Assembly: GCA_013141415.1 (NCBI GenBank)
Contig: JABFQY010000005.1
Coordinates: forward strand, 124,001 to 188,000
Source: Kiritimatiellaceae bacterium
GTDB lineage: Bacteria; Verrucomicrobiota; Kiritimatiellia; Kiritimatiellales; Tichowtungiaceae
Reading direction: 5' to 3'
Length of the DNA stretch: 64,000 nt
Part shown: positions 1 through 64,000 of the stretch, in pieces
Layout of the letters: each line of letters opens with the position of its first letter
Numbering within the stretch: the stretch's first letter is position 1
Program-made: the position numbers and the translations under genes
The notes under the pieces: model-generated
Told to the model about the DNA's origin: nothing
The model's database searches: none
Seen by the model: the letters and a program-made list of their open reading frames with translations, nothing else

Positions 1-787
1 TCATGATGGTGTAAGTGAGGTTGAGGCGGGCGAATTCGTACTGGTGCGGCTGGTAGAGTTCGAGCGTTTCGAGAATCCAGTCGTAGAGCGGGCGGTGGAC
101 TTCAAATTCGAGCGTGCAGAGCGAGTGGGTGACGCCTTCGATGGAATCTTCGAGGCAATGGGCGAAGTCGTACATCGGATAGATGCACCATTTGTCACCG
201 GTGTTGTGGTGGCTGGCGTGTTTGATGCGGTAGATGGCCGGGTCGCGCATGTGCAGGTTCGGTGAGGCCATGTCGATCTTGGCACGCAGAACGTAGGTGC
301 CGTCGGCGAATTCGCCGTTTTTCATCCGATTGAAGAGGTCGATGTTTTCTTCGATGGAGCGGCTGCGGCCCGCCGGTTCTTTGCCGGGCAGGTGCGGCAC
401 GCCGCGGTATTCCTTGAAAGCATCGACGCTCAAATCGCAGACGTAGGCCTTGCCGAGCTTGATCAGTTCGACGGCGCATTCATACATGCGGTCGAAATAG
501 TCGGATGCCCAAAAAAGGTTTTTGCCCCAGTCGAAGCCGAGCCAGCGGACATCGTTTTCAATCGCCTCGACGTATTCAGTATCTTCGGCGGTCGGGTTGG
601 TGTCGTCGAAACGCAGGTGACAGCGTCCGCCGTATTTCAAGGCGGTGCCGAAGTCGAGGCAGATGGCTTTGGCGTGGCCGATATGCAAATAGCCGTTTGG
701 TTCCGGCGGGAAGCGGGTGACGATCTCCGAGTGTTTTCCAGAGGCTAAATCCGCATCAATGATCTCATGAATAAAGTTGCTGCTCAT
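1..787 (-). CDS. glnS: Glutaminyl-tRNA synthetase, N-terminal part
   Basis: Class I aminoacyl-tRNA synthetase that charges tRNA-Gln in the cytoplasm. The reverse strand reads from an ATG at 787 with an AAGGAA ribosome site just upstream. The N-terminus carries [17 protein letters not shown] (about residues 25-41), the extended HIGH motif of GlnRS, followed by RFDDTNP, which is typical of GlnRS rather than bacterial GluRS. Only about 262 residues are present; the C-terminal half, including KMSKS and the anticodon-binding beta barrels, lies beyond the left edge. The gene is divergent from the Rrf2 regulator. A discriminating GluRS is possible but the motif favours GlnRS. Confidence 0.9.
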
Positions 788-958
788 AGTAATTCCTTAA
801 AGGCAGTTATTTTTCTGCCCGATTTGACGCCGAATGGCAATCCTTTGCATGGAATATCGGACAGACCGTCCGGTTTTTAAAGTTGACTTATAAGGTGCTA
901 ATTAATTAAAACCCGTAAATCTGATAATGATTTGTTAGTTTAACTCGGAGGGTGGATT
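788..958. promoter_or_regulatory. Divergent promoter region between glnS and the Rrf2 gene
   Basis: This AT-rich gap must contain the promoters of two divergent genes. It holds an inverted repeat with CGGAC and GTCCG arms at about 858-872 and a TTGACT hexamer at 883-888 that could be a -35 element for the rightward gene. A GATAAT-like hexamer near 923-928 is too far from it to be its -10 partner, so the promoter assignment is tentative. A strong GGAGGG ribosome site lies just before the ATG at 959. The inverted repeat could be an operator for the Rrf2 protein, which often autoregulates; this is inference. Confidence 0.35.
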
Positions 959-1402
959 ATGAAAATGTCAACCAAGGGTCGGTACGCGGTTCGTATTTTG
1001 CTCGGTATCGCCCGCTATCAGAAAAACGGGCCGGTTTCCAAAAAGATTGTTGCTGCGGAGGAATGCATCTCTGCCGACTATATTGAACAGATCATCGTTC
1101 CTCTCAAAAACGAAGGACTGGTGATTGGTCTGCGCGGCGTCAAAGGCGGGTTCGTGCTCGCCAAAGACCCTGCCAAAATCACGGTGTATGACATTCTCCG
1201 CGCTTCCGAAGGCGAAATGTCGCTGGTGGACTGCGCCCGTAATGACTGTAAAGGTCGTGACAAAAACCTTTGCGTAACCCGTCCGGTTTGGGAAGGTGCC
1301 TCACAGGTTCTTGAAGCCTATTTCTCAAAAATCACGCTCAAAGACCTGCTCAACAAAGAAGCGGATCTAATGAAAAACCGCGCCGCCAGTTACAGCATCT
1401 AA
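959..1402 (+). CDS. Rrf2 family transcriptional regulator, probably CymR-like
   Basis: A 147-residue winged-helix regulator of the Rrf2 family, with the N-terminal helix-turn-helix in residues 1-60 (MSTKGRYAVRILLGIA). The C-terminal half contains Cys92, Cys97 and Cys105 in the spacing used by iron-sulfur-binding Rrf2 proteins such as IscR and NsrR, so it may sense an Fe-S cluster or redox state. The start at 959 has a good GGAGGG site. It lies 15 bases before cysK, probably in one operon. That pairing recalls Bacillus CymR, an Rrf2 protein that controls cysteine synthesis together with CysK, although CymR lacks the cluster cysteines. Control of cysteine or Fe-S metabolism is the likely role. 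Confidence 0.85.
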   Translation: MKMSTKGRYAVRILLGIARYQKNGPVSKKIVAAEECISADYIEQIIVPLKNEGLVIGLRGVKGGFVLAKDPAKITVYDILRASEGEMSLVDCARNDCKGRDKNLCVTRPVWEGASQVLEAYFSKITLKDLLNKEADLMKNRAASYSI

Positions 1403-1417
1403 GCGAGGAATTTTAAA

Positions 1418-2344
1418 ATGAAAATTTACGACAGCATAACGCAGACCATCGGCGGAACGCCGCTAATTCGGTTGAACCGTCTTGCCGCAGGACTCAAGGC
1501 AACCGTGGCGGTAAAACTGGAATCACGCAATCCGCTTGGCAGCGTCAAAGACCGTATCGGTATTGCGATGATCGAAGCGGCGGAAAAAAACGGTGATCTG
1601 AAACCCGGAGCAACCATCGTTGAGCCGACCAGCGGCAACACCGGCATCGCGCTGGCCTTCGCCGCCGCCGCCAAAGGCTACAAACTGATTCTCACCATGC
1701 CGGAAACCATGAGCATCGAGCGGCGCAAACTGCTCGCCGCGCTTGGCGCGGAGTTGATTCTCACGCCCGGCTCAGAAGGTATGCCGGGAGCGATCAAAAA
1801 AGCGGAAGCGCTGGTCGGAACACTGCCAGACGCATACATGCCGCAGCAGTTTGACAACGCCGCCAATCCCGAAATCCATCGCCAGACTACAGCGGTTGAA
1901 ATCTGGAACGACACCGACGGCTCCGTTGATCTGTTCGTCGCGGGAGTCGGAACCGGCGGAACGCTCACCGGTGTCGGCAGTGCGCTCAAGAAGCGCAAAG
2001 CCTCCGTTAAGGTGGTTGCTGTTGAGCCGACTGACTCGCCTGTCATTTCCGGCGGCAAACCGGGTCCGCACAAAATTCAGGGAATCGGCGCGGGTTTTAT
2101 ACCGACCAACCTCGACACCAAACTGATCGACGAAGTGATGCTGATCAGCTCCGCCGATGCCGGAGCAACCGCGCGGCGCCTTGCCAAAGAAGAAGGAATC
2201 CTTTGCGGAATTTCTGCTGGCGGCAATGTCTGGGCCGCGCTTCAACTGGCTAAACGACCGGAGAATGAAGGTAAGCTGATCGTCACCGTCATTTGTGACA
2301 GCGGCGAGCGCTACCTTTCCACTTGGCTTTTCGACGAAGCTTGA
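1418..2344 (+). CDS. cysK: Cysteine synthase (O-acetylserine sulfhydrylase)
   Basis: PLP-dependent enzyme that makes L-cysteine and acetate from O-acetylserine and sulfide in the cytoplasm. The 308-residue length is normal for CysK. The PLP lysine is Lys44 in GSVKDRIG, the substrate loop is TSGNTG (71-76), and the glycine-rich phosphate loop GVGTGGT and the C-terminal [10 protein letters not shown] segment are present. It follows the Rrf2 regulator by 15 bases. Its last 34 bases overlap the 3' end of the convergent AraC gene, so the two transcripts can be antisense to each other. CysM or cystathionine beta-synthase-like activity cannot be excluded, but the motif set is that of CysK. Confidence 0.93.
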
Positions 2345-3189
2345 GCCGAGGTACGATCCATTGATCTCCACTGAGCGGGCGGAACGCCGTAGCGTTTCCG
2401 GAATGCCCGGCTGAAATACAGAGGATCTGTGAATCCGCCCATACGGGCAATATCGCTGATCGGAAGAGATGACGCTTTAAGTAGCGTCTGAATCCGCTCG
2501 AACCGAACCTGCTCGATATATTCTTTGATCGAAATTCCGTAGCGCTTTTTAAAACTTCTGAACAGGGTGACTCGGCTGACCTGCAACGCATCGGCCAGCG
2601 TGTTTACGTTAGTAACGGTCTGTGGATTAAATTTGATGATCTGCCGAGCGGTTTCAGTGACATCACGTTTTAGAGACGGCGTATGACGTTCGCAGCGTTC
2701 TTTCAGCAATTCGAGAAGCTCCCATCCGGCACGTACGGCGGATATTCCGGAGACGGCTTCTTTCTCGAACTCCTGCTTCAGAATGTTCAACTTGATCCAG
2801 AATCGGTCGAAGTCTGACACGTTTAAAATCGGCTGATCTGCCGTTAGACCGATTTGTTCCAAAAGCGCATCAAGGCGGCTTCCAGAAATTAAGATATAGA
2901 TGTAGTTCCACGGCTTTTCCGGATGGTCGTAATAATGGTAGTGCTCGCCCTTGCGGAAGATGAACAGGTCGCCGCGCTTTGCTTCATAGGCGATTCCGTT
3001 GTGCAGAACGGTTCCTTCTCCTTCCAGCACGGCATGAATGGCTGTGATTGCTGCGACCTGTTCCCACTTAAAGTTCCCAAGGCTCTGAAAGGTCGCCAGC
3101 GTGGTTAGGAAAACATCGGCATCGGCAGGGAACGGACTTCCTGCAGGATGGATCTGCTGGTCGAATGTGTCTGTCGTTCTCTGTATCAT
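2311..3189 (-). CDS. AraC family transcriptional regulator
   Basis: A 292-residue AraC/XylS-type regulator. The N-terminal half has a cupin-like ligand pocket (about residues 40-110, with the [12 protein letters not shown] segment), and the C-terminal 100 residues form two helix-turn-helix motifs. The second motif has the family signature, seen here as [20 protein letters not shown]. Cupin-type AraC proteins usually sense sugars or small metabolites. It is divergent from the URO-D-like gene 120 bases away, so it probably controls that gene and itself. The 3' end overlaps cysK by 34 bases. The effector cannot be read from sequence. Confidence 0.88.
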
Positions 3190-3227
3190 TTATCCATATC
3201 TGTAAAACATAAATCCTGTCGCTTCAA

Positions 3228-3280
3228 CCAATATAACATGATTAACGTATGCGATTTCTAGTTGTCGCCAGTTGTATTGG
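3228..3280. promoter_or_regulatory. Candidate AraC-type operator half-sites
   Basis: Two inverted half-sites, CCAATATAAC (3228-3237) and GTTGTATTGG (3271-3280), match at nine of ten positions when one is reversed. Their centres lie 43 bases apart, near four helical turns, in the gap between the AraC gene and the URO-D-like gene. An additional AGTTGT direct repeat occurs at 3260 and 3270. This is what a dimeric AraC-type site could look like; it is a prediction. Confidence 0.3.
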
Positions 3281-3309
3281 TGAAACAAAATTAATAGCAG
3301 GAGTGCCCT

Positions 3310-4386
3310 ATGGAGCTGATGTCGATTGACGGAATTGATGACTTGGAGATGCGCTTGAAACGTCAGGATGCGTTTTGGGACTGTGAAATTTTGGATAGAG
3401 CCTGTGTGACGATGAGCTGCCAAAAAAAGGAAGAAATTCCCCTTCCTGTGAGCCATCATGCAACCTGTAAAGATTGGTGGATGGACGCGGAGTTCCGGGC
3501 CCAACAGGCAAAGAGGATCGCGCAAAATAGAGTGTATATGGGAGATGCGTTACCTTGTGCTTTTCCGAATCTCGGTCCGGACTTTTTCCCGGCAATTTAC
3601 GGCGGTGAAATTATTTTTGAAGCCAGTACGTCATACATCAAGCCGTTCCTGAACGATTGGGCGGATGCGGATGGATTGAAACTGTCCGGCGAGAATCCAT
3701 ACTGGGAAAAAATGGAAGAGCTCTATGCGGCGTACATCGAAGCCGGGAAGAACACCTTTTACACCGGCTGGCCGGACCTCCATCCTGGAGCGGACTGCCT
3801 CGTTGGATTTCGCGGACCGCAGAATTTGGCCATTGATCTGTTTGACGACCCGGATGCCGTGAAGAAAGAGCTGAAAAAGGTCACCGCTGATTTTTTCAAA
3901 ACGTATGAGCACTACTACAAAAAGCTGAGTTCCGCCGGACAGGCCTGTACCGGCTGGCCGGGAATCGTGTCCACCCGCCGGTGGCATGTGCCGTCCAACG
4001 ATTTTTCCTACATGATCAGCCCGGAACAGTTTAACGAATTTTTTCTCGAGGGACTTCGGGAAGAGTGCAATTACTTCGACGCCTCAATCTACCATTTGGA
4101 CGGAGTCGGCAGCTTGCGACATCTGGACCGCCTGCTGGAAATCAAAACGCTAAACGCGATTCAATGGGTGTGGGGCGCCGGACGCGGCGAAGTGACGGAC
4201 TGGATCGGTGTCTTTAAGAAAGTTCAGGCCGCTGGAAAAGGAGTTCAACTTTTTCATGTGTACCCGCAGCATCTGGATGTGCTGATCGAAAATCTTCGTC
4301 CCGAAGGGGTCTGGATGGGAGTCTGCGGAATTGAGTCAGAAGAGCATGGCGCGGCGGTTCTGAAAAAAATAAACCGTTGGAAATAG
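3310..4386 (+). CDS. Uroporphyrinogen decarboxylase-family (URO-D-like) protein
   Basis: A 358-residue protein resembling the URO-D superfamily, which includes heme-pathway decarboxylases and the corrinoid methyltransferases MtaA/CmuA. The start at 3310 has an AGGAG site eight bases upstream. The sequence is rich in Trp and Tyr, with segments such as YHLDGVGSLRHLD (central) and FHVYPQHLD near the C-terminus that fit the TIM-barrel strands. It is not the canonical heme enzyme: the usual N-terminal RQAGR-type segment is absent. Divergent from an AraC regulator, it probably acts in catabolism of a sugar or methylated compound. The substrate is unknown. Confidence 0.65.
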   Translation: MELMSIDGIDDLEMRLKRQDAFWDCEILDRACVTMSCQKKEEIPLPVSHHATCKDWWMDAEFRAQQAKRIAQNRVYMGDALPCAFPNLGPDFFPAIYGGEIIFEASTSYIKPFLNDWADADGLKLSGENPYWEKMEELYAAYIEAGKNTFYTGWPDLHPGADCLVGFRGPQNLAIDLFDDPDAVKKELKKVTADFFKTYEHYYKKLSSAGQACTGWPGIVSTRRWHVPSNDFSYMISPEQFNEFFLEGLREECNYFDASIYHLDGVGSLRHLDRLLEIKTLNAIQWVWGAGRGEVTDWIGVFKKVQAAGKGVQLFHVYPQHLDVLIENLRPEGVWMGVCGIESEEHGAAVLKKINRWK

Positions 4387-4405
4387 TCGCTGGTGATGGC
4401 AGAAC

Positions 4406-4450
4406 CTGTTTGAGAAGCCCGAAAAATCTTTCGCTTCGGCATCAAACAGT
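4406..4450. terminator. Hairpin between the URO-D-like and HMG-CoA reductase genes
   Basis: CTGTTTGA (4406-4413) is repeated in reverse as TCAAACAG (4443-4450), and GAAGC/GCTTC extend the stem inward. It lies just downstream of the URO-D-like gene and 15 bases before the HMG-CoA reductase start. There is no T-run, so it is either a weak terminator or an RNA structure in the leader of the mevalonate operon. Confidence 0.35.
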
Positions 4451-4464
4451 CTAAAAACTCCGCC

Positions 4465-5496
4465 ATGAGTACGTCTTTTGCCAATGTACCGCTTCAATGG
4501 GTCGGGCCGGTCAAAATCGCCGGGCCGGAAATTGATATCGAAACCGAACTGCCGCTGGCGACCTACGAAACGCCGCTGTTCGCTTCCGTCAACCGCGGCG
4601 CGCGCGTCGCTACCGCCTCCGGCGGAATCAAAGCGGTCGTCATCGATGAACGGATGAGCCGTTCGGTTCTATTCGAAGCGCCGGACGCCATCGTCGCTTT
4701 CCAATGTCTGGAAAAAATTAAAGCAGAATTTCCGAAGTTTGGAACCGTCGTCGCCACGACCAGCCGCTTTGCCAAACTGATCGACATGCATTCGCAGATC
4801 GCGGGCAACCTGCTTTTTATCCGCTTCGAGTTCACCACTGGCGACGCCTCCGGCCATAACATGGTCACCTTCGCCAGCGAAGCGCTGATGACCCGTATTC
4901 TTGAACTTTGCCCGGCGCTGAAATACGAATCGATCTCCGGCAACTTCTGCTCCGACAAAAAAGCCACCGGCGTCAATGGCATTCTCGGGCGCGGCAAATA
5001 TGTCGTTGCCGAACTGACCGTTCCCGGAAAACTGGTTCAGAAATATCTGAAAAGCACGCCGGAAAAAATCGTCCAGCTCAACATCCGAAAAAACCTGATC
5101 GGCACCATGCTGGCGGGCGGACTGCGCTCCGCCAACGCGCACTACGCCAACATGCTGCTGGCCTTCTATCTCGCCACCGGCCAGGATGCCGCCAACATCA
5201 TCGAAGGTTCGCAGGGCGTCACGCAGGCGGAAGTCCGCAACGGCGATCTCTGGTTTTCCGTCACCATTCCCAACCTGATCGTCGGCACGGTCGGCAACGG
5301 CAAAGGACTTCCGTTCGTCGAAGAAGTGATGCAGAAACTCGGTTGCCGCGAAGAACGCGAACCGGGCGCCAACGCCCGCCGCCTTGCCCTCATCTGCTCC
5401 GCCGCCGTTCTCTGCGGCGAACTTTCCCTCATGGCCGCGCTCACCAATCCCGGCGAACTCATGGCCGCTCACCGCAAGCTGGAAAGAAAGGGTTGA
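4465..5496 (+). CDS. Hydroxymethylglutaryl-CoA reductase, class I type
   Basis: Reduces HMG-CoA to mevalonate, the committed step of the mevalonate route to isoprenoids. The 343 residues give the soluble catalytic domain without the eukaryotic membrane anchor. Motifs are of class I rather than class II (MvaA): TYETPLF with the catalytic Glu near 35, TGDASGHNMV (126-134), the catalytic Lys in CSDKKAT (162-168) and Asp in ATGQDAAN (237-244). IPNLIVGTVGNGKGLP and a C-terminal catalytic-type His in AAHRKLER follow. The gene opens the isoprenoid operon. No good ribosome site precedes the ATG at 4465, so the start could differ slightly. Confidence 0.88.
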   Translation: MSTSFANVPLQWVGPVKIAGPEIDIETELPLATYETPLFASVNRGARVATASGGIKAVVIDERMSRSVLFEAPDAIVAFQCLEKIKAEFPKFGTVVATTSRFAKLIDMHSQIAGNLLFIRFEFTTGDASGHNMVTFASEALMTRILELCPALKYESISGNFCSDKKATGVNGILGRGKYVVAELTVPGKLVQKYLKSTPEKIVQLNIRKNLIGTMLAGGLRSANAHYANMLLAFYLATGQDAANIIEGSQGVTQAEVRNGDLWFSVTIPNLIVGTVGNGKGLPFVEEVMQKLGCREEREPGANARRLALICSAAVLCGELSLMAALTNPGELMAAHRKLERKG

Positions 5497-5557
5497 AAAC
5501 ACGTCAAGTTCAAGATGTGCAGAAGATATAACCCCAGTTAGTTTATAAAGAGGCAAT

Positions 5558-6139
5558 ATGGTCAAATTTTTAAGATGGCGGTTGTGGTGTGTATTGTTAG
5601 GTGTATTTCTCGCCGCAGATATAGGTTGTGGTGAGGAAAATACTCAGGCCTTTGGCATCAGCTGGTCTCAAGTCCATGTTCCAGAGGGATATATTGTGTT
5701 GGTAAAAAATACTTCTGATGTCGGAGCCATCAAATTCATCACCAGCACGAATAACAACATACGGTTCTTATTTTATGAGAAAGAATCCAGTGCAGAATAT
5801 GAGTGGTGCTCTTTTGACAAAAGAAAAACCGTTGCGGATAGAGGGCGGAAATGTTTGGCCGAGTCTGGATTGCGATTTATTGCCAAGCTAAGCTTTTCAT
5901 TAGGAGAAGAGCATGTTGATTTTAAGTCGTTTAAATTTCGCTGGAATTATCCGTCAGTTGTTTGGTTTGGAACCACGGCAAGAGATAGTGGAATAAAATT
6001 TGCGCCAACTGCCTGGACGCAGTTTGAGCAAGTGGATTTAAATGACAAGAGACTAAAATGGTTCGAGTACGATGTGCTAAGGACAAATAATCTGGTGTTG
6101 TCGTTGGATCGACTTCCGGGAGGAAGCGGAAGTTTATAG
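5558..6139 (+). CDS. Hypothetical exported protein
   Basis: A 193-residue protein that I do not recognise. The N-terminus has basic residues, a hydrophobic stretch of about 15 residues and then IGCGEE, so it is probably exported, possibly as a lipoprotein with a poor lipobox. The rest is mixed polar and aromatic with no repeats or recognisable motif. Its codon use is clearly more AT-rich than that of the neighbouring mevalonate genes. It sits between HMG-CoA reductase and isomerase, where a pathway gene would be expected, so it is probably a late insertion. An AAGAGG ribosome site precedes the ATG. Confidence 0.6.
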   Translation: MVKFLRWRLWCVLLGVFLAADIGCGEENTQAFGISWSQVHVPEGYIVLVKNTSDVGAIKFITSTNNNIRFLFYEKESSAEYEWCSFDKRKTVADRGRKCLAESGLRFIAKLSFSLGEEHVDFKSFKFRWNYPSVVWFGTTARDSGIKFAPTAWTQFEQVDLNDKRLKWFEYDVLRTNNLVLSLDRLPGGSGSL

Positions 6140-6178
6140 TATTTTTGGCTGTGGGGTGCCGTGAGGCAACGGAATTTT

Positions 6179-6234
6179 ATGAGCGAACTTGAGAAACGGA
6201 AAGTGGAGCACGTTAAGATCGTCGCGCAGAAGGA
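6179..6234 (+). repeat. 56-bp duplicate of the fni 5' end, left copy
   Basis: These 56 bases are identical to 7290-7345, the first 56 bases of the isomerase gene. The two copies bracket the YhcG-type nuclease gene. The left copy still reads as an open frame of 22 codons (6179-6247) starting at the old fni ATG and ending in a TGA that overlaps the nuclease ATG. It therefore acts as a leader cistron for the inserted gene. Confidence 0.9.
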
Positions 6235-6243
6235 TCCTATTTC

Positions 6244-7293
6244 ATGAATAACGAGCTGCACCTAAGCCAGAGCCTTTTTTCCGAAATCAGATCGCTGATC
6301 GAGCAGGGTCGCCAGCAGGTGGCGGTGACGGTTAACGCCGCGATGACGCTGTTGTACTGGCAGGTCGGCAAGCGGCTTAATGACGAGGTGCTGAAGGATC
6401 GGCGGGCGGAATACGGACAACATGTGGTTGCCGCCTTGTCGCAGCAATTGACGGCGGAGTACGGTAAAGGCTGGAGCAAGCGGCATTTACATCATTGTCT
6501 CCGCTTTGCGGAGACTTTTCCCGATCCTCAAATTGTGAACGCACTGCGTACACAATTGAGCTGGACCCATATTCGAACCATCCTTCCGATTGACGATGAG
6601 CTGAAGCGGACGTTTTATATTGAGATGTGCAGGTTTGAGAAATGGAGCACACGGACGCTTGAGGAGCGCATTCAATCCATGCTTTTCGAGCGTACGGCGA
6701 TCAGTAAAAAGCCGGAAGAGACCATTCAGCGTGAACTTCAGCAACTGGGTGCCACGGGTCAGATTACCCCCGACCTAGTGTTTCGCGACCCGTATTTCTT
6801 GGATTTCCTCGATTTGAAGGATAGCTATTCGGAGAAAGACCTTGAGTCGGCAATTACCGCCGAGTTGCAACGGTTTATCACCGAGCTGGGCAGCGACTTT
6901 GCCTTTATGGCCCGGCAGAAGCGGATCCCGATTGACAGCCGCGACTATTACTTAGATTTGCTTTTTTATCACCGTCGGCTTAAGGCGCTTGTGGCGATTG
7001 ATTTGAAGCTTGGCGAGTTTGATGCTGCCTATAAAGGCCAGATGGAGCTGTATCTGGCGTGGCTCGAAAAACACGAATCGGTTGAGGGTGAGAATTCACC
7101 CATCGGACTGATTCTGTGTGCGGGGAAAAATCCGGAGCATGTCGAGCTGTTACAATTGCACAAGAGTAATATCAAAGTAGCCGACTACTTTACCATTCTG
7201 CCTTCCAAAGAGGTGTTGCTGGATAAATATCACAAAGCGATTGCCATTGCCCGCAACAGCATGACCTTGCGGGGCGAAAGGGAAGAATCATGA
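6244..7293 (+). CDS. YhcG-type PD-(D/E)XK nuclease domain protein (DUF1016)
   Basis: A 349-residue protein of the YhcG/DUF1016 family. The N-terminal half has the helical DUF1016_N segment (TLLYWQVGKRLNDEVL, then YGKGWSKRHLHHCLRFAE). The C-terminal half has the nuclease-like core, with YYLDLLFYHRRLKALVAIDL at about residues 236-255 and then KLGEF, supplying the D...D-x-K metal-site residues. Members are often mobile and occur near restriction systems; their function is poorly defined. Here the gene sits alone inside the mevalonate operon between 56-bp direct repeats. Its ATG overlaps the stop of the 22-codon leader (ATGA at 6244), and its TGA overlaps the fni ATG (ATGA at 7290), so it is translationally coupled on both sides. 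Confidence 0.88.
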   Translation: MNNELHLSQSLFSEIRSLIEQGRQQVAVTVNAAMTLLYWQVGKRLNDEVLKDRRAEYGQHVVAALSQQLTAEYGKGWSKRHLHHCLRFAETFPDPQIVNALRTQLSWTHIRTILPIDDELKRTFYIEMCRFEKWSTRTLEERIQSMLFERTAISKKPEETIQRELQQLGATGQITPDLVFRDPYFLDFLDLKDSYSEKDLESAITAELQRFITELGSDFAFMARQKRIPIDSRDYYLDLLFYHRRLKALVAIDLKLGEFDAAYKGQMELYLAWLEKHESVEGENSPIGLILCAGKNPEHVELLQLHKSNIKVADYFTILPSKEVLLDKYHKAIAIARNSMTLRGEREES

Positions 7294-7345
7294 GCGAACT
7301 TGAGAAACGGAAAGTGGAGCACGTTAAGATCGTCGCGCAGAAGGA
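7290..7345 (+). repeat. 56-bp duplicate of the fni 5' end, right copy
   Basis: Right copy of the direct repeat flanking the YhcG-type gene. It is identical to 6179-6234 and diverges from base 57, where the left copy runs into the nuclease gene leader. Here it forms the true N-terminus of the isomerase. Confidence 0.9.
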
Positions 7346-8300
7346 CGAGATGGATCGCCGCAAGTTTTACTTCGACGAGATCCGTCTGACGCACCGCGCA
7401 CTGCCGGAGATTGATCTGAAGGCGATTGATCCGTCGGTCGAGTTCATGGGCAAGAAACTTTCGTTCCCGTTGCTGATTTCGTCGATGACCGGCGGCGGCG
7501 ATAAGCTGTTCCGGAAGATCAATACCAACCTCGCCGCCGCCGCCGAAGCCGAAGGCGTGGCGATGGGCGTCGGTTCCCAGCGTATCTTTTTCACCGAGCC
7601 GACGGCCAAATCCAGTTTTGATCTTCGCCACGTCGCGCCGACGACGCTGCTGTTTTCCAATCTCGGTGCGGTACAGCTCAATGAAGACATGACACTCCAG
7701 CACGCCCGCGCCGTGGTGCAGATTCTAAAGGCCGACGCGCTTTGTTTGCATTTGAATCCGTTGCAGGAAGCGGTTCAGCCGGGCGGCGACACCAATTTCT
7801 CCAATCTTCAGAAAAAGATCGGCGAGATTGTTCGGGGACTCGAAGTGCCGGTGATCGTCAAAGAAGTCGGCGCGGGAATTTCCGCCGCCGATGCCGAACT
7901 GCTGATTGATGCCGGTGTGAAATATATCGACGTCGCCGGTTCGGGTGGAACGTCATGGAGCCGCGTCGAAGGTGAACGCAGTAACGATCCGTCGCTCGGC
8001 GAACTTTTTCAGGACTGGGGCATTCCAACTCCGATGGCTCTTAAGCAGCTCGCCCCGCTTAATGTCACATTGATTGCGTCCGGCGGCATCCGCTCCGGCG
8101 TGGATATGGCGAAGGCGGTCATTCTCGGCGCGTCGCTCTGCGGACTGGCCCGCCCGTTCCTGAATCCGGCCATGGAGTCGGCAGAAGCCGTCCGTGTCGT
8201 GATTCAAAAACTGAAGCGCGAGTTTGTCACCGCGATGTTTCTGCTCGGCGCGGATCGTGTCGAAAAAATCCAAGGCCATGACGCGTTGATTGTAAAGTAG
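7290..8300 (+). CDS. fni: Isopentenyl-diphosphate delta-isomerase, type 2
   Basis: FMN- and NADPH-dependent isomerase that interconverts IPP and DMAPP. The 336 residues carry the type 2 signatures in order: [53 protein letters not shown] and [10 protein letters not shown] (flavin phosphate site). The start at 7290 overlaps the nuclease stop (ATGA). The first 56 bases also occur at 6179, showing that the gene was once read directly from the upstream leader. The TAG stop lies in the foot of a GTAG hairpin repeat (8297). The gene is intact and should be functional. Confidence 0.95.
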
Positions 8301-8370
8301 GACAGGCTTCCAGCCTGTCCAGGAGATGTTGAATCTAAAAGGGAATAGACAGGCTGGAAGCCTGTCCTAC
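8297..8370. repeat. GTAG-foot inverted hairpin pair (BIME-like)
   Basis: Two hairpin units face each other: one starts GTAGGACAGGCT with stem GACAGGCT/AGCCTGTC (8297-8320), and its reverse copy ends AGCCTGTCCTAC (8346-8370). The linker contains AGGAG. The first unit supplies the fni stop codon, and the second ends nine bases before the HMG-CoA synthase ATG. A related pair with the same foot occurs at 62514. The GTAG tetranucleotide next to an imperfect stem is the mark of REP elements moved by RAYT transposases. Confidence 0.75.
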
Positions 8371-8379
8371 GTTAAAACA

Positions 8380-9540
8380 ATGAAAACCGGCATCGACCAG
8401 ATTTCGTTTTACACCTCGCAGTATTTTCTCGATCTGAAGACACTGGCGACGGCGCGTGGTATTGATTCGGAAAAATTTTATACCGGCATCGGTCAGGAGA
8501 AGATGGGGATTCCGCCGCCGGACGAAGATGTCGTTACGATGGCCGCCAGCGCGGCTTTTCCGCTGAAACAGCAAGGCGCGCTGGATGGCGTCGAGGCGCT
8601 GCTGTTTGCCACCGAAAGCGGTATTGACCAGTCGAAGGCTGCCGGAATGTTTGTCCACGGACTGCTCGGTCTGCCGGAGCGTTGTCGTGTGGTCGAACTG
8701 AAACAGGCCTGCTACAGCGCGACCGCCGCACTGCGGTTGGCGATGGGGCTCGTCGCCATGAAGCCGAAGAGCAAAGTGCTGGTGATCGCTTCCGACGTCG
8801 CCCGCTATGAACTCGGCAGTCCCGGTGAATCGACGCAGGGATGCGGCGCGGTCGCTTTCACGGTTTCCGCCGATCCGCGTCTGCTGGCGATTGATCCTGA
8901 GGCCGGATTCTACGCCGATGATGTGATGGATTTCTGGCGGCCCAACTATCTTTCTGAGGCGCTGGTGGACGGCAAGTATTCGACGCTGGTTTACATTAAA
9001 GCGTTGCTGGAGTCGTGGAGGCAGTACGCCGCTGAGAGCGGCCGCTCGCTGAATGACTTCGCCCGCTTCTGCTACCACATTCCGTTCACCCGCATGGCCG
9101 AAAAGGCGCACCAGAAACTGGCGAAGGGCACTTCGGATGACGAACTGAAAAAGGTCATCGGTGAATCGCTGATCTACAGCAGGCAGGCGGGCAACTGTTA
9201 CTCCGCGTCGCTTTACGTCGGGTTGGCTTCACTGCTCGATAACGCGGCGGAGGATCTGGGCGGAAAACGGATCGGGCTTTACAGCTACGGTTCCGGCTGC
9301 GTCGGTGAGTTTTTCAGCGGCGTTGTGCAGAAGAACTACCGTGACGCGCTGTTTGCTGGCCAGCACCGGCAGATGCTTGCCGGACGCACGGAGCTGACGT
9401 TCCAGCAGTACGAAGACATTTACCATTACGGCATTCCGACCGACGGCGGCGAACATACGTTCCCGCAGTACCGCACCGGGCCGTTCCGTTTTGCCGGTAT
9501 GCAGGGACATAAGCGCATTTACGCCAAGGCCCGGATTTGA
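8380..9540 (+). CDS. mvaS: Hydroxymethylglutaryl-CoA synthase
   Basis: Condenses acetyl-CoA with acetoacetyl-CoA to HMG-CoA, supplying HMG-CoA reductase. I place the start at 8380 (MKTGIDQISFYTS), giving 386 residues; the longer frame from 8326 would only translate the repeat upstream. The catalytic residues are visible: Glu79 in FATESGID, Cys111 in LKQACYSATAALR and His near 233 in CYHIPFTRMAEKA. GSGCVGEFF near the C-terminus is also typical. This is the bacterial thiolase-fold form. It lies between the isomerase and mevalonate kinase in one operon. Confidence 0.94.
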   Translation: MKTGIDQISFYTSQYFLDLKTLATARGIDSEKFYTGIGQEKMGIPPPDEDVVTMAASAAFPLKQQGALDGVEALLFATESGIDQSKAAGMFVHGLLGLPERCRVVELKQACYSATAALRLAMGLVAMKPKSKVLVIASDVARYELGSPGESTQGCGAVAFTVSADPRLLAIDPEAGFYADDVMDFWRPNYLSEALVDGKYSTLVYIKALLESWRQYAAESGRSLNDFARFCYHIPFTRMAEKAHQKLAKGTSDDELKKVIGESLIYSRQAGNCYSASLYVGLASLLDNAAEDLGGKRIGLYSYGSGCVGEFFSGVVQKNYRDALFAGQHRQMLAGRTELTFQQYEDIYHYGIPTDGGEHTFPQYRTGPFRFAGMQGHKRIYAKARI

Positions 9541-9554
9541 TTTAATACGGCCAG

Positions 9555-10559
9555 ATGAAAGCCATTGCCCCAGGTAAACTGATTTTGAGCGGCGAGCATT
9601 CCGTGGTGTACGGAAAACCGGCCGTCGCGATGGCGATTGACCGCAGTGTGACCGCCACCATCGAAGATTCCGACGACGGACAGATTTCTTTCGAGATGCA
9701 GGGCGTCAGCGAACGCGATTCGTTCACGATGCTGGCGCTTCAGGATTTCAAGCGTCGGGCGCTTTACAACTATCATCTTTTTCTTGAAGGCAAGATGGGT
9801 ATTCGCGATGTGCTGCACAAACCGGTCGATCTTTTCAAATTCGGCTTCATCACCGTGCTCGACGGACTGCACCGCTCGCTTGAGACCGGCATAGTCATTA
9901 AACTCAAGTCGAGCATTCCGGTAGGCAGCGGAATGGGATCGTCCGCCGCATCGGTACTGAGCGAACTGCGTGCGCTCGGCCACTACCTGCGCGTCGACTT
10001 CAAGCCGGAGTGGTATTATGAGTTCAGTCTGGAAGCCGAAAAACTCCAGCATGGGCATCCCAGCGGCGTGGATTCTTATATTTCGCTTTACGGCGGATGC
10101 GCCGCATTTCAGAACGGCACGGCCCGTTCCGTACCGCTTCCGCGTATGAAAATGTATCTGGTCGAAACCGGCACGCCGGAAGCGACCACCGGCGAATGTG
10201 TCGTGCAGGTCAAAGAGCAGTTCCAGAACGACCTGATCTGGAATGATTTTGAAGCGGTCACCAATGAAGTCGAAAAAGCGGTGCGCGAAAATAACAGCGC
10301 GCTGATGCGGTCGCTGCTTCGCGAAAATCACCGGCTGCTTTGCCGCATTGGCGTCGTGCCGCAAAAGGTTCAGCAGTTCGTCGCCGACGTCGAAACGGCG
10401 GGCGGCGCGGCGAAAATTTGCGGCGCGGGTTCGATCCGCGGACAGAGCGGCGGAGTGGTGCTGGTGCTGGCCGACTTTATGCCGACCACACTTGCGACCA
10501 AATACGGCTACAACGTTTCGCCGGTGCGCGGAGACCCTCTCGGGACGAGAATTGTATGA
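9555..10559 (+). CDS. Mevalonate kinase (GHMP kinase)
   Basis: A 334-residue GHMP kinase, 15 bases after HMG-CoA synthase. The N-terminal motif APGKLILSGEHSVVYG is that of mevalonate kinase. The ATP loop IPVGSGMGSSAAS is at about residues 121-133, followed by HGHPSGVDSYISLYGG, which supplies the catalytic Asp, and a C-terminal AKICGAGSIRGQSGG loop. It should phosphorylate mevalonate on the 5-hydroxyl. The C-terminal loop is less glycine-rich than in classic enzymes. Because the next gene is also mevalonate kinase-like, which of the two uses mevalonate and which phosphomevalonate is uncertain. Confidence 0.82.
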   Translation: MKAIAPGKLILSGEHSVVYGKPAVAMAIDRSVTATIEDSDDGQISFEMQGVSERDSFTMLALQDFKRRALYNYHLFLEGKMGIRDVLHKPVDLFKFGFITVLDGLHRSLETGIVIKLKSSIPVGSGMGSSAASVLSELRALGHYLRVDFKPEWYYEFSLEAEKLQHGHPSGVDSYISLYGGCAAFQNGTARSVPLPRMKMYLVETGTPEATTGECVVQVKEQFQNDLIWNDFEAVTNEVEKAVRENNSALMRSLLRENHRLLCRIGVVPQKVQQFVADVETAGGAAKICGAGSIRGQSGGVVLVLADFMPTTLATKYGYNVSPVRGDPLGTRIV

Positions 10560-10587
10560 TTGGCGATTTAAGATTTTCGATTTTGGA

Positions 10588-11583
10588 ATGAACAACCAAT
10601 CATCAATCACCAATCATCAATCATCAATCTGGGCTTCCGCTCCCGGAAGCCTGATGTTGCTGGGCGAACACGCCGTACTCCATGGCCGCCGTGCGCTGGT
10701 TTGCGCCATCAATAAACGAATCACTGTTTCATTCTCAACAATTGATAAACGGATTCTTCGGATTGTTTCAGACCTTGGAAGTTACGAAGCGCCGCTCGGC
10801 GCACTGGCTGATCATCCCGATTTCCGCTTCGTGCTGGATGCCGTGAAGCAGTATCCGCTGACGCAGGGAATCGAACTGAAAATCGAATCGGAGTTTTCGA
10901 GCGATATCGGCTTTGGTTCATCTGCGGCCGTCACCGTTGCAACCCACGCCGTGCTGATGCATTTTCCGAGGTCTCGGACCTCGGCTACAAAAATTCAGGC
11001 TGAAAATTGTAGGGCGGGGGCCGTGACCCCGCCTTTCGATAAGGATGAGTTATTCAAACGTTCGCTGGCGACGATTCATCGTGTGCAAGGACGCGGTTCC
11101 GGCGCGGATGTGGCGGCGAGCGTTTTCGGTGGCGTGGTGGCCTATCGTGCCGCGCCCTTCGAGAATCCTCAGGGCAGGCCGTTGGAGATTGTTCCGCTGA
11201 CGGGATCATTTCAGCTGACGGCGGTTTATTCCGGCTCCAAGATGAAAACGGCGGATGTGATTCGCTATCTCGAAGAGCGCCGCGCGCTGAACGCCGATTA
11301 TTTTGAAAAGATATTCGACCGGATGGACGCCAGCGTCGGTGAGGTGATTGACGATTTTTCGCAATTGGGCCGGATGCTGATTCTGAATCAGAAGCTGATG
11401 GAAGAGATGGGCCTCTGCAACGCCGCGCTGTCGGAAATTATTCAGGAGTTCCGCGATCTGAAAGTCCCCGCCAAAATTTCCGGCTCAGGACTCGGCGATT
11501 GCGCTGTCGGCTTAAGCGAAATTCCGAAGTTTGGAAGGTTTCAAACGTATAACCTGCAAGTCGATTCACGCGGCGTTTTATAA
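10588..11583 (+). CDS. Second GHMP kinase, mevalonate/phosphomevalonate kinase-like
   Basis: A GHMP kinase of 331 residues from the ATG at 10588. Motifs are ASAPGSLMLLGEHAVLHG at the N-terminus, then DIGFGSSAAVTVA, GRGSGADVAASVFGG and PAKISGSGLGDCAVGL. The Gly-Ser-Gly-Ala-Asp variant and the position after mevalonate kinase suggest phosphomevalonate kinase, but a second mevalonate kinase is possible. It lacks the NIAVIKYWGKR motif of diphosphomevalonate decarboxylase. Two oddities come from repeats: the first 14 residues are encoded by a tandem 7-mer tract, and about 25 residues after LMHF are encoded by a GTAG repeat pair at 10966-11033 inserted after the ATP loop. Confidence 0.72.
   Translation: MNNQSSITNHQSSIWASAPGSLMLLGEHAVLHGRRALVCAINKRITVSFSTIDKRILRIVSDLGSYEAPLGALADHPDFRFVLDAVKQYPLTQGIELKIESEFSSDIGFGSSAAVTVATHAVLMHFPRSRTSATKIQAENCRAGAVTPPFDKDELFKRSLATIHRVQGRGSGADVAASVFGGVVAYRAAPFENPQGRPLEIVPLTGSFQLTAVYSGSKMKTADVIRYLEERRALNADYFEKIFDRMDASVGEVIDDFSQLGRMLILNQKLMEEMGLCNAALSEIIQEFRDLKVPAKISGSGLGDCAVGLSEIPKFGRFQTYNLQVDSRGVL
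10598..10629 (+). repeat. Tandem 7-mer tract (AATCATC type)
   Basis: Four and a half copies of AATCATC or AATCACC. It lies downstream of a TGGCGATTTAAGATTTTCG segment and together they resemble an interspersed repeat common in environmental bacterial genomes. Here it provides the first codons (NQSSITNHQSSI) of the second GHMP kinase. Confidence 0.6.
10966..11033. repeat. GTAG-foot hairpin pair inside the second kinase gene
   Basis: A reverse unit ending CCTCGGCTAC (10966-10988, stem CCGAGGTC/GACCTCGG) and a forward unit GTAGGGCGGGG...CCCCGCC (11009-11033) point away from each other within the reading frame. The stems are unrelated in sequence to those at 8297, 11659 and 62514, but the GTAG foot is the same. 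The frame stays open, adding roughly 25 residues to the kinase. Confidence 0.65.
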
Positions 11584-11658
11584 TGTTACCGGAACAGGGA
11601 GCGGTGTAGCAGGATTCCAAACCTTAGGGAGATTTCTCCTATGGTTTGATAAAAAAAC

Positions 11659-11723
11659 GTAGACGCGACGCCCTCGTCGCGTTCATCTCTGTAGGGGAAA
11701 CGCGACGAGGGCGTCGCGTCTAC
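11659..11723. repeat. GTAG-foot inverted hairpin pair after the mevalonate operon
   Basis: GTAGACGCGACGCCCTCG at 11659 is mirrored by CGAGGGCGTCGCGTCTAC ending at 11723. Each arm is itself self-complementary (CGCGACG/CGTCGCG), so the pair can fold as one long stem or two hairpins. It lies in the gap between the convergent second kinase and greA and may also act as a bidirectional terminator. Confidence 0.7.
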
Positions 11724-11727
11724 AGGA

Positions 11728-13851
11728 CTAACCGTTAATCCACGCCCGGATATGTTCGGGCAGGGCGGTGACGGCGGTGACTTCGACTTCAACATCGATT
11801 CCGCTGGAGGTCGGTACGCGAACCCGGCTGCCGGCTTTGGTTCCTGCAAGCGCTTTGGCCATGCCGGCCTGCGATGAAATGATGTGCAGGGTTTCGTCCT
11901 GGTCCCATTCGCCGAGGATGTAATAGTTTTCGCGGTTGCCGTCGGCGTAAACGAGTTCAACCCCGGTGGCGATTCCGACGACGTCGCACGGGAAGCCGGT
12001 GAAGTCGGTCGGTTTCACTTCGTCGAGAGCTTTCTGCAGTTCTTCGGCCTGCAGGCTGAGCAGGCGCTGTTTTTCTTTGGCGAATTTGAACTCGGAGTTT
12101 TCGCGCAGGTCGCCGTAGCTGCGGGCCAGTTCGATCTCTTTGGAGTTTTCCGGGATTTCTTTTTTGAGGATGTGCTCGAACTGATCTTTCTTTGCCTGAT
12201 AGCTGCGTGGTGAGGTGATGCGCGGGTTCTTTTCTTTTGGCGCGGCGTTGGTTTTCTTGAGTACGATTTCGTGCAGGTCGGGGCAAATCTTGATGGTTTT
12301 GGCCTGTAACGACTGGCGATCGAGTTTGCTCCATGCGGGAGAATCACTGATGCGGCGCATAAAGTCGCGGCGCTGGGAGTCGCTCATGGCGGCGAGGATG
12401 CTCTTGAGTGAATCGTTGTCTTCGATCTGTTCACGGAGCTGGTTCTGTGCGCGCAGGGCGGCGCCGCAGTGTTCCTGTTCGATCAGTTCAATGGTCTGGA
12501 AGGCGAGGTCGGCCTTGTCGGTGAGCTGCCAGCCTGCGGCGCGTTCTTCATTACGCAGAATCCAAAGAAGCAGAGCCGGACTGCATGCCCGACGACGAAC
12601 GGTGTCGCGAATCTGTCCGGTCAGTTCGGTTTCTGCACCGTTGCGGATGAGTGCTTCGATGGTTTCGTTGAGCGCGGTGGTGCCGAATTCGGGCAGGCGG
12701 CGAAGCAGGAAACTGCGGGCGGTTTCAGACGCGGTGAAGAGACGGCTGATGAAGGCCTGCATAAAGCGGGACGGGAGTTCTTCGAGCAGGGCGGGCAGGT
12801 CGTCACGTCCGGCCAGCTTGGTCAGTTCTGCGGTACAGTCCACGCTTTCGGGTTCGACGCCGAGCTGTTCGGCATAAACCAGCGCCTGGGCAATCCATCC
12901 GGGCTGGTTAAGCGATCCGCCTTTAACGGCGAAGGCGAGGCGGTTAGCGATTGCTTCTTTCATGTACGATTCAAGAGTCTGGAATTTCTGCGCCTGAATT
13001 TCTTCCAACCCCTGGAAAACGGCAGGCATGTCGCGTTCGGCTTTGAATTTTTCGAACCAGATTTGATCGTAGGCCTTGGCTTTGCGGCGCAGACGCAGCG
13101 GATCGGTACGTTTGGATGGAATTTCGATTAACGGATCGTTTTTGAGATCTTTGCGGGCGGCATCCCAGAATTTTTTCCAGTCGGCTTCCGTGGCGATCAA
13201 GTCGGGCATGAAATGATCCTGAATCAGATTGAGCGAGAGCGGGCCGTAACTGCGCAGAGTCATGCGGATGATTTCGGCGGGATTCTCCTTCATCAGCCGG
13301 ACGAATTCGTCGGGGTTATTGTGACGAACAGCCATCAGGTGATCGTCGGTGAGAACGTCGAGTGCGTCGGCGGCGTAGGAGAAGGCCAGTTCATGGTCAC
13401 CTTTCTTTTCGAAAGAGACTTCGACCTTTTGATAGAACGGGTCAACGCGGTTGACGATTCCGAAGCCCCAGGTTTTGTTATAGCAGAGCATTCCTTTTTT
13501 CATGGAGCGCAAATGTTTCAGGCGCAAAAAAGCCTCTTCGGTGGAAGAGGCTTTTTCGAAGGCGGGTTCGATGAACTTCTGCTCTTTGCGGCTGGTTGCC
13601 AGAATGTGCAGGAGTTCTTTCTGCGCAATGGCAGGGGAGGTGCCTTGTTTAAGGGCGAGCCATTCGTAGGCGGCGACGGCTTCGTCGAGCAGTTTCCGGT
13701 CGATCAAGGTATCCTTGAGCAGTTCGCCCCATTCGACGGCGCGGACTTCCTTGCCGTCGGCGCAGAGGGCGTCGAGCTGTTCGAGCAGATCGGCGCAGGG
13801 AACGGTTTCGGCTTCGAGTTGGGCGAGCAGTTGTTCTTCGGTCAGAGCCAT
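11728..13851 (-). CDS. greA: Transcription elongation factor GreA with long N-terminal extension
   Basis: Transcript-cleavage factor that rescues backtracked RNA polymerase. The C-terminal 150 residues are GreA: the acidic coiled-coil tip is seen as SYGDLRENSEFKFAKEKQ (about residue 575) and is followed by the FKBP-like domain ending in HIRAWING. Ordinary GreA is about 158 residues; here about 550 mostly helical residues of unknown function precede it. The same architecture, about 715 residues, is known in Chlamydia, so it is a group trait and not a fusion error. The start at 13851 (MALTEEQ) has an AAGGAGG site; the longer frame to 13929 includes a repeat. Confidence 0.88.
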   Translation of the reverse strand: MALTEEQLLAQLEAETVPCADLLEQLDALCADGKEVRAVEWGELLKDTLIDRKLLDEAVAAYEWLALKQGTSPAIAQKELLHILATSRKEQKFIEPAFEKASSTEEAFLRLKHLRSMKKGMLCYNKTWGFGIVNRVDPFYQKVEVSFEKKGDHELAFSYAADALDVLTDDHLMAVRHNNPDEFVRLMKENPAEIIRMTLRSYGPLSLNLIQDHFMPDLIATEADWKKFWDAARKDLKNDPLIEIPSKRTDPLRLRRKAKAYDQIWFEKFKAERDMPAVFQGLEEIQAQKFQTLESYMKEAIANRLAFAVKGGSLNQPGWIAQALVYAEQLGVEPESVDCTAELTKLAGRDDLPALLEELPSRFMQAFISRLFTASETARSFLLRRLPEFGTTALNETIEALIRNGAETELTGQIRDTVRRRACSPALLLWILRNEERAAGWQLTDKADLAFQTIELIEQEHCGAALRAQNQLREQIEDNDSLKSILAAMSDSQRRDFMRRISDSPAWSKLDRQSLQAKTIKICPDLHEIVLKKTNAAPKEKNPRITSPRSYQAKKDQFEHILKKEIPENSKEIELARSYGDLRENSEFKFAKEKQRLLSLQAEELQKALDEVKPTDFTGFPCDVVGIATGVELVYADGNRENYYILGEWDQDETLHIISSQAGMAKALAGTKAGSRVRVPTSSGIDVEVEVTAVTALPEHIRAWING

Positions 13852-14218
13852 GGTTTTTCCTCCTTGACCCTTCGACTCGCCCTCCAAGGTGATGGAGTGC
13901 TCGCTCAGGATAACCTTACGGCGCGTCAAAGGGTCAACCTTGAGCCAGGCGCATCGCGCCGCGCCGAAACCTTGGCAACTACCACAATTGCCAAGGCGCT
14001 TATTGTTTCGGCAATAAGCGGGTTAAAATGGTCAGACACCATACGCCTTCCCGCCGGTCTGGCAAAGCCAAACATCATGTTTTCCTGCGGCGTTTCAGAC
14101 TCCTGAGGTTTGGCAGAAACTGGGCTGTTGTGTCGGGGCAGACCTTTCGAATTGAGGCAGGGTAAATGCATGGCTTTTTCCGGCGAAATATACTATACGT
14201 AAAGAGAGCGGGGGTTAG
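13852..14218. other. 367-base intergenic region between greA and a giant secreted-protein gene
   Basis: This gap separates divergent genes and must hold both promoters. Near greA is a sequence reading CCCTTCGACT then CGCTCAGGATAACC, matching the ends of a common interspersed repeat. A nested inverted repeat lies at 13963-14012. A TATACT hexamer at 14189-14194 could be a -10 element for the rightward gene, with no convincing -35. No gene is supported here; the 81-codon leftward frame has no ribosome site or family motif. Confidence 0.5.
13963..14012. repeat. Nested inverted repeat upstream of the first giant gene
   Basis: Outer arms GCCGAAAC (13963-13970) and GTTTCGGC (14005-14012) enclose inner arms CTTGGCAA (13971-13978) and TTGCCAAG (13988-13995). 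The right outer arm also forms GCTTATTG/CAATAAGC with its surroundings. It could be an operator, a cruciform repeat or an RNA structure. Confidence 0.6.
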
Positions 14219-17200
14219 ATGATTCTTATGGGAAACAAGCTAAAAATAGCGGGTGTCAGCGCGGTTCTGATGTGCGGCTTGAATGGCATGGCGGCTGATC
14301 CAGCGCGGCCTGCTGAATTTGTGATTGGGCAGACGGTTGTGCGTACAAACACGGTTGGGTTTGGCGCAGAAATAAGCCATCCGCAAACGATTAATAACTG
14401 GACGGATAACCCCGGAATGGAACCGCTTGTTGCGCGGGAATATTGGGAGATCAGCGGCGGCGGTACCAACGCAATCGGCAGTTATGCGGATTGCAACACG
14501 CGCAAGTCCGATTCTTTGTGTTCCGGTTTTTATGACGGAGCCCATTATCGTCTGTACCGCGAAAATTATACTTTAGGCCGGATTGAAAAAATTGCGGAGG
14601 GGACTGTTCCTGCGGGAGGGTTTCTTGCAGACGGATATATGACGGTCGGGAGCGCCGGCGAAAGCATAAAGACGTATGCGCCTAATACAGATGTCGCAGA
14701 TAATTATCTGATTCAAAATGGAGAGACGTGGTATTACGCCGTAAAGGCGCACGACATAAACGGGAACTGGTCCGATTTTTCGGCGGCCGTTGCCGGGGTG
14801 ACCCCGCAGGCGGGAATTACGAACGGACCGCGCATTGCGACGCAAACGGTAGCGGATCCGAAAGTTGGAACCGTGTATGCCGAGTCCAAGCCGTTTGAAA
14901 CTTTATCAGCATTGGGCGGAACCCTTCCGCTGAGCTGGACGCTTGTTTCCGGTGTGTTGCCGGATGGGATGAGCTTGAGTAGCGCCGGGAAAATTTTTGG
15001 AACCTGTTCGACGACTAATCCGGTTTCGTTTGTTGTGCGGGTGACGGATGGCGAAAGCCGGACACACGAAAGAACGTTCAGAATGTTTTGGCCGGATCCT
15101 GCCGGTGACGGGGCCGCGCCAGCCGCGCCGACGAATGTGGTGACGGAGGCCCGTGACGGATTTGTTTACATCCGCTGGGATACTCCGGCAGAGAGCGATA
15201 TTACAGACTATCAGATTTACCGCTCGCGTGTTCCGGTTACATCGCAAACGGAACGGATTTATTTAGATGCTTCCGGAGCCGTCGTTCCGGTGTCGGGCGA
15301 TTTGCTGTTTGTAGAAAAGGAGTGGCAGGATGCTCCGGCACCTGAGTTGAGCAGTCTCCGGATTGTTCAATATCAGGGAACAACAAAGTGGAGTCCTTAC
15401 GGCAATAAAGTGAGCATGGTGTTTACGAATCATCCCGGCACACTTCCGGCACAGTTCACAAACGAATATCCGGGGGCAGGATGCTTGAAAGTGACGACTT
15501 CCACCAACGAGCTCTTCGGGATTTGGCAATATAAGACGGCGAGTACAAACGGCGGCTCATGGAGTACCGCTCAGTTTACACCGGGCCAGACGTACCGGAT
15601 GGAATGCTGGGTTTACGGAGAGGGATTAACCAATGCTTCGCTCCGGTTCAGCTATGGCAGCTACACCGATCAAGCAGTCACCGGCATTGTCAACGGGGCG
15701 TGGACGAAGCTTTCGGTTAACTTTACAGCGACCAACTGGGTGACCAAAGCCGGATCAGTTTTTGGACCGTACTTCCGTTTTCAAGGGCCGGGGTCTGTGT
15801 ACCTTGATAATGTGGTGGTCTATAACGTGAACGATCCGGCGGGTCCGTGCCATTATTCCCAGAGCGTTTTGGATTTGTGGAAGGACTATGTCGGTCAGGC
15901 CGCCGCCACAAACAAAGGGGTGCTACGGGTGCGCTATAACACCGAATCCTTCGACCACATTATGAATCCGGCGGTGATGAGCGAGCGCGGCTGGGATAAT
16001 ACGAAAGGCGCCTCCAAGGGAGACGCGTTGCACATCCACGATGCGTTGGCGATCGCGCTGGCAACCGGAACGAACGCAGTTACACGGTCAGTTCCGTGGA
16101 TTATCGCCAGTCTGGAATGGAGCGAAGCTGACTATGTACGTCTGGCGGAATATCTCGCCGGCCCGGCGGGAACGCCGTACGGTGATCTGCGCATCGCACA
16201 ACGCGGCGGCGTTACGACGCCGTGGATCGATGAGTTCAGAAAAATCATTATCGAGATGGGTAACGAGCCGTGGAATACCGGTTATTTCTTTGGATTCCGG
16301 GGCGGGTTCACAGGAGAGTCCGGTCGTACCTATGGCCGTTTCTGTAATTATATCTGGGATTACGTCTGGACGAATTCTCCGTACATGACGGATAAGCTTA
16401 AGCCGACGATCGGAACGTGGACAACGTCACTCGAAACCGACGGATTTTCAGCCAACGCCCGTCGTGAATGCCCGCGTGCCAAAAATATGGCCATGACGAT
16501 GTATCTGGGCGGCTGGGAAAAGGGGCAGGACGGGCAGATTGGCGGGACAACGTGGAGCGATGACGGCGTACAGCAATGGCCGATTTTTGTCGACCGTTCC
16601 GGAATCGGGGTAATCAGCAATGCTGTTGCGTTTCAGACTCTGATGGCCGCCGAAGGGCTTCCGTTTGAGTGGATGGTTTATGAAGCCGGGCCGAGTTATC
16701 TGATGAACGGACTGAACAATGTGACGTTGACCGCAGAAGAACAGGAAACATCCAGACGCTACGGGCGTACGCTGGCCGCCGGCATCGGGACGCTCGACTA
16801 TTTTCTGTACGGCGCGTACCGGAATCTTCATGAAACATCCTTTTTCTCGTTTACTCAGGACGCCGGGCTTTGGGGATCGCATACCTACATATGGAACGGC
16901 TACCGCCCGCATCCAGCCTTTCTCGGCCTGACGCTGATTAACAACTACGTCAAAAGTCCGTCCTCCATGCTGCTGACCGCGCCGCTTAACGTGCCGTCGT
17001 TTGATCTTTCGTATTTACAGGACGGAGTGACTCAGACGAAGCCCGGCATGAGCCTGGCGTCGGTCTATGCGTTCCGTGACGGCAATCGCTACGCCGTACT
17101 TCTGCTGAATAAAAAGGTGGATGGAGTGCATAGCGGCTATGACTTCGGCGACGGAACCACTCCGGCGACAGTTCATCTGCCTTTCAGCAATCCAAGTTCG

Positions 17201-18682
17201 ATCACCCTGTATAAAATTTCCGGCGACCCGCGTCTGACCAATGTGGATCAGGACAACTTCCAAATCGTGACGCAGTCGGTCAGTACGGCGGCGTTCTCGC
17301 AGGACTTCACGGTGAATATGAATACCGGCGGAACGACCAACGGGTTGCCGGTGGGCGGCATTTTTCTTTATGTGTTTGAAGGCGGCACAGCGGATACGCT
17401 GCCAGCTAATCCCCAAGTGACTGTTACCCGTGCTTCGACCCAGAACGATCCGCAGGATGGAAGCGTTGCAAACGAAGTTCGTTTCTCTGTGATTTTCGAC
17501 CGTCCGGTGACTGGATTTAACAGCACGAACGATGTGATCATCGGCGGCACAGCGTCTCCGCAGACGGTCGGTATCAGCGAAATCGCTTCCAGTCTGGGAA
17601 CTCTCTACGAGGTGGTTGTCAGCGGGATGCTTGCGCCGGGAACTGTAACCCTCAGTGTTCCGGCAGGCGCGGCGCAGGCGCAGGATACCGGAAACGGAAA
17701 TGAGGGTTCCGCTTCCTGTAGTGCGGCGATTAGTTTTTACCGCGGGCTGACTTTGCTGGGTTGGGAATTTATCAACTTGCCCAATTCGACGAATCAGAAT
17801 CCCAATGCGACGGTGCGGCACTCGTTCATGTTGCTGTCCTCGCTAACAAATGGTCCCGGATGCAAAACGAGCGCCAACAACTATTATAATGGCGACGGCT
17901 ACGCGATCGGAAATGTCACATCAACCAATCTGGATTTGGGCGATTATCTGACCTGGACGGTGACTCCGACGAATGGCTATGCGATGAAACTGATTTCGAT
18001 TCGGTTAGGGGCTTTCGGTTATATCGTGAGTAATGCTTATAATGCCCAGCTTCGCTGGAGCACGAACGGGTTTGCCAGCTACAATACAGTCAGTCTGGCG
18101 CCGACAAACCAGCTGGTCGGCGCAGGTTACCATGAAGGAACCGGCACGGAACTTACAGGGGATCTTAAAGGATTTACGGAGTTGCAGAACATCAGTCGTG
18201 CCGTTGAATTCCGCTATTATATTTGGAACGCCTCTGTTGCCGCCGGGATCGGCCGGCTGGGCGCGAATGCAGACACAGTGGATTTAGAGATCGTCGGCTT
18301 CGTGGCCCCGGAAGGGCAGCTTCCGGTCGATCTCGACAATGACGGCCTGCCGGACTGGTTTGAAAATCAGTACTATGGCGGCTTTACCAACGCCAATCCG
18401 TCCGCAATCACCTCCAATGGCTTTAATACCGTATATGAAGCCTATCTGGTCGGGATCAACCCCACCGATCCGGACGCCCTGTTTAAACTTTCCGGGCGCC
18501 GGAATGAACTTGGGTGGAATGCGGTTTCCGGCCGAGTTTATACTATTTACTGGACCAGCAACCTGCTCAGCGGATTCCAGCTGTTGGGAAGCAACCTGAC
18601 CGCATCAGGAATTTTTAACGACATCGTCCACAGCAACTGGCCTGCCGGATTCTATAAAATTGATGTGCATCTAGCACCGTGA
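14219..18682 (+). CDS. Giant secreted multidomain protein with glycoside hydrolase-like core, copy 1
   Basis: A 1487-residue exported protein with a signal peptide (cleavage likely after NGMA). In order it has a putative Ig-like domain (about 225-280, SLSSAGKIFGTCSTT) and a fibronectin III-like domain (about 300-345). A jelly-roll carbohydrate-binding-like module follows (about 395-545, ending DNVVVYNV). The central TIM-barrel-like region has IEMGNEPWN near residue 682 and VYEAGPSYL near 821, candidates for acid/base and nucleophile glutamates of a clan A hydrolase. After this come a beta-sandwich (about 1065-1165), a calcium-binding DLDNDGLPDWFE motif (about 1370) and a C-terminal 70-residue domain. 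The substrate is unknown; a plant or algal polysaccharide is plausible. Closely paralogous to the gene at 19535. Confidence 0.72.
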   Translation: MILMGNKLKIAGVSAVLMCGLNGMAADPARPAEFVIGQTVVRTNTVGFGAEISHPQTINNWTDNPGMEPLVAREYWEISGGGTNAIGSYADCNTRKSDSLCSGFYDGAHYRLYRENYTLGRIEKIAEGTVPAGGFLADGYMTVGSAGESIKTYAPNTDVADNYLIQNGETWYYAVKAHDINGNWSDFSAAVAGVTPQAGITNGPRIATQTVADPKVGTVYAESKPFETLSALGGTLPLSWTLVSGVLPDGMSLSSAGKIFGTCSTTNPVSFVVRVTDGESRTHERTFRMFWPDPAGDGAAPAAPTNVVTEARDGFVYIRWDTPAESDITDYQIYRSRVPVTSQTERIYLDASGAVVPVSGDLLFVEKEWQDAPAPELSSLRIVQYQGTTKWSPYGNKVSMVFTNHPGTLPAQFTNEYPGAGCLKVTTSTNELFGIWQYKTASTNGGSWSTAQFTPGQTYRMECWVYGEGLTNASLRFSYGSYTDQAVTGIVNGAWTKLSVNFTATNWVTKAGSVFGPYFRFQGPGSVYLDNVVVYNVNDPAGPCHYSQSVLDLWKDYVGQAAATNKGVLRVRYNTESFDHIMNPAVMSERGWDNTKGASKGDALHIHDALAIALATGTNAVTRSVPWIIASLEWSEADYVRLAEYLAGPAGTPYGDLRIAQRGGVTTPWIDEFRKIIIEMGNEPWNTGYFFGFRGGFTGESGRTYGRFCNYIWDYVWTNSPYMTDKLKPTIGTWTTSLETDGFSANARRECPRAKNMAMTMYLGGWEKGQDGQIGGTTWSDDGVQQWPIFVDRSGIGVISNAVAFQTLMAAEGLPFEWMVYEAGPSYLMNGLNNVTLTAEEQETSRRYGRTLAAGIGTLDYFLYGAYRNLHETSFFSFTQDAGLWGSHTYIWNGYRPHPAFLGLTLINNYVKSPSSMLLTAPLNVPSFDLSYLQDGVTQTKPGMSLASVYAFRDGNRYAVLLLNKKVDGVHSGYDFGDGTTPATVHLPFSNPSSITLYKISGDPRLTNVDQDNFQIVTQSVSTAAFSQDFTVNMNTGGTTNGLPVGGIFLYVFEGGTADTLPANPQVTVTRASTQNDPQDGSVANEVRFSVIFDRPVTGFNSTNDVIIGGTASPQTVGISEIASSLGTLYEVVVSGMLAPGTVTLSVPAGAAQAQDTGNGNEGSASCSAAISFYRGLTLLGWEFINLPNSTNQNPNATVRHSFMLLSSLTNGPGCKTSANNYYNGDGYAIGNVTSTNLDLGDYLTWTVTPTNGYAMKLISIRLGAFGYIVSNAYNAQLRWSTNGFASYNTVSLAPTNQLVGAGYHEGTGTELTGDLKGFTELQNISRAVEFRYYIWNASVAAGIGRLGANADTVDLEIVGFVAPEGQLPVDLDNDGLPDWFENQYYGGFTNANPSAITSNGFNTVYEAYLVGINPTDPDALFKLSGRRNELGWNAVSGRVYTIYWTSNLLSGFQLLGSNLTASGIFNDIVHSNWPAGFYKIDVHLAP
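16868..16980 (+). repeat. Near-identical tract shared with copy 2, at 22163-22275
   Basis: A tract of 113 bases with a single mismatch (16900 against 22195), including 80 bases without any difference. The surrounding regions of the two genes differ at many third codon positions. This suggests recent gene conversion. Confidence 0.7.
18476..18583 (+). repeat. Near-identical tract shared with copy 2, at 23777-23884
   Basis: A tract of 108 bases with one difference (18535 against 23836) encoding the start of the shared C-terminal domain. It is another candidate gene-conversion tract, or a constrained domain. Confidence 0.65.
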
Positions 18683-18764
18683 CAGTTTCGAATCTAAACA
18701 CCCCGGAAGATTTACCGCCGATTTTTCGTGTACATTGGCAATCGTTCGCGGTTAAAAACTCTCT

Positions 18765-19385
18765 ATGAGAAAAATCGGCATTATAGATTACGGAATGGGC
18801 AATCTGGGCAGTGTTTCCAATGCCTGTAAATTTTTGGGGCTGGACGCGGAAATCATCTCTGCGCCCGGTCAGATGGATTCCTGCCGTGCCATTATCCTTC
18901 CCGGCGTCGGGGCGTTTGGCGACTGCATGGCTCACCTCACGGAGCACGGCTTTGTTGCGCCGATTCAAAAATGGGTTTCCGGCGGAAATCCGTTCATGGG
19001 TATCTGCCTCGGTCTGCAGGCGCTTTTCCAAACCTCGGAAGAAACTCCGGACGTGGCCGGACTCGAAATTTTTAAAGGAAGCGTTAAACGCTTCCGGATT
19101 TCGCCGGAGCTCAAGATCCCTCAGATCGGTTGGAACGCGGTGAACCAGAAAAAGCCGGACTGCCCGATGTTTGCGGGCGTGGACACTGGCGCTTACTTTT
19201 ATTTTGTCCACTCGTTCTATGTCGCGCCGGAAGACGCCGACATTGTCGCCGGAGAAACCGATTACGGGATGAAATACTGCTCGGCGGTTTTGAAAGACAA
19301 CGTTTTTGCCGTTCAGTTCCATCCGGAAAAGAGTCAGGCCGTCGGCCTGCAAATGCTCAAAAACTTCGGCGCGCAATGCGGCTAA
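18765..19385 (+). CDS. hisH: Imidazole glycerol phosphate synthase, glutamine amidotransferase subunit
   Basis: The 206-residue glutaminase subunit that feeds ammonia to HisF in histidine synthesis. It is a class I amidotransferase: the nucleophile is Cys81 in GICLGLQ, the His-Glu pair is in QFHPEKSQ (about 187-193), and the oxyanion-region segment LPGVGAFGDCM is present. Length is normal. No other his genes are in the window. It stands alone between two nearly identical giant genes in the same orientation, so recombination between them would remove it. No strong ribosome site is visible; the ATG at 18765 fits the family N-terminus IGIIDYGMGNL. Confidence 0.95.
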   Translation: MRKIGIIDYGMGNLGSVSNACKFLGLDAEIISAPGQMDSCRAIILPGVGAFGDCMAHLTEHGFVAPIQKWVSGGNPFMGICLGLQALFQTSEETPDVAGLEIFKGSVKRFRISPELKIPQIGWNAVNQKKPDCPMFAGVDTGAYFYFVHSFYVAPEDADIVAGETDYGMKYCSAVLKDNVFAVQFHPEKSQAVGLQMLKNFGAQCG

Positions 19386-19534
19386 GGGAATCCCGAGTTT
19401 CGGCGTGCGGCAGATTTGCGCATGTGAATGCGCAGTTCATCACTTTCTGGAATATGGTTTTCGTGTTACATTAGCGGTGGAGAGGTGCCGGACAGAATTC
19501 AGGTCGAGAGCCCTCGAGTTGTAAGGTGAAGATA

Positions 19535-22500
19535 ATGCGCGGAATCAGTTTATATTCAATCGTCTTGGCTGGCGGGCTGGTCGGGTTTTCCGATGAGATA
19601 ACCCGACCTGCTGATTTTGTGATTGGTCAGACCGTTGTGCGTACGAATACGGTTGGGTTTGGGGCGGAGTTCAGTCATCCGCAACGGATTAACAACTGGA
19701 CGGATAATCCCGGTTTTGAGCCGCTGACTGCGAGGGGATACTGGGAGCTCAGCAGCGGTGGCAGCGATGCAACCGGAAATTATGCGGACTGCAAAACCAG
19801 CGACTTCGACTCCCTGAGTTCCGGTTTTTATGATGGGGGGACCTATCGTCTGTATCGCGAAAACCATGTGCTGGGCCGGATTGAAAAAATTGCAGAAGGG
19901 ACGATTCCTGCGGGCGGCTATATTGCATCGAAATATATGCAGGTGGGTAGCGGGGGGACTGCTGTAAGTGCCTATGCACCCAACACAGAAACCACGGATG
20001 ACTACCTGATTCAAAATGGAGAGACGTGGTATTACGCCGTCAAAGCACGCAACGTCAGCGGGAAGTGGTCGGAGTTTTCCGCCCCGATCGGCGGAGTGAC
20101 TCCTTTGTCATCGATTACGAACGGGCCGCGCATCAAAACCTCTTCCGTGGCGAACCCGGCGGTGGGTACGGTGTACTTGATAACCAAGCCGTTTGCGACC
20201 CTGTCGGCGGTTGGCGGCACGCCCCCGCTGAGCTGGACGGTTCCTTCCGGCGCTCTGCCGTCCGGTATGAGTTTGAGCAGCGACGGAAAGGTTTATGGAA
20301 CCTGTTCGACAACCGATGCGGTCTCTTTTGTTGCGCGGGTGACAGACAATACAAGCCTGACACACCAGAGAACCTTTAGAATGTTCTGGCCTGATCCGCC
20401 CTCCAGTTCGACAAACGCACCGGCTGCTCCGACGAATGTGACGGTGGCGGCGAATAACGGCTTTGTTCATATCAGTTGGGATGCGCCGTCGGCGGGCGAT
20501 ATTACAGACTATCAGGTTTTCCGTTCCCGCGTTCCGGCTGCATCACAAATGGAACGGATTTATCTGGGCACAACCGGTGCAGTTCCCATGTCGAACGACA
20601 TGTTGTTTGTGGATAAAGAGTGGCTGGAGGCTCCGCCGAAAGAAGCCAGCAGTCTGCGGACTGTGCAGTATCTTGGGACGGCATCAACGTGGAATCTGAA
20701 AGGAAGTGGTGCCGTGCAGCAGATTGTGCCGCATCCCGGTACGATTCCCGCGCAATTTAAAGATTCCGGCGAAGGGTGTTTGAAGCTTTCCACCAGCACA
20801 AATGAGGTGTTCGGGATATTCATTTATAAAGTTGCCGGAGTGTCGAATGATTTCTGGAGTGTAAATCAGTTTACTCCGGGGCAGACCTACCGGATGGAAT
20901 GCTGGGTGTACGGGGAAGGCATGACCAACAACACAGTGCAGTTTAAATATAACAATTACACGGATCAAACGGTGACCGGTGTTGTCAACGGAGTCTGGAC
21001 AAAGCTTTCGGCTGATTTCACTGTGACGAACTGGGTTTATGCTACTGGATCGGCTTTCGGGCCGAACTTCTGGTTTAAAGGGCCGGGCACAGTGTATGTC
21101 GATAATGCAGTAGTCTATAACGTGAACGATCCGGCCGGCCCGTGCCATTATTCCCAGAGCGTTTTGGATTTGTGGAAAAACTACGTCGGTTCGGCCAGTG
21201 CCACGAATAAAGGGGTGCTACGGGTGCGCTACAACACCCAATCCTTCGACCACATTATGAACCCGGCGGTGATGTCTCAAAGAGGATGGGGGAATACTGG
21301 GGGTGCCGATAAAACAGATCCCTTGCACATCCACGACGCATTGGCCATAGCGCTGGCAACCGGAACGAACGCAACCGCGCGAACAGTTCCATGGATCATC
21401 GCCAGTTTGGAATGGACAGAAACCGATTATGCCAAGCTGGTGGAATACCTCGCCGGCCCGTCGGGAACGCCTTACGGCGATTTGCGAATTTCACAGCGTG
21501 GCGGCGTTACGACGCCGTGGACCACTGAGTTCCGTAAAATTGTCATCGAAATGGGTAACGAGCCTTGGAACACCGGTTATTTCTTCGGTTTCCGCGGAGG
21601 ATTTTCCGGTGAATCCGGCCGTACCTACGGACGCTTCTGCAATTACATCTGGGACTATGTTTGGACGAATTCTCCATACATGACAGATAAGATTCGTCCG
21701 GTAGTTGTAGCTTGGGCTGGCGCAATGGCGACAAACCAATTCACGGCGGAAGCCCGCCGCGCATGTCCGCGAGCAAAAGACGTTTCAGTGACGATGTATC
21801 TGGGCGGATGGGAAAAAGGGCAGGAGGGACAGATTGGCGGAACCACCTGGAGCGATGATGGCGTACAGCAGTGGCCGGTTTTCCTCGACCGTTCCGGATC
21901 TTCTTCAATCAGTAATTATGTTTCATTACAGGCGGCGATGGCGGCGGAGGGACGTCCGTTCGATTGGCTGGTTTACGAAGGCGGGCCGAGTTATCTGATG
22001 AACGGACTGAATAATGTTACCCTGACAGCAGAGGAACAGGAAATCTCCAGACGCTACGGGCGCACACTGGCCGCCGGCATCGGGACGCTCGACTACTTTT
22101 TATACGGCGCTTACCGGAATCTTCAGGAGACGTCTTTTTTCTGCTTCAATCAGGATGCCGGACTTTGGGGATCGCATACCTACATATGGAACGGTTACCG
22201 CCCGCATCCAGCCTTTCTCGGCCTGACGCTGATTAACAACTACGTCAAAAGTCCGTCCTCCATGCTGCTGACCGCTCCGCTGAGCGTGCCGTCGTTTGAT
22301 CTCTCCTATTTACAGGACGGAGAGACGCTGGTGAAGCCGGACATGAGCCTGGCATCGGTCTATGCATTCCGAAACGGCAGTCGCTATGCGGTGCTGCTGA
22401 TCAATAAGAAAGTGGACGGGGTGCACAGCGGGTACGATTTTGGTGACGGAACCACTCCGGCGACAGTTCATCTGCCGTTCAGCAATCCAAGTTCGATCAC

Positions 22501-23983
22501 CCTGTATAAAATTTCCGGCGACCCGCGTCTGACCAATGTGGATCAAGAAAATTTTCAGATCGTCACGCAGTCGGTCAGCACAGCGGCGTTCTCGAAGGAC
22601 TTCACGGTGAATGCCAGTACCGGCGGAACGACCAATGGACTGCCGGTGGGCGGGGTTTTTCTCTATGTATTTGAAGGCGGCACAGCGGATACGCTGCCAG
22701 CTAATCCGCAGGTAACAGTTGTCCGGGCATCAACCCAGACCGATCCTCAGGACGGAAGCGTTGCGAATGAAGTCCGTTTCTCCGTGCTTTTCGACCGTCC
22801 GGTGACTGGATTTAACAGTACGAACGATGTGATTGTTGGCGGCACCGCGTCTCCGCAGACGGTCAGTATCAACGAGATTTCTTCCAGTCTGGGAACTCTT
22901 TACGAAGTGGTTGTCAGCGGAATGCTTTCGCCGGGAACTGTGACGCTTAGCGTTCCGTCCGGCGCGGCGCAGGCGCAGGATACCGGAAACGGAAATGATG
23001 TTTCCGCTTCCTGTAGCGCGGCGATCAATTTTTATCATGGTCTCACTTTGCTTGGCTGGGAGTTCATCAATCGGCTCGATCTATCGACCAATCTTCCATA
23101 TCAAAACCCTAATGCCACGGTACGGCATCCATTCATACTGATGTCCTCACTGACGAATGGTCCCGGATGCAAAACAAGCGTCAATAGCTATTACAACGAC
23201 GATGGCTATGCGGTCGTAAACATCAATTCGACAAATTTGGATCTGGGCGATTATCTGACCTGGACGGTAGCTCCGACGAATGGACATGCAATGAGACTGA
23301 TGTCTATCCGGCTTGGAGCCTTCGGGCCGTCAGCAAGTCCCTACAAAATCCAGCTCCGCTGGAGTACAAACGGATTTGCCAGCTACAATACGGTTAACCT
23401 GACTCCGACAAACCAGTTGATCGGCTCGACAACTGGCACGGAGCTTCAGAGCAGTCTTATGGGATTCGCCGGACTGCAGGACATCAGGAATGCAGTCGAA
23501 TTCCGTTATTACATTTGGTCGGACACCAGTGCCGGTACCGCTGGAGGAATCGGTCGGCTGGGTGCGAATGCTGACACTCTGGATTTGGAAATCAAAGGGA
23601 TCGTGGCGGAAGAGGGAATGCTGCCGGTGGACATGGATGGCGACGGCCTGCCGGACTGGTTTGAAAATCAGTATTACGGAAGCTTTGTTGGCGCCGACCC
23701 GAATGCGATGGCGGCCAACGGCTTTAACACCGTGTACGAGGCTTATCTCGCCGGACTCAATCCCACCGATCCGTCAGCCCTGTTTAAACTTTCCGGGCGC
23801 CGGAATGAACTTGGGTGGAATGCGGTTTCCGGCCGGGTTTATACTATTTACTGGACCAGCAACCTGCTCAGCGGATTCCAGCTGCTGGAAAGCAACCTGC
23901 CGGCATCAGGAATTTTCAATGACATCGGCCACAGCAACTGGTCGGCCGGATTTTATAAGATTGATGTGCATCTGGCAGAATAA
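19535..23983 (+). CDS. Giant secreted multidomain protein with glycoside hydrolase-like core, copy 2
   Basis: A 1482-residue paralogue of the gene at 14219 with the same domain order: signal peptide, Ig-like and fibronectin III-like domains and carbohydrate-binding-like module. The hydrolase-like core (IEMGNEPWN and VYEGGPSYL, so the second candidate Glu is kept), beta-sandwich, calcium motif DMDGDGLPDWFE and C-terminal domain follow. I use the ATG at 19535 because AAGGTG lies six bases upstream; GTG at 19526 is the longer option. Most residues match copy 1, with differences in surface stretches, and some DNA tracts are nearly identical. The two may have divided substrates. A beta-glycosidase or related exo-enzyme role is inferred only. 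Confidence 0.72.
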   Translation: MRGISLYSIVLAGGLVGFSDEITRPADFVIGQTVVRTNTVGFGAEFSHPQRINNWTDNPGFEPLTARGYWELSSGGSDATGNYADCKTSDFDSLSSGFYDGGTYRLYRENHVLGRIEKIAEGTIPAGGYIASKYMQVGSGGTAVSAYAPNTETTDDYLIQNGETWYYAVKARNVSGKWSEFSAPIGGVTPLSSITNGPRIKTSSVANPAVGTVYLITKPFATLSAVGGTPPLSWTVPSGALPSGMSLSSDGKVYGTCSTTDAVSFVARVTDNTSLTHQRTFRMFWPDPPSSSTNAPAAPTNVTVAANNGFVHISWDAPSAGDITDYQVFRSRVPAASQMERIYLGTTGAVPMSNDMLFVDKEWLEAPPKEASSLRTVQYLGTASTWNLKGSGAVQQIVPHPGTIPAQFKDSGEGCLKLSTSTNEVFGIFIYKVAGVSNDFWSVNQFTPGQTYRMECWVYGEGMTNNTVQFKYNNYTDQTVTGVVNGVWTKLSADFTVTNWVYATGSAFGPNFWFKGPGTVYVDNAVVYNVNDPAGPCHYSQSVLDLWKNYVGSASATNKGVLRVRYNTQSFDHIMNPAVMSQRGWGNTGGADKTDPLHIHDALAIALATGTNATARTVPWIIASLEWTETDYAKLVEYLAGPSGTPYGDLRISQRGGVTTPWTTEFRKIVIEMGNEPWNTGYFFGFRGGFSGESGRTYGRFCNYIWDYVWTNSPYMTDKIRPVVVAWAGAMATNQFTAEARRACPRAKDVSVTMYLGGWEKGQEGQIGGTTWSDDGVQQWPVFLDRSGSSSISNYVSLQAAMAAEGRPFDWLVYEGGPSYLMNGLNNVTLTAEEQEISRRYGRTLAAGIGTLDYFLYGAYRNLQETSFFCFNQDAGLWGSHTYIWNGYRPHPAFLGLTLINNYVKSPSSMLLTAPLSVPSFDLSYLQDGETLVKPDMSLASVYAFRNGSRYAVLLINKKVDGVHSGYDFGDGTTPATVHLPFSNPSSITLYKISGDPRLTNVDQENFQIVTQSVSTAAFSKDFTVNASTGGTTNGLPVGGVFLYVFEGGTADTLPANPQVTVVRASTQTDPQDGSVANEVRFSVLFDRPVTGFNSTNDVIVGGTASPQTVSINEISSSLGTLYEVVVSGMLSPGTVTLSVPSGAAQAQDTGNGNDVSASCSAAINFYHGLTLLGWEFINRLDLSTNLPYQNPNATVRHPFILMSSLTNGPGCKTSVNSYYNDDGYAVVNINSTNLDLGDYLTWTVAPTNGHAMRLMSIRLGAFGPSASPYKIQLRWSTNGFASYNTVNLTPTNQLIGSTTGTELQSSLMGFAGLQDIRNAVEFRYYIWSDTSAGTAGGIGRLGANADTLDLEIKGIVAEEGMLPVDMDGDGLPDWFENQYYGSFVGADPNAMAANGFNTVYEAYLAGLNPTDPSALFKLSGRRNELGWNAVSGRVYTIYWTSNLLSGFQLLESNLPASGIFNDIGHSNWSAGFYKIDVHLAE

Positions 23984-24047
23984 TCTTTGCCTGCGTGTCG
24001 TCTGATTGACACACCATGGTTGCAAAGGTACAGTTTGCGCCTTATTT

Positions 24048-25769
24048 ATGAAAAACGACCTTCAACTTGAAACGCTTCGGCACAGCACGGCCCATGTTAT
24101 GGCCGCCGCTGTTTGTCGGCTTTACGAAAACGTTCACCTCGACATCGGTCCTTCGACCGACGACGGCTTCTACTACGACTTCGATTTGACCCAGCGCCTG
24201 ACGCCAGAAGATTTTTCGGCGATTGAAGCGGAGATGGCGAAGATCGTCGCTGAAGACCTGCCGTTTGAGCGGATTGAAGTCAGCCGCGCCGAAGCCGTGA
24301 AGATGCTGGCCGGTCAGAAATACAAACTCGAACGACTGGCCGATATTCCCGAAGGCGACGCGATCAGCTTTTACAAATGCGGAACGTTCTTCGACCTTTG
24401 TCGCGGCCCGCATGTCGAAAGCACCGGAAAAATCCGCGCGTTCAAACTGCTGAGTCTGGCCGGTTCCTACTATCGCGGCAAAGAAACCAACCCGATGCTT
24501 CAGCGCATCAACGGCACGGCGTTCACCAACGACAAGCAGCTCGGTCTTTACCTGAAGCAACTCGAAGAAGCCAAGCTGCGCGACCACCGCAAGCTGGGTA
24601 AAGAACTCGATCTGTTCAGCGTACACGAAGAAGTCGGCCCGGGGCTGATTCACTGGCACCCGAAGGGCGCGCGTATCCGTTCGCTGATTGAAGAGTTCTG
24701 GCGGCAGGAGCATTTCCGCAATGGCTACGAACTTCTTTACACTCCGCACGTCGGCAAGGCCAACCTCTGGCAGACCTCCGGCCACCTCGATTTCTATAAA
24801 GAAGGCATGTATGCCCCGATGGAAATCGACAAGTCGGACTATTACGTCAAGCCGATGAACTGTCCGTTCCATATCAATATTTACAAGTCCGACATCCGTT
24901 CCTACCGCGATCTGCCGCTACGCTGGGCCGAGCTGGGCACCGTGTACCGCTACGAAAAAGCGGGTGTGCTTCACGGCTTGCTCCGCGTTCGCGGCTTCAC
25001 GCAGGACGATGCGCATATTTTCTGCACACCGGATCAGATTGAGGACGAAATTAAGGAAGTGCTCCGCTTCTCAACCTTCATCTGGAAAACCTTCGGCTTC
25101 GAAAGCATCACCGCCTACCTTTCCACGCGGCCCGAAAAAGCCGTTGGCGATCCGGCCCGCTGGGAGCAGGCAACCGCTTCACTTGAATCTGCGCTCAAGG
25201 CGTCGGGTCTTCCTTATGAAGTGGATGAAGGCGGCGGTGCCTTCTACGGCCCGAAGATTGACCTGAAGATTAAGGATGCGATTGGCCGCGAATGGCAGAT
25301 GAGCACGATCCAGTTTGACTTTAACCTGCCCGACCGTTTTGACCTCAGCTACGTCGGCGAAGACGGTGAAAAACACCGGCCCTATATGGTGCACCGCGCG
25401 CTGTTTGGAAGCATTGAGCGTTTCTTTGGCATTCTGGTTGAGCACTACAGCGGTGCCTTTCCGGCCTGGCTCGCGCCGGAGCAGGTTCGCGTCCTCCCCC
25501 TTTCAGAAGATCAGACGGTCGTTGCCGCCGAAATGGCTGCGGCGCTTCGCCAGCAGGATATTCGCGCAACAGTTGACCGTAAGTCCGGCAAGATCGGCGC
25601 GAAGATCCGCAATGCGCAAATGGATAAAGTGCCGTACATGCTGGTGCTGGGTGCCAAAGAAATCGAGAGCGGCACCGTGGCGGTGCGCGACCGGACCGGC
25701 GCTCAGGAAGTCATGACTCTGGCTGATTTTGTTGGAAAAATTAAACAGGCTGTGCAAAGTAGAGCCTGA
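24048..25769 (+). CDS. thrS: Threonyl-tRNA synthetase, form without TGS domain
   Basis: Class II synthetase that charges tRNA-Thr. The start at 24048 (MKNDLQLETLRHSTAHV) gives 573 residues against about 640 in most bacteria; the missing part is the N-terminal TGS domain. The editing domain begins directly with the HSTAH zinc-type motif and keeps the YKCGTFFDLCRGPH segment. The catalytic core has MNCPFHI, the motif 2 loop RYEKAGVLHGLLRVRGFTQD and the C-terminal anticodon-binding domain. The frame extends upstream to 24006 without adding a TGS domain. It precedes infC, the usual pairing. No clear ribosome site. Confidence 0.94.
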   Translation: MKNDLQLETLRHSTAHVMAAAVCRLYENVHLDIGPSTDDGFYYDFDLTQRLTPEDFSAIEAEMAKIVAEDLPFERIEVSRAEAVKMLAGQKYKLERLADIPEGDAISFYKCGTFFDLCRGPHVESTGKIRAFKLLSLAGSYYRGKETNPMLQRINGTAFTNDKQLGLYLKQLEEAKLRDHRKLGKELDLFSVHEEVGPGLIHWHPKGARIRSLIEEFWRQEHFRNGYELLYTPHVGKANLWQTSGHLDFYKEGMYAPMEIDKSDYYVKPMNCPFHINIYKSDIRSYRDLPLRWAELGTVYRYEKAGVLHGLLRVRGFTQDDAHIFCTPDQIEDEIKEVLRFSTFIWKTFGFESITAYLSTRPEKAVGDPARWEQATASLESALKASGLPYEVDEGGGAFYGPKIDLKIKDAIGREWQMSTIQFDFNLPDRFDLSYVGEDGEKHRPYMVHRALFGSIERFFGILVEHYSGAFPAWLAPEQVRVLPLSEDQTVVAAEMAAALRQQDIRATVDRKSGKIGAKIRNAQMDKVPYMLVLGAKEIESGTVAVRDRTGAQEVMTLADFVGKIKQAVQSRA

Positions 25770-25796
25770 TTTAGAGAAAGCAACCGGGAGGAAGTT

Positions 25797-26345
25797 ATTA
25801 GCAATCAGAATTACAAAGAGCGGCCGCGCAGAGAGTTCGGCCCGAGAATGAACAATCAGATCCGTGTGCCCGAGATTCGCTGTATCGACGAAAACGGCGA
25901 ACAGATGGGAATCATACCGACCCGCCAGGCGCTGGTACGCGCCCACGAAGCGGGCCTCGACCTCGTAGAAATCTCCGCCACATGCAAGCCGCCGGTCTGC
26001 CGTATTATGGATCACGGCAAGTTCAAGTTTGAGCAGGAGAAAAAGAAAAAAGAGCAGAAGAAGAAGCAGGTTGCTGCCAAGCTCAAAGAAGTCAAATTCC
26101 ATGTCAACGTCGGCGACCATGACTACCAGACTAAGCTACGTCACACGCATGAATTTATTGCTGGCGGAGACCGTGTCAAAGTTTCCCTCATGTTCCGCGG
26201 ACGTGAAAACGCCCACCGCGAACTCGGGTTCGAGCTGATGAAGCGTATCATTGCTGACTGCGCCGAAATGGCCGCCATCGAACAGGCTCCGCGCCTGATG
26301 GGCCGCAACATCTTCATGATGATCGTCCCGAAAAAGACAAAATAA
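25797..26345 (+). CDS. infC: Translation initiation factor IF-3, AUU start
   Basis: IF-3 binds the 30S subunit and checks the initiation codon. The best start is the ATT at 25797: it has a strong GGGAGGA site four bases upstream and is in frame, whereas the first ATG (25848) has no good site. Initiation at AUU allows IF-3 to repress its own synthesis, as known in E. coli. The protein is 182 residues with the N-terminal NNQIRVPEIRCID signature, a Lys-rich linker (KKKKEQKKKQ) and the C-terminal domain with VGDHDYQTKLRH. It lies 27 bases after thrS. A terminator follows at once, so rpmI and rplT are not in this operon. Confidence 0.93.
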   Translation: MSNQNYKERPRREFGPRMNNQIRVPEIRCIDENGEQMGIIPTRQALVRAHEAGLDLVEISATCKPPVCRIMDHGKFKFEQEKKKKEQKKKQVAAKLKEVKFHVNVGDHDYQTKLRHTHEFIAGGDRVKVSLMFRGRENAHRELGFELMKRIIADCAEMAAIEQAPRLMGRNIFMMIVPKKTK

Positions 26346-26365
26346 TTTTCAATCTCCGGAAAACA

Positions 26366-26399
26366 AAAAAGCCGTTCCAAATTTCCGGAACGGCTTTTT
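26366..26399 (+). terminator. Intrinsic terminator after infC, usable from both sides
   Basis: GCCGTTCC (26371-26378) pairs with GGAACGGC (26387-26394). A T-run follows on the plus strand and an A-run precedes, so it can end infC as well as the convergent esterase gene. Confidence 0.88.
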
Positions 26400-26402
26400 G
26401 TC

Positions 26403-27623
26403 TTATACGACAGGTAAGGGACGGGTGTATTCGCGCACGGCTTCTACGGCGCGCCGCTGAATGAATGTCGCAATGTCCGGATCAATGGCGACCTGCTGAA
26501 CCAGAACAGCGGGCGGAGGGAAGCTGGCGCCGCCGGTCAGCGCGGCGTAAAAGGTGCAGGCGACCGCATACCCGCCGTACATTCCCATGTGAACGGTGTC
26601 GGCATTATGCCACGTCAGGTCAGGCCGCTTCTCATAACAGCGGCGCAGCGTTTCGCACACCGGAACAATCGGTGCACCGATTGCCCGTCCTACACCAGTG
26701 CATTGTTTCATGAAGGTGCGCCGTTCAGTATCGGTCGCACTCCGGTGACCGGGCTGGGCATAAAGCAATGGTTTCGCGCCGCCTGCCTTGATCGCAATGT
26801 CAAATTTTTCGGCATACTCCACGAACTGTGCGGCGGCATCCAGTTGCTTGTCGTATTCCTGCAGAACCACAAAATCAAATCCGCCGGATTTGATCCGGTC
26901 AAGCGCATCGGTCTGGTTGTAGTGAAACTCAAGATTTTTTCCGCCATGAACGGACCGGTGCGGTTCGATCCTCAGGTCGCAGGTTCCGATCTCAAGCATG
27001 GCCTGTACGCTCTCGGGGGTGGCCCAGAAAAAAGTCATGCTGTTACCGATAAAAAGAATTTTCAGTTTCCGGGCATCCGGCGAAGTCGGCTGCCGCTTGC
27101 CGATAAATAAATCGGCAGCATTTGCGACCGGCGTAATCTGTCGGATGGTTTTCGGCGTTCCCTCCCGGGTTGAAAATACCTCGATACCGGAGATCATGCC
27201 GTTGATGGTGAACTCGATATCGATCCGGTCTGTAGCGGTGCATCCGGCGTATTCAACGACTGTGGGGCAGGCGAAGCCGCCAGCTGCGCGGTACGGATCA
27301 AAATCGGACAGAACCTCCGCGCCGTTTATCTTCACTCCGAAAGAGCGCCCGCCCAGCTGATAATTGCAGTCGTACGTTTCGGCAAAATGGAGGCGGACGA
27401 TGTACGTTCCGGCTTTAACCGGAAGACTGTACCGCTCCATGCCGTAGTGTTCACTGCGGTAGACTTCCGGCGCATCGGCACAGTGAATGGGCAGTGTTTC
27501 TTCCCGGACGGCCATCAGCCCTCCGGTGAAAAAACCGTCGGCCATCCAGCGGTTTCCGTCCGTATCGGTGTACTCACTCGCGCTTCCGCAATTGATCCGG
27601 TAAACAACATCCATAGGGTTCAA
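26403..27623 (-). CDS. Malectin domain plus SGNH hydrolase protein
   Basis: A protein of about 406 residues. The N-terminal 165 residues look like a malectin carbohydrate-binding domain (YRINCGS at the start, YIVRLHFAE in the middle, IDIEF and ISGIEVF at the end). The second part is an SGNH/GDSL-type hydrolase with the block I motif ILFIGNSMTFFW (about 190) and a possible catalytic Asp/His near WHNADTVHMG, so a carbohydrate esterase is likely. There is no signal peptide, which is unusual for such a pair. The annotated end is a TTG at 27623; an ATG at 27614 is equally possible, and neither has a clear ribosome site. Confidence 0.7.
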   Translation of the reverse strand: MNPMDVVYRINCGSASEYTDTDGNRWMADGFFTGGLMAVREETLPIHCADAPEVYRSEHYGMERYSLPVKAGTYIVRLHFAETYDCNYQLGGRSFGVKINGAEVLSDFDPYRAAGGFACPTVVEYAGCTATDRIDIEFTINGMISGIEVFSTREGTPKTIRQITPVANAADLFIGKRQPTSPDARKLKILFIGNSMTFFWATPESVQAMLEIGTCDLRIEPHRSVHGGKNLEFHYNQTDALDRIKSGGFDFVVLQEYDKQLDAAAQFVEYAEKFDIAIKAGGAKPLLYAQPGHRSATDTERRTFMKQCTGVGRAIGAPIVPVCETLRRCYEKRPDLTWHNADTVHMGMYGGYAVACTFYAALTGGASFPPPAVLVQQVAIDPDIATFIQRRAVEAVREYTRPLPVV

Positions 27624-27714
27624 GATATGAGAAATTCTGGCGGGCTGTCAGCAGAATTCGGCGCACATGCCTTCGAAGTTTAAATCAAGCTCTCGCGCTG
27701 CGCCGCACTATTCC

Positions 27715-28395
27715 TCAATGCACTTGCTGGAACAGGACAACGCCATCCGGATGGAACTCGAGATGCAGGCCGTATTGCTTTTTCAACCACTGGAAACTCC
27801 GGCGCGAGAAAAAGCAGACGTGCGTTGCGTCGTCTTTGTAGAACCACTTGTCGAACGTCGGGGCATCGTCGCGCAGCTGGGTCATAATGCCGATCCAGCC
27901 GCCGGGCTTCACCAGCCGCAGGAACCGTTCGAACTCTTCGCGCGGACGGCAGAAATGCTCCATCGTTTCCGAGCAGGTCAGAAAGTCGTACTGCTTTTCT
28001 AAAACCGCCGGATCGTTGGCGAAGTGCAGGTCGTAGTTGTCACAGGCATAACCGGCTTCTTCGAACAGCACCGAAAGCGTCGGCTCTTGTCCGCAGCCGA
28101 AGTCGAGTCCGCACGCGCCGGGCGAGAGTTTCTTTTGCAAAGGCCTGCCCTGAGCTACGTCGAAGGGGCGGAACAGCCGGTTCAGAAATTCGCGGTAGCC
28201 GGAATCGGCCAGACTTTGACTATGGAAATCATAGCGCGCCTTTTCCGCTTCGGGTGAAAGGTGAAATTCCGGCGGAACGAAAACTAGATCGCACTGCGGA
28301 CAGTGGAAGTACTCGCGCTTCCGGTCGCGGTGAAACAGCTCCGTCGCGCCGTTGGCACAAAGCGGGCAGGCTGAAATAGATTCTTGTTTCGTCAT
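27715..28395 (-). CDS. Class I SAM-dependent methyltransferase with N-terminal zinc-ribbon
   Basis: A 226-residue methyltransferase. The N-terminus has two CxxC pairs (CPLCANG and CPQC), followed by the SAM-binding motif CGLDFGCGQEPTLSVL and the post-motif FLTCSETMEHF. Similar proteins accompany surface glycan genes, but no substrate can be given. A stretch of about ten residues (FDVAQGRPLQ) just before motif I is encoded by an interspersed repeat (28139-28168) and is not part of the fold. Neighbours are unrelated. Confidence 0.8.
   Translation of the reverse strand: MTKQESISACPLCANGATELFHRDRKREYFHCPQCDLVFVPPEFHLSPEAEKARYDFHSQSLADSGYREFLNRLFRPFDVAQGRPLQKKLSPGACGLDFGCGQEPTLSVLFEEAGYACDNYDLHFANDPAVLEKQYDFLTCSETMEHFCRPREEFERFLRLVKPGGWIGIMTQLRDDAPTFDKWFYKDDATHVCFFSRRSFQWLKKQYGLHLEFHPDGVVLFQQVH
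28139..28168. repeat. Interspersed repeat inserted in the methyltransferase gene
   Basis: The reverse strand reads CCCCTTCGACGTAGCTCAGG then GCAGGCCTTT, a short interspersed repeat common in environmental bacteria and translated here as FDVAQGRP. The ends of the same repeat (CCCTTCGACT, CGCTCAGG) are seen upstream of greA at about 13864-13912. Confidence 0.55.
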
Positions 28396-28440
28396 GAGGA
28401 CGAAAAGCTACCACGCCCGCACAACAACGCAAAAGAGCAA

Positions 28441-28521
28441 TGGCCACAAAAAACACGAAAATGCACAAAATGAGATATTTTCCCGCAGTTCTTCTCGTGA
28501 ACTTTTGTGTTTTTTGTGGCT
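28441..28521. repeat. A/T-rich inverted repeat
   Basis: TGGCCACAAAAAACAC at 28441 is mirrored by GTGTTTTTTGTGGCTA at 28507-28522. This is an interspersed-type element with about 50 bases between its arms. It fills much of the 248-base gap between the methyltransferase and the nuclease-like gene; the rest of the gap shows nothing. Confidence 0.6.
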
Positions 28522-28676
28522 ATGAAATCCAGATATTCCGGATTCTGTTGCCGGATGGAATCCCCAAACCGTCGCTGAACCCATTTGACGAAGAGTTCGC
28601 CTCAACCTAGACTCGCTCCCATTCAGCGCCTGACAATTTTGTTATGACGCACATTAAATGTTTGGTAGGGGATGAA

Positions 28677-29144
28677 ATGAGTAAGCTGGAGAACGAAGTT
28701 GCAAGTGCCCTAGCGAAGGCAGACATCCAGTTCGAGTGTCAGAACAAAATACCATTGGATGATTGGCCTTGGAAGAGACCGCGTTCTCATAAACCGAAAT
28801 GCGATTTCTTTCTGCCGCAAGCGTCTATTTATGTAGAGGTCAAAGGGTTCATGACAATCCACGCCATGGCTAAAATGTCGTGGCTTTGCCGTCAGAAGAA
28901 CATCCGGTATTACATACTCCAAGGAAGTGAGACCGATTGGAATCCGTACCTGAATTCTCCACTAAACAACCCAAGCCCGTCTCAGCGCACCATTCAACAG
29001 AATATTGAGCAGCAGATTCAGGAACTCCGTTTATTTATCCAGCACGGTTCGGATGGCACCTCTCAATTATCACTGGCTCGCCTCAAAGACTATATTCGGA
29101 TCAGGATCGAAGAGTATACCGGTTGGAATGGCGAATGGTACTGA
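28677..29144 (+). CDS. Small PD-(D/E)XK nuclease-like protein
   Basis: A small protein, 155 residues from the ATG at 28677, chosen for its GGGGA site; an ATG at 28644 would add 11 residues. The middle contains KCDFFLPQASIYVEVKGF, which supplies the Asp and the Glu-x-Lys of a PD-(D/E)XK nuclease core. A helix rich in Gln (QRTIQQNIEQQIQELRLF) follows. It resembles stand-alone endonuclease-like proteins of phages or mobile regions. Its base composition is more AT-rich than its neighbours, and it lies between repeat-filled gaps, so horizontal transfer is likely. No methyltransferase partner is adjacent. Confidence 0.6.
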   Translation: MSKLENEVASALAKADIQFECQNKIPLDDWPWKRPRSHKPKCDFFLPQASIYVEVKGFMTIHAMAKMSWLCRQKNIRYYILQGSETDWNPYLNSPLNNPSPSQRTIQQNIEQQIQELRLFIQHGSDGTSQLSLARLKDYIRIRIEEYTGWNGEWY

Positions 29145-29154
29145 TGTCTTGTCT

Positions 29155-29955
29155 ATGAACAATTTTGAACTCAAGGGTTTAGTGATTCCGGTGGCGACTC
29201 CGTTTATGGAGAGCGGGGCGATTGATTTCGGCGCGTTTCTGGCGCACCTCGACTGGTTGGCCGAGTGCGGCGTACACAATCTGCTGGTGAACGGCACGAC
29301 CGGCGAGTTTTTTTCGCTGACGCCTGCCGAACAGTTGCAACTGCTGCAAGTCGCCCGCGAAAACTGGGACGGAATCGTTATTGCCCACACCGGCAGTCCG
29401 GTGCTTTCAACTTGCATGGAAGCCGCTCATACTGCCGAAGAGAGCGGCGCCGATTTTATCGCCGCGTTGCCCCCGTTTTATTTAGCCGGTGCGCCAGCCG
29501 CCGGTCTGGCCCGCTGGTTTAATGTGCTGGCTGAGTCCACCGCGCTTCCGTTGATTCTCTATAACTTTCCAAAGCATACCGGCAATCCGCTGACGCCCGA
29601 GATTCTGGCGCAGGTTCCTCACTACGGAATGAAAGATTCTTCCGCCGACCTCTCCCTCATTCCAGCGACACCGCGCTACTTTGTCGGCGGCGACCGCAAA
29701 ATCTCCGCTGCGTACGCGGCGGGGGCCAAAGGGTTTGTCAGTGCCTCGGCCAATATTGATCCGCTTCCATACATTCGAATCGAACGGGAGAGGACACCCG
29801 AAAATCAAGCGGCGGTGGATGCGGTGAACGCCCGAACCAACGGACCGTTCGCCATCGCCCGCATCAAGCAGGCTCTCTCCGAAATCATTCCCGGCTATCC
29901 GCCGTATGTCCGCCCGCCTCTAAGTACGGAATTTTTTCACCACCCGCTTCGCTAG
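29155..29955 (+). CDS. Dihydrodipicolinate synthase/N-acetylneuraminate lyase family aldolase
   Basis: A 266-residue class I aldolase-type TIM barrel of the DapA/NanA family. The N-terminal VIPVATPF, the phosphate/carboxylate loop NGTTGEFFSLT, the proton-relay Tyr in LYNFPKHTG and the Schiff-base Lys in YGMKDSSAD are all present. It is about 25-30 residues shorter than normal. The last eight residues (FFHHPLR) are read from an inverted repeat that also gives the stop, suggesting the native C-terminus was replaced. Lysine pathway DapA and sugar-acid lyase are both possible; the shortened C-terminus does not decide. Confidence 0.8.
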   Translation: MNNFELKGLVIPVATPFMESGAIDFGAFLAHLDWLAECGVHNLLVNGTTGEFFSLTPAEQLQLLQVARENWDGIVIAHTGSPVLSTCMEAAHTAEESGADFIAALPPFYLAGAPAAGLARWFNVLAESTALPLILYNFPKHTGNPLTPEILAQVPHYGMKDSSADLSLIPATPRYFVGGDRKISAAYAAGAKGFVSASANIDPLPYIRIERERTPENQAAVDAVNARTNGPFAIARIKQALSEIIPGYPPYVRPPLSTEFFHHPLR

Positions 29956-30041
29956 AGAAGACTTCGGAGTAAGGCAGAGGACTCCCCGACTTTCTACTCT
30001 AAATCCCTCTGACTTCCTCCAGCGAAGCGGGTGGTAGAAAA
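29932..30041. repeat. Inverted repeat spanning the end of the aldolase gene
   Basis: The arm with CACCACCCGCTTCGCT (29932-29953) is mirrored by AGCGAAGCGGGTGGTAG (30021-30041). The arms are about 70 bases apart. The left arm encodes the C-terminus and the stop of the aldolase. It may also end transcription. Confidence 0.65.
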
Positions 30042-30084
30042 TCTTTTTTCAGATTACAATCCACACCCATCAGCCTAATTCCGT

Positions 30085-31752
30085 ATGACTCGTGGTAAAA
30101 ACATGAAAAAGAAGATTTTATTTCTCCAGCTTCCGCTGCTGGACAACGACACCTCGACGGCTCATGAAAATTTTCCGTTCGCGGCGCTCTGGCTGTCGCA
30201 CGCGCTGTCGCAGCATCCCGAAGGTGAGTTCTGGGAAGTTGTTCCGGCTCCGGCGAAGTGGGACGAACTGGATAACGCGCAGTTGCTCGAAAAGATTCTG
30301 GCGAGCGGCGTCGATGCCGTGGCGTTTACGCTTTGTCTCTGGAACGTCGAGCGCAGTCTGCGAATCGCCCGGCAGTTGAAGGAAGCGCGCCCGGAACTTT
30401 TCCTGATGGCGGGCGGCCCGGAGATTTCGGAAGACCATCCGTTTTTGCTGGAGGAGCCGGTTTTTAATGCGCTGGTGACCGGCGAAGGCGAGGCGGTTTT
30501 CCCAGAGATTCTTAAAGGAATCCGCGCCGGTAAATTGCCTGCGTATGACAACGTGCTGATTTCATCGGATAAAGGATGGAAGCGCGGAAGCAAGCCGCCG
30601 CCACAGATCGATCTGGCGTCGGTGCAGGTTCCAGTGGCGTCACTGATGGAATGCATTAAGGTGCGTCCGGCGGTTTATATCGAAACATCGCGCGGCTGTC
30701 CGCTGACCTGCACCTACTGCCGCTATCACCATTTGCAGAAAGGCGTCCGCGCACTTCCGGCGGAAGCGGCGGCGCGGCGCGTCCAGCAGTTGCGCGATGC
30801 CGGTGCGCGGGAAATCCGTTTTGTTGATCCGACCTTTAACGCCCGCGCCGACTTTATCCAATTGCTGGAACGGCTGGCGGAAATCAACACCGACCGGAAG
30901 CTGGGATTTTTCGCCGAACTGCGCGCCGATACGCTGACGCCGGAGCAGGCGGCGCTGATGGCGAAGGTTAATTTTCTGGACGTGGAGATCGGCGTGCAAA
31001 GTACCGATCCGAAAGTGCTGCGCACCATCCGCCGTCCGGCAAATATCGCGCAAGTTGAGCGCGGCATTCGGCTGCTGACCGGCGCGGGCGTCAAGGTGAC
31101 GCTCGACCTGATGTACGGTCTGCCGGAACAGACTCTGGGCGATGTGCTCCGCAGTATCGAATGGGCGCGCAGTCTTGGGCCGAATATCACCATCCAATGT
31201 ATGCAGACGCTTTTATTGCCGGGTACCGATCTTCGCGAGCAGGCGGAGCAATACGGAATGCAGGCGATGACGCTTCCGCCGTACGGCGTGTTTTCCACTT
31301 CGACGATGCCGGAGGACGATATGCGCCGGATCGAAGTTCTGTTGCATGACAGCGCCGACATGCCGGCCGATCCGGTGACGGCGCGCTTTACCGGCTACCG
31401 GCTGAGCGGTTTGTTTCAGGATCGCGTCGGACAAAACCGTCGCGCGGTAACGTTTCACGGAAGCGACTTGCCGGAAATCTGCCGGATGATCGAACAGCTA
31501 ATTACCGATGAACCGGATATGCTCTGGCAGTTTGTACTTTGTCCGGAACGTGAAGAGCCAATTGAGTTTCTGGAAGCGCTGATTGCGGTCATCAAAAAAC
31601 AACCGCCGCATCTGCTCGACCGCTTTGCTTCGGCGGAGCTGTTCGGACAGATCGCCTCGCGGCGTATTTTTGTCCGGCTGAAAAAAGGCCGGACGTATGA
31701 TGCCGAATGGCGCGAACAGGTCGAAGAATTGCTCGGCCGTCATTTTGTGTAA
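30085..31752 (+). CDS. B12-binding domain radical SAM protein
   Basis: A 555-residue radical SAM enzyme with a cobalamin-binding-type N-terminal domain (about residues 1-160; ILFLQLPLLDND, then AVAFTLCLWNVERSLRIA and MAGGPEIS). The cluster site is ETSRGCPLTCTYCRY (CxxxCxxC, about residue 203), followed by SAM-barrel segments ending in DLMYGLPEQT and a C-terminal domain of about 150 residues. The family does methyl transfers or ring changes; the substrate is unknown. An internal ATG at 30103 (MKKKILF) fits the fold start better. The ABC-F gene follows but is unlikely to share its job. Confidence 0.82.
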   Translation: MTRGKNMKKKILFLQLPLLDNDTSTAHENFPFAALWLSHALSQHPEGEFWEVVPAPAKWDELDNAQLLEKILASGVDAVAFTLCLWNVERSLRIARQLKEARPELFLMAGGPEISEDHPFLLEEPVFNALVTGEGEAVFPEILKGIRAGKLPAYDNVLISSDKGWKRGSKPPPQIDLASVQVPVASLMECIKVRPAVYIETSRGCPLTCTYCRYHHLQKGVRALPAEAAARRVQQLRDAGAREIRFVDPTFNARADFIQLLERLAEINTDRKLGFFAELRADTLTPEQAALMAKVNFLDVEIGVQSTDPKVLRTIRRPANIAQVERGIRLLTGAGVKVTLDLMYGLPEQTLGDVLRSIEWARSLGPNITIQCMQTLLLPGTDLREQAEQYGMQAMTLPPYGVFSTSTMPEDDMRRIEVLLHDSADMPADPVTARFTGYRLSGLFQDRVGQNRRAVTFHGSDLPEICRMIEQLITDEPDMLWQFVLCPEREEPIEFLEALIAVIKKQPPHLLDRFASAELFGQIASRRIFVRLKKGRTYDAEWREQVEELLGRHFV

Positions 31753-31798
31753 ATGCTGTTTGAATCGGCGCGCCGGACTGATACCTTCTCCGCCTCTT

Positions 31799-33571
31799 AT
31801 GGCATTACTCAGTTTACAGAACCTTCATATCGCGTTCGGCGGACCTTCGTTGCTCGACGGCGTGACGTTGCAGATCGAGCCGGGCGAGCGCATCTGTCTG
31901 GTCGGACGCAACGGGCAGGGGAAATCCACGCTGCTGAAAATTGTCAGCGGCGAACTGGAGCCGGACAAAGGCGAAATTGTCCGTTCGCGTGAAGTGAAGA
32001 TCGCCCGGTTACAGCAGACGGTTCCGCAGGATATTCATGGATCAGTCTATGATCTGGTTTCCAGCGACTGGAATCACGAGCACGCGCTGGATCATCCGGT
32101 GGAGAAAGCCATCTCGCTGCTGGGGCTCGATCCGGAGCAGGAATTTTCGGCACTCTCCGGCGGAATGCGCCGCCGTGCGCTGCTGGCGAAGGCGCTGGTG
32201 AACGAACCGGATCTACTGATTCTCGACGAGCCAACCAATCATCTCGATATCGAGTCCATTCAATGGCTGGAAAACTTTCTGCTGCGCTGGCGCGGCACGG
32301 TACTTTTTGTAACGCATGACCGCGTCTTTCTGAAAAAACTGGCGACGCGGATTGTCGAGCTCGATCGAGGGAACCTGACCAGCTGGGCCTGCGACTATGA
32401 AACCTATCTAGCCCGCCGTCAGGCACTGCTCGAAGCCGAAGAAGGGCAGCGAGCCGAGTTTGACCGTAAACTTGCGCAGGAAGAGGTTTGGATTCGTAAA
32501 GGGATCAAGGCCCGCCGGACGCGCAACGAAGGGCGTGTTCGTGAGCTGGAAAAGCTGAGGAAAGAACGTGGTCAACGGCGCGAACGCACCGGCACGGTTA
32601 AGCTCCAGCTGAACGAAGCAGAGATGTCCGGGCGCAAAGTGATCACTGCCAAAAATATTTCCTGCGGCTACGGCGGCGCGGACATTATCAAAGATTTTTC
32701 TGTCGAAATTCTGCGAGGCGACCGTATCGGCATCATCGGCCCGAACGGCTGCGGGAAGTCCACGCTGCTTAACGCCTTGCTGGGACAGCTTGCGCCGCGG
32801 CAGGGCGAGATTCGGCACGGCACGAAGCTGGAAGTTGCCTATTTCGACCAGCACCGCATTGCCCTCGATGAAACGAAGAGCGTGAAATGGAATCTTTGCG
32901 GCGACAATGAATATGTGAATACCGGCACAGGCCGTCAGCATGTGATTGGCTATCTGCAGAATTTTCTCTTTTCTCCCGCCGATGCCCGCCAGCCGGTCGG
33001 TTCGCTGTCCGGTGGTGAGCGCAACCGGCTGATGCTGGCGAAAATTTTTGCCCAGTCTTCCAATGTGCTGGTGCTCGACGAGCCGACCAATGACCTTGAT
33101 GTCGAAACACTCGACCTGCTTGAAGAGCTGTTGGTGGAATATCAGGGCACGGTGCTGCTTGTCAGCCATGACCGCGCTTTCATCAATAACGTGGTGACGG
33201 AAACGCTCGTGTTCGAAGGCAACGGACAGATTGCCGAGTATGTCGGCGGCTACGATGACTGGCTGGATCAGAGAAAGGCTAAGGAACAGGAGTCAGGGGG
33301 CAGGAGTCAGGAGTCAGGGGGCAGGGGACAGAAAATCCAAAAGCGCAAGCTGTCGAATAAAGAGCGCGAAGACCTGAAGAACCTGCCGAAAAAGATCGAA
33401 CAGCTTGAAGCAGAGCTGGCTGAACTGAATCAGAAATTGAATGCGCCGGACTTTTACCGCCGCCCGGCGGATGAAATTAAAAGCGTCACGGAACGTGCCG
33501 GAGTTGTTTCGGTGGAGATGGATGCCGCCTTCGCCCGCTGGGCGGAGATTGAAGAACTTCAGGCCAGTTGA
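31799..33571 (+). CDS. uup: ABC-F ATPase, Uup-like
   Basis: A soluble ABC-F protein of 590 residues with two nucleotide-binding domains: Walker A GRNGQGKSTL, signature LSGGMRRRALLAKAL, Walker B LLILDEPTNHLD in the first; GPNGCGKSTL, LSGGERNRLMLAK, VLDEPTNDLD in the second. The connecting linker and a C-terminal coiled coil (KNLPKKIEQLEAELAELNQK) are typical of Uup, which acts on ribosomes or DNA repair intermediates. The start at 31799 (MALLSLQNL) is chosen from the family. A G/A-rich tandem tract at 33287-33327 lengthens the linker before the coiled coil. Confidence 0.88.
   Translation: MALLSLQNLHIAFGGPSLLDGVTLQIEPGERICLVGRNGQGKSTLLKIVSGELEPDKGEIVRSREVKIARLQQTVPQDIHGSVYDLVSSDWNHEHALDHPVEKAISLLGLDPEQEFSALSGGMRRRALLAKALVNEPDLLILDEPTNHLDIESIQWLENFLLRWRGTVLFVTHDRVFLKKLATRIVELDRGNLTSWACDYETYLARRQALLEAEEGQRAEFDRKLAQEEVWIRKGIKARRTRNEGRVRELEKLRKERGQRRERTGTVKLQLNEAEMSGRKVITAKNISCGYGGADIIKDFSVEILRGDRIGIIGPNGCGKSTLLNALLGQLAPRQGEIRHGTKLEVAYFDQHRIALDETKSVKWNLCGDNEYVNTGTGRQHVIGYLQNFLFSPADARQPVGSLSGGERNRLMLAKIFAQSSNVLVLDEPTNDLDVETLDLLEELLVEYQGTVLLVSHDRAFINNVVTETLVFEGNGQIAEYVGGYDDWLDQRKAKEQESGGRSQESGGRGQKIQKRKLSNKEREDLKNLPKKIEQLEAELAELNQKLNAPDFYRRPADEIKSVTERAGVVSVEMDAAFARWAEIEELQAS
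33287..33327 (+). repeat. Short tandem tract (CAGGAGTCAGGGGG type) inside uup
   Basis: Repeated CAGGAGTCAGG/GGG units, encoding QESGGRSQESGGRGQ in the linker before the C-terminal coiled coil. This resembles an interspersed tandem repeat and probably changes copy number without breaking the frame. Confidence 0.6.
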
Positions 33572-34330
33572 TTATTCTTCGAGTGAGCGCAGGAGGCCTT
33601 TTAATGCCATCTCGGATTCCAGTGCCGGTTTGGATTTTTCTTCCTCAACCCGAACCAGTTTTTGAAGACCGGCGGCCAGCGTTTGTTTGGTTGATTCGGT
33701 GACGTGTTCGGGGTGGGCGTAGAGGTCTTCGATCAGTTTTTCGAGCGCGTGGCCCAGCTGTCCCTGTACTGTGCCGTCGTTCGCTTCCAGCGCTCTGGTG
33801 ACATGCGAACGGGAGGCCTTGTAGATTTTTTGCAGCACGCTGTGCAGCGTGGCGGGGTCTTCGGAAGAGGTAAACATCGCCAGCAAGGTGGGAAGATCGT
33901 CGGCGGTCAGGTCTTCGGGTATGGCTGCGGCGTCGGCGGCCAGAAAAGAGGCTATGGTCGGTTCCCGGCTCAGGAGATCTTTGATTTCAGAAATCAGCAT
34001 TTTGGGCGGACACTGCGCTTTGGCGAAAAATTTATAAACACCCAGCCTGGTGGCCTCGTCAACCAGTGTCCGGATGTATCCGCTGGAAAAGACGATCACA
34101 GGAATATGCCGCCAGAGCGGAACGTCACGGATCGCTTTGAGCAGTTCCACGCCGGAGATGCCGGGCATGTTCAGGTCGAGGACGATTGCATCCGGGCGGT
34201 TCTGGCCGAGTTTTTCAAGAGCTTCGTTTCCGCTGTGCGCTGCATCCACAGTGAACCCTTCGCTCTGAAGTTTGGCCTTGTAGAGCGTGGTTACGAACTG
34301 GTCATCGTCAATTAGCAGAATCGATTTCAT
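33572..34330 (-). CDS. Response regulator with REC domain and unknown C-terminal region
   Basis: A 252-residue protein. The N-terminal 120 residues are a receiver domain: acidic pocket LLIDDD, phosphoacceptor Asp in IVLDLNMPGISG (about residue 52) and the switch Lys in YKFFAKAQ. The C-terminal 130 residues, ending in a helical ALKGLLRSLEE tail, match no output domain that I recognise. It overlaps the HPt gene by four bases (ATGA at 34327-34330), so the two make a phosphorelay pair. No histidine kinase is in the window. Confidence 0.8.
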   Translation of the reverse strand: MKSILLIDDDQFVTTLYKAKLQSEGFTVDAAHSGNEALEKLGQNRPDAIVLDLNMPGISGVELLKAIRDVPLWRHIPVIVFSSGYIRTLVDEATRLGVYKFFAKAQCPPKMLISEIKDLLSREPTIASFLAADAAAIPEDLTADDLPTLLAMFTSSEDPATLHSVLQKIYKASRSHVTRALEANDGTVQGQLGHALEKLIEDLYAHPEHVTESTKQTLAAGLQKLVRVEEEKSKPALESEMALKGLLRSLEE

Positions 34331-34686
34331 GGCGCGAGTGAGCAGTTAAAGTACGTTTCCAGACCGAGGCGGATATCATGCATTTCACGGTCAATGGTCT
34401 GCAACCGCTCGCTGATATCTCCCGGGATGGCTGTTTTGCAGAGATGTTCCAGTTCGCGGAAGCGGGCGGCCAGTCCGCTCATTCCGCAGGATGCGCAGGA
34501 TCCGGCAATTTTATGGGCAACAGCAGAAGCGGCGGCGGCGTTTCCTTCCTCGATGATTCCGGCAAGGCGCGTTTGTTCCTGACCGGTCAGCTCGAAAAAG
34601 AGCTTCATCAGTCCCGCTGCGAGTTCCTGATTCTGGCAGGCCGCATCCATCAGAACACTCATATCCATGCCGCTGGGTACATTCAT
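34327..34686 (-). CDS. HPt phosphotransfer protein
   Basis: A 119-residue four-helix histidine phosphotransfer domain. The phospho-acceptor His is in AVAHKIAGSCASCGM (about residue 58), the usual HxxxGS pattern. It is upstream of and coupled to the response regulator, so it probably passes phosphate between a hybrid kinase elsewhere and the regulator. The gene starts at 34686 and is divergent from the drug/metabolite-family gene. Confidence 0.82.
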   Translation of the reverse strand: MNVPSGMDMSVLMDAACQNQELAAGLMKLFFELTGQEQTRLAGIIEEGNAAAASAVAHKIAGSCASCGMSGLAARFRELEHLCKTAIPGDISERLQTIDREMHDIRLGLETYFNCSLAP

Positions 34687-34838
34687 CAGTTGCGGACTAT
34701 AAGGTCTTACTGCCGGAGTGCAACGGGAAAGAAATGGAAATTTAGTGAAAGGAGCAGATTGTCCGGTTTCGTCTTGTGCGCCGGATTGGAATCCGTACGA
34801 TGTCCGGCTTCTGTTTTTAAATGCATTACGGACCTTTT

Positions 34839-35738
34839 ATGTGGATATACCTCGGACTGATTTCATCTGTACTTCTGGGCCTTTACGACGTTTGCAAAAA
34901 GCACGCACTGAATCATAACGCCGTATTGCCGGTGCTGTTTCTTTCCACGGTTGCCGGGTTTCTTCCGATGCCATTTTTTCTGACGGCTTCACGTCTCGCC
35001 CCGGAGATGATGCAGCAGATTCACTGTTATGTTCCGGTCGCCACGCTTTTCGAACATCTGCACATTCTGCTTAAAGCAGGAATTGTTTCCACTTCGTGGG
35101 TACTTGCTTACTTTGCCATGAAGCACCTGCCGATCTCGCTCTTTTCGCCGATCCGCGCCTCCGGTCCGGCCTGGACGCTGCTGGGTGCGGTTTTGCTGTT
35201 TCATGAACGGCCGCTGCCGATGCAATGGGCCGGTATTGCGGTGATTTTCTGCTCCTACTACGCCTTTTCGCTGATCGGCCGGAAAGAAGGCGTGGTGTTT
35301 CACCGCAGCAAATGGATTCTTTATATCTTCCTCGCCACCCTCATCGGCAGTGTCAGCACGTTATACGATAAATACCTGATTCAACAGCTCGGTTACACGC
35401 CGATGCTCGTCCAGTTCTGGTTTGCTTTTTACAATGTCATGCTGATCGGCCTTTTCACCGCCATATTTTGGTGGCCGCGCCGCATGGAGTACACGTCGTT
35501 TGAGTGGCGATGGAGCATTATGCTCATCGGACTGCTGCTGATTTCTGCCGACTTCGTCTATTTTAACGCCGTCAAAAACCCCGACGCACTGATCGTCATC
35601 CTTTCTCTATTGCGGCGCAGCAGCGTGGTGATTTCCTTTGCGATCGGCGCGTTTTTGTTTGGTGATGTCAACCGGCGTGGCAAAGCCTGGGCGCTGGCTG
35701 GCGTCCTCGCCGGGGTAATTCTGATCGTTTTGGCGTAA
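34839..35738 (+). CDS. EamA/DMT-family membrane protein
   Basis: A membrane protein of about 300 residues with some ten hydrophobic segments, in the drug/metabolite transporter superfamily (EamA). The C-terminal pattern YFNAVKNPDALIVILSLLRRSSVVISF is typical. The transported compound is unknown. Its place at the edge of the polysaccharide region, transcribed toward the GT-C gene, suggests a role in lipid-linked sugar or precursor export (as ArnEF-type small proteins do), which is inference. The frame is open from an ATG at 34821; I use 34839 because the hydrophobic N-terminus begins there. Confidence 0.72.
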   Translation: MWIYLGLISSVLLGLYDVCKKHALNHNAVLPVLFLSTVAGFLPMPFFLTASRLAPEMMQQIHCYVPVATLFEHLHILLKAGIVSTSWVLAYFAMKHLPISLFSPIRASGPAWTLLGAVLLFHERPLPMQWAGIAVIFCSYYAFSLIGRKEGVVFHRSKWILYIFLATLIGSVSTLYDKYLIQQLGYTPMLVQFWFAFYNVMLIGLFTAIFWWPRRMEYTSFEWRWSIMLIGLLLISADFVYFNAVKNPDALIVILSLLRRSSVVISFAIGAFLFGDVNRRGKAWALAGVLAGVILIVLA

Positions 35739-35804
35739 ATTTTTCAACGGTTTGGAAAAAAAGATTCGGAAAACGAGTTGCGGCAGGGCAATATCGTTTT
35801 CAAT

Positions 35805-37430
35805 ATGAAACGAGCCACATGGGTTTCCATCACCGTTCTCGCGGTCGGGCTGAGCATCCTGCTAAGCACGGCCAATCTTTTTCTGGGCAGTCTGAATCAG
35901 GATGAAGGCTGGTACCTTTATGCCGCGAAGCAGATTACTCAGGGGCATGTTCTCTACCGTGACTTTATGTTCACGCAAGGGTCTGCTCTCCCTTATATCT
36001 ACGGCGTTCTTTTCCCCATCATTGAAAAATTCGGCGTTGCGGGCGGGCGATTGATTACTGCGCTGTTCGGTCTGGCCGCCGCCGGCTGTGCGGCGTGGCT
36101 GGCTGCACGCTCGGTTTCTCCTAAACACCGGAAGGCCGCCGCGCTGTGCGCCTTCATTCTGACCGGTGTGAATGTTTATCAGAGTTACTTTACGGTGATT
36201 GTGAAAACCTATGCACTCTGCGCCTTCTTTCTGACAGCCGGATTCGTTGCGCTCAGCTACACAAACGGCCGCCGCGGAGCAAGTGCGGCATTCTGGGGCG
36301 GATCCCTGCTGGCACTGGCGGCCTGCACACGTCTTTCCGCAGGAATTGCTCTGCCGCTGGCGGGGCTTTGGCTGATCTGGAACCGTAAGAAAGTTTTTCC
36401 GCTGTCATGGATCGCATTCGGAATCGGCGGCGGCCTGAGCCTGCTGCTCGGAATCGGAATGTTTTTCCTGCTGGCTCCGGAGAACACCGAATTTGCACTG
36501 TTCGGCTATCATGCGGGTCGTTCGCCCGGAAGTTTGATGCAACTGCTCGCTCTGAAAGCCGGATTTATCTCCCGGTTCGTGCAGGCCTATTTTGTTTTTT
36601 CAGCAGGATTCCTGCTGATCTTCGCGCTGAAGAGACTTCACTGGCCGATTCGTGAACGCGGGTTTGAAGAAATGATGCTGGATAGCCGTCCGAAACTGAT
36701 CGAACTTCTGCGCGAAGCCAACGCTCCGCGTTCGCCGTTTGAGCGAAGCTTTATCTCTCTGCTCTGGTTCTCCGGCGTATTGGTAACACTGGTTCATCTT
36801 ATGGCACCGTTTCCGTATGACGACTATCAGGTAATCATCTATCCATTATTAGCAGTCGCGCTGGCGGTGACGCTGGTTCCGCACTGTCCGGAACGGCAGC
36901 AGCTTCGGGCGGTTTTTGCTGTTCTGCTGATCTGTACCGCCGCTTCGTTTTCTTCGCCGCTGAATCAGGAGTGGATGATTCGCGGACGTGACCGCATCTG
37001 GTGGAAGTTTAAAGAAACGCCCGATCTCTCTGCCTTGCGGAAAGTCGGCGCGGAGTTGCGCGAAAAGCTGGGGCCGGACGGCCTCCTGCTGACACAGGAC
37101 ACCTATCTCGCGATTGAAGCGAACGCCCGCGTGCCGCACGGCATGGAAATGGGTCCGTTTTCCTATTTTCCCGACATGCCGCGCAGGCAGGCCGAAAAGC
37201 TGAATCTGCTCAATAAAGAAATGTTGATGGATATTCTTGCCGGGGCCCGTGCGCCGGTCGCGGCTTTCAGCGGTTATGGGCTGACGATCCGCTCGCCGGA
37301 GATCAAAGAACTTTCTTTCAGCGAATGGAGCGAACTGCGAACCGGCCTGGAAGCGGGCTATAAAAAAACCAGTGAGATCCTGAATTTCGGGCAAGCCCAC
37401 ACGGTCTTGGATATTTTTGAGCGCAAATGA
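35805..37430 (+). CDS. GT-C type (GT39-like) membrane glycosyltransferase
   Basis: A membrane protein of 541 residues with roughly ten to twelve transmembrane segments. The first periplasmic loop has the Asp-Glu pair (LNQDEGWYLYAAKQ), the catalytic motif of lipid-phosphate-sugar-using GT-C enzymes such as ArnT/PMT. The C-terminal 150 residues are soluble. It ends in ATGA overlap with the GT2 gene at 37427, so the two probably act in sequence: GT2 makes the polyprenyl-phosphate sugar, GT-C transfers it outside. The start at 35805 (MKRATW) fits the membrane topology; an ATG at 35778 would add nine residues. Confidence 0.75.
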   Translation: MKRATWVSITVLAVGLSILLSTANLFLGSLNQDEGWYLYAAKQITQGHVLYRDFMFTQGSALPYIYGVLFPIIEKFGVAGGRLITALFGLAAAGCAAWLAARSVSPKHRKAAALCAFILTGVNVYQSYFTVIVKTYALCAFFLTAGFVALSYTNGRRGASAAFWGGSLLALAACTRLSAGIALPLAGLWLIWNRKKVFPLSWIAFGIGGGLSLLLGIGMFFLLAPENTEFALFGYHAGRSPGSLMQLLALKAGFISRFVQAYFVFSAGFLLIFALKRLHWPIRERGFEEMMLDSRPKLIELLREANAPRSPFERSFISLLWFSGVLVTLVHLMAPFPYDDYQVIIYPLLAVALAVTLVPHCPERQQLRAVFAVLLICTAASFSSPLNQEWMIRGRDRIWWKFKETPDLSALRKVGAELREKLGPDGLLLTQDTYLAIEANARVPHGMEMGPFSYFPDMPRRQAEKLNLLNKEMLMDILAGARAPVAAFSGYGLTIRSPEIKELSFSEWSELRTGLEAGYKKTSEILNFGQAHTVLDIFERK

Positions 37431-38194
37431 AGCTCTCCATCGTCATTCCGGCACATAATGAGGAGAAGCGGCTGCCGCCGATGCTGGAGGCTTATGCCAG
37501 CTACTTTTCTGAAAAGTATGGCAATGAAGCCGAGTTGATCGTGGTACCAAATTTCTGCAACGACCGCACCGCCGACGTGGCGCGGACTATCGGTTTGCGT
37601 TATCCGCAAGTGCGGGTGATTGAAGAAGCGAATCGTGTCGGTAAGGGTGGAGCGGTTCTGCTTGGCGCCAAATGTGCCGAAGGCGATCTGGTTGGATTTG
37701 TTGATGCCGACGGCGCAACTTCGCCCGAAGCATTTGACGATCTGGTACAGAAGATCAGTCTGGACGGCTGTATTATCGCTTCCCGCTGGATGAAGGGCTC
37801 GGATATGAGTCCGAAACAGCCGCTTTCGCGCCGCATTGCTTCGCGCGGTTTTAATCTGATGGTGAGGATTCTGTTCGGCTTGAAGCTGACGGATACCCAG
37901 TGCGGAGCCAAACTGTTCCGGCGCGAAGTGATTCTGCCGGTACTGCGTAATCTAGGAGTGACGAACTGGGCCTTTGACGTAGATATGCTGTTTCAGACGA
38001 AACGGCTCGGTGCATCAATCCGCGAGATTCCAACGGTCTGGCACGATGTGGCCGGTTCGAAGGTCGAGGTTGGACGGGCGTCGCTGAATATGACCGTAGC
38101 GCTGGTGCGGCTGCGGATGTTCTATTCACCGCTCCGCTTTATGATCCCGGTTCTTGGACGGCTGGTCGAACGGTTGTTGCGGTATTCCGGGTGA
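37427..38194 (+). CDS. GT2 glycosyltransferase, polyprenyl-phosphate sugar synthase type
   Basis: A 255-residue GT-A fold enzyme. Nucleotide-sugar site SIVIPAHNEEKRLP, DxD segment FVDADGATSP and a C-terminal amphipathic stretch are present. The NRVGKGGAVLLGAKCAEGD motif, with DTQCGAKLFRR, is that of dolichyl-phosphate beta-glucosyltransferase-like enzymes (ALG5 type). It should transfer a sugar from a nucleotide to undecaprenyl phosphate at the inner membrane. Its start overlaps the GT-C stop. The terminator beyond belongs to the opposite RNA-binding gene. Confidence 0.85.
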   Translation: MKLSIVIPAHNEEKRLPPMLEAYASYFSEKYGNEAELIVVPNFCNDRTADVARTIGLRYPQVRVIEEANRVGKGGAVLLGAKCAEGDLVGFVDADGATSPEAFDDLVQKISLDGCIIASRWMKGSDMSPKQPLSRRIASRGFNLMVRILFGLKLTDTQCGAKLFRREVILPVLRNLGVTNWAFDVDMLFQTKRLGASIREIPTVWHDVAGSKVEVGRASLNMTVALVRLRMFYSPLRFMIPVLGRLVERLLRYSG

Positions 38195-38227
38195 CAAAAA
38201 AACGGCGCACTCGAAAGTGCGCCGTCT
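38195..38227 (-). terminator. Intrinsic terminator of the RRM protein gene
   Basis: ACGGCGCAC (38202-38210) pairs with GTGCGCCGT (38217-38225). On the minus strand the stem is followed by a T-run, so it ends the RNA-binding protein transcript; for the plus strand the downstream bases are not T-rich. Confidence 0.85.
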
Positions 38228-38246
38228 TCACGATGTGAATCGCTGA

Positions 38247-38597
38247 CTACCAGCGTGATTCACGGCGTTCGCCGCCACGGTCGCCGCCACGGTCACCACC
38301 GCGTCCGCCACCGAAACCGCCGCCACCACCACCGCTGCTACGACGTTCGCCAGCCGGTTTGGGCTGGGATTCGTTAACGCGGATTGCGCGCTGCATGAAG
38401 TCTGAACCGTTCAGAGCTTCAATTGCAGCAGCACCTTCGCTCTGGTCCGGCATTTCGACAAAGCCAAAGCCTTTGGAGCGTCCCGACATACGGTCGAGAA
38501 TAACACGGGCTGACGTGACCTTGCCGTGCTGCTCAAAGAGTTCCTGCAGGTCAGGGTCTGTTGCCGAATACGGCAGATTTCCTACGTAGATGTCCAT
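38247..38597 (-). CDS. RRM RNA-binding protein with glycine-rich tail
   Basis: A 116-residue single-RRM protein. RNP2 is IYVGNLPY (3-10) and RNP1 is KGFGFVEM (about 46-53), followed by a Gly/Arg-rich tail with GGDRGGDRGGERR repeats. Such small RRM proteins bind single-stranded RNA, often under cold or stress, and are frequent in cyanobacteria and PVC bacteria. The start at 38597 (MDIYVGNLPY) has a GAGGAAAG site; the longer frame to 38681 has none. About 230 bases separate it from the divergent flippase gene, and its leader may hold a long untranslated region. Confidence 0.9.
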   Translation of the reverse strand: MDIYVGNLPYSATDPDLQELFEQHGKVTSARVILDRMSGRSKGFGFVEMPDQSEGAAAIEALNGSDFMQRAIRVNESQPKPAGERRSSGGGGGGFGGGRGGDRGGDRGGERRESRW

Positions 38598-38828
38598 CTG
38601 TTCTTTCCTCTCATGTGCCATACTCAACTCTATTTTCAACCAATTCGTGACCCATGGCACAGGGCTTCTGAACCGATGCAACGTCCCTTTGGACGAACGC
38701 GATCAGGAAGATGACATATCACCCTCAAAAAAGAAACTCTTATTTTTCAGTGCTTTGGAGGCCGAAAAGTTAAACTTTTGACTGCCGCTAGGCTGTCGTT
38801 GCGGTTATGTTTACGCGACTTAAACGCT

Positions 38829-40103
38829 ATGACGAAATTCCGGCACAGACTGAATACGCTTTTTGCGAACGAACTGCTGAAGCATACGGCGATCCTATTT
38901 GCTGGGATGATGGTGGTGCACGTCTGCAATCTGGTTTATCAAATGGCGGTCAGTCGAGTCTTGCCGAAAGAGGAATACGCGTTGCTGGCGGCTTTTCTCG
39001 GTGTGCTGGCCATCATCAGCTATCCGCTTGCCACGCTGACGACCGGACTCAGTCACTATAGCAGTCTACTCCGGCAGGAGGGTCGTGCCGGAGATGTGAA
39101 GCGACTGGTTCGCAAATGGCTTTTGCTGACCGGTGTTCCAGCCCTGTTGCTGGGCGCGGCGGTTATTGTATTTAACGGGCCGGTGGCAGGTTTTATGAAT
39201 TTGGATCGTTTTGCGCCGGTTATCATTGCCGGCGCGGTTCTGCCGGCTATGTTTTGTCTTCCGGTGCTGACCGGTGCGGCACAAGGCCTGCAGCTTTTTG
39301 GATGGAGTTCGTTTTCTGGAATTTCAGGTTCGGTGCTTCGTCTGTTGCTTGGTGCCGGGCTGGTCTGGTTCTGGCATCCGGCCTGCGGCTGGGCGATGCT
39401 GGGACACGGTACAGGCGTTTATTTTTCAATGGCGGTGCTGGCGGCCGGACTGGTTATGGTTCTGCGCGGCGGGGAGGAAACCACGAAGCCTCTGCCAAGC
39501 ATGCGCTTCTATCTATTGCGAAGTATTTTTGTTCAGACGGCTTTCGCCGTGCTGATGAATGCTGACGTGGTGCTGGTGAACCATTACCTGCCGGAGAATA
39601 CAGAATTTGCTTATGCCGCCACGCTGGGACGGATTGTGGCCTTTTTGCCGATGGCTGTGGCCATGGCGATGTTCCCTAAGGTCGCTTCGGCGGGTGGCGC
39701 GACGGCGGAACACCGGAGAATTTTTCTTCACTCGTTCGGTTACACAGCCCTGTTTGTCGCCGTAGCGGCCATTGGTTGCTTTATTCTGCCGCAACTGCTT
39801 CTGCACATCCTGTTTGGTATCCGGAACGCTCCGGACTCCATGGTGAATCTGGTTCGGCTGATGGCCGCAGCAATGTCGGCTTCCGCACTTTTGAATGTAG
39901 TTGTGCAGTTTTTGCTGGCGCAACGGCGCTTCAAAGAAACTCTTGCGGTTGTAGCGGCCTGTTTTCTCTACTTATTGTCCGTCCATTTTTTACACGGTAC
40001 GGCTCGGCAGATTGCCATAGCTTCCGGCGTGTTCAACGCAATCGCACTGCTTGCCGGACTCTATGCGGTGCTTCGACTTAAGCCGGAAAGGCTGAGCTTA
40101 TGA
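38829..40103 (+). CDS. Oligosaccharide flippase family membrane protein
   Basis: A 424-residue protein with about 12 to 14 transmembrane segments, related to the MOP/Wzx polysaccharide export group. The N-terminal half includes VSRVLPKEEYALLAAFLG, a typical Wzx-like segment. It probably flips lipid-linked sugars across the inner membrane. It overlaps the next gene (ATGA at 40100), so it is coupled to the YfhO-like protein. The start at 38829 (MTKFRHRLN) is taken from where the hydrophobic part begins; an ATG at 38778 is also open. Confidence 0.78.
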   Translation: MTKFRHRLNTLFANELLKHTAILFAGMMVVHVCNLVYQMAVSRVLPKEEYALLAAFLGVLAIISYPLATLTTGLSHYSSLLRQEGRAGDVKRLVRKWLLLTGVPALLLGAAVIVFNGPVAGFMNLDRFAPVIIAGAVLPAMFCLPVLTGAAQGLQLFGWSSFSGISGSVLRLLLGAGLVWFWHPACGWAMLGHGTGVYFSMAVLAAGLVMVLRGGEETTKPLPSMRFYLLRSIFVQTAFAVLMNADVVLVNHYLPENTEFAYAATLGRIVAFLPMAVAMAMFPKVASAGGATAEHRRIFLHSFGYTALFVAVAAIGCFILPQLLLHILFGIRNAPDSMVNLVRLMAAAMSASALLNVVVQFLLAQRRFKETLAVVAACFLYLLSVHFLHGTARQIAIASGVFNAIALLAGLYAVLRLKPERLSL

Positions 40104-42469
40104 AAAAACTGTTTTTTTTAATGGTTCTTCTTTTGATCGCCACGCTGACTTTTATTCCGGTGCTGACCGGCGGCACACTGATGACCTCTGATGACAACAT
40201 CGGGCATGTTGCCGGATATAAAAGCCTGCTTCCGGCAGGGTTTTTATCGGACACATGGGTGGACTCTCCGTTGGTCGGAATGCCGGCAACGGCTTCGCCG
40301 CTGAACTGGTCCAATTTCTGGCTGTCGGTTCTTTCATCGCGCGGATTCACCAACAGCTTCCACCTGCTTTCTCTGCTGGCGGGATCGTTGGCTTTGGGGG
40401 CATTCCTGTTTCGCAAAGGGTTGTCGTTGGCAGCCGTACTGCTTGGTGTGCTGGCCGCCTTCTGGCTCGGAAGCAACCTGACGCTGGTTTATGCCGGGCA
40501 CATCCGGAAGTTTTCCATCGTATTCCTGTTCTGCGCGAATCTGCTTTGTCTGGATCTGCTATTTGAGAAAAAGCGCTGGGGCTGGGCGGCGATTTCCGGC
40601 TTCTTGCTCGGATTAATGTTTCTTGAACAACAGGATGTCGCTTTGTTTTTTGCGCTTTTCCTTGGAGCGTATGCAATTTTCCTTTGGCTGGAATCCGGCG
40701 AAAAACTGCGCGGCATATTGCGCCTGCTGCCGGTTCCGGTGATTGCTTTGCTGATTGCCGCCAGCGCGCTGAGCAGTTCTTTTAAGCAGAACATTTCCGC
40801 CGCTGCGACATCTTCTGTGACCAGCGGCGAAGAGCAGTGGGAATATTGCACTCAGTGGAGCTTTCCGCCGGATGAGCTGATCGCCTTTGTCGCACCCGGT
40901 TATACTGGCTGGCGTAGCGGCGAACCCGACGGCCCGTACTGGGGCCGCATGGGACGCAGTGCCGGATGGGAGCAAACCCGGCAGGGCTTTATGAATTTCA
41001 AACTTGAAGACACGTATCTTGGTGTTATTCCAGTCGCCTTTGCGCTCTTCGCACTTTTTGCCTGCCGTCAGGATCCGAAACGCCGGACGATCTATTTCTG
41101 GGGCGGGGCCACGCTACTTGCTCTATTGCTTTCTTTTGGAAAATACACGCCGCTCTACCGTCTCTTCTGGCAGCTTCCCGTCATTCACGAAATCCGCAAT
41201 CCGAACAAATTTTTGCAAGTTTTCCAATTGGGACTGGCGATCCTGACGGCATTCGGTGCTGATCTGTTTTTTAAAAAAATAAGCGAAAAGAAATCGTTGG
41301 CCGTTTCGAGATTTTTTTGGAGTCTGGCCGGAGTTTCGGGGCTGTTTGTTCTTCTGGCGATCAGCCGCGGAGGCGACGGAACGGAACTTCTTTCTATCGG
41401 CTGGCCGCAGCAGACGGTTGAAGTGATTGTGCGGAATAAAACCGTAGCACTATGGCTGGCCGCCGGACTGGCTGCCGCGCTGGCATTCGTTGTTTCCATC
41501 TATAAATTCCAGACACTGGAAAAACTTCGTCCATACAAAAAAGCCCTCGCGGCGTTGCTGGTCGCGGCGGTGGTTCTCGATGCCAAGTTGCTGTCCGTGC
41601 ATTACGTTAAAACGCTGCCGGACAGTTATATTGCCGATAACAGCACGGTTTCTTACCTGAAAAAGAATCTGGGCGACCAGCGCGTTGCGATGGTGTCTCA
41701 GGATGGATTCTATAATCTCTGGCTCACTTATCTTTTCCCTTACCACCAGATATCGGCATTTAACTTCACGCAAATGCCGCGCATGGCGGGCGATTACAAA
41801 GCCTTTCTTGAAGCGGTCGGACGCAATCCTCTGCGGATGTGGCAGCTTTCCGGCGTCGGCTTTTTGATGGGGCCGTCCGGCGTAGAAAAACAGTTGCCCG
41901 CCGATCAATGTCAGCCGGTGCTGCGCTACGACGTTCAGGCCGGGAGCGACGGAAACTTTGTTGTTCGTCAGAACGAGAAGGGCGGTCAGACGATTTTCCG
42001 GAGTCTTGCGCCAGCTCCGCGTTATGCGCTGATCGGCGGCTGTGAAAAAATGGACGATAAGGCCGCGCTGGCAAAACTGGGTTCCAATAGCTGGAAACTT
42101 TTTGAAAAAATCATCCTGCCTTTAGAAAGCACTCAGCCGGATCCCGGCGGACACGGCTTCTGCGGAACAGTTGAGGTGCTCGAGCGCCGGGCTGGGCGCG
42201 TTCTTCTCAAGGTGCAGGCCGATTCTCCGGGCTTTCTGCGCGCGGCGAATAAATATGATCCGGACTGGAAAGCGAAGGTGGACGGGGCTCCGGCAGAGAT
42301 GTTGCGCGCCGATTATATTTTTCAGGCGGTGGCCGTACCCGCCGGAGTCCATCAGGTGAAATTAAATTACAGTCCGGAAAATAAGCTTCTCTGGCTTCAG
42401 TTCGCTGGGATGGCCATTTGTGTTGTTGCGGGGGTCGCGCTTCTTTTTAAGCGGAAGCCGGATCGCTGA
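40100..42469 (+). CDS. YfhO-like membrane protein
   Basis: A 789-residue membrane protein of the YfhO family, which in Gram-positives adds sugars to lipoteichoic acid or lipids. It has about a dozen hydrophobic segments over the first 480 residues. An early luminal loop with PNWSNFW-like aromatic residues and MTSDDN (about 29-34) may hold the acidic catalytic site; a soluble C-terminal region of about 270 residues ends in two hydrophobic segments. Overlapping starts and stops couple it to the flippase. A glycosyltransferase on the periplasmic side is the likely role. Confidence 0.75.
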   Translation: MKKLFFLMVLLLIATLTFIPVLTGGTLMTSDDNIGHVAGYKSLLPAGFLSDTWVDSPLVGMPATASPLNWSNFWLSVLSSRGFTNSFHLLSLLAGSLALGAFLFRKGLSLAAVLLGVLAAFWLGSNLTLVYAGHIRKFSIVFLFCANLLCLDLLFEKKRWGWAAISGFLLGLMFLEQQDVALFFALFLGAYAIFLWLESGEKLRGILRLLPVPVIALLIAASALSSSFKQNISAAATSSVTSGEEQWEYCTQWSFPPDELIAFVAPGYTGWRSGEPDGPYWGRMGRSAGWEQTRQGFMNFKLEDTYLGVIPVAFALFALFACRQDPKRRTIYFWGGATLLALLLSFGKYTPLYRLFWQLPVIHEIRNPNKFLQVFQLGLAILTAFGADLFFKKISEKKSLAVSRFFWSLAGVSGLFVLLAISRGGDGTELLSIGWPQQTVEVIVRNKTVALWLAAGLAAALAFVVSIYKFQTLEKLRPYKKALAALLVAAVVLDAKLLSVHYVKTLPDSYIADNSTVSYLKKNLGDQRVAMVSQDGFYNLWLTYLFPYHQISAFNFTQMPRMAGDYKAFLEAVGRNPLRMWQLSGVGFLMGPSGVEKQLPADQCQPVLRYDVQAGSDGNFVVRQNEKGGQTIFRSLAPAPRYALIGGCEKMDDKAALAKLGSNSWKLFEKIILPLESTQPDPGGHGFCGTVEVLERRAGRVLLKVQADSPGFLRAANKYDPDWKAKVDGAPAEMLRADYIFQAVAVPAGVHQVKLNYSPENKLLWLQFAGMAICVVAGVALLFKRKPDR

Positions 42470-42480
42470 CAGGAGGTTGT

Positions 42481-43206
42481 ATGGGATTTTATGACACCTA
42501 TTTAGAGCGGCTTGCGGCGGCTCCGGTTTGGTTTAAGCACGTTCAGCAGAAAGCTCTCGACCGGTTGATGCGGTCGATTGAAAAGTCCTGCGGCGGGCAA
42601 AAAGTGCGCGATGTTTTGGAGATCGGAATTGGTAGCGGAGACTTTAGCCGAGCGGTGCAACAGCGGAACTGGACGTATACTGGGATTGACCGGAATGAAG
42701 CGATGACGAAAAACGCCGGAGCCGGAACCGCATTTTGTGCGGAAGTCCCCCCATTTCCTGCACAATTGGCGCAAAAGAAATTCGATTTGATTTATTCCGC
42801 CTTTGTTCTCGAGCATATGGAAAGCGGCAAGGCGGCCTGCGAATTTGTGAAGGAGTCTGCCGGTCACCTTGCCGACGGCGGCAGTCTGGTGTTGCTGGTT
42901 CCCGACGTGCTGTCCATGCGGATGGAATTTTGGAGTGTGGATTATACCCACGCATTTCCGACGACCGAACGGAACGTAAAACAGATCGCGGCGGACTGCG
43001 GACTGGTCTGTCAGAAAACCATTCGTTATCGAGGCTGGTTTTCTGAAAATCGGCTTGTTCTGGCCGGATTACGCCTGCTGGGCCGACTTTACAGTTACCG
43101 CTTTTTCAAATCGGTTTTCGGTCACGAATGGTTTTTCTACGGTGTTTATCAGCTCCTCAATCAGGAAATCCTGATGTTTATTTTTCGGAAAGACCAACAG
43201 GCATGA
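42481..43206 (+). CDS. Class I SAM-dependent methyltransferase
   Basis: A 241-residue methyltransferase with motif I VLEIGIGSGDFSRAV (about 42-56) and the post-I segment DLIYSAFVLEHMESG. It has an AGGAGG site before the ATG. No N-terminal zinc module is present. Position suggests action on sugar or lipid-linked intermediates of the surface glycan. It overlaps the GT2 at 43203 by ATGA. Confidence 0.78.
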   Translation: MGFYDTYLERLAAAPVWFKHVQQKALDRLMRSIEKSCGGQKVRDVLEIGIGSGDFSRAVQQRNWTYTGIDRNEAMTKNAGAGTAFCAEVPPFPAQLAQKKFDLIYSAFVLEHMESGKAACEFVKESAGHLADGGSLVLLVPDVLSMRMEFWSVDYTHAFPTTERNVKQIAADCGLVCQKTIRYRGWFSENRLVLAGLRLLGRLYSYRFFKSVFGHEWFFYGVYQLLNQEILMFIFRKDQQA

Positions 43207-44222
43207 GCGTGAAACTTTCTATTATCATCCCAACCATGGGCCGCCCGATTCTTGTGCGCACGCTGGAATCCGTTCTGGCGACACATGGCGCGAATCAAGT
43301 GGAAGTGATTGTTGTCGGCGAGATCCGCGACAGCGAGGTGCTGCGGAAAGTCACGGCGATCGTTTCTGCGAATCCGAACGTGCGCCATATTCCCATTTCG
43401 TATCCGGATGGCGATTCCAGCCGCAAGAAAAACCGCGGGGTGGAGGAGAGTCGTGCGGACATTGTCGCTTTCCTTGACGACGATGTCGTGATTGCACCTG
43501 ACTGGCCGGAGCACATTTTGAAAGCATTTGATAATCCGTCGGCCGGATTGGTGAGCGGGCCAAGTCTGGTGCCAGACGATATCAACCTGTCGGCGCGTTT
43601 GGCCGGACTTGCGCTAACCTCGCGTGCCGCTGGCTATGTGGCAGAGCGGTACCGGATCGGAACCGCCGCCGCGCGGGAAGTCGGCTGGAGTCGGATTATC
43701 GGTTGCAATGCCGCCTACCGTAAAACGGTTTTTCAGCAGATGGGCGGGTTCCCGCCGGAGTTTTATCCGGGTGAAGAAATGATTGCCTCGTGGCGCACCC
43801 AGCAGCTCGGACACAAACTATTTTTTATTCCTGCCGCATGGGTTTACCACTATCCACGGCAGTCGGTGAAACGCTTCTGGCGGCAGGTGTGGGGCTACGG
43901 TGCGACGAGAATTCGTTTGAAACGTGCCGGCACCGGCTTTGAGTGGACCACACTGGTTCCTGCGGCGTGGGTGCTTTCGCTTCTGGTGCTGGGAATATCT
44001 ACGCCGTTCTGCGGCTTCTGCGGATTTTTGCTCAAACTCGATCTCGCGCTCTACGCTCTGACGGCACTGGCGGTCGCGTTAGAAACGGCAGTTCAGACGC
44101 GCCGTCCGCGCGACCTGCTGGTGGTGTTTATGATTCCTGTCATGCACCTGAGCTACGGCCTCGCTGAGTGGTTTGAGTTTTTTCACCCGAACCGTGACTT
44201 CGGAGAAAGTTACCGGAAGTAG
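43203..44222 (+). CDS. GT2 glycosyltransferase with C-terminal membrane segments
   Basis: A 339-residue GT2 enzyme. The start at 43203 overlaps the methyltransferase stop. The N-terminus has LSIIIPTMGRPILVRTLESV, the DDD motif is AFLDDDVVIAPDW, and EFYPGEEMIASWR may be the catalytic-base segment. Two to three hydrophobic segments near the C-terminus anchor it. Similar enzymes build rhamnan or O-antigen chains. It is convergent with the GT4 gene, six bases apart. Confidence 0.85.
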   Translation: MSVKLSIIIPTMGRPILVRTLESVLATHGANQVEVIVVGEIRDSEVLRKVTAIVSANPNVRHIPISYPDGDSSRKKNRGVEESRADIVAFLDDDVVIAPDWPEHILKAFDNPSAGLVSGPSLVPDDINLSARLAGLALTSRAAGYVAERYRIGTAAAREVGWSRIIGCNAAYRKTVFQQMGGFPPEFYPGEEMIASWRTQQLGHKLFFIPAAWVYHYPRQSVKRFWRQVWGYGATRIRLKRAGTGFEWTTLVPAAWVLSLLVLGISTPFCGFCGFLLKLDLALYALTALAVALETAVQTRRPRDLLVVFMIPVMHLSYGLAEWFEFFHPNRDFGESYRK

Positions 44223-44228
44223 TGCGGC

Positions 44229-45422
44229 TCAGTTGGTGAGGTGAAAGAGCGCCTCGGCCATCCGGGAGGAAATGGTTTCAATATCAAAGGCTTCGACGCT
44301 TTTTGCCCGGGCCTGCATTCCCATCTTTATTCGTAAATCTTTCTGGTGATGCAGTGTGGTCAGCTGTGCCTTCAATGTGAACATATCGTTTGGATCAAAC
44401 AGCAGCCCTGTTTTGTTTTCTTTCACCAGCTCTTCCACACCTTTAAGACGGGCCGCCAGAATCGGTAAGCCGCAGGCCATTTCGTGCGAAAGGGTGTCGG
44501 TTACGTGAAAGTTGTCTGAGAATTGGCCGATGCGCATGACCAGACCGACATCGGCTGTACGGATTGCTTCCACTACGTCCTGTTCCGTTGGCAGCCAGCC
44601 GGTGAAAATTACCCGATCTGTCATGCCCAGCTCGCTACACATCAATTTTAATCGATTCATTTCCGGACCTGAGCCAACCAGCAGATATTTTAGATTCGGC
44701 AGTTTGTTTTTCAGGTCCGCCATAGCGCGGATGATCCGGTCATTTCCTTTGTTTGGATGAAGCACGCCGTGATGAACGACAACAAAATCATTTGCGGCTA
44801 ATCCGAATTTACTGCGTGCCGCATTCCGGTCTCTCGGGGAATAGAGTTCGGTGTCACACGGGTTATACGCACAGCAAACCCTGTCAGGGTCCACGCCGCG
44901 TTCTGCGAGAAACGTCCGCGTATAGTTTACTTTTGTAAAGATCAGCGGCAGGGTTCGCCACGTCCGGTAGTCAACCTGTTGCAGCCAGTCAAAAAATCTT
45001 TTCAGCTCCGAGTGCTGTTCAGAATAGATGGTTAGAAAAAAATCGGCGACCGTGATGCAGATGTTTCTGCCGTAGAATACTCGGGCAATCAGCGCGCCCC
45101 ACGGAAGCGTTTCATCCCAGAAAACCGCATCCATTTTCATCAGACGGCAGCGCAATGCCAGCGCGGGGAGGGCGGCGTACCAGAAAAGAGTTCCGAATAG
45201 TTTGCTGGCGGCGGAGCCGCGGTTCAGACGGAAGGGAAGGGCGTGGATCGTGCAGTGGGCCTTGATCATTTCCGGAGCGGCAGAGTTTTCCCGCAGACCG
45301 AAGTAATGCACCTCAACGCCGCGTTCGTGCAGTTTGCGGATGATGTGGGGAATGGAATGGCAGGTGGATGTGTGACCTGATGGCCCGTAGCGGTGCCAAA
45401 ATGCTATTTTCCGTTTTTTCAT
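44229..45422 (-). CDS. GT4 glycosyltransferase (GT-B fold)
   Basis: A 397-residue GT-B enzyme of the GT4 family. The second domain has the sugar-nucleotide site, with VVHHGVLHPNKGNDRI, YLLVGSGPEM and the donor motif ETS-type SHEMACGLPILAARLKGVEE (E-x7-E). The only minus-strand gene of this part of the cluster. It should add a sugar from a nucleotide donor to a lipid-linked acceptor in the cytoplasm. Confidence 0.85.
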   Translation of the reverse strand: MKKRKIAFWHRYGPSGHTSTCHSIPHIIRKLHERGVEVHYFGLRENSAAPEMIKAHCTIHALPFRLNRGSAASKLFGTLFWYAALPALALRCRLMKMDAVFWDETLPWGALIARVFYGRNICITVADFFLTIYSEQHSELKRFFDWLQQVDYRTWRTLPLIFTKVNYTRTFLAERGVDPDRVCCAYNPCDTELYSPRDRNAARSKFGLAANDFVVVHHGVLHPNKGNDRIIRAMADLKNKLPNLKYLLVGSGPEMNRLKLMCSELGMTDRVIFTGWLPTEQDVVEAIRTADVGLVMRIGQFSDNFHVTDTLSHEMACGLPILAARLKGVEELVKENKTGLLFDPNDMFTLKAQLTTLHHQKDLRIKMGMQARAKSVEAFDIETISSRMAEALFHLTN

Positions 45423-45543
45423 ACAACGCGGGGCTGCTTGTTTCGTTTAATGACAGGGGCCAGCATAAGCATTGTCACTGCGGTGTCAAACTGGCATATT
45501 CAAAACCATGTTGGCGGTTATAAAGTTTTCCGGAAGGATGTCT

Positions 45544-47784
45544 ATGCGGTTGTTTTTGTCAGGACTCATCTTTTTGGCGGTTTGCGGATGTTCGCAACCC
45601 CGTAAAGTCAGCTATGCGGATTTGCTTTCCTCTTTAACCAATTTGAATCAAATGGCTTCTCTGGCGGTTCCGCAGACGCATCTCATCTCTTCCTATGACC
45701 GCACAGGCGCCAACGAAGACAACAACTATTTTCAGGGAAAGACCAAAGACGGTCAGTTTATTCTGGCCGACCTGAAAGGCCCCGGTGTGGTTTCCCGGCT
45801 CTGGTTTACCGGTGATCCGCACAACGCAAATATACACTTCTATTTTGATGATGAACCCACGCCGCGGATGTCTTTCAAGTGGGATGTCCTTGGCCGGGGG
45901 ATTCTTCCCATTAACGCTCCTCCGCTCGCTATGGCCGAGCAAATCTGCTGGCGGTCTTTCCTGCCGATTCCTTACAGCAAACGGTTGCGGATTACTGTGG
46001 AAGATGCCGGTTATGCCTATGGAAAAGCGCCGAAGTTTTACTACCAGCTCAATTGGAATTCGTTACCCCAGGGACAAACCGTCGAGAGTTTTTCGCTGCC
46101 GGTGCTCGATCAGAACCGCGCTCTGATTGATACCATTTGCGCTGACTGGGAAAAGATGAGCTTTCCTGCAATTCCGCCGCTCGAACGGGACGGGGTTCTA
46201 CCTCCCGGCGGAACGCTTAAACTTTTTTCAGCGGAGCGGCAGGGAACCATCAGCGGAATTTCAATCAGCCCCGGTTTTTCAAACGTACCGTCGCCGGCGG
46301 CGCGTTCCGCACTGCTTCGGGATATCGTGTTGAAAATCTACTGGGACGGACAGACGGAGCCGAGCGTCTCCGTTCCGCTTGGCGATTTTTTCGGCAGCAT
46401 GTGGCAGCGCTGGGCCGGACAGTCCATGTTTTTTGGTATGGATCAGGACGCCTTTTTCTGTCGCTGGCCAATGCCGTTCCGTAAGGGCGCCCGGATCGAA
46501 CTGGAAAATCAGGGAACAGCTCCGGTGTCGATTCGCTGGGGCGTTTCGTCTAACGAAGCACAAGTTCCCTTGGATTCCGGCTACTTTCACGCGGCATTCA
46601 ACCGTAGCGGCGCGAATGCTGTTGGTGCGCCCCACACGGTTCTGGAGACCTCCGGCGACGGAAAATATGTTGGCTGTATGCTGGGCGTCTGGAGCGTTGA
46701 TAACAGCTTCTGGGTTTTGGAGTCCGACGAAACAATGTATATCGACGGCGGAAAGAAACCGTACTGGCAGGGAACCGGCCTCGAGGACTATTTCAACTCC
46801 GGCTGGTATTATCGCAAAGTGTTCGAGCGACCCTTGCATGGGCTTCCTGTCAAATCGCCTTTCCGCACAGTTCAGTACCGACTGCATCTCGACGACGCGG
46901 TTCTGTTTAACAAATCATTCAACATGATTTTTGAACGCGGCCCGGATCAGGCGAGTAAGGCAGCATACGACAGCGTGGCTTTCTACTATCTGAAAAACCC
47001 GCAACCGGCAGCAGGTCAGGTTGGTAACGCGACATGGCGCGCCCGACCCCGCAGTCGCCTTGAACAGCTGACGCTCATGACCGACATCTGGAATCTGGAG
47101 CGCTTTAATGATCTGCCGGGGGAGATAGATTTCATTGATCGGTACATTGAGCAGTACAATCCACCATTTACTCCCGTTCTGAAACTGAGACAGCTTATGT
47201 GTCGTTATAAGGATTCAAATATTTCGCGGGCCGAATTGCTTCAGAATCTGGACGGGTTTCTGACCTCGGCGGATGCGAAGGTTCGGTCATTTGCAGAAAC
47301 CCTGAAAAAATTCTATTCGGAACCGTCTGTTTTTCTGCTGGGAGCCTATTGCAATATGACCGCAGAGGTTTATCTGGATGGCCAGCGCATGTTGACAGCG
47401 GGGAATCCGGAGCAGCCGGTTGTTGTTCCGGTGAAACTGGAAAAAGGAATGCACGTCATCGCCGTCCGCGCTCTTTGGCAGCAATATCCCTATTGGATGC
47501 AGGCCTGGATTGAGTCTCCCGCCGGGTTGCTTACGGATGGCCGGGATTGGAAACACGCCGTTAATCCGTCCGGCGAATGGGCGGCTCTCAACTACGACGA
47601 CTCAAAATGGAACCCTGCCGGATGCGTTTTGGAAGGGGTGAAGAGTCCGCCGGAAGTCCCGTATGTCTGGGCTGCACCGGATCCTTATGTAAACGCCTCT
47701 TCCAAGGTTCTCCCCGTGTGTCCGGGCGATCCGTGGGACGGACGGGGATTTGTTGTTTATCGGAAATTTTTTGAGGTCAAGTAA
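45544..47784 (+). CDS. GH172 (DUF2961) lipoprotein
   Basis: A lipoprotein of 746 residues from the ATG at 45544, chosen because GGAAGG lies six bases upstream. The N-terminus MRLFLSGLIFLAVCGCSQP has a good lipobox, CGC. The DUF2961 domain (about 40-400) has GPGVVSRLWFTG, FYFDDEPTPRM and YWQGTGLEDYFNSGWYYR. The family is now GH172, known for fructofuranosidase-like activity on difructose anhydride and arabinofuranosidase activity. The C-terminal part has a beta domain with VYLDGQRM and WESPAG-like sections. It probably trims oligosaccharides at the outer membrane. Confidence 0.78.
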   Translation: MRLFLSGLIFLAVCGCSQPRKVSYADLLSSLTNLNQMASLAVPQTHLISSYDRTGANEDNNYFQGKTKDGQFILADLKGPGVVSRLWFTGDPHNANIHFYFDDEPTPRMSFKWDVLGRGILPINAPPLAMAEQICWRSFLPIPYSKRLRITVEDAGYAYGKAPKFYYQLNWNSLPQGQTVESFSLPVLDQNRALIDTICADWEKMSFPAIPPLERDGVLPPGGTLKLFSAERQGTISGISISPGFSNVPSPAARSALLRDIVLKIYWDGQTEPSVSVPLGDFFGSMWQRWAGQSMFFGMDQDAFFCRWPMPFRKGARIELENQGTAPVSIRWGVSSNEAQVPLDSGYFHAAFNRSGANAVGAPHTVLETSGDGKYVGCMLGVWSVDNSFWVLESDETMYIDGGKKPYWQGTGLEDYFNSGWYYRKVFERPLHGLPVKSPFRTVQYRLHLDDAVLFNKSFNMIFERGPDQASKAAYDSVAFYYLKNPQPAAGQVGNATWRARPRSRLEQLTLMTDIWNLERFNDLPGEIDFIDRYIEQYNPPFTPVLKLRQLMCRYKDSNISRAELLQNLDGFLTSADAKVRSFAETLKKFYSEPSVFLLGAYCNMTAEVYLDGQRMLTAGNPEQPVVVPVKLEKGMHVIAVRALWQQYPYWMQAWIESPAGLLTDGRDWKHAVNPSGEWAALNYDDSKWNPAGCVLEGVKSPPEVPYVWAAPDPYVNASSKVLPVCPGDPWDGRGFVVYRKFFEVK

Positions 47785-47934
47785 CTGGCGGAACCATCTC
47801 TTTCAAACGGGTTTCTTGCAGTGCGGTGGAAGATCAGGTAGAACATGCTCTAAGTGCGCGGCGGGTTGCTGGGCGGCTGTTGCAGCTCAAAGTGTTACTG
47901 ATCATGTGAGATCAAGAGTTAAGGTCGAAATGTT
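47785..47934. other. Intergenic region before rfbF
   Basis: About 150 bases with no gene and no convincing hairpin. A promoter for the rfbF block may lie here, since no upstream overlap exists, but no clear -35/-10 pair was found. Confidence 0.4.
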
Positions 47935-48708
47935 ATGAAAGTGGTGATTTTGGCAGGCGGATTGGGCACGCGGATCAGTGAGGAAACGGCTATCAAGCCC
48001 AAACCGTTGATCGAGGTAGGCGGCCGTCCGCTTCTTTGGCACGTGATGAAGCTCTACTCAGCATTCGGCCTTACAGATTTTGTTATCTGTCTCGGGTATA
48101 AGGGCTACATGATCAAGGAATTCTTCGCCAACTATTTTCTGCATATGTCCGATGTAACCATTAACCTGTCTAATAACGAGATCAAGGTGCACAACAATTA
48201 CTCCGATCCATGGACCGTGACGCTGGTCGATACCGGGGAAAACACCATGACTGGCGGGCGCATTAAAAGAATTAAACCGTACTTAGTGGACGGCGAAGAT
48301 TTTTGTCTTACCTATGGCGATGGTGTCGGCGATGTGAACATCGGGAAGCTTTTGGAATTTCATCGCAATCAGAAAACACTGGCTACCCTGACAGCCACTC
48401 GCCCTCCGGGACGTTTCGGCGCCTTGCGAATTGCCAACAACAAGGCGCTGGACTTTGAGGAAAAACCCGCCGGTGACCGCGCCTGGGTTAATGGCGGATT
48501 CTTTGTTTGTTCGCCCAAGGTGCTGGATTATATTGAGAGCGATCAAACTGTATGGGAACGCGAGCCGATGAACCGGCTTACGTCCGAAGGACAGCTTTCC
48601 ACCTATCTTCACGAGGGCTTCTGGCAGCCGGTTGACACGCTTCGTGATAAAACGAGTCTGCAAGAGTTATGGGACGGCGGGAAAGCTCCGTGGAAAGTGT
48701 GGGCGTGA
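47935..48708 (+). CDS. rfbF: Glucose-1-phosphate cytidylyltransferase
   Basis: Makes CDP-glucose from CTP and glucose 1-phosphate, the entry to CDP-linked 6-deoxysugars. The 257 residues begin VVILAGGLGTRISEETAIKP, the family nucleotide loop, and continue with LTYGDGVGDVNI and EREPMNRLTSEGQL, which are typical of RfbF. Length is normal. It begins a block of sugar-nucleotide genes whose partner, RfbG, is six genes downstream. Confidence 0.95.
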   Translation: MKVVILAGGLGTRISEETAIKPKPLIEVGGRPLLWHVMKLYSAFGLTDFVICLGYKGYMIKEFFANYFLHMSDVTINLSNNEIKVHNNYSDPWTVTLVDTGENTMTGGRIKRIKPYLVDGEDFCLTYGDGVGDVNIGKLLEFHRNQKTLATLTATRPPGRFGALRIANNKALDFEEKPAGDRAWVNGGFFVCSPKVLDYIESDQTVWEREPMNRLTSEGQLSTYLHEGFWQPVDTLRDKTSLQELWDGGKAPWKVWA

Positions 48709-48739
48709 GCAGGGTCGCCGTGTCAGGAGTAATCGGATA

Positions 48740-49765
48740 ATGACTGAAACGATTAACCAAGTTATGAATGATTCATCCCGAGGTAAATTGCTTTCGGTGA
48801 TCGTTCCGTTTTTGAACGAAACGGAGATCCTCGACCTTTTTTTCGAGGAATTAATGGTTCACTTAAAAGAACTGGATATGCCGTTCGAAGTGATCTGTGT
48901 GGACAATGCCAGTACCGACGATACGTATGGGCAGCTGCTGTTGTGGCGCCATCGGCATCCGGAAATCAAAGTCATCCGCTTTTCCCGTTATTTCGGTAAG
49001 GAGATGGCTCTCACAGCAGGCCTTGATTACGCCAAGGGCGATGCCGTGATTCTTATGGATCCGGATCTTCAGGATCCGCCCGCGATGATGGCTGATTTTA
49101 TCGCCAAATGGCGTGAAGGCTACGATATGGTGTACGCCACCCGTTGCCGCTCCGGCATAGAGAGCGGAGTGAAGACGTTCCTGAACACGTTGTTCTACAA
49201 GGTATTCAACATCGTCAGCGAGAACGGCATTCCGTATCGCACCGGAGATTTTCGGCTGATTGATGCCAAGATCGTCGAAGTGATCCGGCACATTCGGGAG
49301 AAATCACGCTTCCTTCGTAGCTTGACCGCATGGGCTGGATTCAAGAGCACCGCCATCATGTTCGACCGCCCCGAACGGATCAAAGGCAAATCCAAATCGA
49401 ACTGGGTTTTCCTTTGGAACTACGCCATAGACGCTATTCTGTCCACCACCAACCGCCCCTTGCGCATCTGGTCTTACATTGGCCTGGGGGTATCGATGGT
49501 GGCGATCTTGGCGGCCATTGCTCTTGTTATCCGAACCGTGGTGTTTGGTAAAGATGTGCTAGGTTACGCCAGCATGATGACCACCATCCTGTTTTTGGGC
49601 GGGTTCCAATTGATTTCCGTTGGCGTTGTCGCTGAGTATCTCGGCCGGGTTTATCGCGAGGTTCAAAACAGACCCTTGTATGTGATTGATCAAAGTCACG
49701 GAGTCGACGCCAGTCGGCTGCCTCCGTGTCCAAACAAAATAAGGAACTTACATAATGGCATCTAA
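48740..49765 (+). CDS. GT2 glycosyltransferase, GtrB/ArnC-like
   Basis: A 341-residue GT2 protein with a GT-A domain (LSVIVPFLNETEILDLFFEE, DPDLQDPP as DxD, YGQLL region) and two C-terminal transmembrane segments. That architecture is of GtrB and ArnC enzymes, which load undecaprenyl phosphate with a sugar. The start at 48740 (MTETINQ) has CAGGAG ten bases upstream. It overlaps the C-methyltransferase gene by 11 bases. The product may be the sugar donor for one of the GT-C proteins. Confidence 0.85.
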   Translation: MTETINQVMNDSSRGKLLSVIVPFLNETEILDLFFEELMVHLKELDMPFEVICVDNASTDDTYGQLLLWRHRHPEIKVIRFSRYFGKEMALTAGLDYAKGDAVILMDPDLQDPPAMMADFIAKWREGYDMVYATRCRSGIESGVKTFLNTLFYKVFNIVSENGIPYRTGDFRLIDAKIVEVIRHIREKSRFLRSLTAWAGFKSTAIMFDRPERIKGKSKSNWVFLWNYAIDAILSTTNRPLRIWSYIGLGVSMVAILAAIALVIRTVVFGKDVLGYASMMTTILFLGGFQLISVGVVAEYLGRVYREVQNRPLYVIDQSHGVDASRLPPCPNKIRNLHNGI

Positions 49766-51065
49766 AATATGGAAGCAATGCCGCACTTGCGGTAACCCCC
49801 ATCTTGTTCCTGTAGTCGATATGGGAAAGCAACCTCTCAGTGGCGTGTTTCCGAAACCTTCGGAGCCCGATCCGTCATCTTCCCCGTTGGATTTAATCCG
49901 TTGCGATATTAGCGCAACCCCGGGCGCGTGCGGGCTGGTTCAGCTTCGCGACACGGCTGACCTTGGAGAAATGTATGGTAGCACCTACGGATATTTTTCA
50001 TCTATCAGTCCGACCATGACCGCCCACCTGACTGGCAAGGTGCGCGATCTTGTCGCGTATGCCAAACCCTGTCGGGGCGATGTCATTCTCGATATCGGCA
50101 GCAATGATGGAACTCTGTTGAACGCCTACGGCAGCGAAGCCGGATTTGTCCGCGTTGGAATGGATCCTTCCGCGGAAAAATTCCGCCACAACTACCAGCC
50201 GGACATCAATGTCGTATATGATTTCTTTTCAGAAAAGGGAACGCGTTCAATGATCGGCAGCAAAAACTGCAAGATCATCACGTCGATCGCAATGTTTTAT
50301 GACCTCGACGATCCGCTGTCGTTTATCCGTCAAATCCGCGCTTTGCTTGCCGTGGACGGGGTATGGGCTCTGGAACTGGCCTACATGCCGCTTTTTTTGA
50401 AGCAACTTTCTTATGATCAAATCTGCCATGAGCACGTCACCTATTACGGTCTTCGCCAGATGGATTGGATGATGCGTCAGGAGGGTCTTAAAATTCTGAG
50501 TGTATCATTTAACGATATGAACGGCGGGAGTTTTTACCTTTATGTCGGCCGTGCGGACGGCCCCCGCGTTCCAGAGCAGGAATGCATCAACAGCCTGCTT
50601 GCTTCTGAGGCCGAACTGGATTCGCCGCGGCCCTACCAGCGTTTGCACAACCGGATGCTTGCCCATCGCGATGATGTAAAAAACTTTTTTAAAATCATGC
50701 GCGCCGCCGGGAAAAAAGTGTACGGCTACGGTGCCTCAACTAAAGGGAACGTGGTAATAAATTACTGCGATATCGGCCCCGCCGACCTCGTGGCCATAGG
50801 AGACCGTAATCCGGAAAAAGACGGACTCGTAACGCCTGGATCGCGTATCCCGATCATTTCCCACGAGAAGTTGCGTGCCCTCAAGCCGGACTATTTGTTT
50901 GTCTTCATCTGGCACTTCCGCAGCGAGGTCATCCGAGATGAAATGGATTTCCTCCGGCGCGGCGGCACTCTGATTTTCTCACTGCCTCGTCTGCATCTGG
51001 TGGACATCAACAACTACGAACGTTATCTGGACAACGATTTCGGAGATCAGTCCTTCTTGCTTTGA
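49755..51065 (+). CDS. Sugar C-methyltransferase (NovU/TylC3-like)
   Basis: A 436-residue methyltransferase with three parts. The N-terminal zinc module (Methyltransf_13 type) has CRTCG and CDISATPGACG and contains VVDMGKQPLSGVF. The SAM-binding core has VILDIGSNDGTLLNAYG. The C-terminal domain (Methyltransf_14 type) has VYGYGASTKGNVVINYCDI and the HEHVTYY catalytic region. Relatives put a methyl branch on carbon 3 (or another position) of a 4-keto-6-deoxy sugar. With RfbF, RfbG and the SDR nearby, it likely makes a branched CDP-sugar. Start overlaps the GT2 gene. Confidence 0.82.
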   Translation: MASKIWKQCRTCGNPHLVPVVDMGKQPLSGVFPKPSEPDPSSSPLDLIRCDISATPGACGLVQLRDTADLGEMYGSTYGYFSSISPTMTAHLTGKVRDLVAYAKPCRGDVILDIGSNDGTLLNAYGSEAGFVRVGMDPSAEKFRHNYQPDINVVYDFFSEKGTRSMIGSKNCKIITSIAMFYDLDDPLSFIRQIRALLAVDGVWALELAYMPLFLKQLSYDQICHEHVTYYGLRQMDWMMRQEGLKILSVSFNDMNGGSFYLYVGRADGPRVPEQECINSLLASEAELDSPRPYQRLHNRMLAHRDDVKNFFKIMRAAGKKVYGYGASTKGNVVINYCDIGPADLVAIGDRNPEKDGLVTPGSRIPIISHEKLRALKPDYLFVFIWHFRSEVIRDEMDFLRRGGTLIFSLPRLHLVDINNYERYLDNDFGDQSFLL

Positions 51066-51068
51066 TTT

Positions 51069-52046
51069 ATGAGCGCCGCTGAAAAATCGTCCGAATTCTA
51101 TTGGCCGGATCAGCGGGTGCTGATTACTGGCGCGGACGGTTTTTTAGGCGGGGCCATGACACGCAGTCTGCTGAGCCGGGGAGCCTCCGTGTATGCTTTG
51201 GTATGGTCCGGCAATCAGGAATGTGATGTAAAAAATCTGATGGCGTCTGGAGCAGCCATCGTTCGCGGCGATGTAGCGGATATTTCTTTGCTGACTAGCT
51301 TGTGCGGTGATTCCGGAATCAATACGGTTTTTCATCTGGCCGCAATTAACTCCAACACGGGAACCCTGCCGCCTTACGCGTTGTGGGAGGCAAATATTCG
51401 CGGCGTTTATACTGTGCTGGAAGCCTGTCGCGCGGCATCGCCAAGGGCCCGCGTTATAATCGCATCGAGCCGGGAAGCGGAGGAGTGTTTCTCCGGACTA
51501 TCCGCCCGTCCGCATCACCCGTATATGGTCTCAAAGGCCTCCGCCGAATTGATCGCTCGATCCTATAGTGACACATTCAATTTGCCGTCTGCCTGTGTCC
51601 GATCCGACAATCTCTACGGCGGCGGTGACCGCAATTGGCAACGACTGATTCCCGGTACCATACGCTCCTTGTTGCAGGGCGAAGCGCCGGTCATCCGTGG
51701 CGACGGACAGCTCGCCAGAGCGTATGTGTATATTGATGATGCGGTAAATGCCTATTGCGCGATTGCTGAACGATTACACCGGAAGGATATTCGCGGGCAG
51801 ATATTCCGGCTTTCCACCGGCATCAACAGTTCGGTTCTGGACACTGTTCGTCAGCTTGTTGAAATTTCGGGCCGGAACGACTTGGATCCCCGCATATTGC
51901 ATGAAAAATGCGACGAACGGGTAGATGAAGTTTATATGCCGGTTCGGGAAAAGCAGTTGCTGGATTGGGAAAACACCACGGGGCTCCATGAGGGGCTGGC
52001 CCGGACGTATGAATGGTACAGGACACATTCAGGAGAGCTCTCGTGA
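51069..52046 (+). CDS. NAD-dependent epimerase/dehydratase (extended SDR)
   Basis: A 325-residue extended SDR. The Rossmann loop is VLITGADGFLGGAM; the active-site Tyr-Lys pair is HPYMVSKASAELIA (about 153-158), and the Ser/Arg segment SSREAEE is unusual (commonly SSxxVYG). Its place after the C-methyltransferase suggests a ketoreductase or epimerase that finishes a CDP-sugar. It is coupled to the GT-C gene by an overlapping stop and GTG (GTGA at 52043). Confidence 0.85.
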   Translation: MSAAEKSSEFYWPDQRVLITGADGFLGGAMTRSLLSRGASVYALVWSGNQECDVKNLMASGAAIVRGDVADISLLTSLCGDSGINTVFHLAAINSNTGTLPPYALWEANIRGVYTVLEACRAASPRARVIIASSREAEECFSGLSARPHHPYMVSKASAELIARSYSDTFNLPSACVRSDNLYGGGDRNWQRLIPGTIRSLLQGEAPVIRGDGQLARAYVYIDDAVNAYCAIAERLHRKDIRGQIFRLSTGINSSVLDTVRQLVEISGRNDLDPRILHEKCDERVDEVYMPVREKQLLDWENTTGLHEGLARTYEWYRTHSGELS

Positions 52047-54115
52047 AGAAAAACATCCATACTGTAGAAGCGACGATGCATCGCAAACGCGATTACGCCT
52101 TCATGACGATTCTTGGGGTCGGTCTAATCCTTCGGCTTTTCTGGCTGGGACGCGCTTCGTTGCAAATCGATGAAATCGTCACCATCCGTGACGCCATTTT
52201 TCAATCCGACATTTCGGCTATTTACCAGACTGAGTTGCAGAGGTTTCACTGGTACCGGGTTCTGCCGCTGTTTATGGTGCCCATTCATTACGTCGGAAAG
52301 TGGCTGGGGGTTAGTCAGGGCTTTCCTCCCGAATTTTATCTTCGGCTACCCGGAGCATTGATCAGCTGTCTGCTGATACCTTTGATGTACTGGCTCACCC
52401 GAACTCTGGCTGGCCGCAGGGCCGGACTGATCGCAATGTTGCTCGCAGCGCTTTCGCCCTTTCACACGTATTATGCACGCGAAGCTTATGCCTATGGCTA
52501 CCTGATGTTTTTCTCCACGGGCATGCTGTGGTGCTCGCTGCGTATCCTGATGGAGGATTGGCGAAAAGATGCGGTGCCGTGGCGGTGGCTCGTCGGCTAC
52601 GCTGTTTTTGCGTCGCTCTTCCTGCAAACCCATTTGACGGCGACTGTATTTCTTTCTGTATGGACGCCCATTTTTGGTCTGGCCTTGATCTGGCGGCACG
52701 GACTTCCGGCGCTGTGGAAGCGCGGACGACTGTTTTTGCTGGGGTTGATGATGGGGCTCCCGTATCTGCTGTTCTCGCCATTTTTAATCCGGCTGCTGAC
52801 CAGTGGATACAAAAGTACCGACGTCGGCGCAGGAACCTACTATTTCACCCCCGCCGCTGCGCTGACTCTGGTGTCACGCATGGGGTGGGGTGAGGCTTGG
52901 GTCACCACATTACTTTTTGTGCTCGTTGCCGGGTGGGGAATCTACCGGATTGCGCGCATCTCCCGGAAAGATGTTGTGCACACCGCTGGCATGATTTTGT
53001 TGCTCCAGGCGATCATCTATGTCGCTTTTCAGGCGACCTATCAGATTCAAACCAATAGCCGGTTCGAGGTTCGCTACTTTTGCAGTTTATTCCCGATCCT
53101 GATCGCGTTTGCCGGGGTCGGTGTGGATGCGCTGTTCAGCGGATTGTTCGCCAAAACAAAGGGCGGGGTTTCTCTATCCGGAGGTATGGTGCGGCGAACG
53201 GCGGGCATTACACTGGCGGCGATTCTCGTGTCGTGGCTGCTGATGAATGACCTGCTGGTGATTGGTCTGAAAAGCAGAGGGTACAACTATAAAGACATGG
53301 CGCAATGGATTGGCCGTAATGTGCCGGAAGGCGGCCTGTACGCCAACATGAGTATTTATGAGATGCGTGGCGTTCCAAGTGCCTACCCGACACCGGGACG
53401 TCAGGCGACGTTTGTCAGCGCGAACGGCACCACTCAGGATTTTCTCATGAATCCGGTGCCCGGCCTGACCCGGGATCTGTTCAGCCTTCAACCCAATGCC
53501 TGCCTGCTGGAAATCACCCCGTATGACATTCTCGTTCCCGAACAGGGCCAGCCGCCGATCCCCCGCGACGAATTGTTCATGCGCCATATCTGGCTGGTCG
53601 ATAACGCCTGGGAATGGCTGGTGCGCCTTAAAACTCTGCCTACCGGAGAACGGCAGGCCGTTTCGATCCATATGCCGAAAGTGCTGATTTCCTGGAATGA
53701 GCCCGGCGATGCATTTGCTCTCGCGGCACGCAATAAACAGGCGTTCAGCCACGAATGGGGGCCTCAGTGGCGATACGCAAAACAAACCGATAGTTCACCG
53801 CGTCTGAATATGAACTGGATGAGCCTGTCCGGGGTTGGTCAAATGCTGCTTGGAAACACGGGAACCAATCTGGCAACTGCGGCCATTAAGCTGAAGGTGT
53901 TTAGCCCCGGATGTCGCGTGACGGTTCGTGATTCAGCCGGGGGATCCCTGATTTCCGGCGTGGATATTTCGGGCGGCCCAGGCATATTAAACATCCCTTC
54001 CGTTTCGTTGGTTCCCGGCACCAATTTTTTTACCTTTCAAGTGACCCCGCGTTCGGCGAATGTCGGCGGGGAATTATTTGTGAACCAGATTAGTATCGAA
54101 GCGGTTGCTAACTGA
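52043..54115 (+). CDS. GT-C type membrane glycosyltransferase (GT39-like)
   Basis: A large membrane protein of 690 residues from the GTG at 52043; the AGGAG at 52031 sits seven bases upstream and the GTG overlaps the SDR stop. The first luminal loop has the Asp-Glu pair in LQIDEIVTIRDA, the catalytic mark of GT-C enzymes. About ten to twelve hydrophobic segments fill the first 430 residues, followed by a soluble domain and a C-terminal beta-rich part. It should transfer a polyprenyl-phosphate sugar to the glycan. An ATG at 52013 is open but lies inside the SDR gene. Confidence 0.78.
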   Translation: MKKNIHTVEATMHRKRDYAFMTILGVGLILRLFWLGRASLQIDEIVTIRDAIFQSDISAIYQTELQRFHWYRVLPLFMVPIHYVGKWLGVSQGFPPEFYLRLPGALISCLLIPLMYWLTRTLAGRRAGLIAMLLAALSPFHTYYAREAYAYGYLMFFSTGMLWCSLRILMEDWRKDAVPWRWLVGYAVFASLFLQTHLTATVFLSVWTPIFGLALIWRHGLPALWKRGRLFLLGLMMGLPYLLFSPFLIRLLTSGYKSTDVGAGTYYFTPAAALTLVSRMGWGEAWVTTLLFVLVAGWGIYRIARISRKDVVHTAGMILLLQAIIYVAFQATYQIQTNSRFEVRYFCSLFPILIAFAGVGVDALFSGLFAKTKGGVSLSGGMVRRTAGITLAAILVSWLLMNDLLVIGLKSRGYNYKDMAQWIGRNVPEGGLYANMSIYEMRGVPSAYPTPGRQATFVSANGTTQDFLMNPVPGLTRDLFSLQPNACLLEITPYDILVPEQGQPPIPRDELFMRHIWLVDNAWEWLVRLKTLPTGERQAVSIHMPKVLISWNEPGDAFALAARNKQAFSHEWGPQWRYAKQTDSSPRLNMNWMSLSGVGQMLLGNTGTNLATAAIKLKVFSPGCRVTVRDSAGGSLISGVDISGGPGILNIPSVSLVPGTNFFTFQVTPRSANVGGELFVNQISIEAVAN

Positions 54116-54154
54116 TCGGGGTGGTTTTGCTAACGTATGGAACGGAGCGGTACT

Positions 54155-55078
54155 ATGAAAAAGACAGTGGCCATCGTGGTTCCTTTTCTTAACGAAGAAG
54201 AAAATCTGCCAGAGCTCTACCGCCGGGTGAGCGCAGTTTTTGAAAAAGGATCGGAAGAAGTCCGGTTCGTTTTTGTAGATGACGGTTCGACCGATGGAAG
54301 CTTCGAATGTCTGGAAAAAATCCGGCAAGCCGATGCCCGGGTCCGAATTCTGCAGCTTTCCCGGAACTTTGGTCACCAGATCGCTATCACCGCCGGAATG
54401 GATCATGCCGATGCCGATGCTGTAGTCATTATTGACGCCGACCTGCAGGATCCACCTGAAACTATTGCGGATATGCTCGCCAAGTGGCGCGAAGGACTTG
54501 ACGTGGTCTATGCGGTTCGTAAGAGCCGCGAGGGCGAAACCTGGCTTAAGAAATTTCTGGCCGCCTCTTTCTACCGGGTTTTCTGCCGACTGGCCAAAGT
54601 GAACGTGCCTATGAACGCAGGAGATTTCCGGCTGGTTGATCGCAAGGTAGTGGATGCGCTTAAGGAAGTTCGTGAGCTTCATCGTTTCATGCGCGGACTC
54701 ACCTGCTGGGTCGGATTTCGGCAGGGGGCTGTGCATTACGACCGCGCCGCGCGCAAGGCGGGTGTCACCAAATATCCGGTCTGGAAATCGCTCCGGCTGG
54801 CCTTTGACGCCATCACTTCCTTTTCCGCCGCGCCGCTGCGCTGGATGACGGTGCTGGGCGCGCTGATTGCTCTCAGCGGTTTTATTCAGGGGGCGTGGAC
54901 TGTGTTTCAGCGGATTGTGCATCCCGAAAGTTTCGAGCCCGGCTGGGCGACCGTCGTGGCACTGATCCTTTTTCTGACGGGAGTTCAGTTGCTCTGCCTC
55001 GGGTTGGTTGGCCAATATGTCAGCCGTATTTTTGAAGAGAGTAAAAAACGTCCACTGTACTTCCTGCGCAATCAGTAA
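54155..55078 (+). CDS. GT2 glycosyltransferase, GtrB-like
   Basis: A 307-residue GT2 protein with two C-terminal transmembrane segments and the motifs AIVVPFLNEEENLPELY, VDDGSTDGS and DADLQDPP. Closely related in layout to the gene at 48740, but not adjacent to it. A GGAG site precedes the ATG at 54155; an ATG at 54137 is possible. Likely to load undecaprenyl phosphate with a sugar for a GT-C partner. Not overlapping rfbG (26 bases). Confidence 0.85.
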   Translation: MKKTVAIVVPFLNEEENLPELYRRVSAVFEKGSEEVRFVFVDDGSTDGSFECLEKIRQADARVRILQLSRNFGHQIAITAGMDHADADAVVIIDADLQDPPETIADMLAKWREGLDVVYAVRKSREGETWLKKFLAASFYRVFCRLAKVNVPMNAGDFRLVDRKVVDALKEVRELHRFMRGLTCWVGFRQGAVHYDRAARKAGVTKYPVWKSLRLAFDAITSFSAAPLRWMTVLGALIALSGFIQGAWTVFQRIVHPESFEPGWATVVALILFLTGVQLLCLGLVGQYVSRIFEESKKRPLYFLRNQ

Positions 55079-55103
55079 TCAGATCAGACGGGTAAGGGCT
55101 GTT

Positions 55104-56171
55104 ATGGAAATGAACCGTTCATTTTGGAAAAATCGGCGAGTGCTGGTGACGGGACATACCGGTTTCAAAGGCGGCTGGCTGTGTTTGTGGCTTCAGCAGC
55201 TCGGTGCTCAGGTGACCGGCTACGCGCTGGAACCGGATGCCTCCGGAAGTCTCTTTGCCGATGCGGATATCGCCTCCGGCATGCGGTCGGTGATCGGCGA
55301 TGTGCGCGATCTTTCCGCGCTTGGACGCGCCGTGGAAGCCGCCCGTCCCGAAGTGGTTTTCCATCTGGCCGCACAGCCGCTGGTGCGCGTTTCCTATGAA
55401 CAGCCGGTGGAAACCTTTGCAGTTAATGTTATGGGCACCGTGAATCTGCTCGAAACACTGCGCCATGCGGGCGGCGTTTCCGCTGTGGTGGCAGTCACCA
55501 CGGACAAGGTGTACGAAAATCTTGAACTGCGCCGCGGCTACACGGAAAAGGATCAGCTCGGCGGACACGATCCCTATGCAGCCAGCAAAGCCTGCACTGA
55601 ATTGGCCGTGGCGTCCTACCGCCATTCATTTGCTGACTGTCCTCCTGTGGCAACCGCGCGCGCCGGAAACGTCATTGGCGGCGGCGACCGCGCCCGCGAC
55701 CGGTTATTGCCCGATGCGCTCAACGCGCTGGCTGCCGGAAAGAAGCCTCTCATCCGTTCTCCGCAGGCGGTACGTCCCTGGCAGCATGCTCTTGACCCGC
55801 TCCACGGCTACCTGTTGCTGGCGCAGAAACTGGCGGAAAATCCGGACGCGTATGCATCCGCCTGGAATTTCGGGCCAGATGAAAAAAGCCACGTCTCGGT
55901 GCAGCAGTTGCTGGAAAAACTGATTGTACTGTGGGACGGTGACGCTACGTGGGAATGTGCGCAGGGTCAGCATCCGCACGAGACAGCCTTTCTCTTCCTT
56001 GACTCTTCACAGGTTCGCTCTGCGCTCGGCTGGCATCCGCGCTGGACGCTGGATATTGCGCTGGAGCAGACCGTTGGCTGGTGGAAGGCGCAGCTGGCCG
56101 GCGCGGATATGAACGCCGAAACTCTTCGCCAGATTAAGCGGTTCGAAACCGGTTTGCTGGGAGATGTATGA
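55104..56171 (+). CDS. rfbG: CDP-glucose 4,6-dehydratase
   Basis: Converts CDP-glucose to CDP-4-keto-6-deoxyglucose with NAD. The 355 residues contain VLVTGHTGFKGGWL, a hallmark of RfbG, and the Tyr-Lys pair HDPYAASKACTELA, plus VTTDKVYEN and PRWQHALDP-type segments. Start at 55104 (MEMNRSFWKN). With rfbF at 47935 the CDP-4-keto-6-deoxyglucose pathway is complete, but rfbH (needed for 3,6-dideoxysugars) is not in the window. Overlaps the GT2 gene by ATGA. Confidence 0.94.
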   Translation: MEMNRSFWKNRRVLVTGHTGFKGGWLCLWLQQLGAQVTGYALEPDASGSLFADADIASGMRSVIGDVRDLSALGRAVEAARPEVVFHLAAQPLVRVSYEQPVETFAVNVMGTVNLLETLRHAGGVSAVVAVTTDKVYENLELRRGYTEKDQLGGHDPYAASKACTELAVASYRHSFADCPPVATARAGNVIGGGDRARDRLLPDALNALAAGKKPLIRSPQAVRPWQHALDPLHGYLLLAQKLAENPDAYASAWNFGPDEKSHVSVQQLLEKLIVLWDGDATWECAQGQHPHETAFLFLDSSQVRSALGWHPRWTLDIALEQTVGWWKAQLAGADMNAETLRQIKRFETGLLGDV

Positions 56172-57013
56172 GCCCGCCCCTTGTTTCAGTTTGTATTCCC
56201 CTCTACAACAGCGGCCTTTATATCCGCGAAGCGATCGAGTCGGTGCTGGCACAAACCCTGACCGACTGGGAGCTGATCATCACCGACGACGGCTCTACGG
56301 ATGGTTCCGAGGAAATTGTCTCTTCGTATTCCGATCCGCGCATTCGTTATCTGCTCAATCCGGAACGGCTGGGTGCGGAGGGAAATTGGAATCGTTGCGT
56401 TAACGAAGGTCGGGGGATTTACCGGAAACTGCTCTGCCACGACGACCGGCTTCATTCTGACTGCCTCGCCCGGCAGGTGGCTGTATTTGAACAGCCCGGC
56501 AAGGAGTCTGTTTCGCTGGTCACTGCTGCGCGGAGGATTATTAGTCCGGAAGGAAAAACAATTCTTACCCGACGCTGGAAGAGTTGTGACCAACAAATCT
56601 CCAGTTGCGATGCGATCCGGCAGATTGTCAGATCAGGAACCAATCTGATTGGCGAGCCCGGCTCGGCGCTGTTCCGCGCTTCGGACTGGAGTGCGCTGAA
56701 TGGATTCAGCGCCCGTTATCCGTACGTCATCGACTTAGATTTCTGGTTCCAGCTGCTCAAACGCGGGGACTGCTTTTATCTGGCTGAACCGCTGTGCGAC
56801 TTTCGGGTCTCTGCGCAGAGCTGGAGTTTTCAGCTGGCGAAAAAACAGAGCGGACAATTTACCGGGCTGATTTATGAAACGGCGCGGGGCGACGGCTCAG
56901 GCGTTTCCACCTTTGATTGCTTTGCGGGGAGTTGCAAAGCCAAAGCGGGCGCTTTGCTCCGTCATCTGATTTACCGGAGGGTGTGCAACATCCGGAAGGA
57001 ACCGCAGAGATGA
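56168..57013 (+). CDS. GT2 glycosyltransferase
   Basis: A 281-residue GT2 enzyme without membrane segments. Nucleotide site LVSVCIPLYNSGLYIREAIE, DDGSTDGS, and the DxD variant LCHDDRLHSD are visible; the C-terminus is helical. It is coupled at both ends, overlapping rfbG and the methyltransferase at 57010 by ATGA. A chain-extending glycosyltransferase is likely, with unknown sugar. Confidence 0.85.
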   Translation: MSPPLVSVCIPLYNSGLYIREAIESVLAQTLTDWELIITDDGSTDGSEEIVSSYSDPRIRYLLNPERLGAEGNWNRCVNEGRGIYRKLLCHDDRLHSDCLARQVAVFEQPGKESVSLVTAARRIISPEGKTILTRRWKSCDQQISSCDAIRQIVRSGTNLIGEPGSALFRASDWSALNGFSARYPYVIDLDFWFQLLKRGDCFYLAEPLCDFRVSAQSWSFQLAKKQSGQFTGLIYETARGDGSGVSTFDCFAGSCKAKAGALLRHLIYRRVCNIRKEPQR

Positions 57014-57870
57014 GTCACGGCGGATTTAAATGCATGCTGTGCGGTGCAACGGAGTTCCGTCCGTGGCTGACGAACTGTGCCGACTATTATCTGCAGAAGG
57101 GCAGGCCGGTCGATTATGTTGAGTGTAATGCCTGTTCACTGGTGCAGCAGTTCCCTTTTCCAGCCGATGTGAGTGCGCTCTATGCGGACTATCCAGTTCA
57201 CTCTTCGCGCAACACGGTACAGCGACTCGCCCGCCGCATTTTCCAGCGGCAGGTTTATTTCCGTCCGGCATCCGGTTCGGGGCAACTCAGTCTGCTTGAT
57301 TACGGTTGCGGCGATGGAACTTTCCTGCGCGAGATGCAGGGCCGGGGCAATGCGGTTTGCGGATTCGAACCCGGCGACACGCATTCCGCAGCACTTTCGA
57401 GCCAGCTCAATATGCCGATCTATAGTTCAACGGAAAAACTGTGTCAGGAGCTTGCCGGAACGCTGAATATTATTACCGCGCATTTTGTGCTGGAACATGT
57501 TTCCGATTTACGCGGCGCATTTACAACCTTTCAGACCCTGCTCAAGCCCGGCGGAACGCTTTATATTGCCGTGCCGAATATCCGCTCGTGGGAGTCCCTT
57601 CTGTTTAAAAAACGCTGGCATGGCTTAGACGCTCCACGCCATCTTATTTTTCCTGAAGCCAGCCACTTTAAGACGTTGGCAGAAGAATACGGCTTCGGCG
57701 TTCCACAGATTTCATTTGCCGCATTTCCCAATACACTGGCCGCCAGCCTGGCGACGATGCTCGCCGGACGCTGCCAGCCGGTGCTGCTGATGGGGTTGAT
57801 TGTGCCTGGCTGGCTGGTGGCGCTGGGCGCTCCGCAAGGCACGCTGGCAGTCCGGATGATCCGGACATAG
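57010..57870 (+). CDS. Class I SAM-dependent methyltransferase with zinc module
   Basis: A 286-residue methyltransferase. The N-terminus has a CxxC pair (CMLCGAT) and CNAC, motif I LLDYGCGDGTFLREM and post-I HFVLEHVSDLRGA. Similar in layout to the gene at 57985, suggesting paired methyltransferases for the glycan. The start overlaps the GT2 stop. Substrate unknown. Confidence 0.8.
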   Translation: MSHGGFKCMLCGATEFRPWLTNCADYYLQKGRPVDYVECNACSLVQQFPFPADVSALYADYPVHSSRNTVQRLARRIFQRQVYFRPASGSGQLSLLDYGCGDGTFLREMQGRGNAVCGFEPGDTHSAALSSQLNMPIYSSTEKLCQELAGTLNIITAHFVLEHVSDLRGAFTTFQTLLKPGGTLYIAVPNIRSWESLLFKKRWHGLDAPRHLIFPEASHFKTLAEEYGFGVPQISFAAFPNTLAASLATMLAGRCQPVLLMGLIVPGWLVALGAPQGTLAVRMIRT

Positions 57871-57984
57871 CAGGCCCTCCGGACAATACGGCCCCTCCGG
57901 AGCAGACTGCTGCTACCTAATTAGATGGTGACTCAGTTCCTTTGGCTGACTACATTACTCCAAAACACGCCATCAGGAGGTATT

Positions 57985-58917
57985 GTGGGTATACAATTTA
58001 ATCCGGTTGAAACTTGCCCGGTTTGTGGTTCAGGAAATCTCAGGGCAGTTATGCGCGGCAAGGATGCCGACAGCCTGCGTCTGAATTATTCGATTTTGCA
58101 GTGTCCGCAATGTCAGGCCTGTATAACCAATCCGCAGCCCCATCCGGATGATCTCTGGAAGCTTTACGACGAACGGAATTCCGCAGACTTTGCGCCCTCC
58201 TCAAGAAGCATCAGCCTGTTGCGGCAATACTTTTTTAAGCGTTACATCTATCGTGTCCTGCGCAATGTCAGCGGGAGACGTCTGAGAGTTTTGGATTACG
58301 GGTGCGGAGACGGACTTCTTTCTGTATTACTGTCACAGCATCCGCGCTGCGAACAGGTCACAGCCTCGGACTTTCATTCGGCGGCACCGCACTATATCGC
58401 ACGGTCAGGAGAAAAAATTTCCTATATGCCCCATCATGACTTTGTGAAAAGCACGGATCACTATGATCTTATCTTGTGCCGTCAGGTGTTGGAGCATGTT
58501 CACGATCCGGTCTCCTGTCTAAGCTTGTTTCGTAAGCGGATGAATAACAACGCATGGATCGTTGTTGAAGTGCCTAATTTTCAAACTATCTGGAGATCTG
58601 TCTTTGGCCCTAACTGGTCCATGCTCTATTTGCCACGCCATCTATTGCACTACACCCCCTCGTCGTTGTGTGCTGTGTTGAGAAAGTCGGGATTTGCTGT
58701 GAGAAAGCTGCAGCGAGGGCATTTTCCAGGCATGCAGTCTTCCTTATACCATTCTTTGGGGAGGCACTCTCCAGCTCCCGGCCCGCTGGCGGTACTCCTG
58801 TTTCCTCTGCAAGTGCTATTGGATTTTTTTTGCTGTCGCTCCAGTGTGATCGCGGCTTACGCACAAGCCTCAGAGTCTCAGGCGGCAATTTGTGACAACG
58901 AAAATGAAAGCCGCTGA
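57985..58917 (+). CDS. Class I SAM-dependent methyltransferase with zinc module, GTG start
   Basis: A 310-residue methyltransferase starting at GTG 57985, because AGGAGG lies four bases upstream and the family start is GIQFNPVETCPVCGSG. The upstream frame from 57925 has no site. Motifs: CPVCGSG and CPQCQACITNPQPHPDD zinc module, VLDYGCGDGLLSVLL motif I, LCRQVLEHVHDPVS. Close layout to its upstream neighbour. The 115-base gap before it has only a repeated CCCTCCGG. Confidence 0.82.
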   Translation: MGIQFNPVETCPVCGSGNLRAVMRGKDADSLRLNYSILQCPQCQACITNPQPHPDDLWKLYDERNSADFAPSSRSISLLRQYFFKRYIYRVLRNVSGRRLRVLDYGCGDGLLSVLLSQHPRCEQVTASDFHSAAPHYIARSGEKISYMPHHDFVKSTDHYDLILCRQVLEHVHDPVSCLSLFRKRMNNNAWIVVEVPNFQTIWRSVFGPNWSMLYLPRHLLHYTPSSLCAVLRKSGFAVRKLQRGHFPGMQSSLYHSLGRHSPAPGPLAVLLFPLQVLLDFFCCRSSVIAAYAQASESQAAICDNENESR

Positions 58918-58947
58918 CAGTTCTAGAACATCGGGAAAGGTAAAATA

Positions 58948-60906
58948 ATGGTGACAGAATCTTCCAGACCTTGGAAAAAACTCATATGGGCGGCGGTGCT
59001 TATTCTTTTTGTCGGTGGGGCTCTGCTTCGGATACAGATGCTCGGCTATGCACCGTTCCGCAGCGACACCATGGAGTTCTATAAACTGGCGCTGAGAAAC
59101 CAGAACATTATTGAGCTCTGGAAAAATCCGCCTTGGGTGAATCAGATCCCCCTTAACGAGACGTTCGCTCTTCTGCTAGTCAAAGCCGGGTTGCCCCCGA
59201 CGCCGTTTATCGTGTGTCTGCCGTTTGCGCTGATGGGTATTCTGGCTCTCTTTTTTGTCTGGCGTTTTTCCCGCCGCTGGTTCGGTGCTGGCGCGGCTCT
59301 GCTGACCTTGCTGTTGGCGGTCTTTAATCCATACCAACTCTATTTTTCCCGCACGGCCTATCATTATTCCGGCGCAGTCTGCTGGTCGGCAGCGCTTTTT
59401 CTGGCCTTCTGGTCGATTAAAGAAACGTTACAGCGGAATGAAGCTCCGACGAAAAAACAACTGGGGTTGTGGTTTCTGGCCGCCGTTGCAGCCTGCCACA
59501 TGCACATGTCTGTATGGGTTGTTGCCGGGCTTCAGGGGGTGCTACTGCTAATTCTGGGCTTTAAATTAAAAGGAGAAGAGCGAGCCCGGTTTTTTGTGTC
59601 GTTTCCCATCGGCACGGTTATGTTTGGCATTTTGATGCTCCGCTGGATTATCCGTGCGGTGAAGGCCGTTCTGCTCGTCTCCGGAGAGCACGGAACAGGA
59701 CAACTCGGCGCTTCCGCCGGCCCGGAGTTCCTGCGGCTGCTTCCGGCCTACTTCGCTGGCGAAAATATTTTTGCTATCGCGCTACTTTTAATTTTCATCG
59801 CGCTGGCAGTACTGGCGCTTTTTCGTTCGTCCGATGAACTTCGCCGCTTCCGCTCGCTGGCGTGGATTTGCGCTTTGCACATTGCGGTATTGATGCTCTA
59901 TGTCGGCCTTGTCGGCGGCGGCGTCGCAAAGATCGCCTACTTCTCAGCCGTCTGGCCGCACTTCATTCTGCTGATTGGCATCGGCTCCTATCTGGGAATC
60001 CGGGCGCTGCCGGGAAGGGTATTGCGCATCGGAATATTCGTCCTGCTGGCTGGCGGATATATCGCACTCACGGCGTTGCCGGATCGGGCGATCATTCACC
60101 TCGAAGGAAAACCGACGCCGTATTACAAAATCAACGACTGGGTTTTGCACAATCTGCCCGTCGGAACGCCGGTGTTAACCGACCGTTGGTTTGAGCCGTG
60201 GAATGAACTGGCTGTACACAATCCCGGTGGCATCAACTACACCTTTACCGTTCCCGACGAACCGGTCGAAACCTACCGCCAACTCAACTGGCCCGCGACC
60301 GTTGAACAGTTTTTCGAAAAATATCCGGACGCCGCGTTTCTCGAACTCTGTCCCGGCCGGTATGAAGCGCAACTGGGCCCGTGGACTTTTCCGCAGCGCT
60401 ATTTTGCCCGCGTTGCCTCCGTCACAAATGATGCCGCCATGGTCATGCGCCGGTTCAAAGTGTTTCCGGCGGAGGACTATTCTGCGGTCAACACCAACCG
60501 GGTGGTCGTGCGGATTTTCTACAACACGACGGAGGATCTGATCTCCGCCGCCCGCCGTCAGGGCCGCGACGTCCTCCGCCTTTACGGCGAAGGGTGGGGC
60601 TATGCCAAGCCCGGCTGGCAGCAGGGCCGTTTCGAGGATTACCGGATTCTCAAACAATCGGCGTCCATAGACATCTATAATTTAAAAGATATTGCGCTGA
60701 ACGGATCGCTCGAAATATCCGCTGCAACCGCAGAACGTCCCAAAACCATTTCTGTGAATGGAGTAACCACGGGTTTTGCATCCGGGCGTATACGGACGTG
60801 GACAGTTCCGCTGGTGCTTCAAGCTGGCAAAAACACAATTCCATTCGCCAGTCCGTCCGCCGATCCGCTGTTTGTTCTCGATATCAAATGGAGTAAGTCC
60901 GAATGA
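58948..60906 (+). CDS. GT-C type membrane protein
   Basis: A 652-residue membrane protein with about ten hydrophobic segments and a soluble C-terminal domain ending in a beta-rich FVLDIKW stretch. The first loop has an Asp motif (PFRSDTMEFYKLA), the expected place for a GT-C catalytic acid, but no Asp-Glu pair. A lipid-sugar-using glycosyltransferase is likely. It overlaps the next gene by ATGA (60903). Confidence 0.7.
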   Translation: MVTESSRPWKKLIWAAVLILFVGGALLRIQMLGYAPFRSDTMEFYKLALRNQNIIELWKNPPWVNQIPLNETFALLLVKAGLPPTPFIVCLPFALMGILALFFVWRFSRRWFGAGAALLTLLLAVFNPYQLYFSRTAYHYSGAVCWSAALFLAFWSIKETLQRNEAPTKKQLGLWFLAAVAACHMHMSVWVVAGLQGVLLLILGFKLKGEERARFFVSFPIGTVMFGILMLRWIIRAVKAVLLVSGEHGTGQLGASAGPEFLRLLPAYFAGENIFAIALLLIFIALAVLALFRSSDELRRFRSLAWICALHIAVLMLYVGLVGGGVAKIAYFSAVWPHFILLIGIGSYLGIRALPGRVLRIGIFVLLAGGYIALTALPDRAIIHLEGKPTPYYKINDWVLHNLPVGTPVLTDRWFEPWNELAVHNPGGINYTFTVPDEPVETYRQLNWPATVEQFFEKYPDAAFLELCPGRYEAQLGPWTFPQRYFARVASVTNDAAMVMRRFKVFPAEDYSAVNTNRVVVRIFYNTTEDLISAARRQGRDVLRLYGEGWGYAKPGWQQGRFEDYRILKQSASIDIYNLKDIALNGSLEISAATAERPKTISVNGVTTGFASGRIRTWTVPLVLQAGKNTIPFASPSADPLFVLDIKWSKSE

Positions 60907-63359
60907 AAATCAAATCCTGTTTGGCCGCACTGTTTTTGATTCTCAGCGTTGGCTGGGTGTACAAAGTAAATTTTCTGGATAAGCCGGTGAATGCATATGC
61001 ACCGCCGGCTTTAGTCGGCGAAGTGCAGGCCTCCGGGCGGATTGAGGCTCAGGTAATTACCGACGGAGCACGCGCCGCCCGGTTTGTCTGGCCGGGCGGA
61101 ACAGAATTTAAACCGTTCGAAATTCCGCTTTCTGTCGGCACGGAACCGCTTCTCAGCATTCGGCTCGATCCGCTACCGGATCGCACCGGAACAGTGCGGC
61201 TGAAAAACGTGCAGTTCCGTAGCAGTTCAGGGAAACTGACGCCGATCGCGGCTTCTGGGTGGGACTCGTTGAATCCGCGTTCTGTGCCGCAGGTTGAAGG
61301 GGATACGCTGGTCATTTCACGACTGGGCGCGGAGGATTATCCGGCTTTGCTTCTGAAAACGCCCGGTCCGCTGGATACGGCGGTGGACGGATTTCCTCGT
61401 GTAACCGAGTCCGGCGTGTGGCTTCTTTGGGTTCTGTGCGGAGTCTGTGTCCTTGGGCTGTTAGCGGTTCTGCTAAAGGTGTTGTGGTCGGCTCGCACAG
61501 AAGAGCGTTGGCTGCTCGGCGGGTGCTTCCTTCTACTGCTGGGTCTGCGCTGGCTGACGATTTTCCATTTTGGTTTTTCTTCGCCTTTCTGGGACTACTG
61601 GCAATTCCCTTGGACGGTCTACTTTCCCTTCGAAGACGGAACCCTTTCTTGGAAATCACTCTTTGCACCGGTCAATGAGCACCGCATTTTCTTCACCCGG
61701 GTCTTTTCGCTGTTCAGTTTCCGGATGAATGGACAATGGGATAACGCCTATGAGGCGGCTCTGAATTCTTTTTTCTTCGCCTTATCCTGCTTCGGATTAA
61801 TTTTGGCTTTGTGGCGCGCCGCCGGGAAACGCCATGCCGCACTGATCGGCGGACTGACGGTTGTATTTTGCGCTCTCCCGTTTTCATGGGAAAACACGGT
61901 GTGGGCCAACCAGTCTCAGTTCTATTTTTTTGCCGGGTTTTCTTTTCTGGCCTTCTGGCTGATGGGACTCAGTCGTCCGTTTTCCGCCCGCTGGTGGCTG
62001 GGCTGCGCCGTCGCGTTCTGGGCAATGTTCACAGTTGGTTCCGGCATGATGGCCGTGGCGACAGTTGTCGGACTTTCGATTTACCGATTGTTGCGCGACC
62101 CGCGTGGCTGGCGCTCCGTTGCGCCGACATTGCTGGCCGGATTGGCGATCGCGGCACTTAATTATCCATTCATGGTTCAACAGCACAACTACGGGATGCT
62201 GACAAAAAGTGTTCAGCAGTTTTTGGCCACCTTCGGCAAGACCATGTCGTGGCCGTTTGTCAGTCAGATATGGTTCTGGCCCTTGTTGTGGCTTCCGCTA
62301 GGCGGATTAGTGATTTCCGCTTTCATCTCGCGGCGAAAACCAGATCGGCTGGAACTTTGGATTGTCGCACTGGGCGGCTGGTGTCTGCTCAATGCCGTCG
62401 GCATGGGACTTTACCGCGGCGGATTTTCCGGCGGTCCCGCCTCGCGCTACATGGACATCACTTCGCTGGCCGCGCTGTGTAACGCGCTGGCGCTTCTTTG
62501 GTTGTATCGTAACGTAGGACAGGCTTCCAGCCTGTCTAAACAGCCAAGATGGCTGTCCTACATTGAAAATAAACCGTGCACTCGATGGTTTACTGCGGGT
62601 TGGGCTGCACTGATGATCTACGGTGTGATGGCGATCACTCTGCACGAACTGTCTGTTCCGGCGGCACAGCGCATTGCGTGCCAGCACCGCGCGATCCGCA
62701 ATACACTTCAATTTCAGCAAAAACCGGAACTCACTTCCTTGATAGACAAAAAAGCCGAGGAGCTGCCTTATCCAGACCCGTTGGCTTTAATCAGTTACTT
62801 GCGCAGCGACCGGGTCCGCGCAATTCTTCCGACATCCGTCCGACCGCCGCTTCCTCTGAAAATTGAAACGCAAACCGGTTTTGTTTCCCCGGGTGTTTAC
62901 CCCGCCCTTCAAATTGATCTGATTGAACCTTCGTGGGGTTCCTATGGGAGGGAAGGCGATCGCACTGTTGGCAGATTGCGCGCCCGCATAGCGCAGACGC
63001 CTGCTTATCCCTGGCTCGTGTTTCCTGTTCTTAACCGTTTAGGCCGTGGTTTCGAAACCCGATTGAGTGTGACGGATGAAGTGTCCGGCAAAAAAAGTTT
63101 GGTAAAAGGATTGGTCGAACCGGACATCCTCTGGAACCCGCTGACGGTCAAATGTCCGGGCAAGGCAAATCTAGTGATTGAGGCCGAGGATTATGATCCG
63201 GTGGCCTGGTTTTCTTTTAATGCGCCGCGCGAAAAAAGCACAGTCAGCGTCTGGTCTGATCGGATTCTGGCTTACAGCCTTTGGCCGGTCTGGGGAGGGT
63301 TGATCTGTATCGCATGGGGCGTTTCGATCTCGCGAAAGAATCAACTGCGACGGATATAA
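60903..63359 (+). CDS. Large membrane protein, possible GT-C family
   Basis: An 818-residue protein: one N-terminal hydrophobic segment, a beta-rich domain (about 30-155), about ten transmembrane segments (about 160-610), then a C-terminal periplasmic beta domain and a last hydrophobic segment. A possible acidic loop SSPFWDYWQFPW precedes the second half of the membrane part. It probably works with the coupled GT-C protein upstream. About 18 residues ([19 protein letters not shown]) in a loop near 538-556 are read from a GTAG repeat pair (62514-62561), so part of the protein is repeat-derived. The last bases overlap the convergent GT2 gene. Confidence 0.6.
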   Translation: MKIKSCLAALFLILSVGWVYKVNFLDKPVNAYAPPALVGEVQASGRIEAQVITDGARAARFVWPGGTEFKPFEIPLSVGTEPLLSIRLDPLPDRTGTVRLKNVQFRSSSGKLTPIAASGWDSLNPRSVPQVEGDTLVISRLGAEDYPALLLKTPGPLDTAVDGFPRVTESGVWLLWVLCGVCVLGLLAVLLKVLWSARTEERWLLGGCFLLLLGLRWLTIFHFGFSSPFWDYWQFPWTVYFPFEDGTLSWKSLFAPVNEHRIFFTRVFSLFSFRMNGQWDNAYEAALNSFFFALSCFGLILALWRAAGKRHAALIGGLTVVFCALPFSWENTVWANQSQFYFFAGFSFLAFWLMGLSRPFSARWWLGCAVAFWAMFTVGSGMMAVATVVGLSIYRLLRDPRGWRSVAPTLLAGLAIAALNYPFMVQQHNYGMLTKSVQQFLATFGKTMSWPFVSQIWFWPLLWLPLGGLVISAFISRRKPDRLELWIVALGGWCLLNAVGMGLYRGGFSGGPASRYMDITSLAALCNALALLWLYRNVGQASSLSKQPRWLSYIENKPCTRWFTAGWAALMIYGVMAITLHELSVPAAQRIACQHRAIRNTLQFQQKPELTSLIDKKAEELPYPDPLALISYLRSDRVRAILPTSVRPPLPLKIETQTGFVSPGVYPALQIDLIEPSWGSYGREGDRTVGRLRARIAQTPAYPWLVFPVLNRLGRGFETRLSVTDEVSGKKSLVKGLVEPDILWNPLTVKCPGKANLVIEAEDYDPVAWFSFNAPREKSTVSVWSDRILAYSLWPVWGGLICIAWGVSISRKNQLRRI
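62514..62561. repeat. GTAG-foot inverted hairpin pair inside the 818-residue protein gene
   Basis: GTAGGACAGGCTTCCAGCC at 62514 is followed by the reverse of GTAGGACAGCCATCTTGGCT ending at 62561. The first unit is the same as at 8297, and the second is a variant with a different stem. The frame stays open. Copies of one unit at two distant sites show that it is a mobile or spreading repeat. Confidence 0.75.
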
Positions 63360-64000
63360 TCGCCGCGCGCGAGCCGGTTTTCCAGCCAGCAGTAGAGGAC
63401 GATGAAAAGATAACGCCCGCCCATTTCTTTGATCTTCAGTTTCGACTCGCCTGCTTTGCGATTGGTCCATGAGATCGGAACGGTTACGAAACGGTAACCG
63501 CGAACAACCGCTTTCAATGGCATTTCCACGGTGAGGTTGAAGTGCGGCGACAGCAGGGGCTGAATGCCTTCAATCACTTCTCGCCGGTAGCATTTGAAGG
63601 CGTTGGTGATATCGTTGTGGCCGAGGCGGAAGATTGTTTTAATAAAACCGTTCGCCATCCGGTTCAGCACCATTTTGTGCTTCGGGTAATCAATGATTTT
63701 TGAACCTTTAATGAACCGCGAGCCGAAGACGCATTCGGCGCCCTTTTTCATTTCGCGGTAATAAATGACGATATCGTCCGGATGGTCGGAGAGATCGCCC
63801 ATCACGACGCAGGCGCACTCTCCGCGAAAGTCCTGCAGGCCGCGGCGCACGGCAAACCCAAATCCGTTAGGCGGAGCGTTGTTGATATACCGGATGTGCG
63901 GATTTTCAGCCGACAGCTTCTTGAGAATTTCTTCTGTACGGTCGCGGCTGTTGTCGTTGACGACCAGAATTTCGTAATCATCAATCTTTTCCTGCGCGAA
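63341..64000 (-). CDS. GT2 glycosyltransferase, C-terminal part
   Basis: The C-terminal part of a GT2 enzyme that runs off the right edge. The reverse frame begins inside the domain at 64000, with ILVVNDNSRDRTEEILK, then NGFGFAVRRGLQDF, VVMGDLSDHPDDI as DxD-type motif and GSRFIKGSKIIDYPKHK. The end has KIKEMGGRYLFIVLYCWLENRLA. It resembles dolichyl-phosphate mannose synthase-like proteins. Its stop overlaps the 3' end of the preceding gene by 19 bases. The true start is outside the window. Confidence 0.85.
   Translation of the reverse strand, partial: FAQEKIDDYEILVVNDNSRDRTEEILKKLSAENPHIRYINNAPPNGFGFAVRRGLQDFRGECACVVMGDLSDHPDDIVIYYREMKKGAECVFGSRFIKGSKIIDYPKHKMVLNRMANGFIKTIFRLGHNDITNAFKCYRREVIEGIQPLLSPHFNLTVEMPLKAVVRGYRFVTVPISWTNRKAGESKLKIKEMGGRYLFIVLYCWLENRLARGDYIRRS

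Follow-up and report, generated by a model that had tools for sequence, protein, structure and literature searches.

Insertion with long target duplication is known for restriction–modification genes, around which long and variable stretches of host sequence are doubled (PMC3874152, PMC1643837, PMC3031569; originally Nobusato et al. 2000 and Furuta et al. 2010). Such insertions are recognized by genome comparison as transposase-free blocks flanked on both sides by host DNA in direct repeat, long (around 100 bp) and variable in length, and they concern mainly restriction–modification genes. Homology-facilitated illegitimate recombination (PMC3240628), which has been put forward for Vibrio T6SS immunity arrays (PMC5361080), combines a homologous anchor with an illegitimate end and can in this way add foreign genes beside a conserved gene and build serial arrays. 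Integrase-borne islands also duplicate the end of a host gene and leave that gene intact. An earlier note on the DNA analyzed here knew of no description of its style of insertion; that the style is undescribed is not supported, given the long, variable target duplications of restriction–modification genes.

The locus described here lies in a 64,000-nucleotide stretch (the window) of a Kiritimatiellaceae bacterium and shares the architecture of a foreign block between host direct repeats. It differs from the restriction–modification cases in that the passenger is a lone YhcG nuclease without a methyltransferase; the scar, the flanking repeat of host sequence, extends in our survey to RhuM, DUF4143 and probably Fic genes, and in several of the surveyed cases the two copies resemble distinct alleles more than a target that was duplicated. 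Unlike the known examples of homology-facilitated illegitimate recombination, the cases here, which are known from sequence, show solitary genes enclosed by a short duplication of the end of a housekeeping gene. Unlike integrase-borne islands, the block in the window is a single gene, with no integrase and no common attachment core.

The block spans 1,055 bp, contains one ORF only and is essentially one gene. The repeats on either side are direct, 56 bp long, 100% identical and placed at a spacing of 1111. The features of the region are as follows.

4465–5496, + strand: HMG-CoA reductase (HMGR) gene, upstream operon neighbor (PF00368, E = 1.8e-86)
5558–6139, + strand: 193-aa ORF, probably foreign and inserted earlier at this junction (GC content; absence here in relatives)
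6179–6234, + strand: left 56-bp copy of the fni 5′ end, from which a 22-codon stub now begins (identical to 7290–7345)
6179–6247, + strand: stub reading frame, overlapping the nuclease start (ORF reading)
6235–7289, + strand: inserted block, 1,055 bp (repeat bounds; outside DNA similarity confined to the gene)
6244–7293, + strand: YhcG/DUF1016 PD-(D/E)XK nuclease, 349 aa (PF06250, PF17761, PADLOC PDC-S02)
7290–7345, + strand: right copy, the native 5′ end of intact fni (continuous with fni; relatives arranged alike)
7290–8300, + strand: fni, type 2 isopentenyl-diphosphate isomerase, intact 336-aa ORF (PF01070; 71–87% DNA identity to same-genus copies)

The frame opened by the left copy runs for 22 codons to the TGA within TCATGA (6243–6247), overlapping the nuclease ATG at 6244, and the nuclease stop shares an ATGA overlap with the fni start at 7290. 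Both overlaps, and the exact extent of the block between perfect copies, are as the earlier note had read them. An AAGGA Shine–Dalgarno-like stretch lies 9 nt 5′ of the nuclease ATG and is provided by fni codons of the left copy; the nuclease tail (AAAGGGAAG) forms a purine-rich, Shine–Dalgarno-like stretch ahead of fni. The nuclease and fni each therefore have a plausible ribosome site of their own, so that translation may be coupled through the 22-codon stub but need not be. The block contains no transposase and no integrase, and its ends carry no inverted repeats; a DNA transposon or insertion sequence was rejected on the lack of a transposase and of terminal inverted repeats. An inverted-repeat element with GACAGGCTTCCAGCCTGTC is present at 8290–8377, and similar palindromes near a Fic locus (L340) and in L207 identify it as a dispersed REP-like element. 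Elsewhere in the window, tandem paralogous proteins of 1487 and 1485 aa (14219–18682 and ~19526–23983) have a HisH-like ORF between them.

The inserted gene matches DUF1016_N (PF06250, E = 5.2e-47) and YhcG_C (PF17761, E = 1.6e-46) with scores of 158 and 160 bits against cut-offs of 32.8 and 32.5, and it matches the phage-defense candidate PDC-S02 in PADLOC (E = 5.7e-130). The PD-(D/E)XK residues D238 and K255 are present and are conserved in 100% and 99%, respectively, of 215 relatives; no relative with a solved structure was found by sequence. The window copy is therefore like the family in both domains and in its catalytic residues, and it differs from the many relatives in type I restriction operons by standing alone in a mevalonate operon, with a function that is only predicted. 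The best other nuclease copy among the 13 genus mates is 39% identical, whereas a Nitrospinae copy is 82% identical, which marks the gene as foreign to this genus. Where outside relatives resemble this DNA, the resemblance falls wholly within the gene (L052, 6267–7266). Judged by these matches, the nuclease is a solitary, horizontally acquired YhcG-type gene and a candidate for phage defense. A homing endonuclease gene was considered and rejected: there is no single cognate site, and DUF1016 insertions lie in unrelated genes (fni, citF, LysR, hsdM and others).

Comparison with relatives lacking the insertion, as the earlier note had proposed, found the fni 5′ end to be single in every one of the 13 genus mates in our collection where it could be located. 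The likely ancestral state is seen in G002 and G009, where nothing separates HMGR from fni and the stop of the one overlaps the start of the other (TCATGAG). Other genus mates carry different cargo in this junction: a 123-aa ORF in G013, a 298-aa ORF resembling DUF2971 by eye in G012, and, in G008, a type I restriction system in which the HsdR C-terminus is fused to a YhcG-like nuclease domain and forms an ATGA overlap with fni (L032 4573–8025, G008:C308). The 193-aa ORF of the window has a GC content of 42%, compared with 57–58% for fni and HMGR, has no Pfam match and is missing from the HMGR–fni junction of relatives; it is probably a separate foreign insertion. Its N-terminus appears lipoprotein-like by eye. 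The variety of cargo, including the 193-aa ORF and the nuclease, marks the HMGR–fni junction as a recurrent insertion place. An exact empty allele, with the 193-aa ORF adjoining fni, was not found in the 14 genus genomes, and no HMGR–nuclease–fni allele without the stub, as expected of a donor, was found. The sequence at 5500–5526 weakly resembles the fni 5′ end of the G013 type (score 28, p = 0.002 uncorrected) and may be the decayed trace of an older stub, left when the 193-aa ORF entered, a reading that we do not claim.

The genome search suggested in the earlier note was carried out on DUF1016 loci drawn from genome contigs, viral contigs, the phylum of the window and two further phyla. 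A flanking direct repeat was counted if it scored at least 17, and palindromic repeats (the second pair of L186, and L248, L174, L241, L300 and L334) were dropped for non-palindromic counts. Long direct repeats flank 34 of 225 distinct DUF1016 genes, or 30 of 225 after this exclusion, compared with 5 of 370 neighboring ORFs (p = 2.5e-9), in counts that ignore shared descent (L093 and L094 are related, as are L278, L280 and L266). With size and flank matched (250–450 aa, at least 450 bp of flank; palindromic repeats included), the fractions are 30/191 and 3/145 (p = 1.2e-5). Mismatched flanks taken from different loci gave a repeat in 1 of 2000 pairs, and that pair came from related loci. The repeats are 18–384 bp long and 79–100% identical, and most blocks are 1,004–1,330 bp, close to one ORF, with little besides the gene. 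No common motif was seen by eye at the block ends; the targets are unrelated and share no common core across cases. A few of the repeats may be dispersed elements (L065, L126, L219, L207). Entry of a single gene with host duplication, but with no transposase or terminal inverted repeats, as first noted at fni, is therefore an architecture that recurs at many DUF1016 genes.

What is doubled is frequently the beginning of the gene downstream of the block or the tail of the one upstream, so that the host gene survives, and in the cases read the nuclease has the orientation of the host gene. Host-gene names used here (radical-SAM, MATE, citF, LysR, oxidoreductase) were assigned by eye from translations. 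Reuse of a host start codon, the style highlighted in the earlier note, does recur: citF is duplicated from its ATG over 384 bp (L171), the start of a downstream gene is doubled as a perfect 78-bp repeat in L231 and is likewise doubled and reused in L243, and in L093 and L094 the starts of hsd restriction genes (MSKKEFFPP) are doubled, with the host start codon serving as that of the nuclease ORF. Downstream gene starts are also doubled in L281 and L147. Other events, however, double 3′ ends, namely that of a LysR gene in L116 (52 bp, perfect) and those of upstream genes in L181, L185 and L250. Start-codon reuse is therefore one outcome of several, and such cases are better seen as the survivors of a general process than as the work of a mechanism dedicated to this kind of insertion. 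Two sources of empty sites were set aside: Fibrobacter relatives of L116, in which the flanks are not contiguous and hence uninformative, and E. coli yhcG as a population test, in which absences are due to IS1, IS3 or deletion and leave no informative empty site.

The scar is not special to the YhcG family. It is found at 5 of 28 RhuM genes, at 8 of 28 DUF4143 ATPase genes, which is oftener than for DUF1016, and probably at Fic genes (2 of 29, a weak result), a spread that argues for general machinery. In L306, a RhuM gene lies between duplicates of the start of an oxidoreductase-like gene, ribosome site included. A RhuM-like gene in L086 (4723–5879) is flanked by 46-bp copies of a restriction-gene start, the same one into which DUF1016 genes were inserted in L093 and L094. 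The genome of the window has a DUF4143 gene after a radical-SAM-like gene, with a repeat of 116 bp (91%), and a Fic gene after a MATE-like gene, with a repeat of 55 bp (91%). In a scan of 800 kb of this genome, the fni case was the sole clear single-gene block, paralogues and internal repeats aside.

Some scars are serial. Locus L283 (G425:C84) reads hsdM-R-DUF1016a-R-DUF1016b-R-hsdS, where R is a 195-bp segment whose three copies are 92–96% identical. The two nucleases are only ~30% identical to each other, which rules out tandem amplification as the source of the array. A RhuM gene is next in the same operon. In the genome of the window (L340/L462, G000:C3:481–483 kb), three copies of a MATE-gene 3′ end are interleaved with a Fic gene and a small ORF; the third copy differs from the second by three changes, all synonymous by eye. 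A preferred cutting site could be an alternative cause of serial insertion.

Differences between repeat copies bear on the origin of the second copy. Pooled over ~17 cases, the changed codons comprise 72 synonymous and 48 non-synonymous changes; the latter fraction (48/120) compares with ~61% expected for copies that started out identical, one of them then decaying, assuming a dN/dS of 0.1 in the live copy (p = 3.6e-6), although L250, L147 and L280 do not fit. Third codon positions hold 81 of the 141 differences. Of the MATE copies, the dead (right) one resembles other species more closely than it does its partner, and in genus mate G005 the MATE gene is immediately followed by the same Fic gene. 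Together these observations suggest that at least some second copies arrived with donor DNA, as in homology-facilitated illegitimate recombination. The copies in the window are identical; a donor origin of one of them is therefore not visible, and a true target duplication fits equally well there.

Our preferred reading, at a probability of roughly 45%, is that the nuclease was joined into the HMGR–fni junction of the mevalonate operon by the cell's own recombination, through one-sided homology and one-sided illegitimate joining rather than by a transposase. The donor fragment, on which the gene would already lie directly beside the host gene, would pair with the resident gene at that end, and its other end would join illegitimately inside the resident gene. 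The host gene end would then be present twice, with a repeat length set by the position of the illegitimate joint, and selection would keep cases with a full host gene and an expressed newcomer. At fni such an event would have placed the nuclease in the operon with AAGGA from fni codons and with overlapping stop and start codons. The main rival, which we consider unlikely though the most serious of the alternatives, is a true long duplication of the recipient's own sequence, as for restriction–modification genes. The identical copies in the window, L231 (78 bp) and L116 (52 bp) are consistent with it, and lengths of 18–384 bp resemble the variable duplications of that system (PMC3874152); it does not readily explain why differences in the diverged cases favor synonymous sites even though one copy is a dead fragment, or why the MATE copies look like different alleles. 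The same synonymous bias tells against template switching, in which a fork in fni would jump to foreign DNA, copy one gene and re-enter upstream of its exit, doubling the segment between re-entry and exit: the copies would be identical at birth. Template switching would account for variable length and for the lack of defined ends and of family specificity, and we regard it as improbable.

Spread driven by the nuclease itself, in which YhcG would cut a target and have its own gene copied or joined there as a transposase-free single-gene mobile element, appears more doubtful still. The intact PD-(D/E)XK residues, blocks that hold little but the gene, and two unlike DUF1016 genes at one site in L283 would suit it, but RhuM and DUF4143 genes, not known to encode nucleases, are scarred as often or oftener, and targets and ends share no sequence by eye. 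Integrative elements can insert at the end of a gene and rebuild it, and an integrase acting in trans would make the repeats attL and attR; given a block with no integrase, targets that vary without a common core and repeats of 18–384 bp, we rate this as very improbable. We give equally little credence to a second copy produced by local tandem duplication, unequal crossing-over or assembly error. Repeats this short can mislead short-read assemblies, but an R-gene-R unit whose gene is foreign does not amount to a tandem duplication, and the three R copies of L283 flank unlike nucleases. Assembly error, the objection that the earlier note had raised against itself, is rejected for the 56-bp copies: the window sits within a 411-kb contig of a 2.2-Mb genome in 7 contigs, and an error would not produce the diverged repeats (~91% identical) at two other sites of the same genome.

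The wider form of the preferred reading is that bacterial genomes commonly gain solitary accessory genes (YhcG, RhuM, DUF4143 ATPases, Fic) one at a time, each arrival doubling the end of a host gene and so taking over its start or restoring it. We put at even odds such a general, transposase-free single-gene route, in which the second copy would often be a donor allele and serial arrays would be readable. Movement of single genes between distant bacteria without a mobility enzyme is largely unexplained, and a scar at 10–30% of solitary YhcG, RhuM and DUF4143 genes (~7% for Fic), compared with ~1% of neighbors, offers a handle on it. The scar may be used to date insertions, to predict empty sites and, with population data, to separate donor-allele from target-duplication models. 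The fni case also shows how a newcomer can come under operon expression while the operon stays unbroken.
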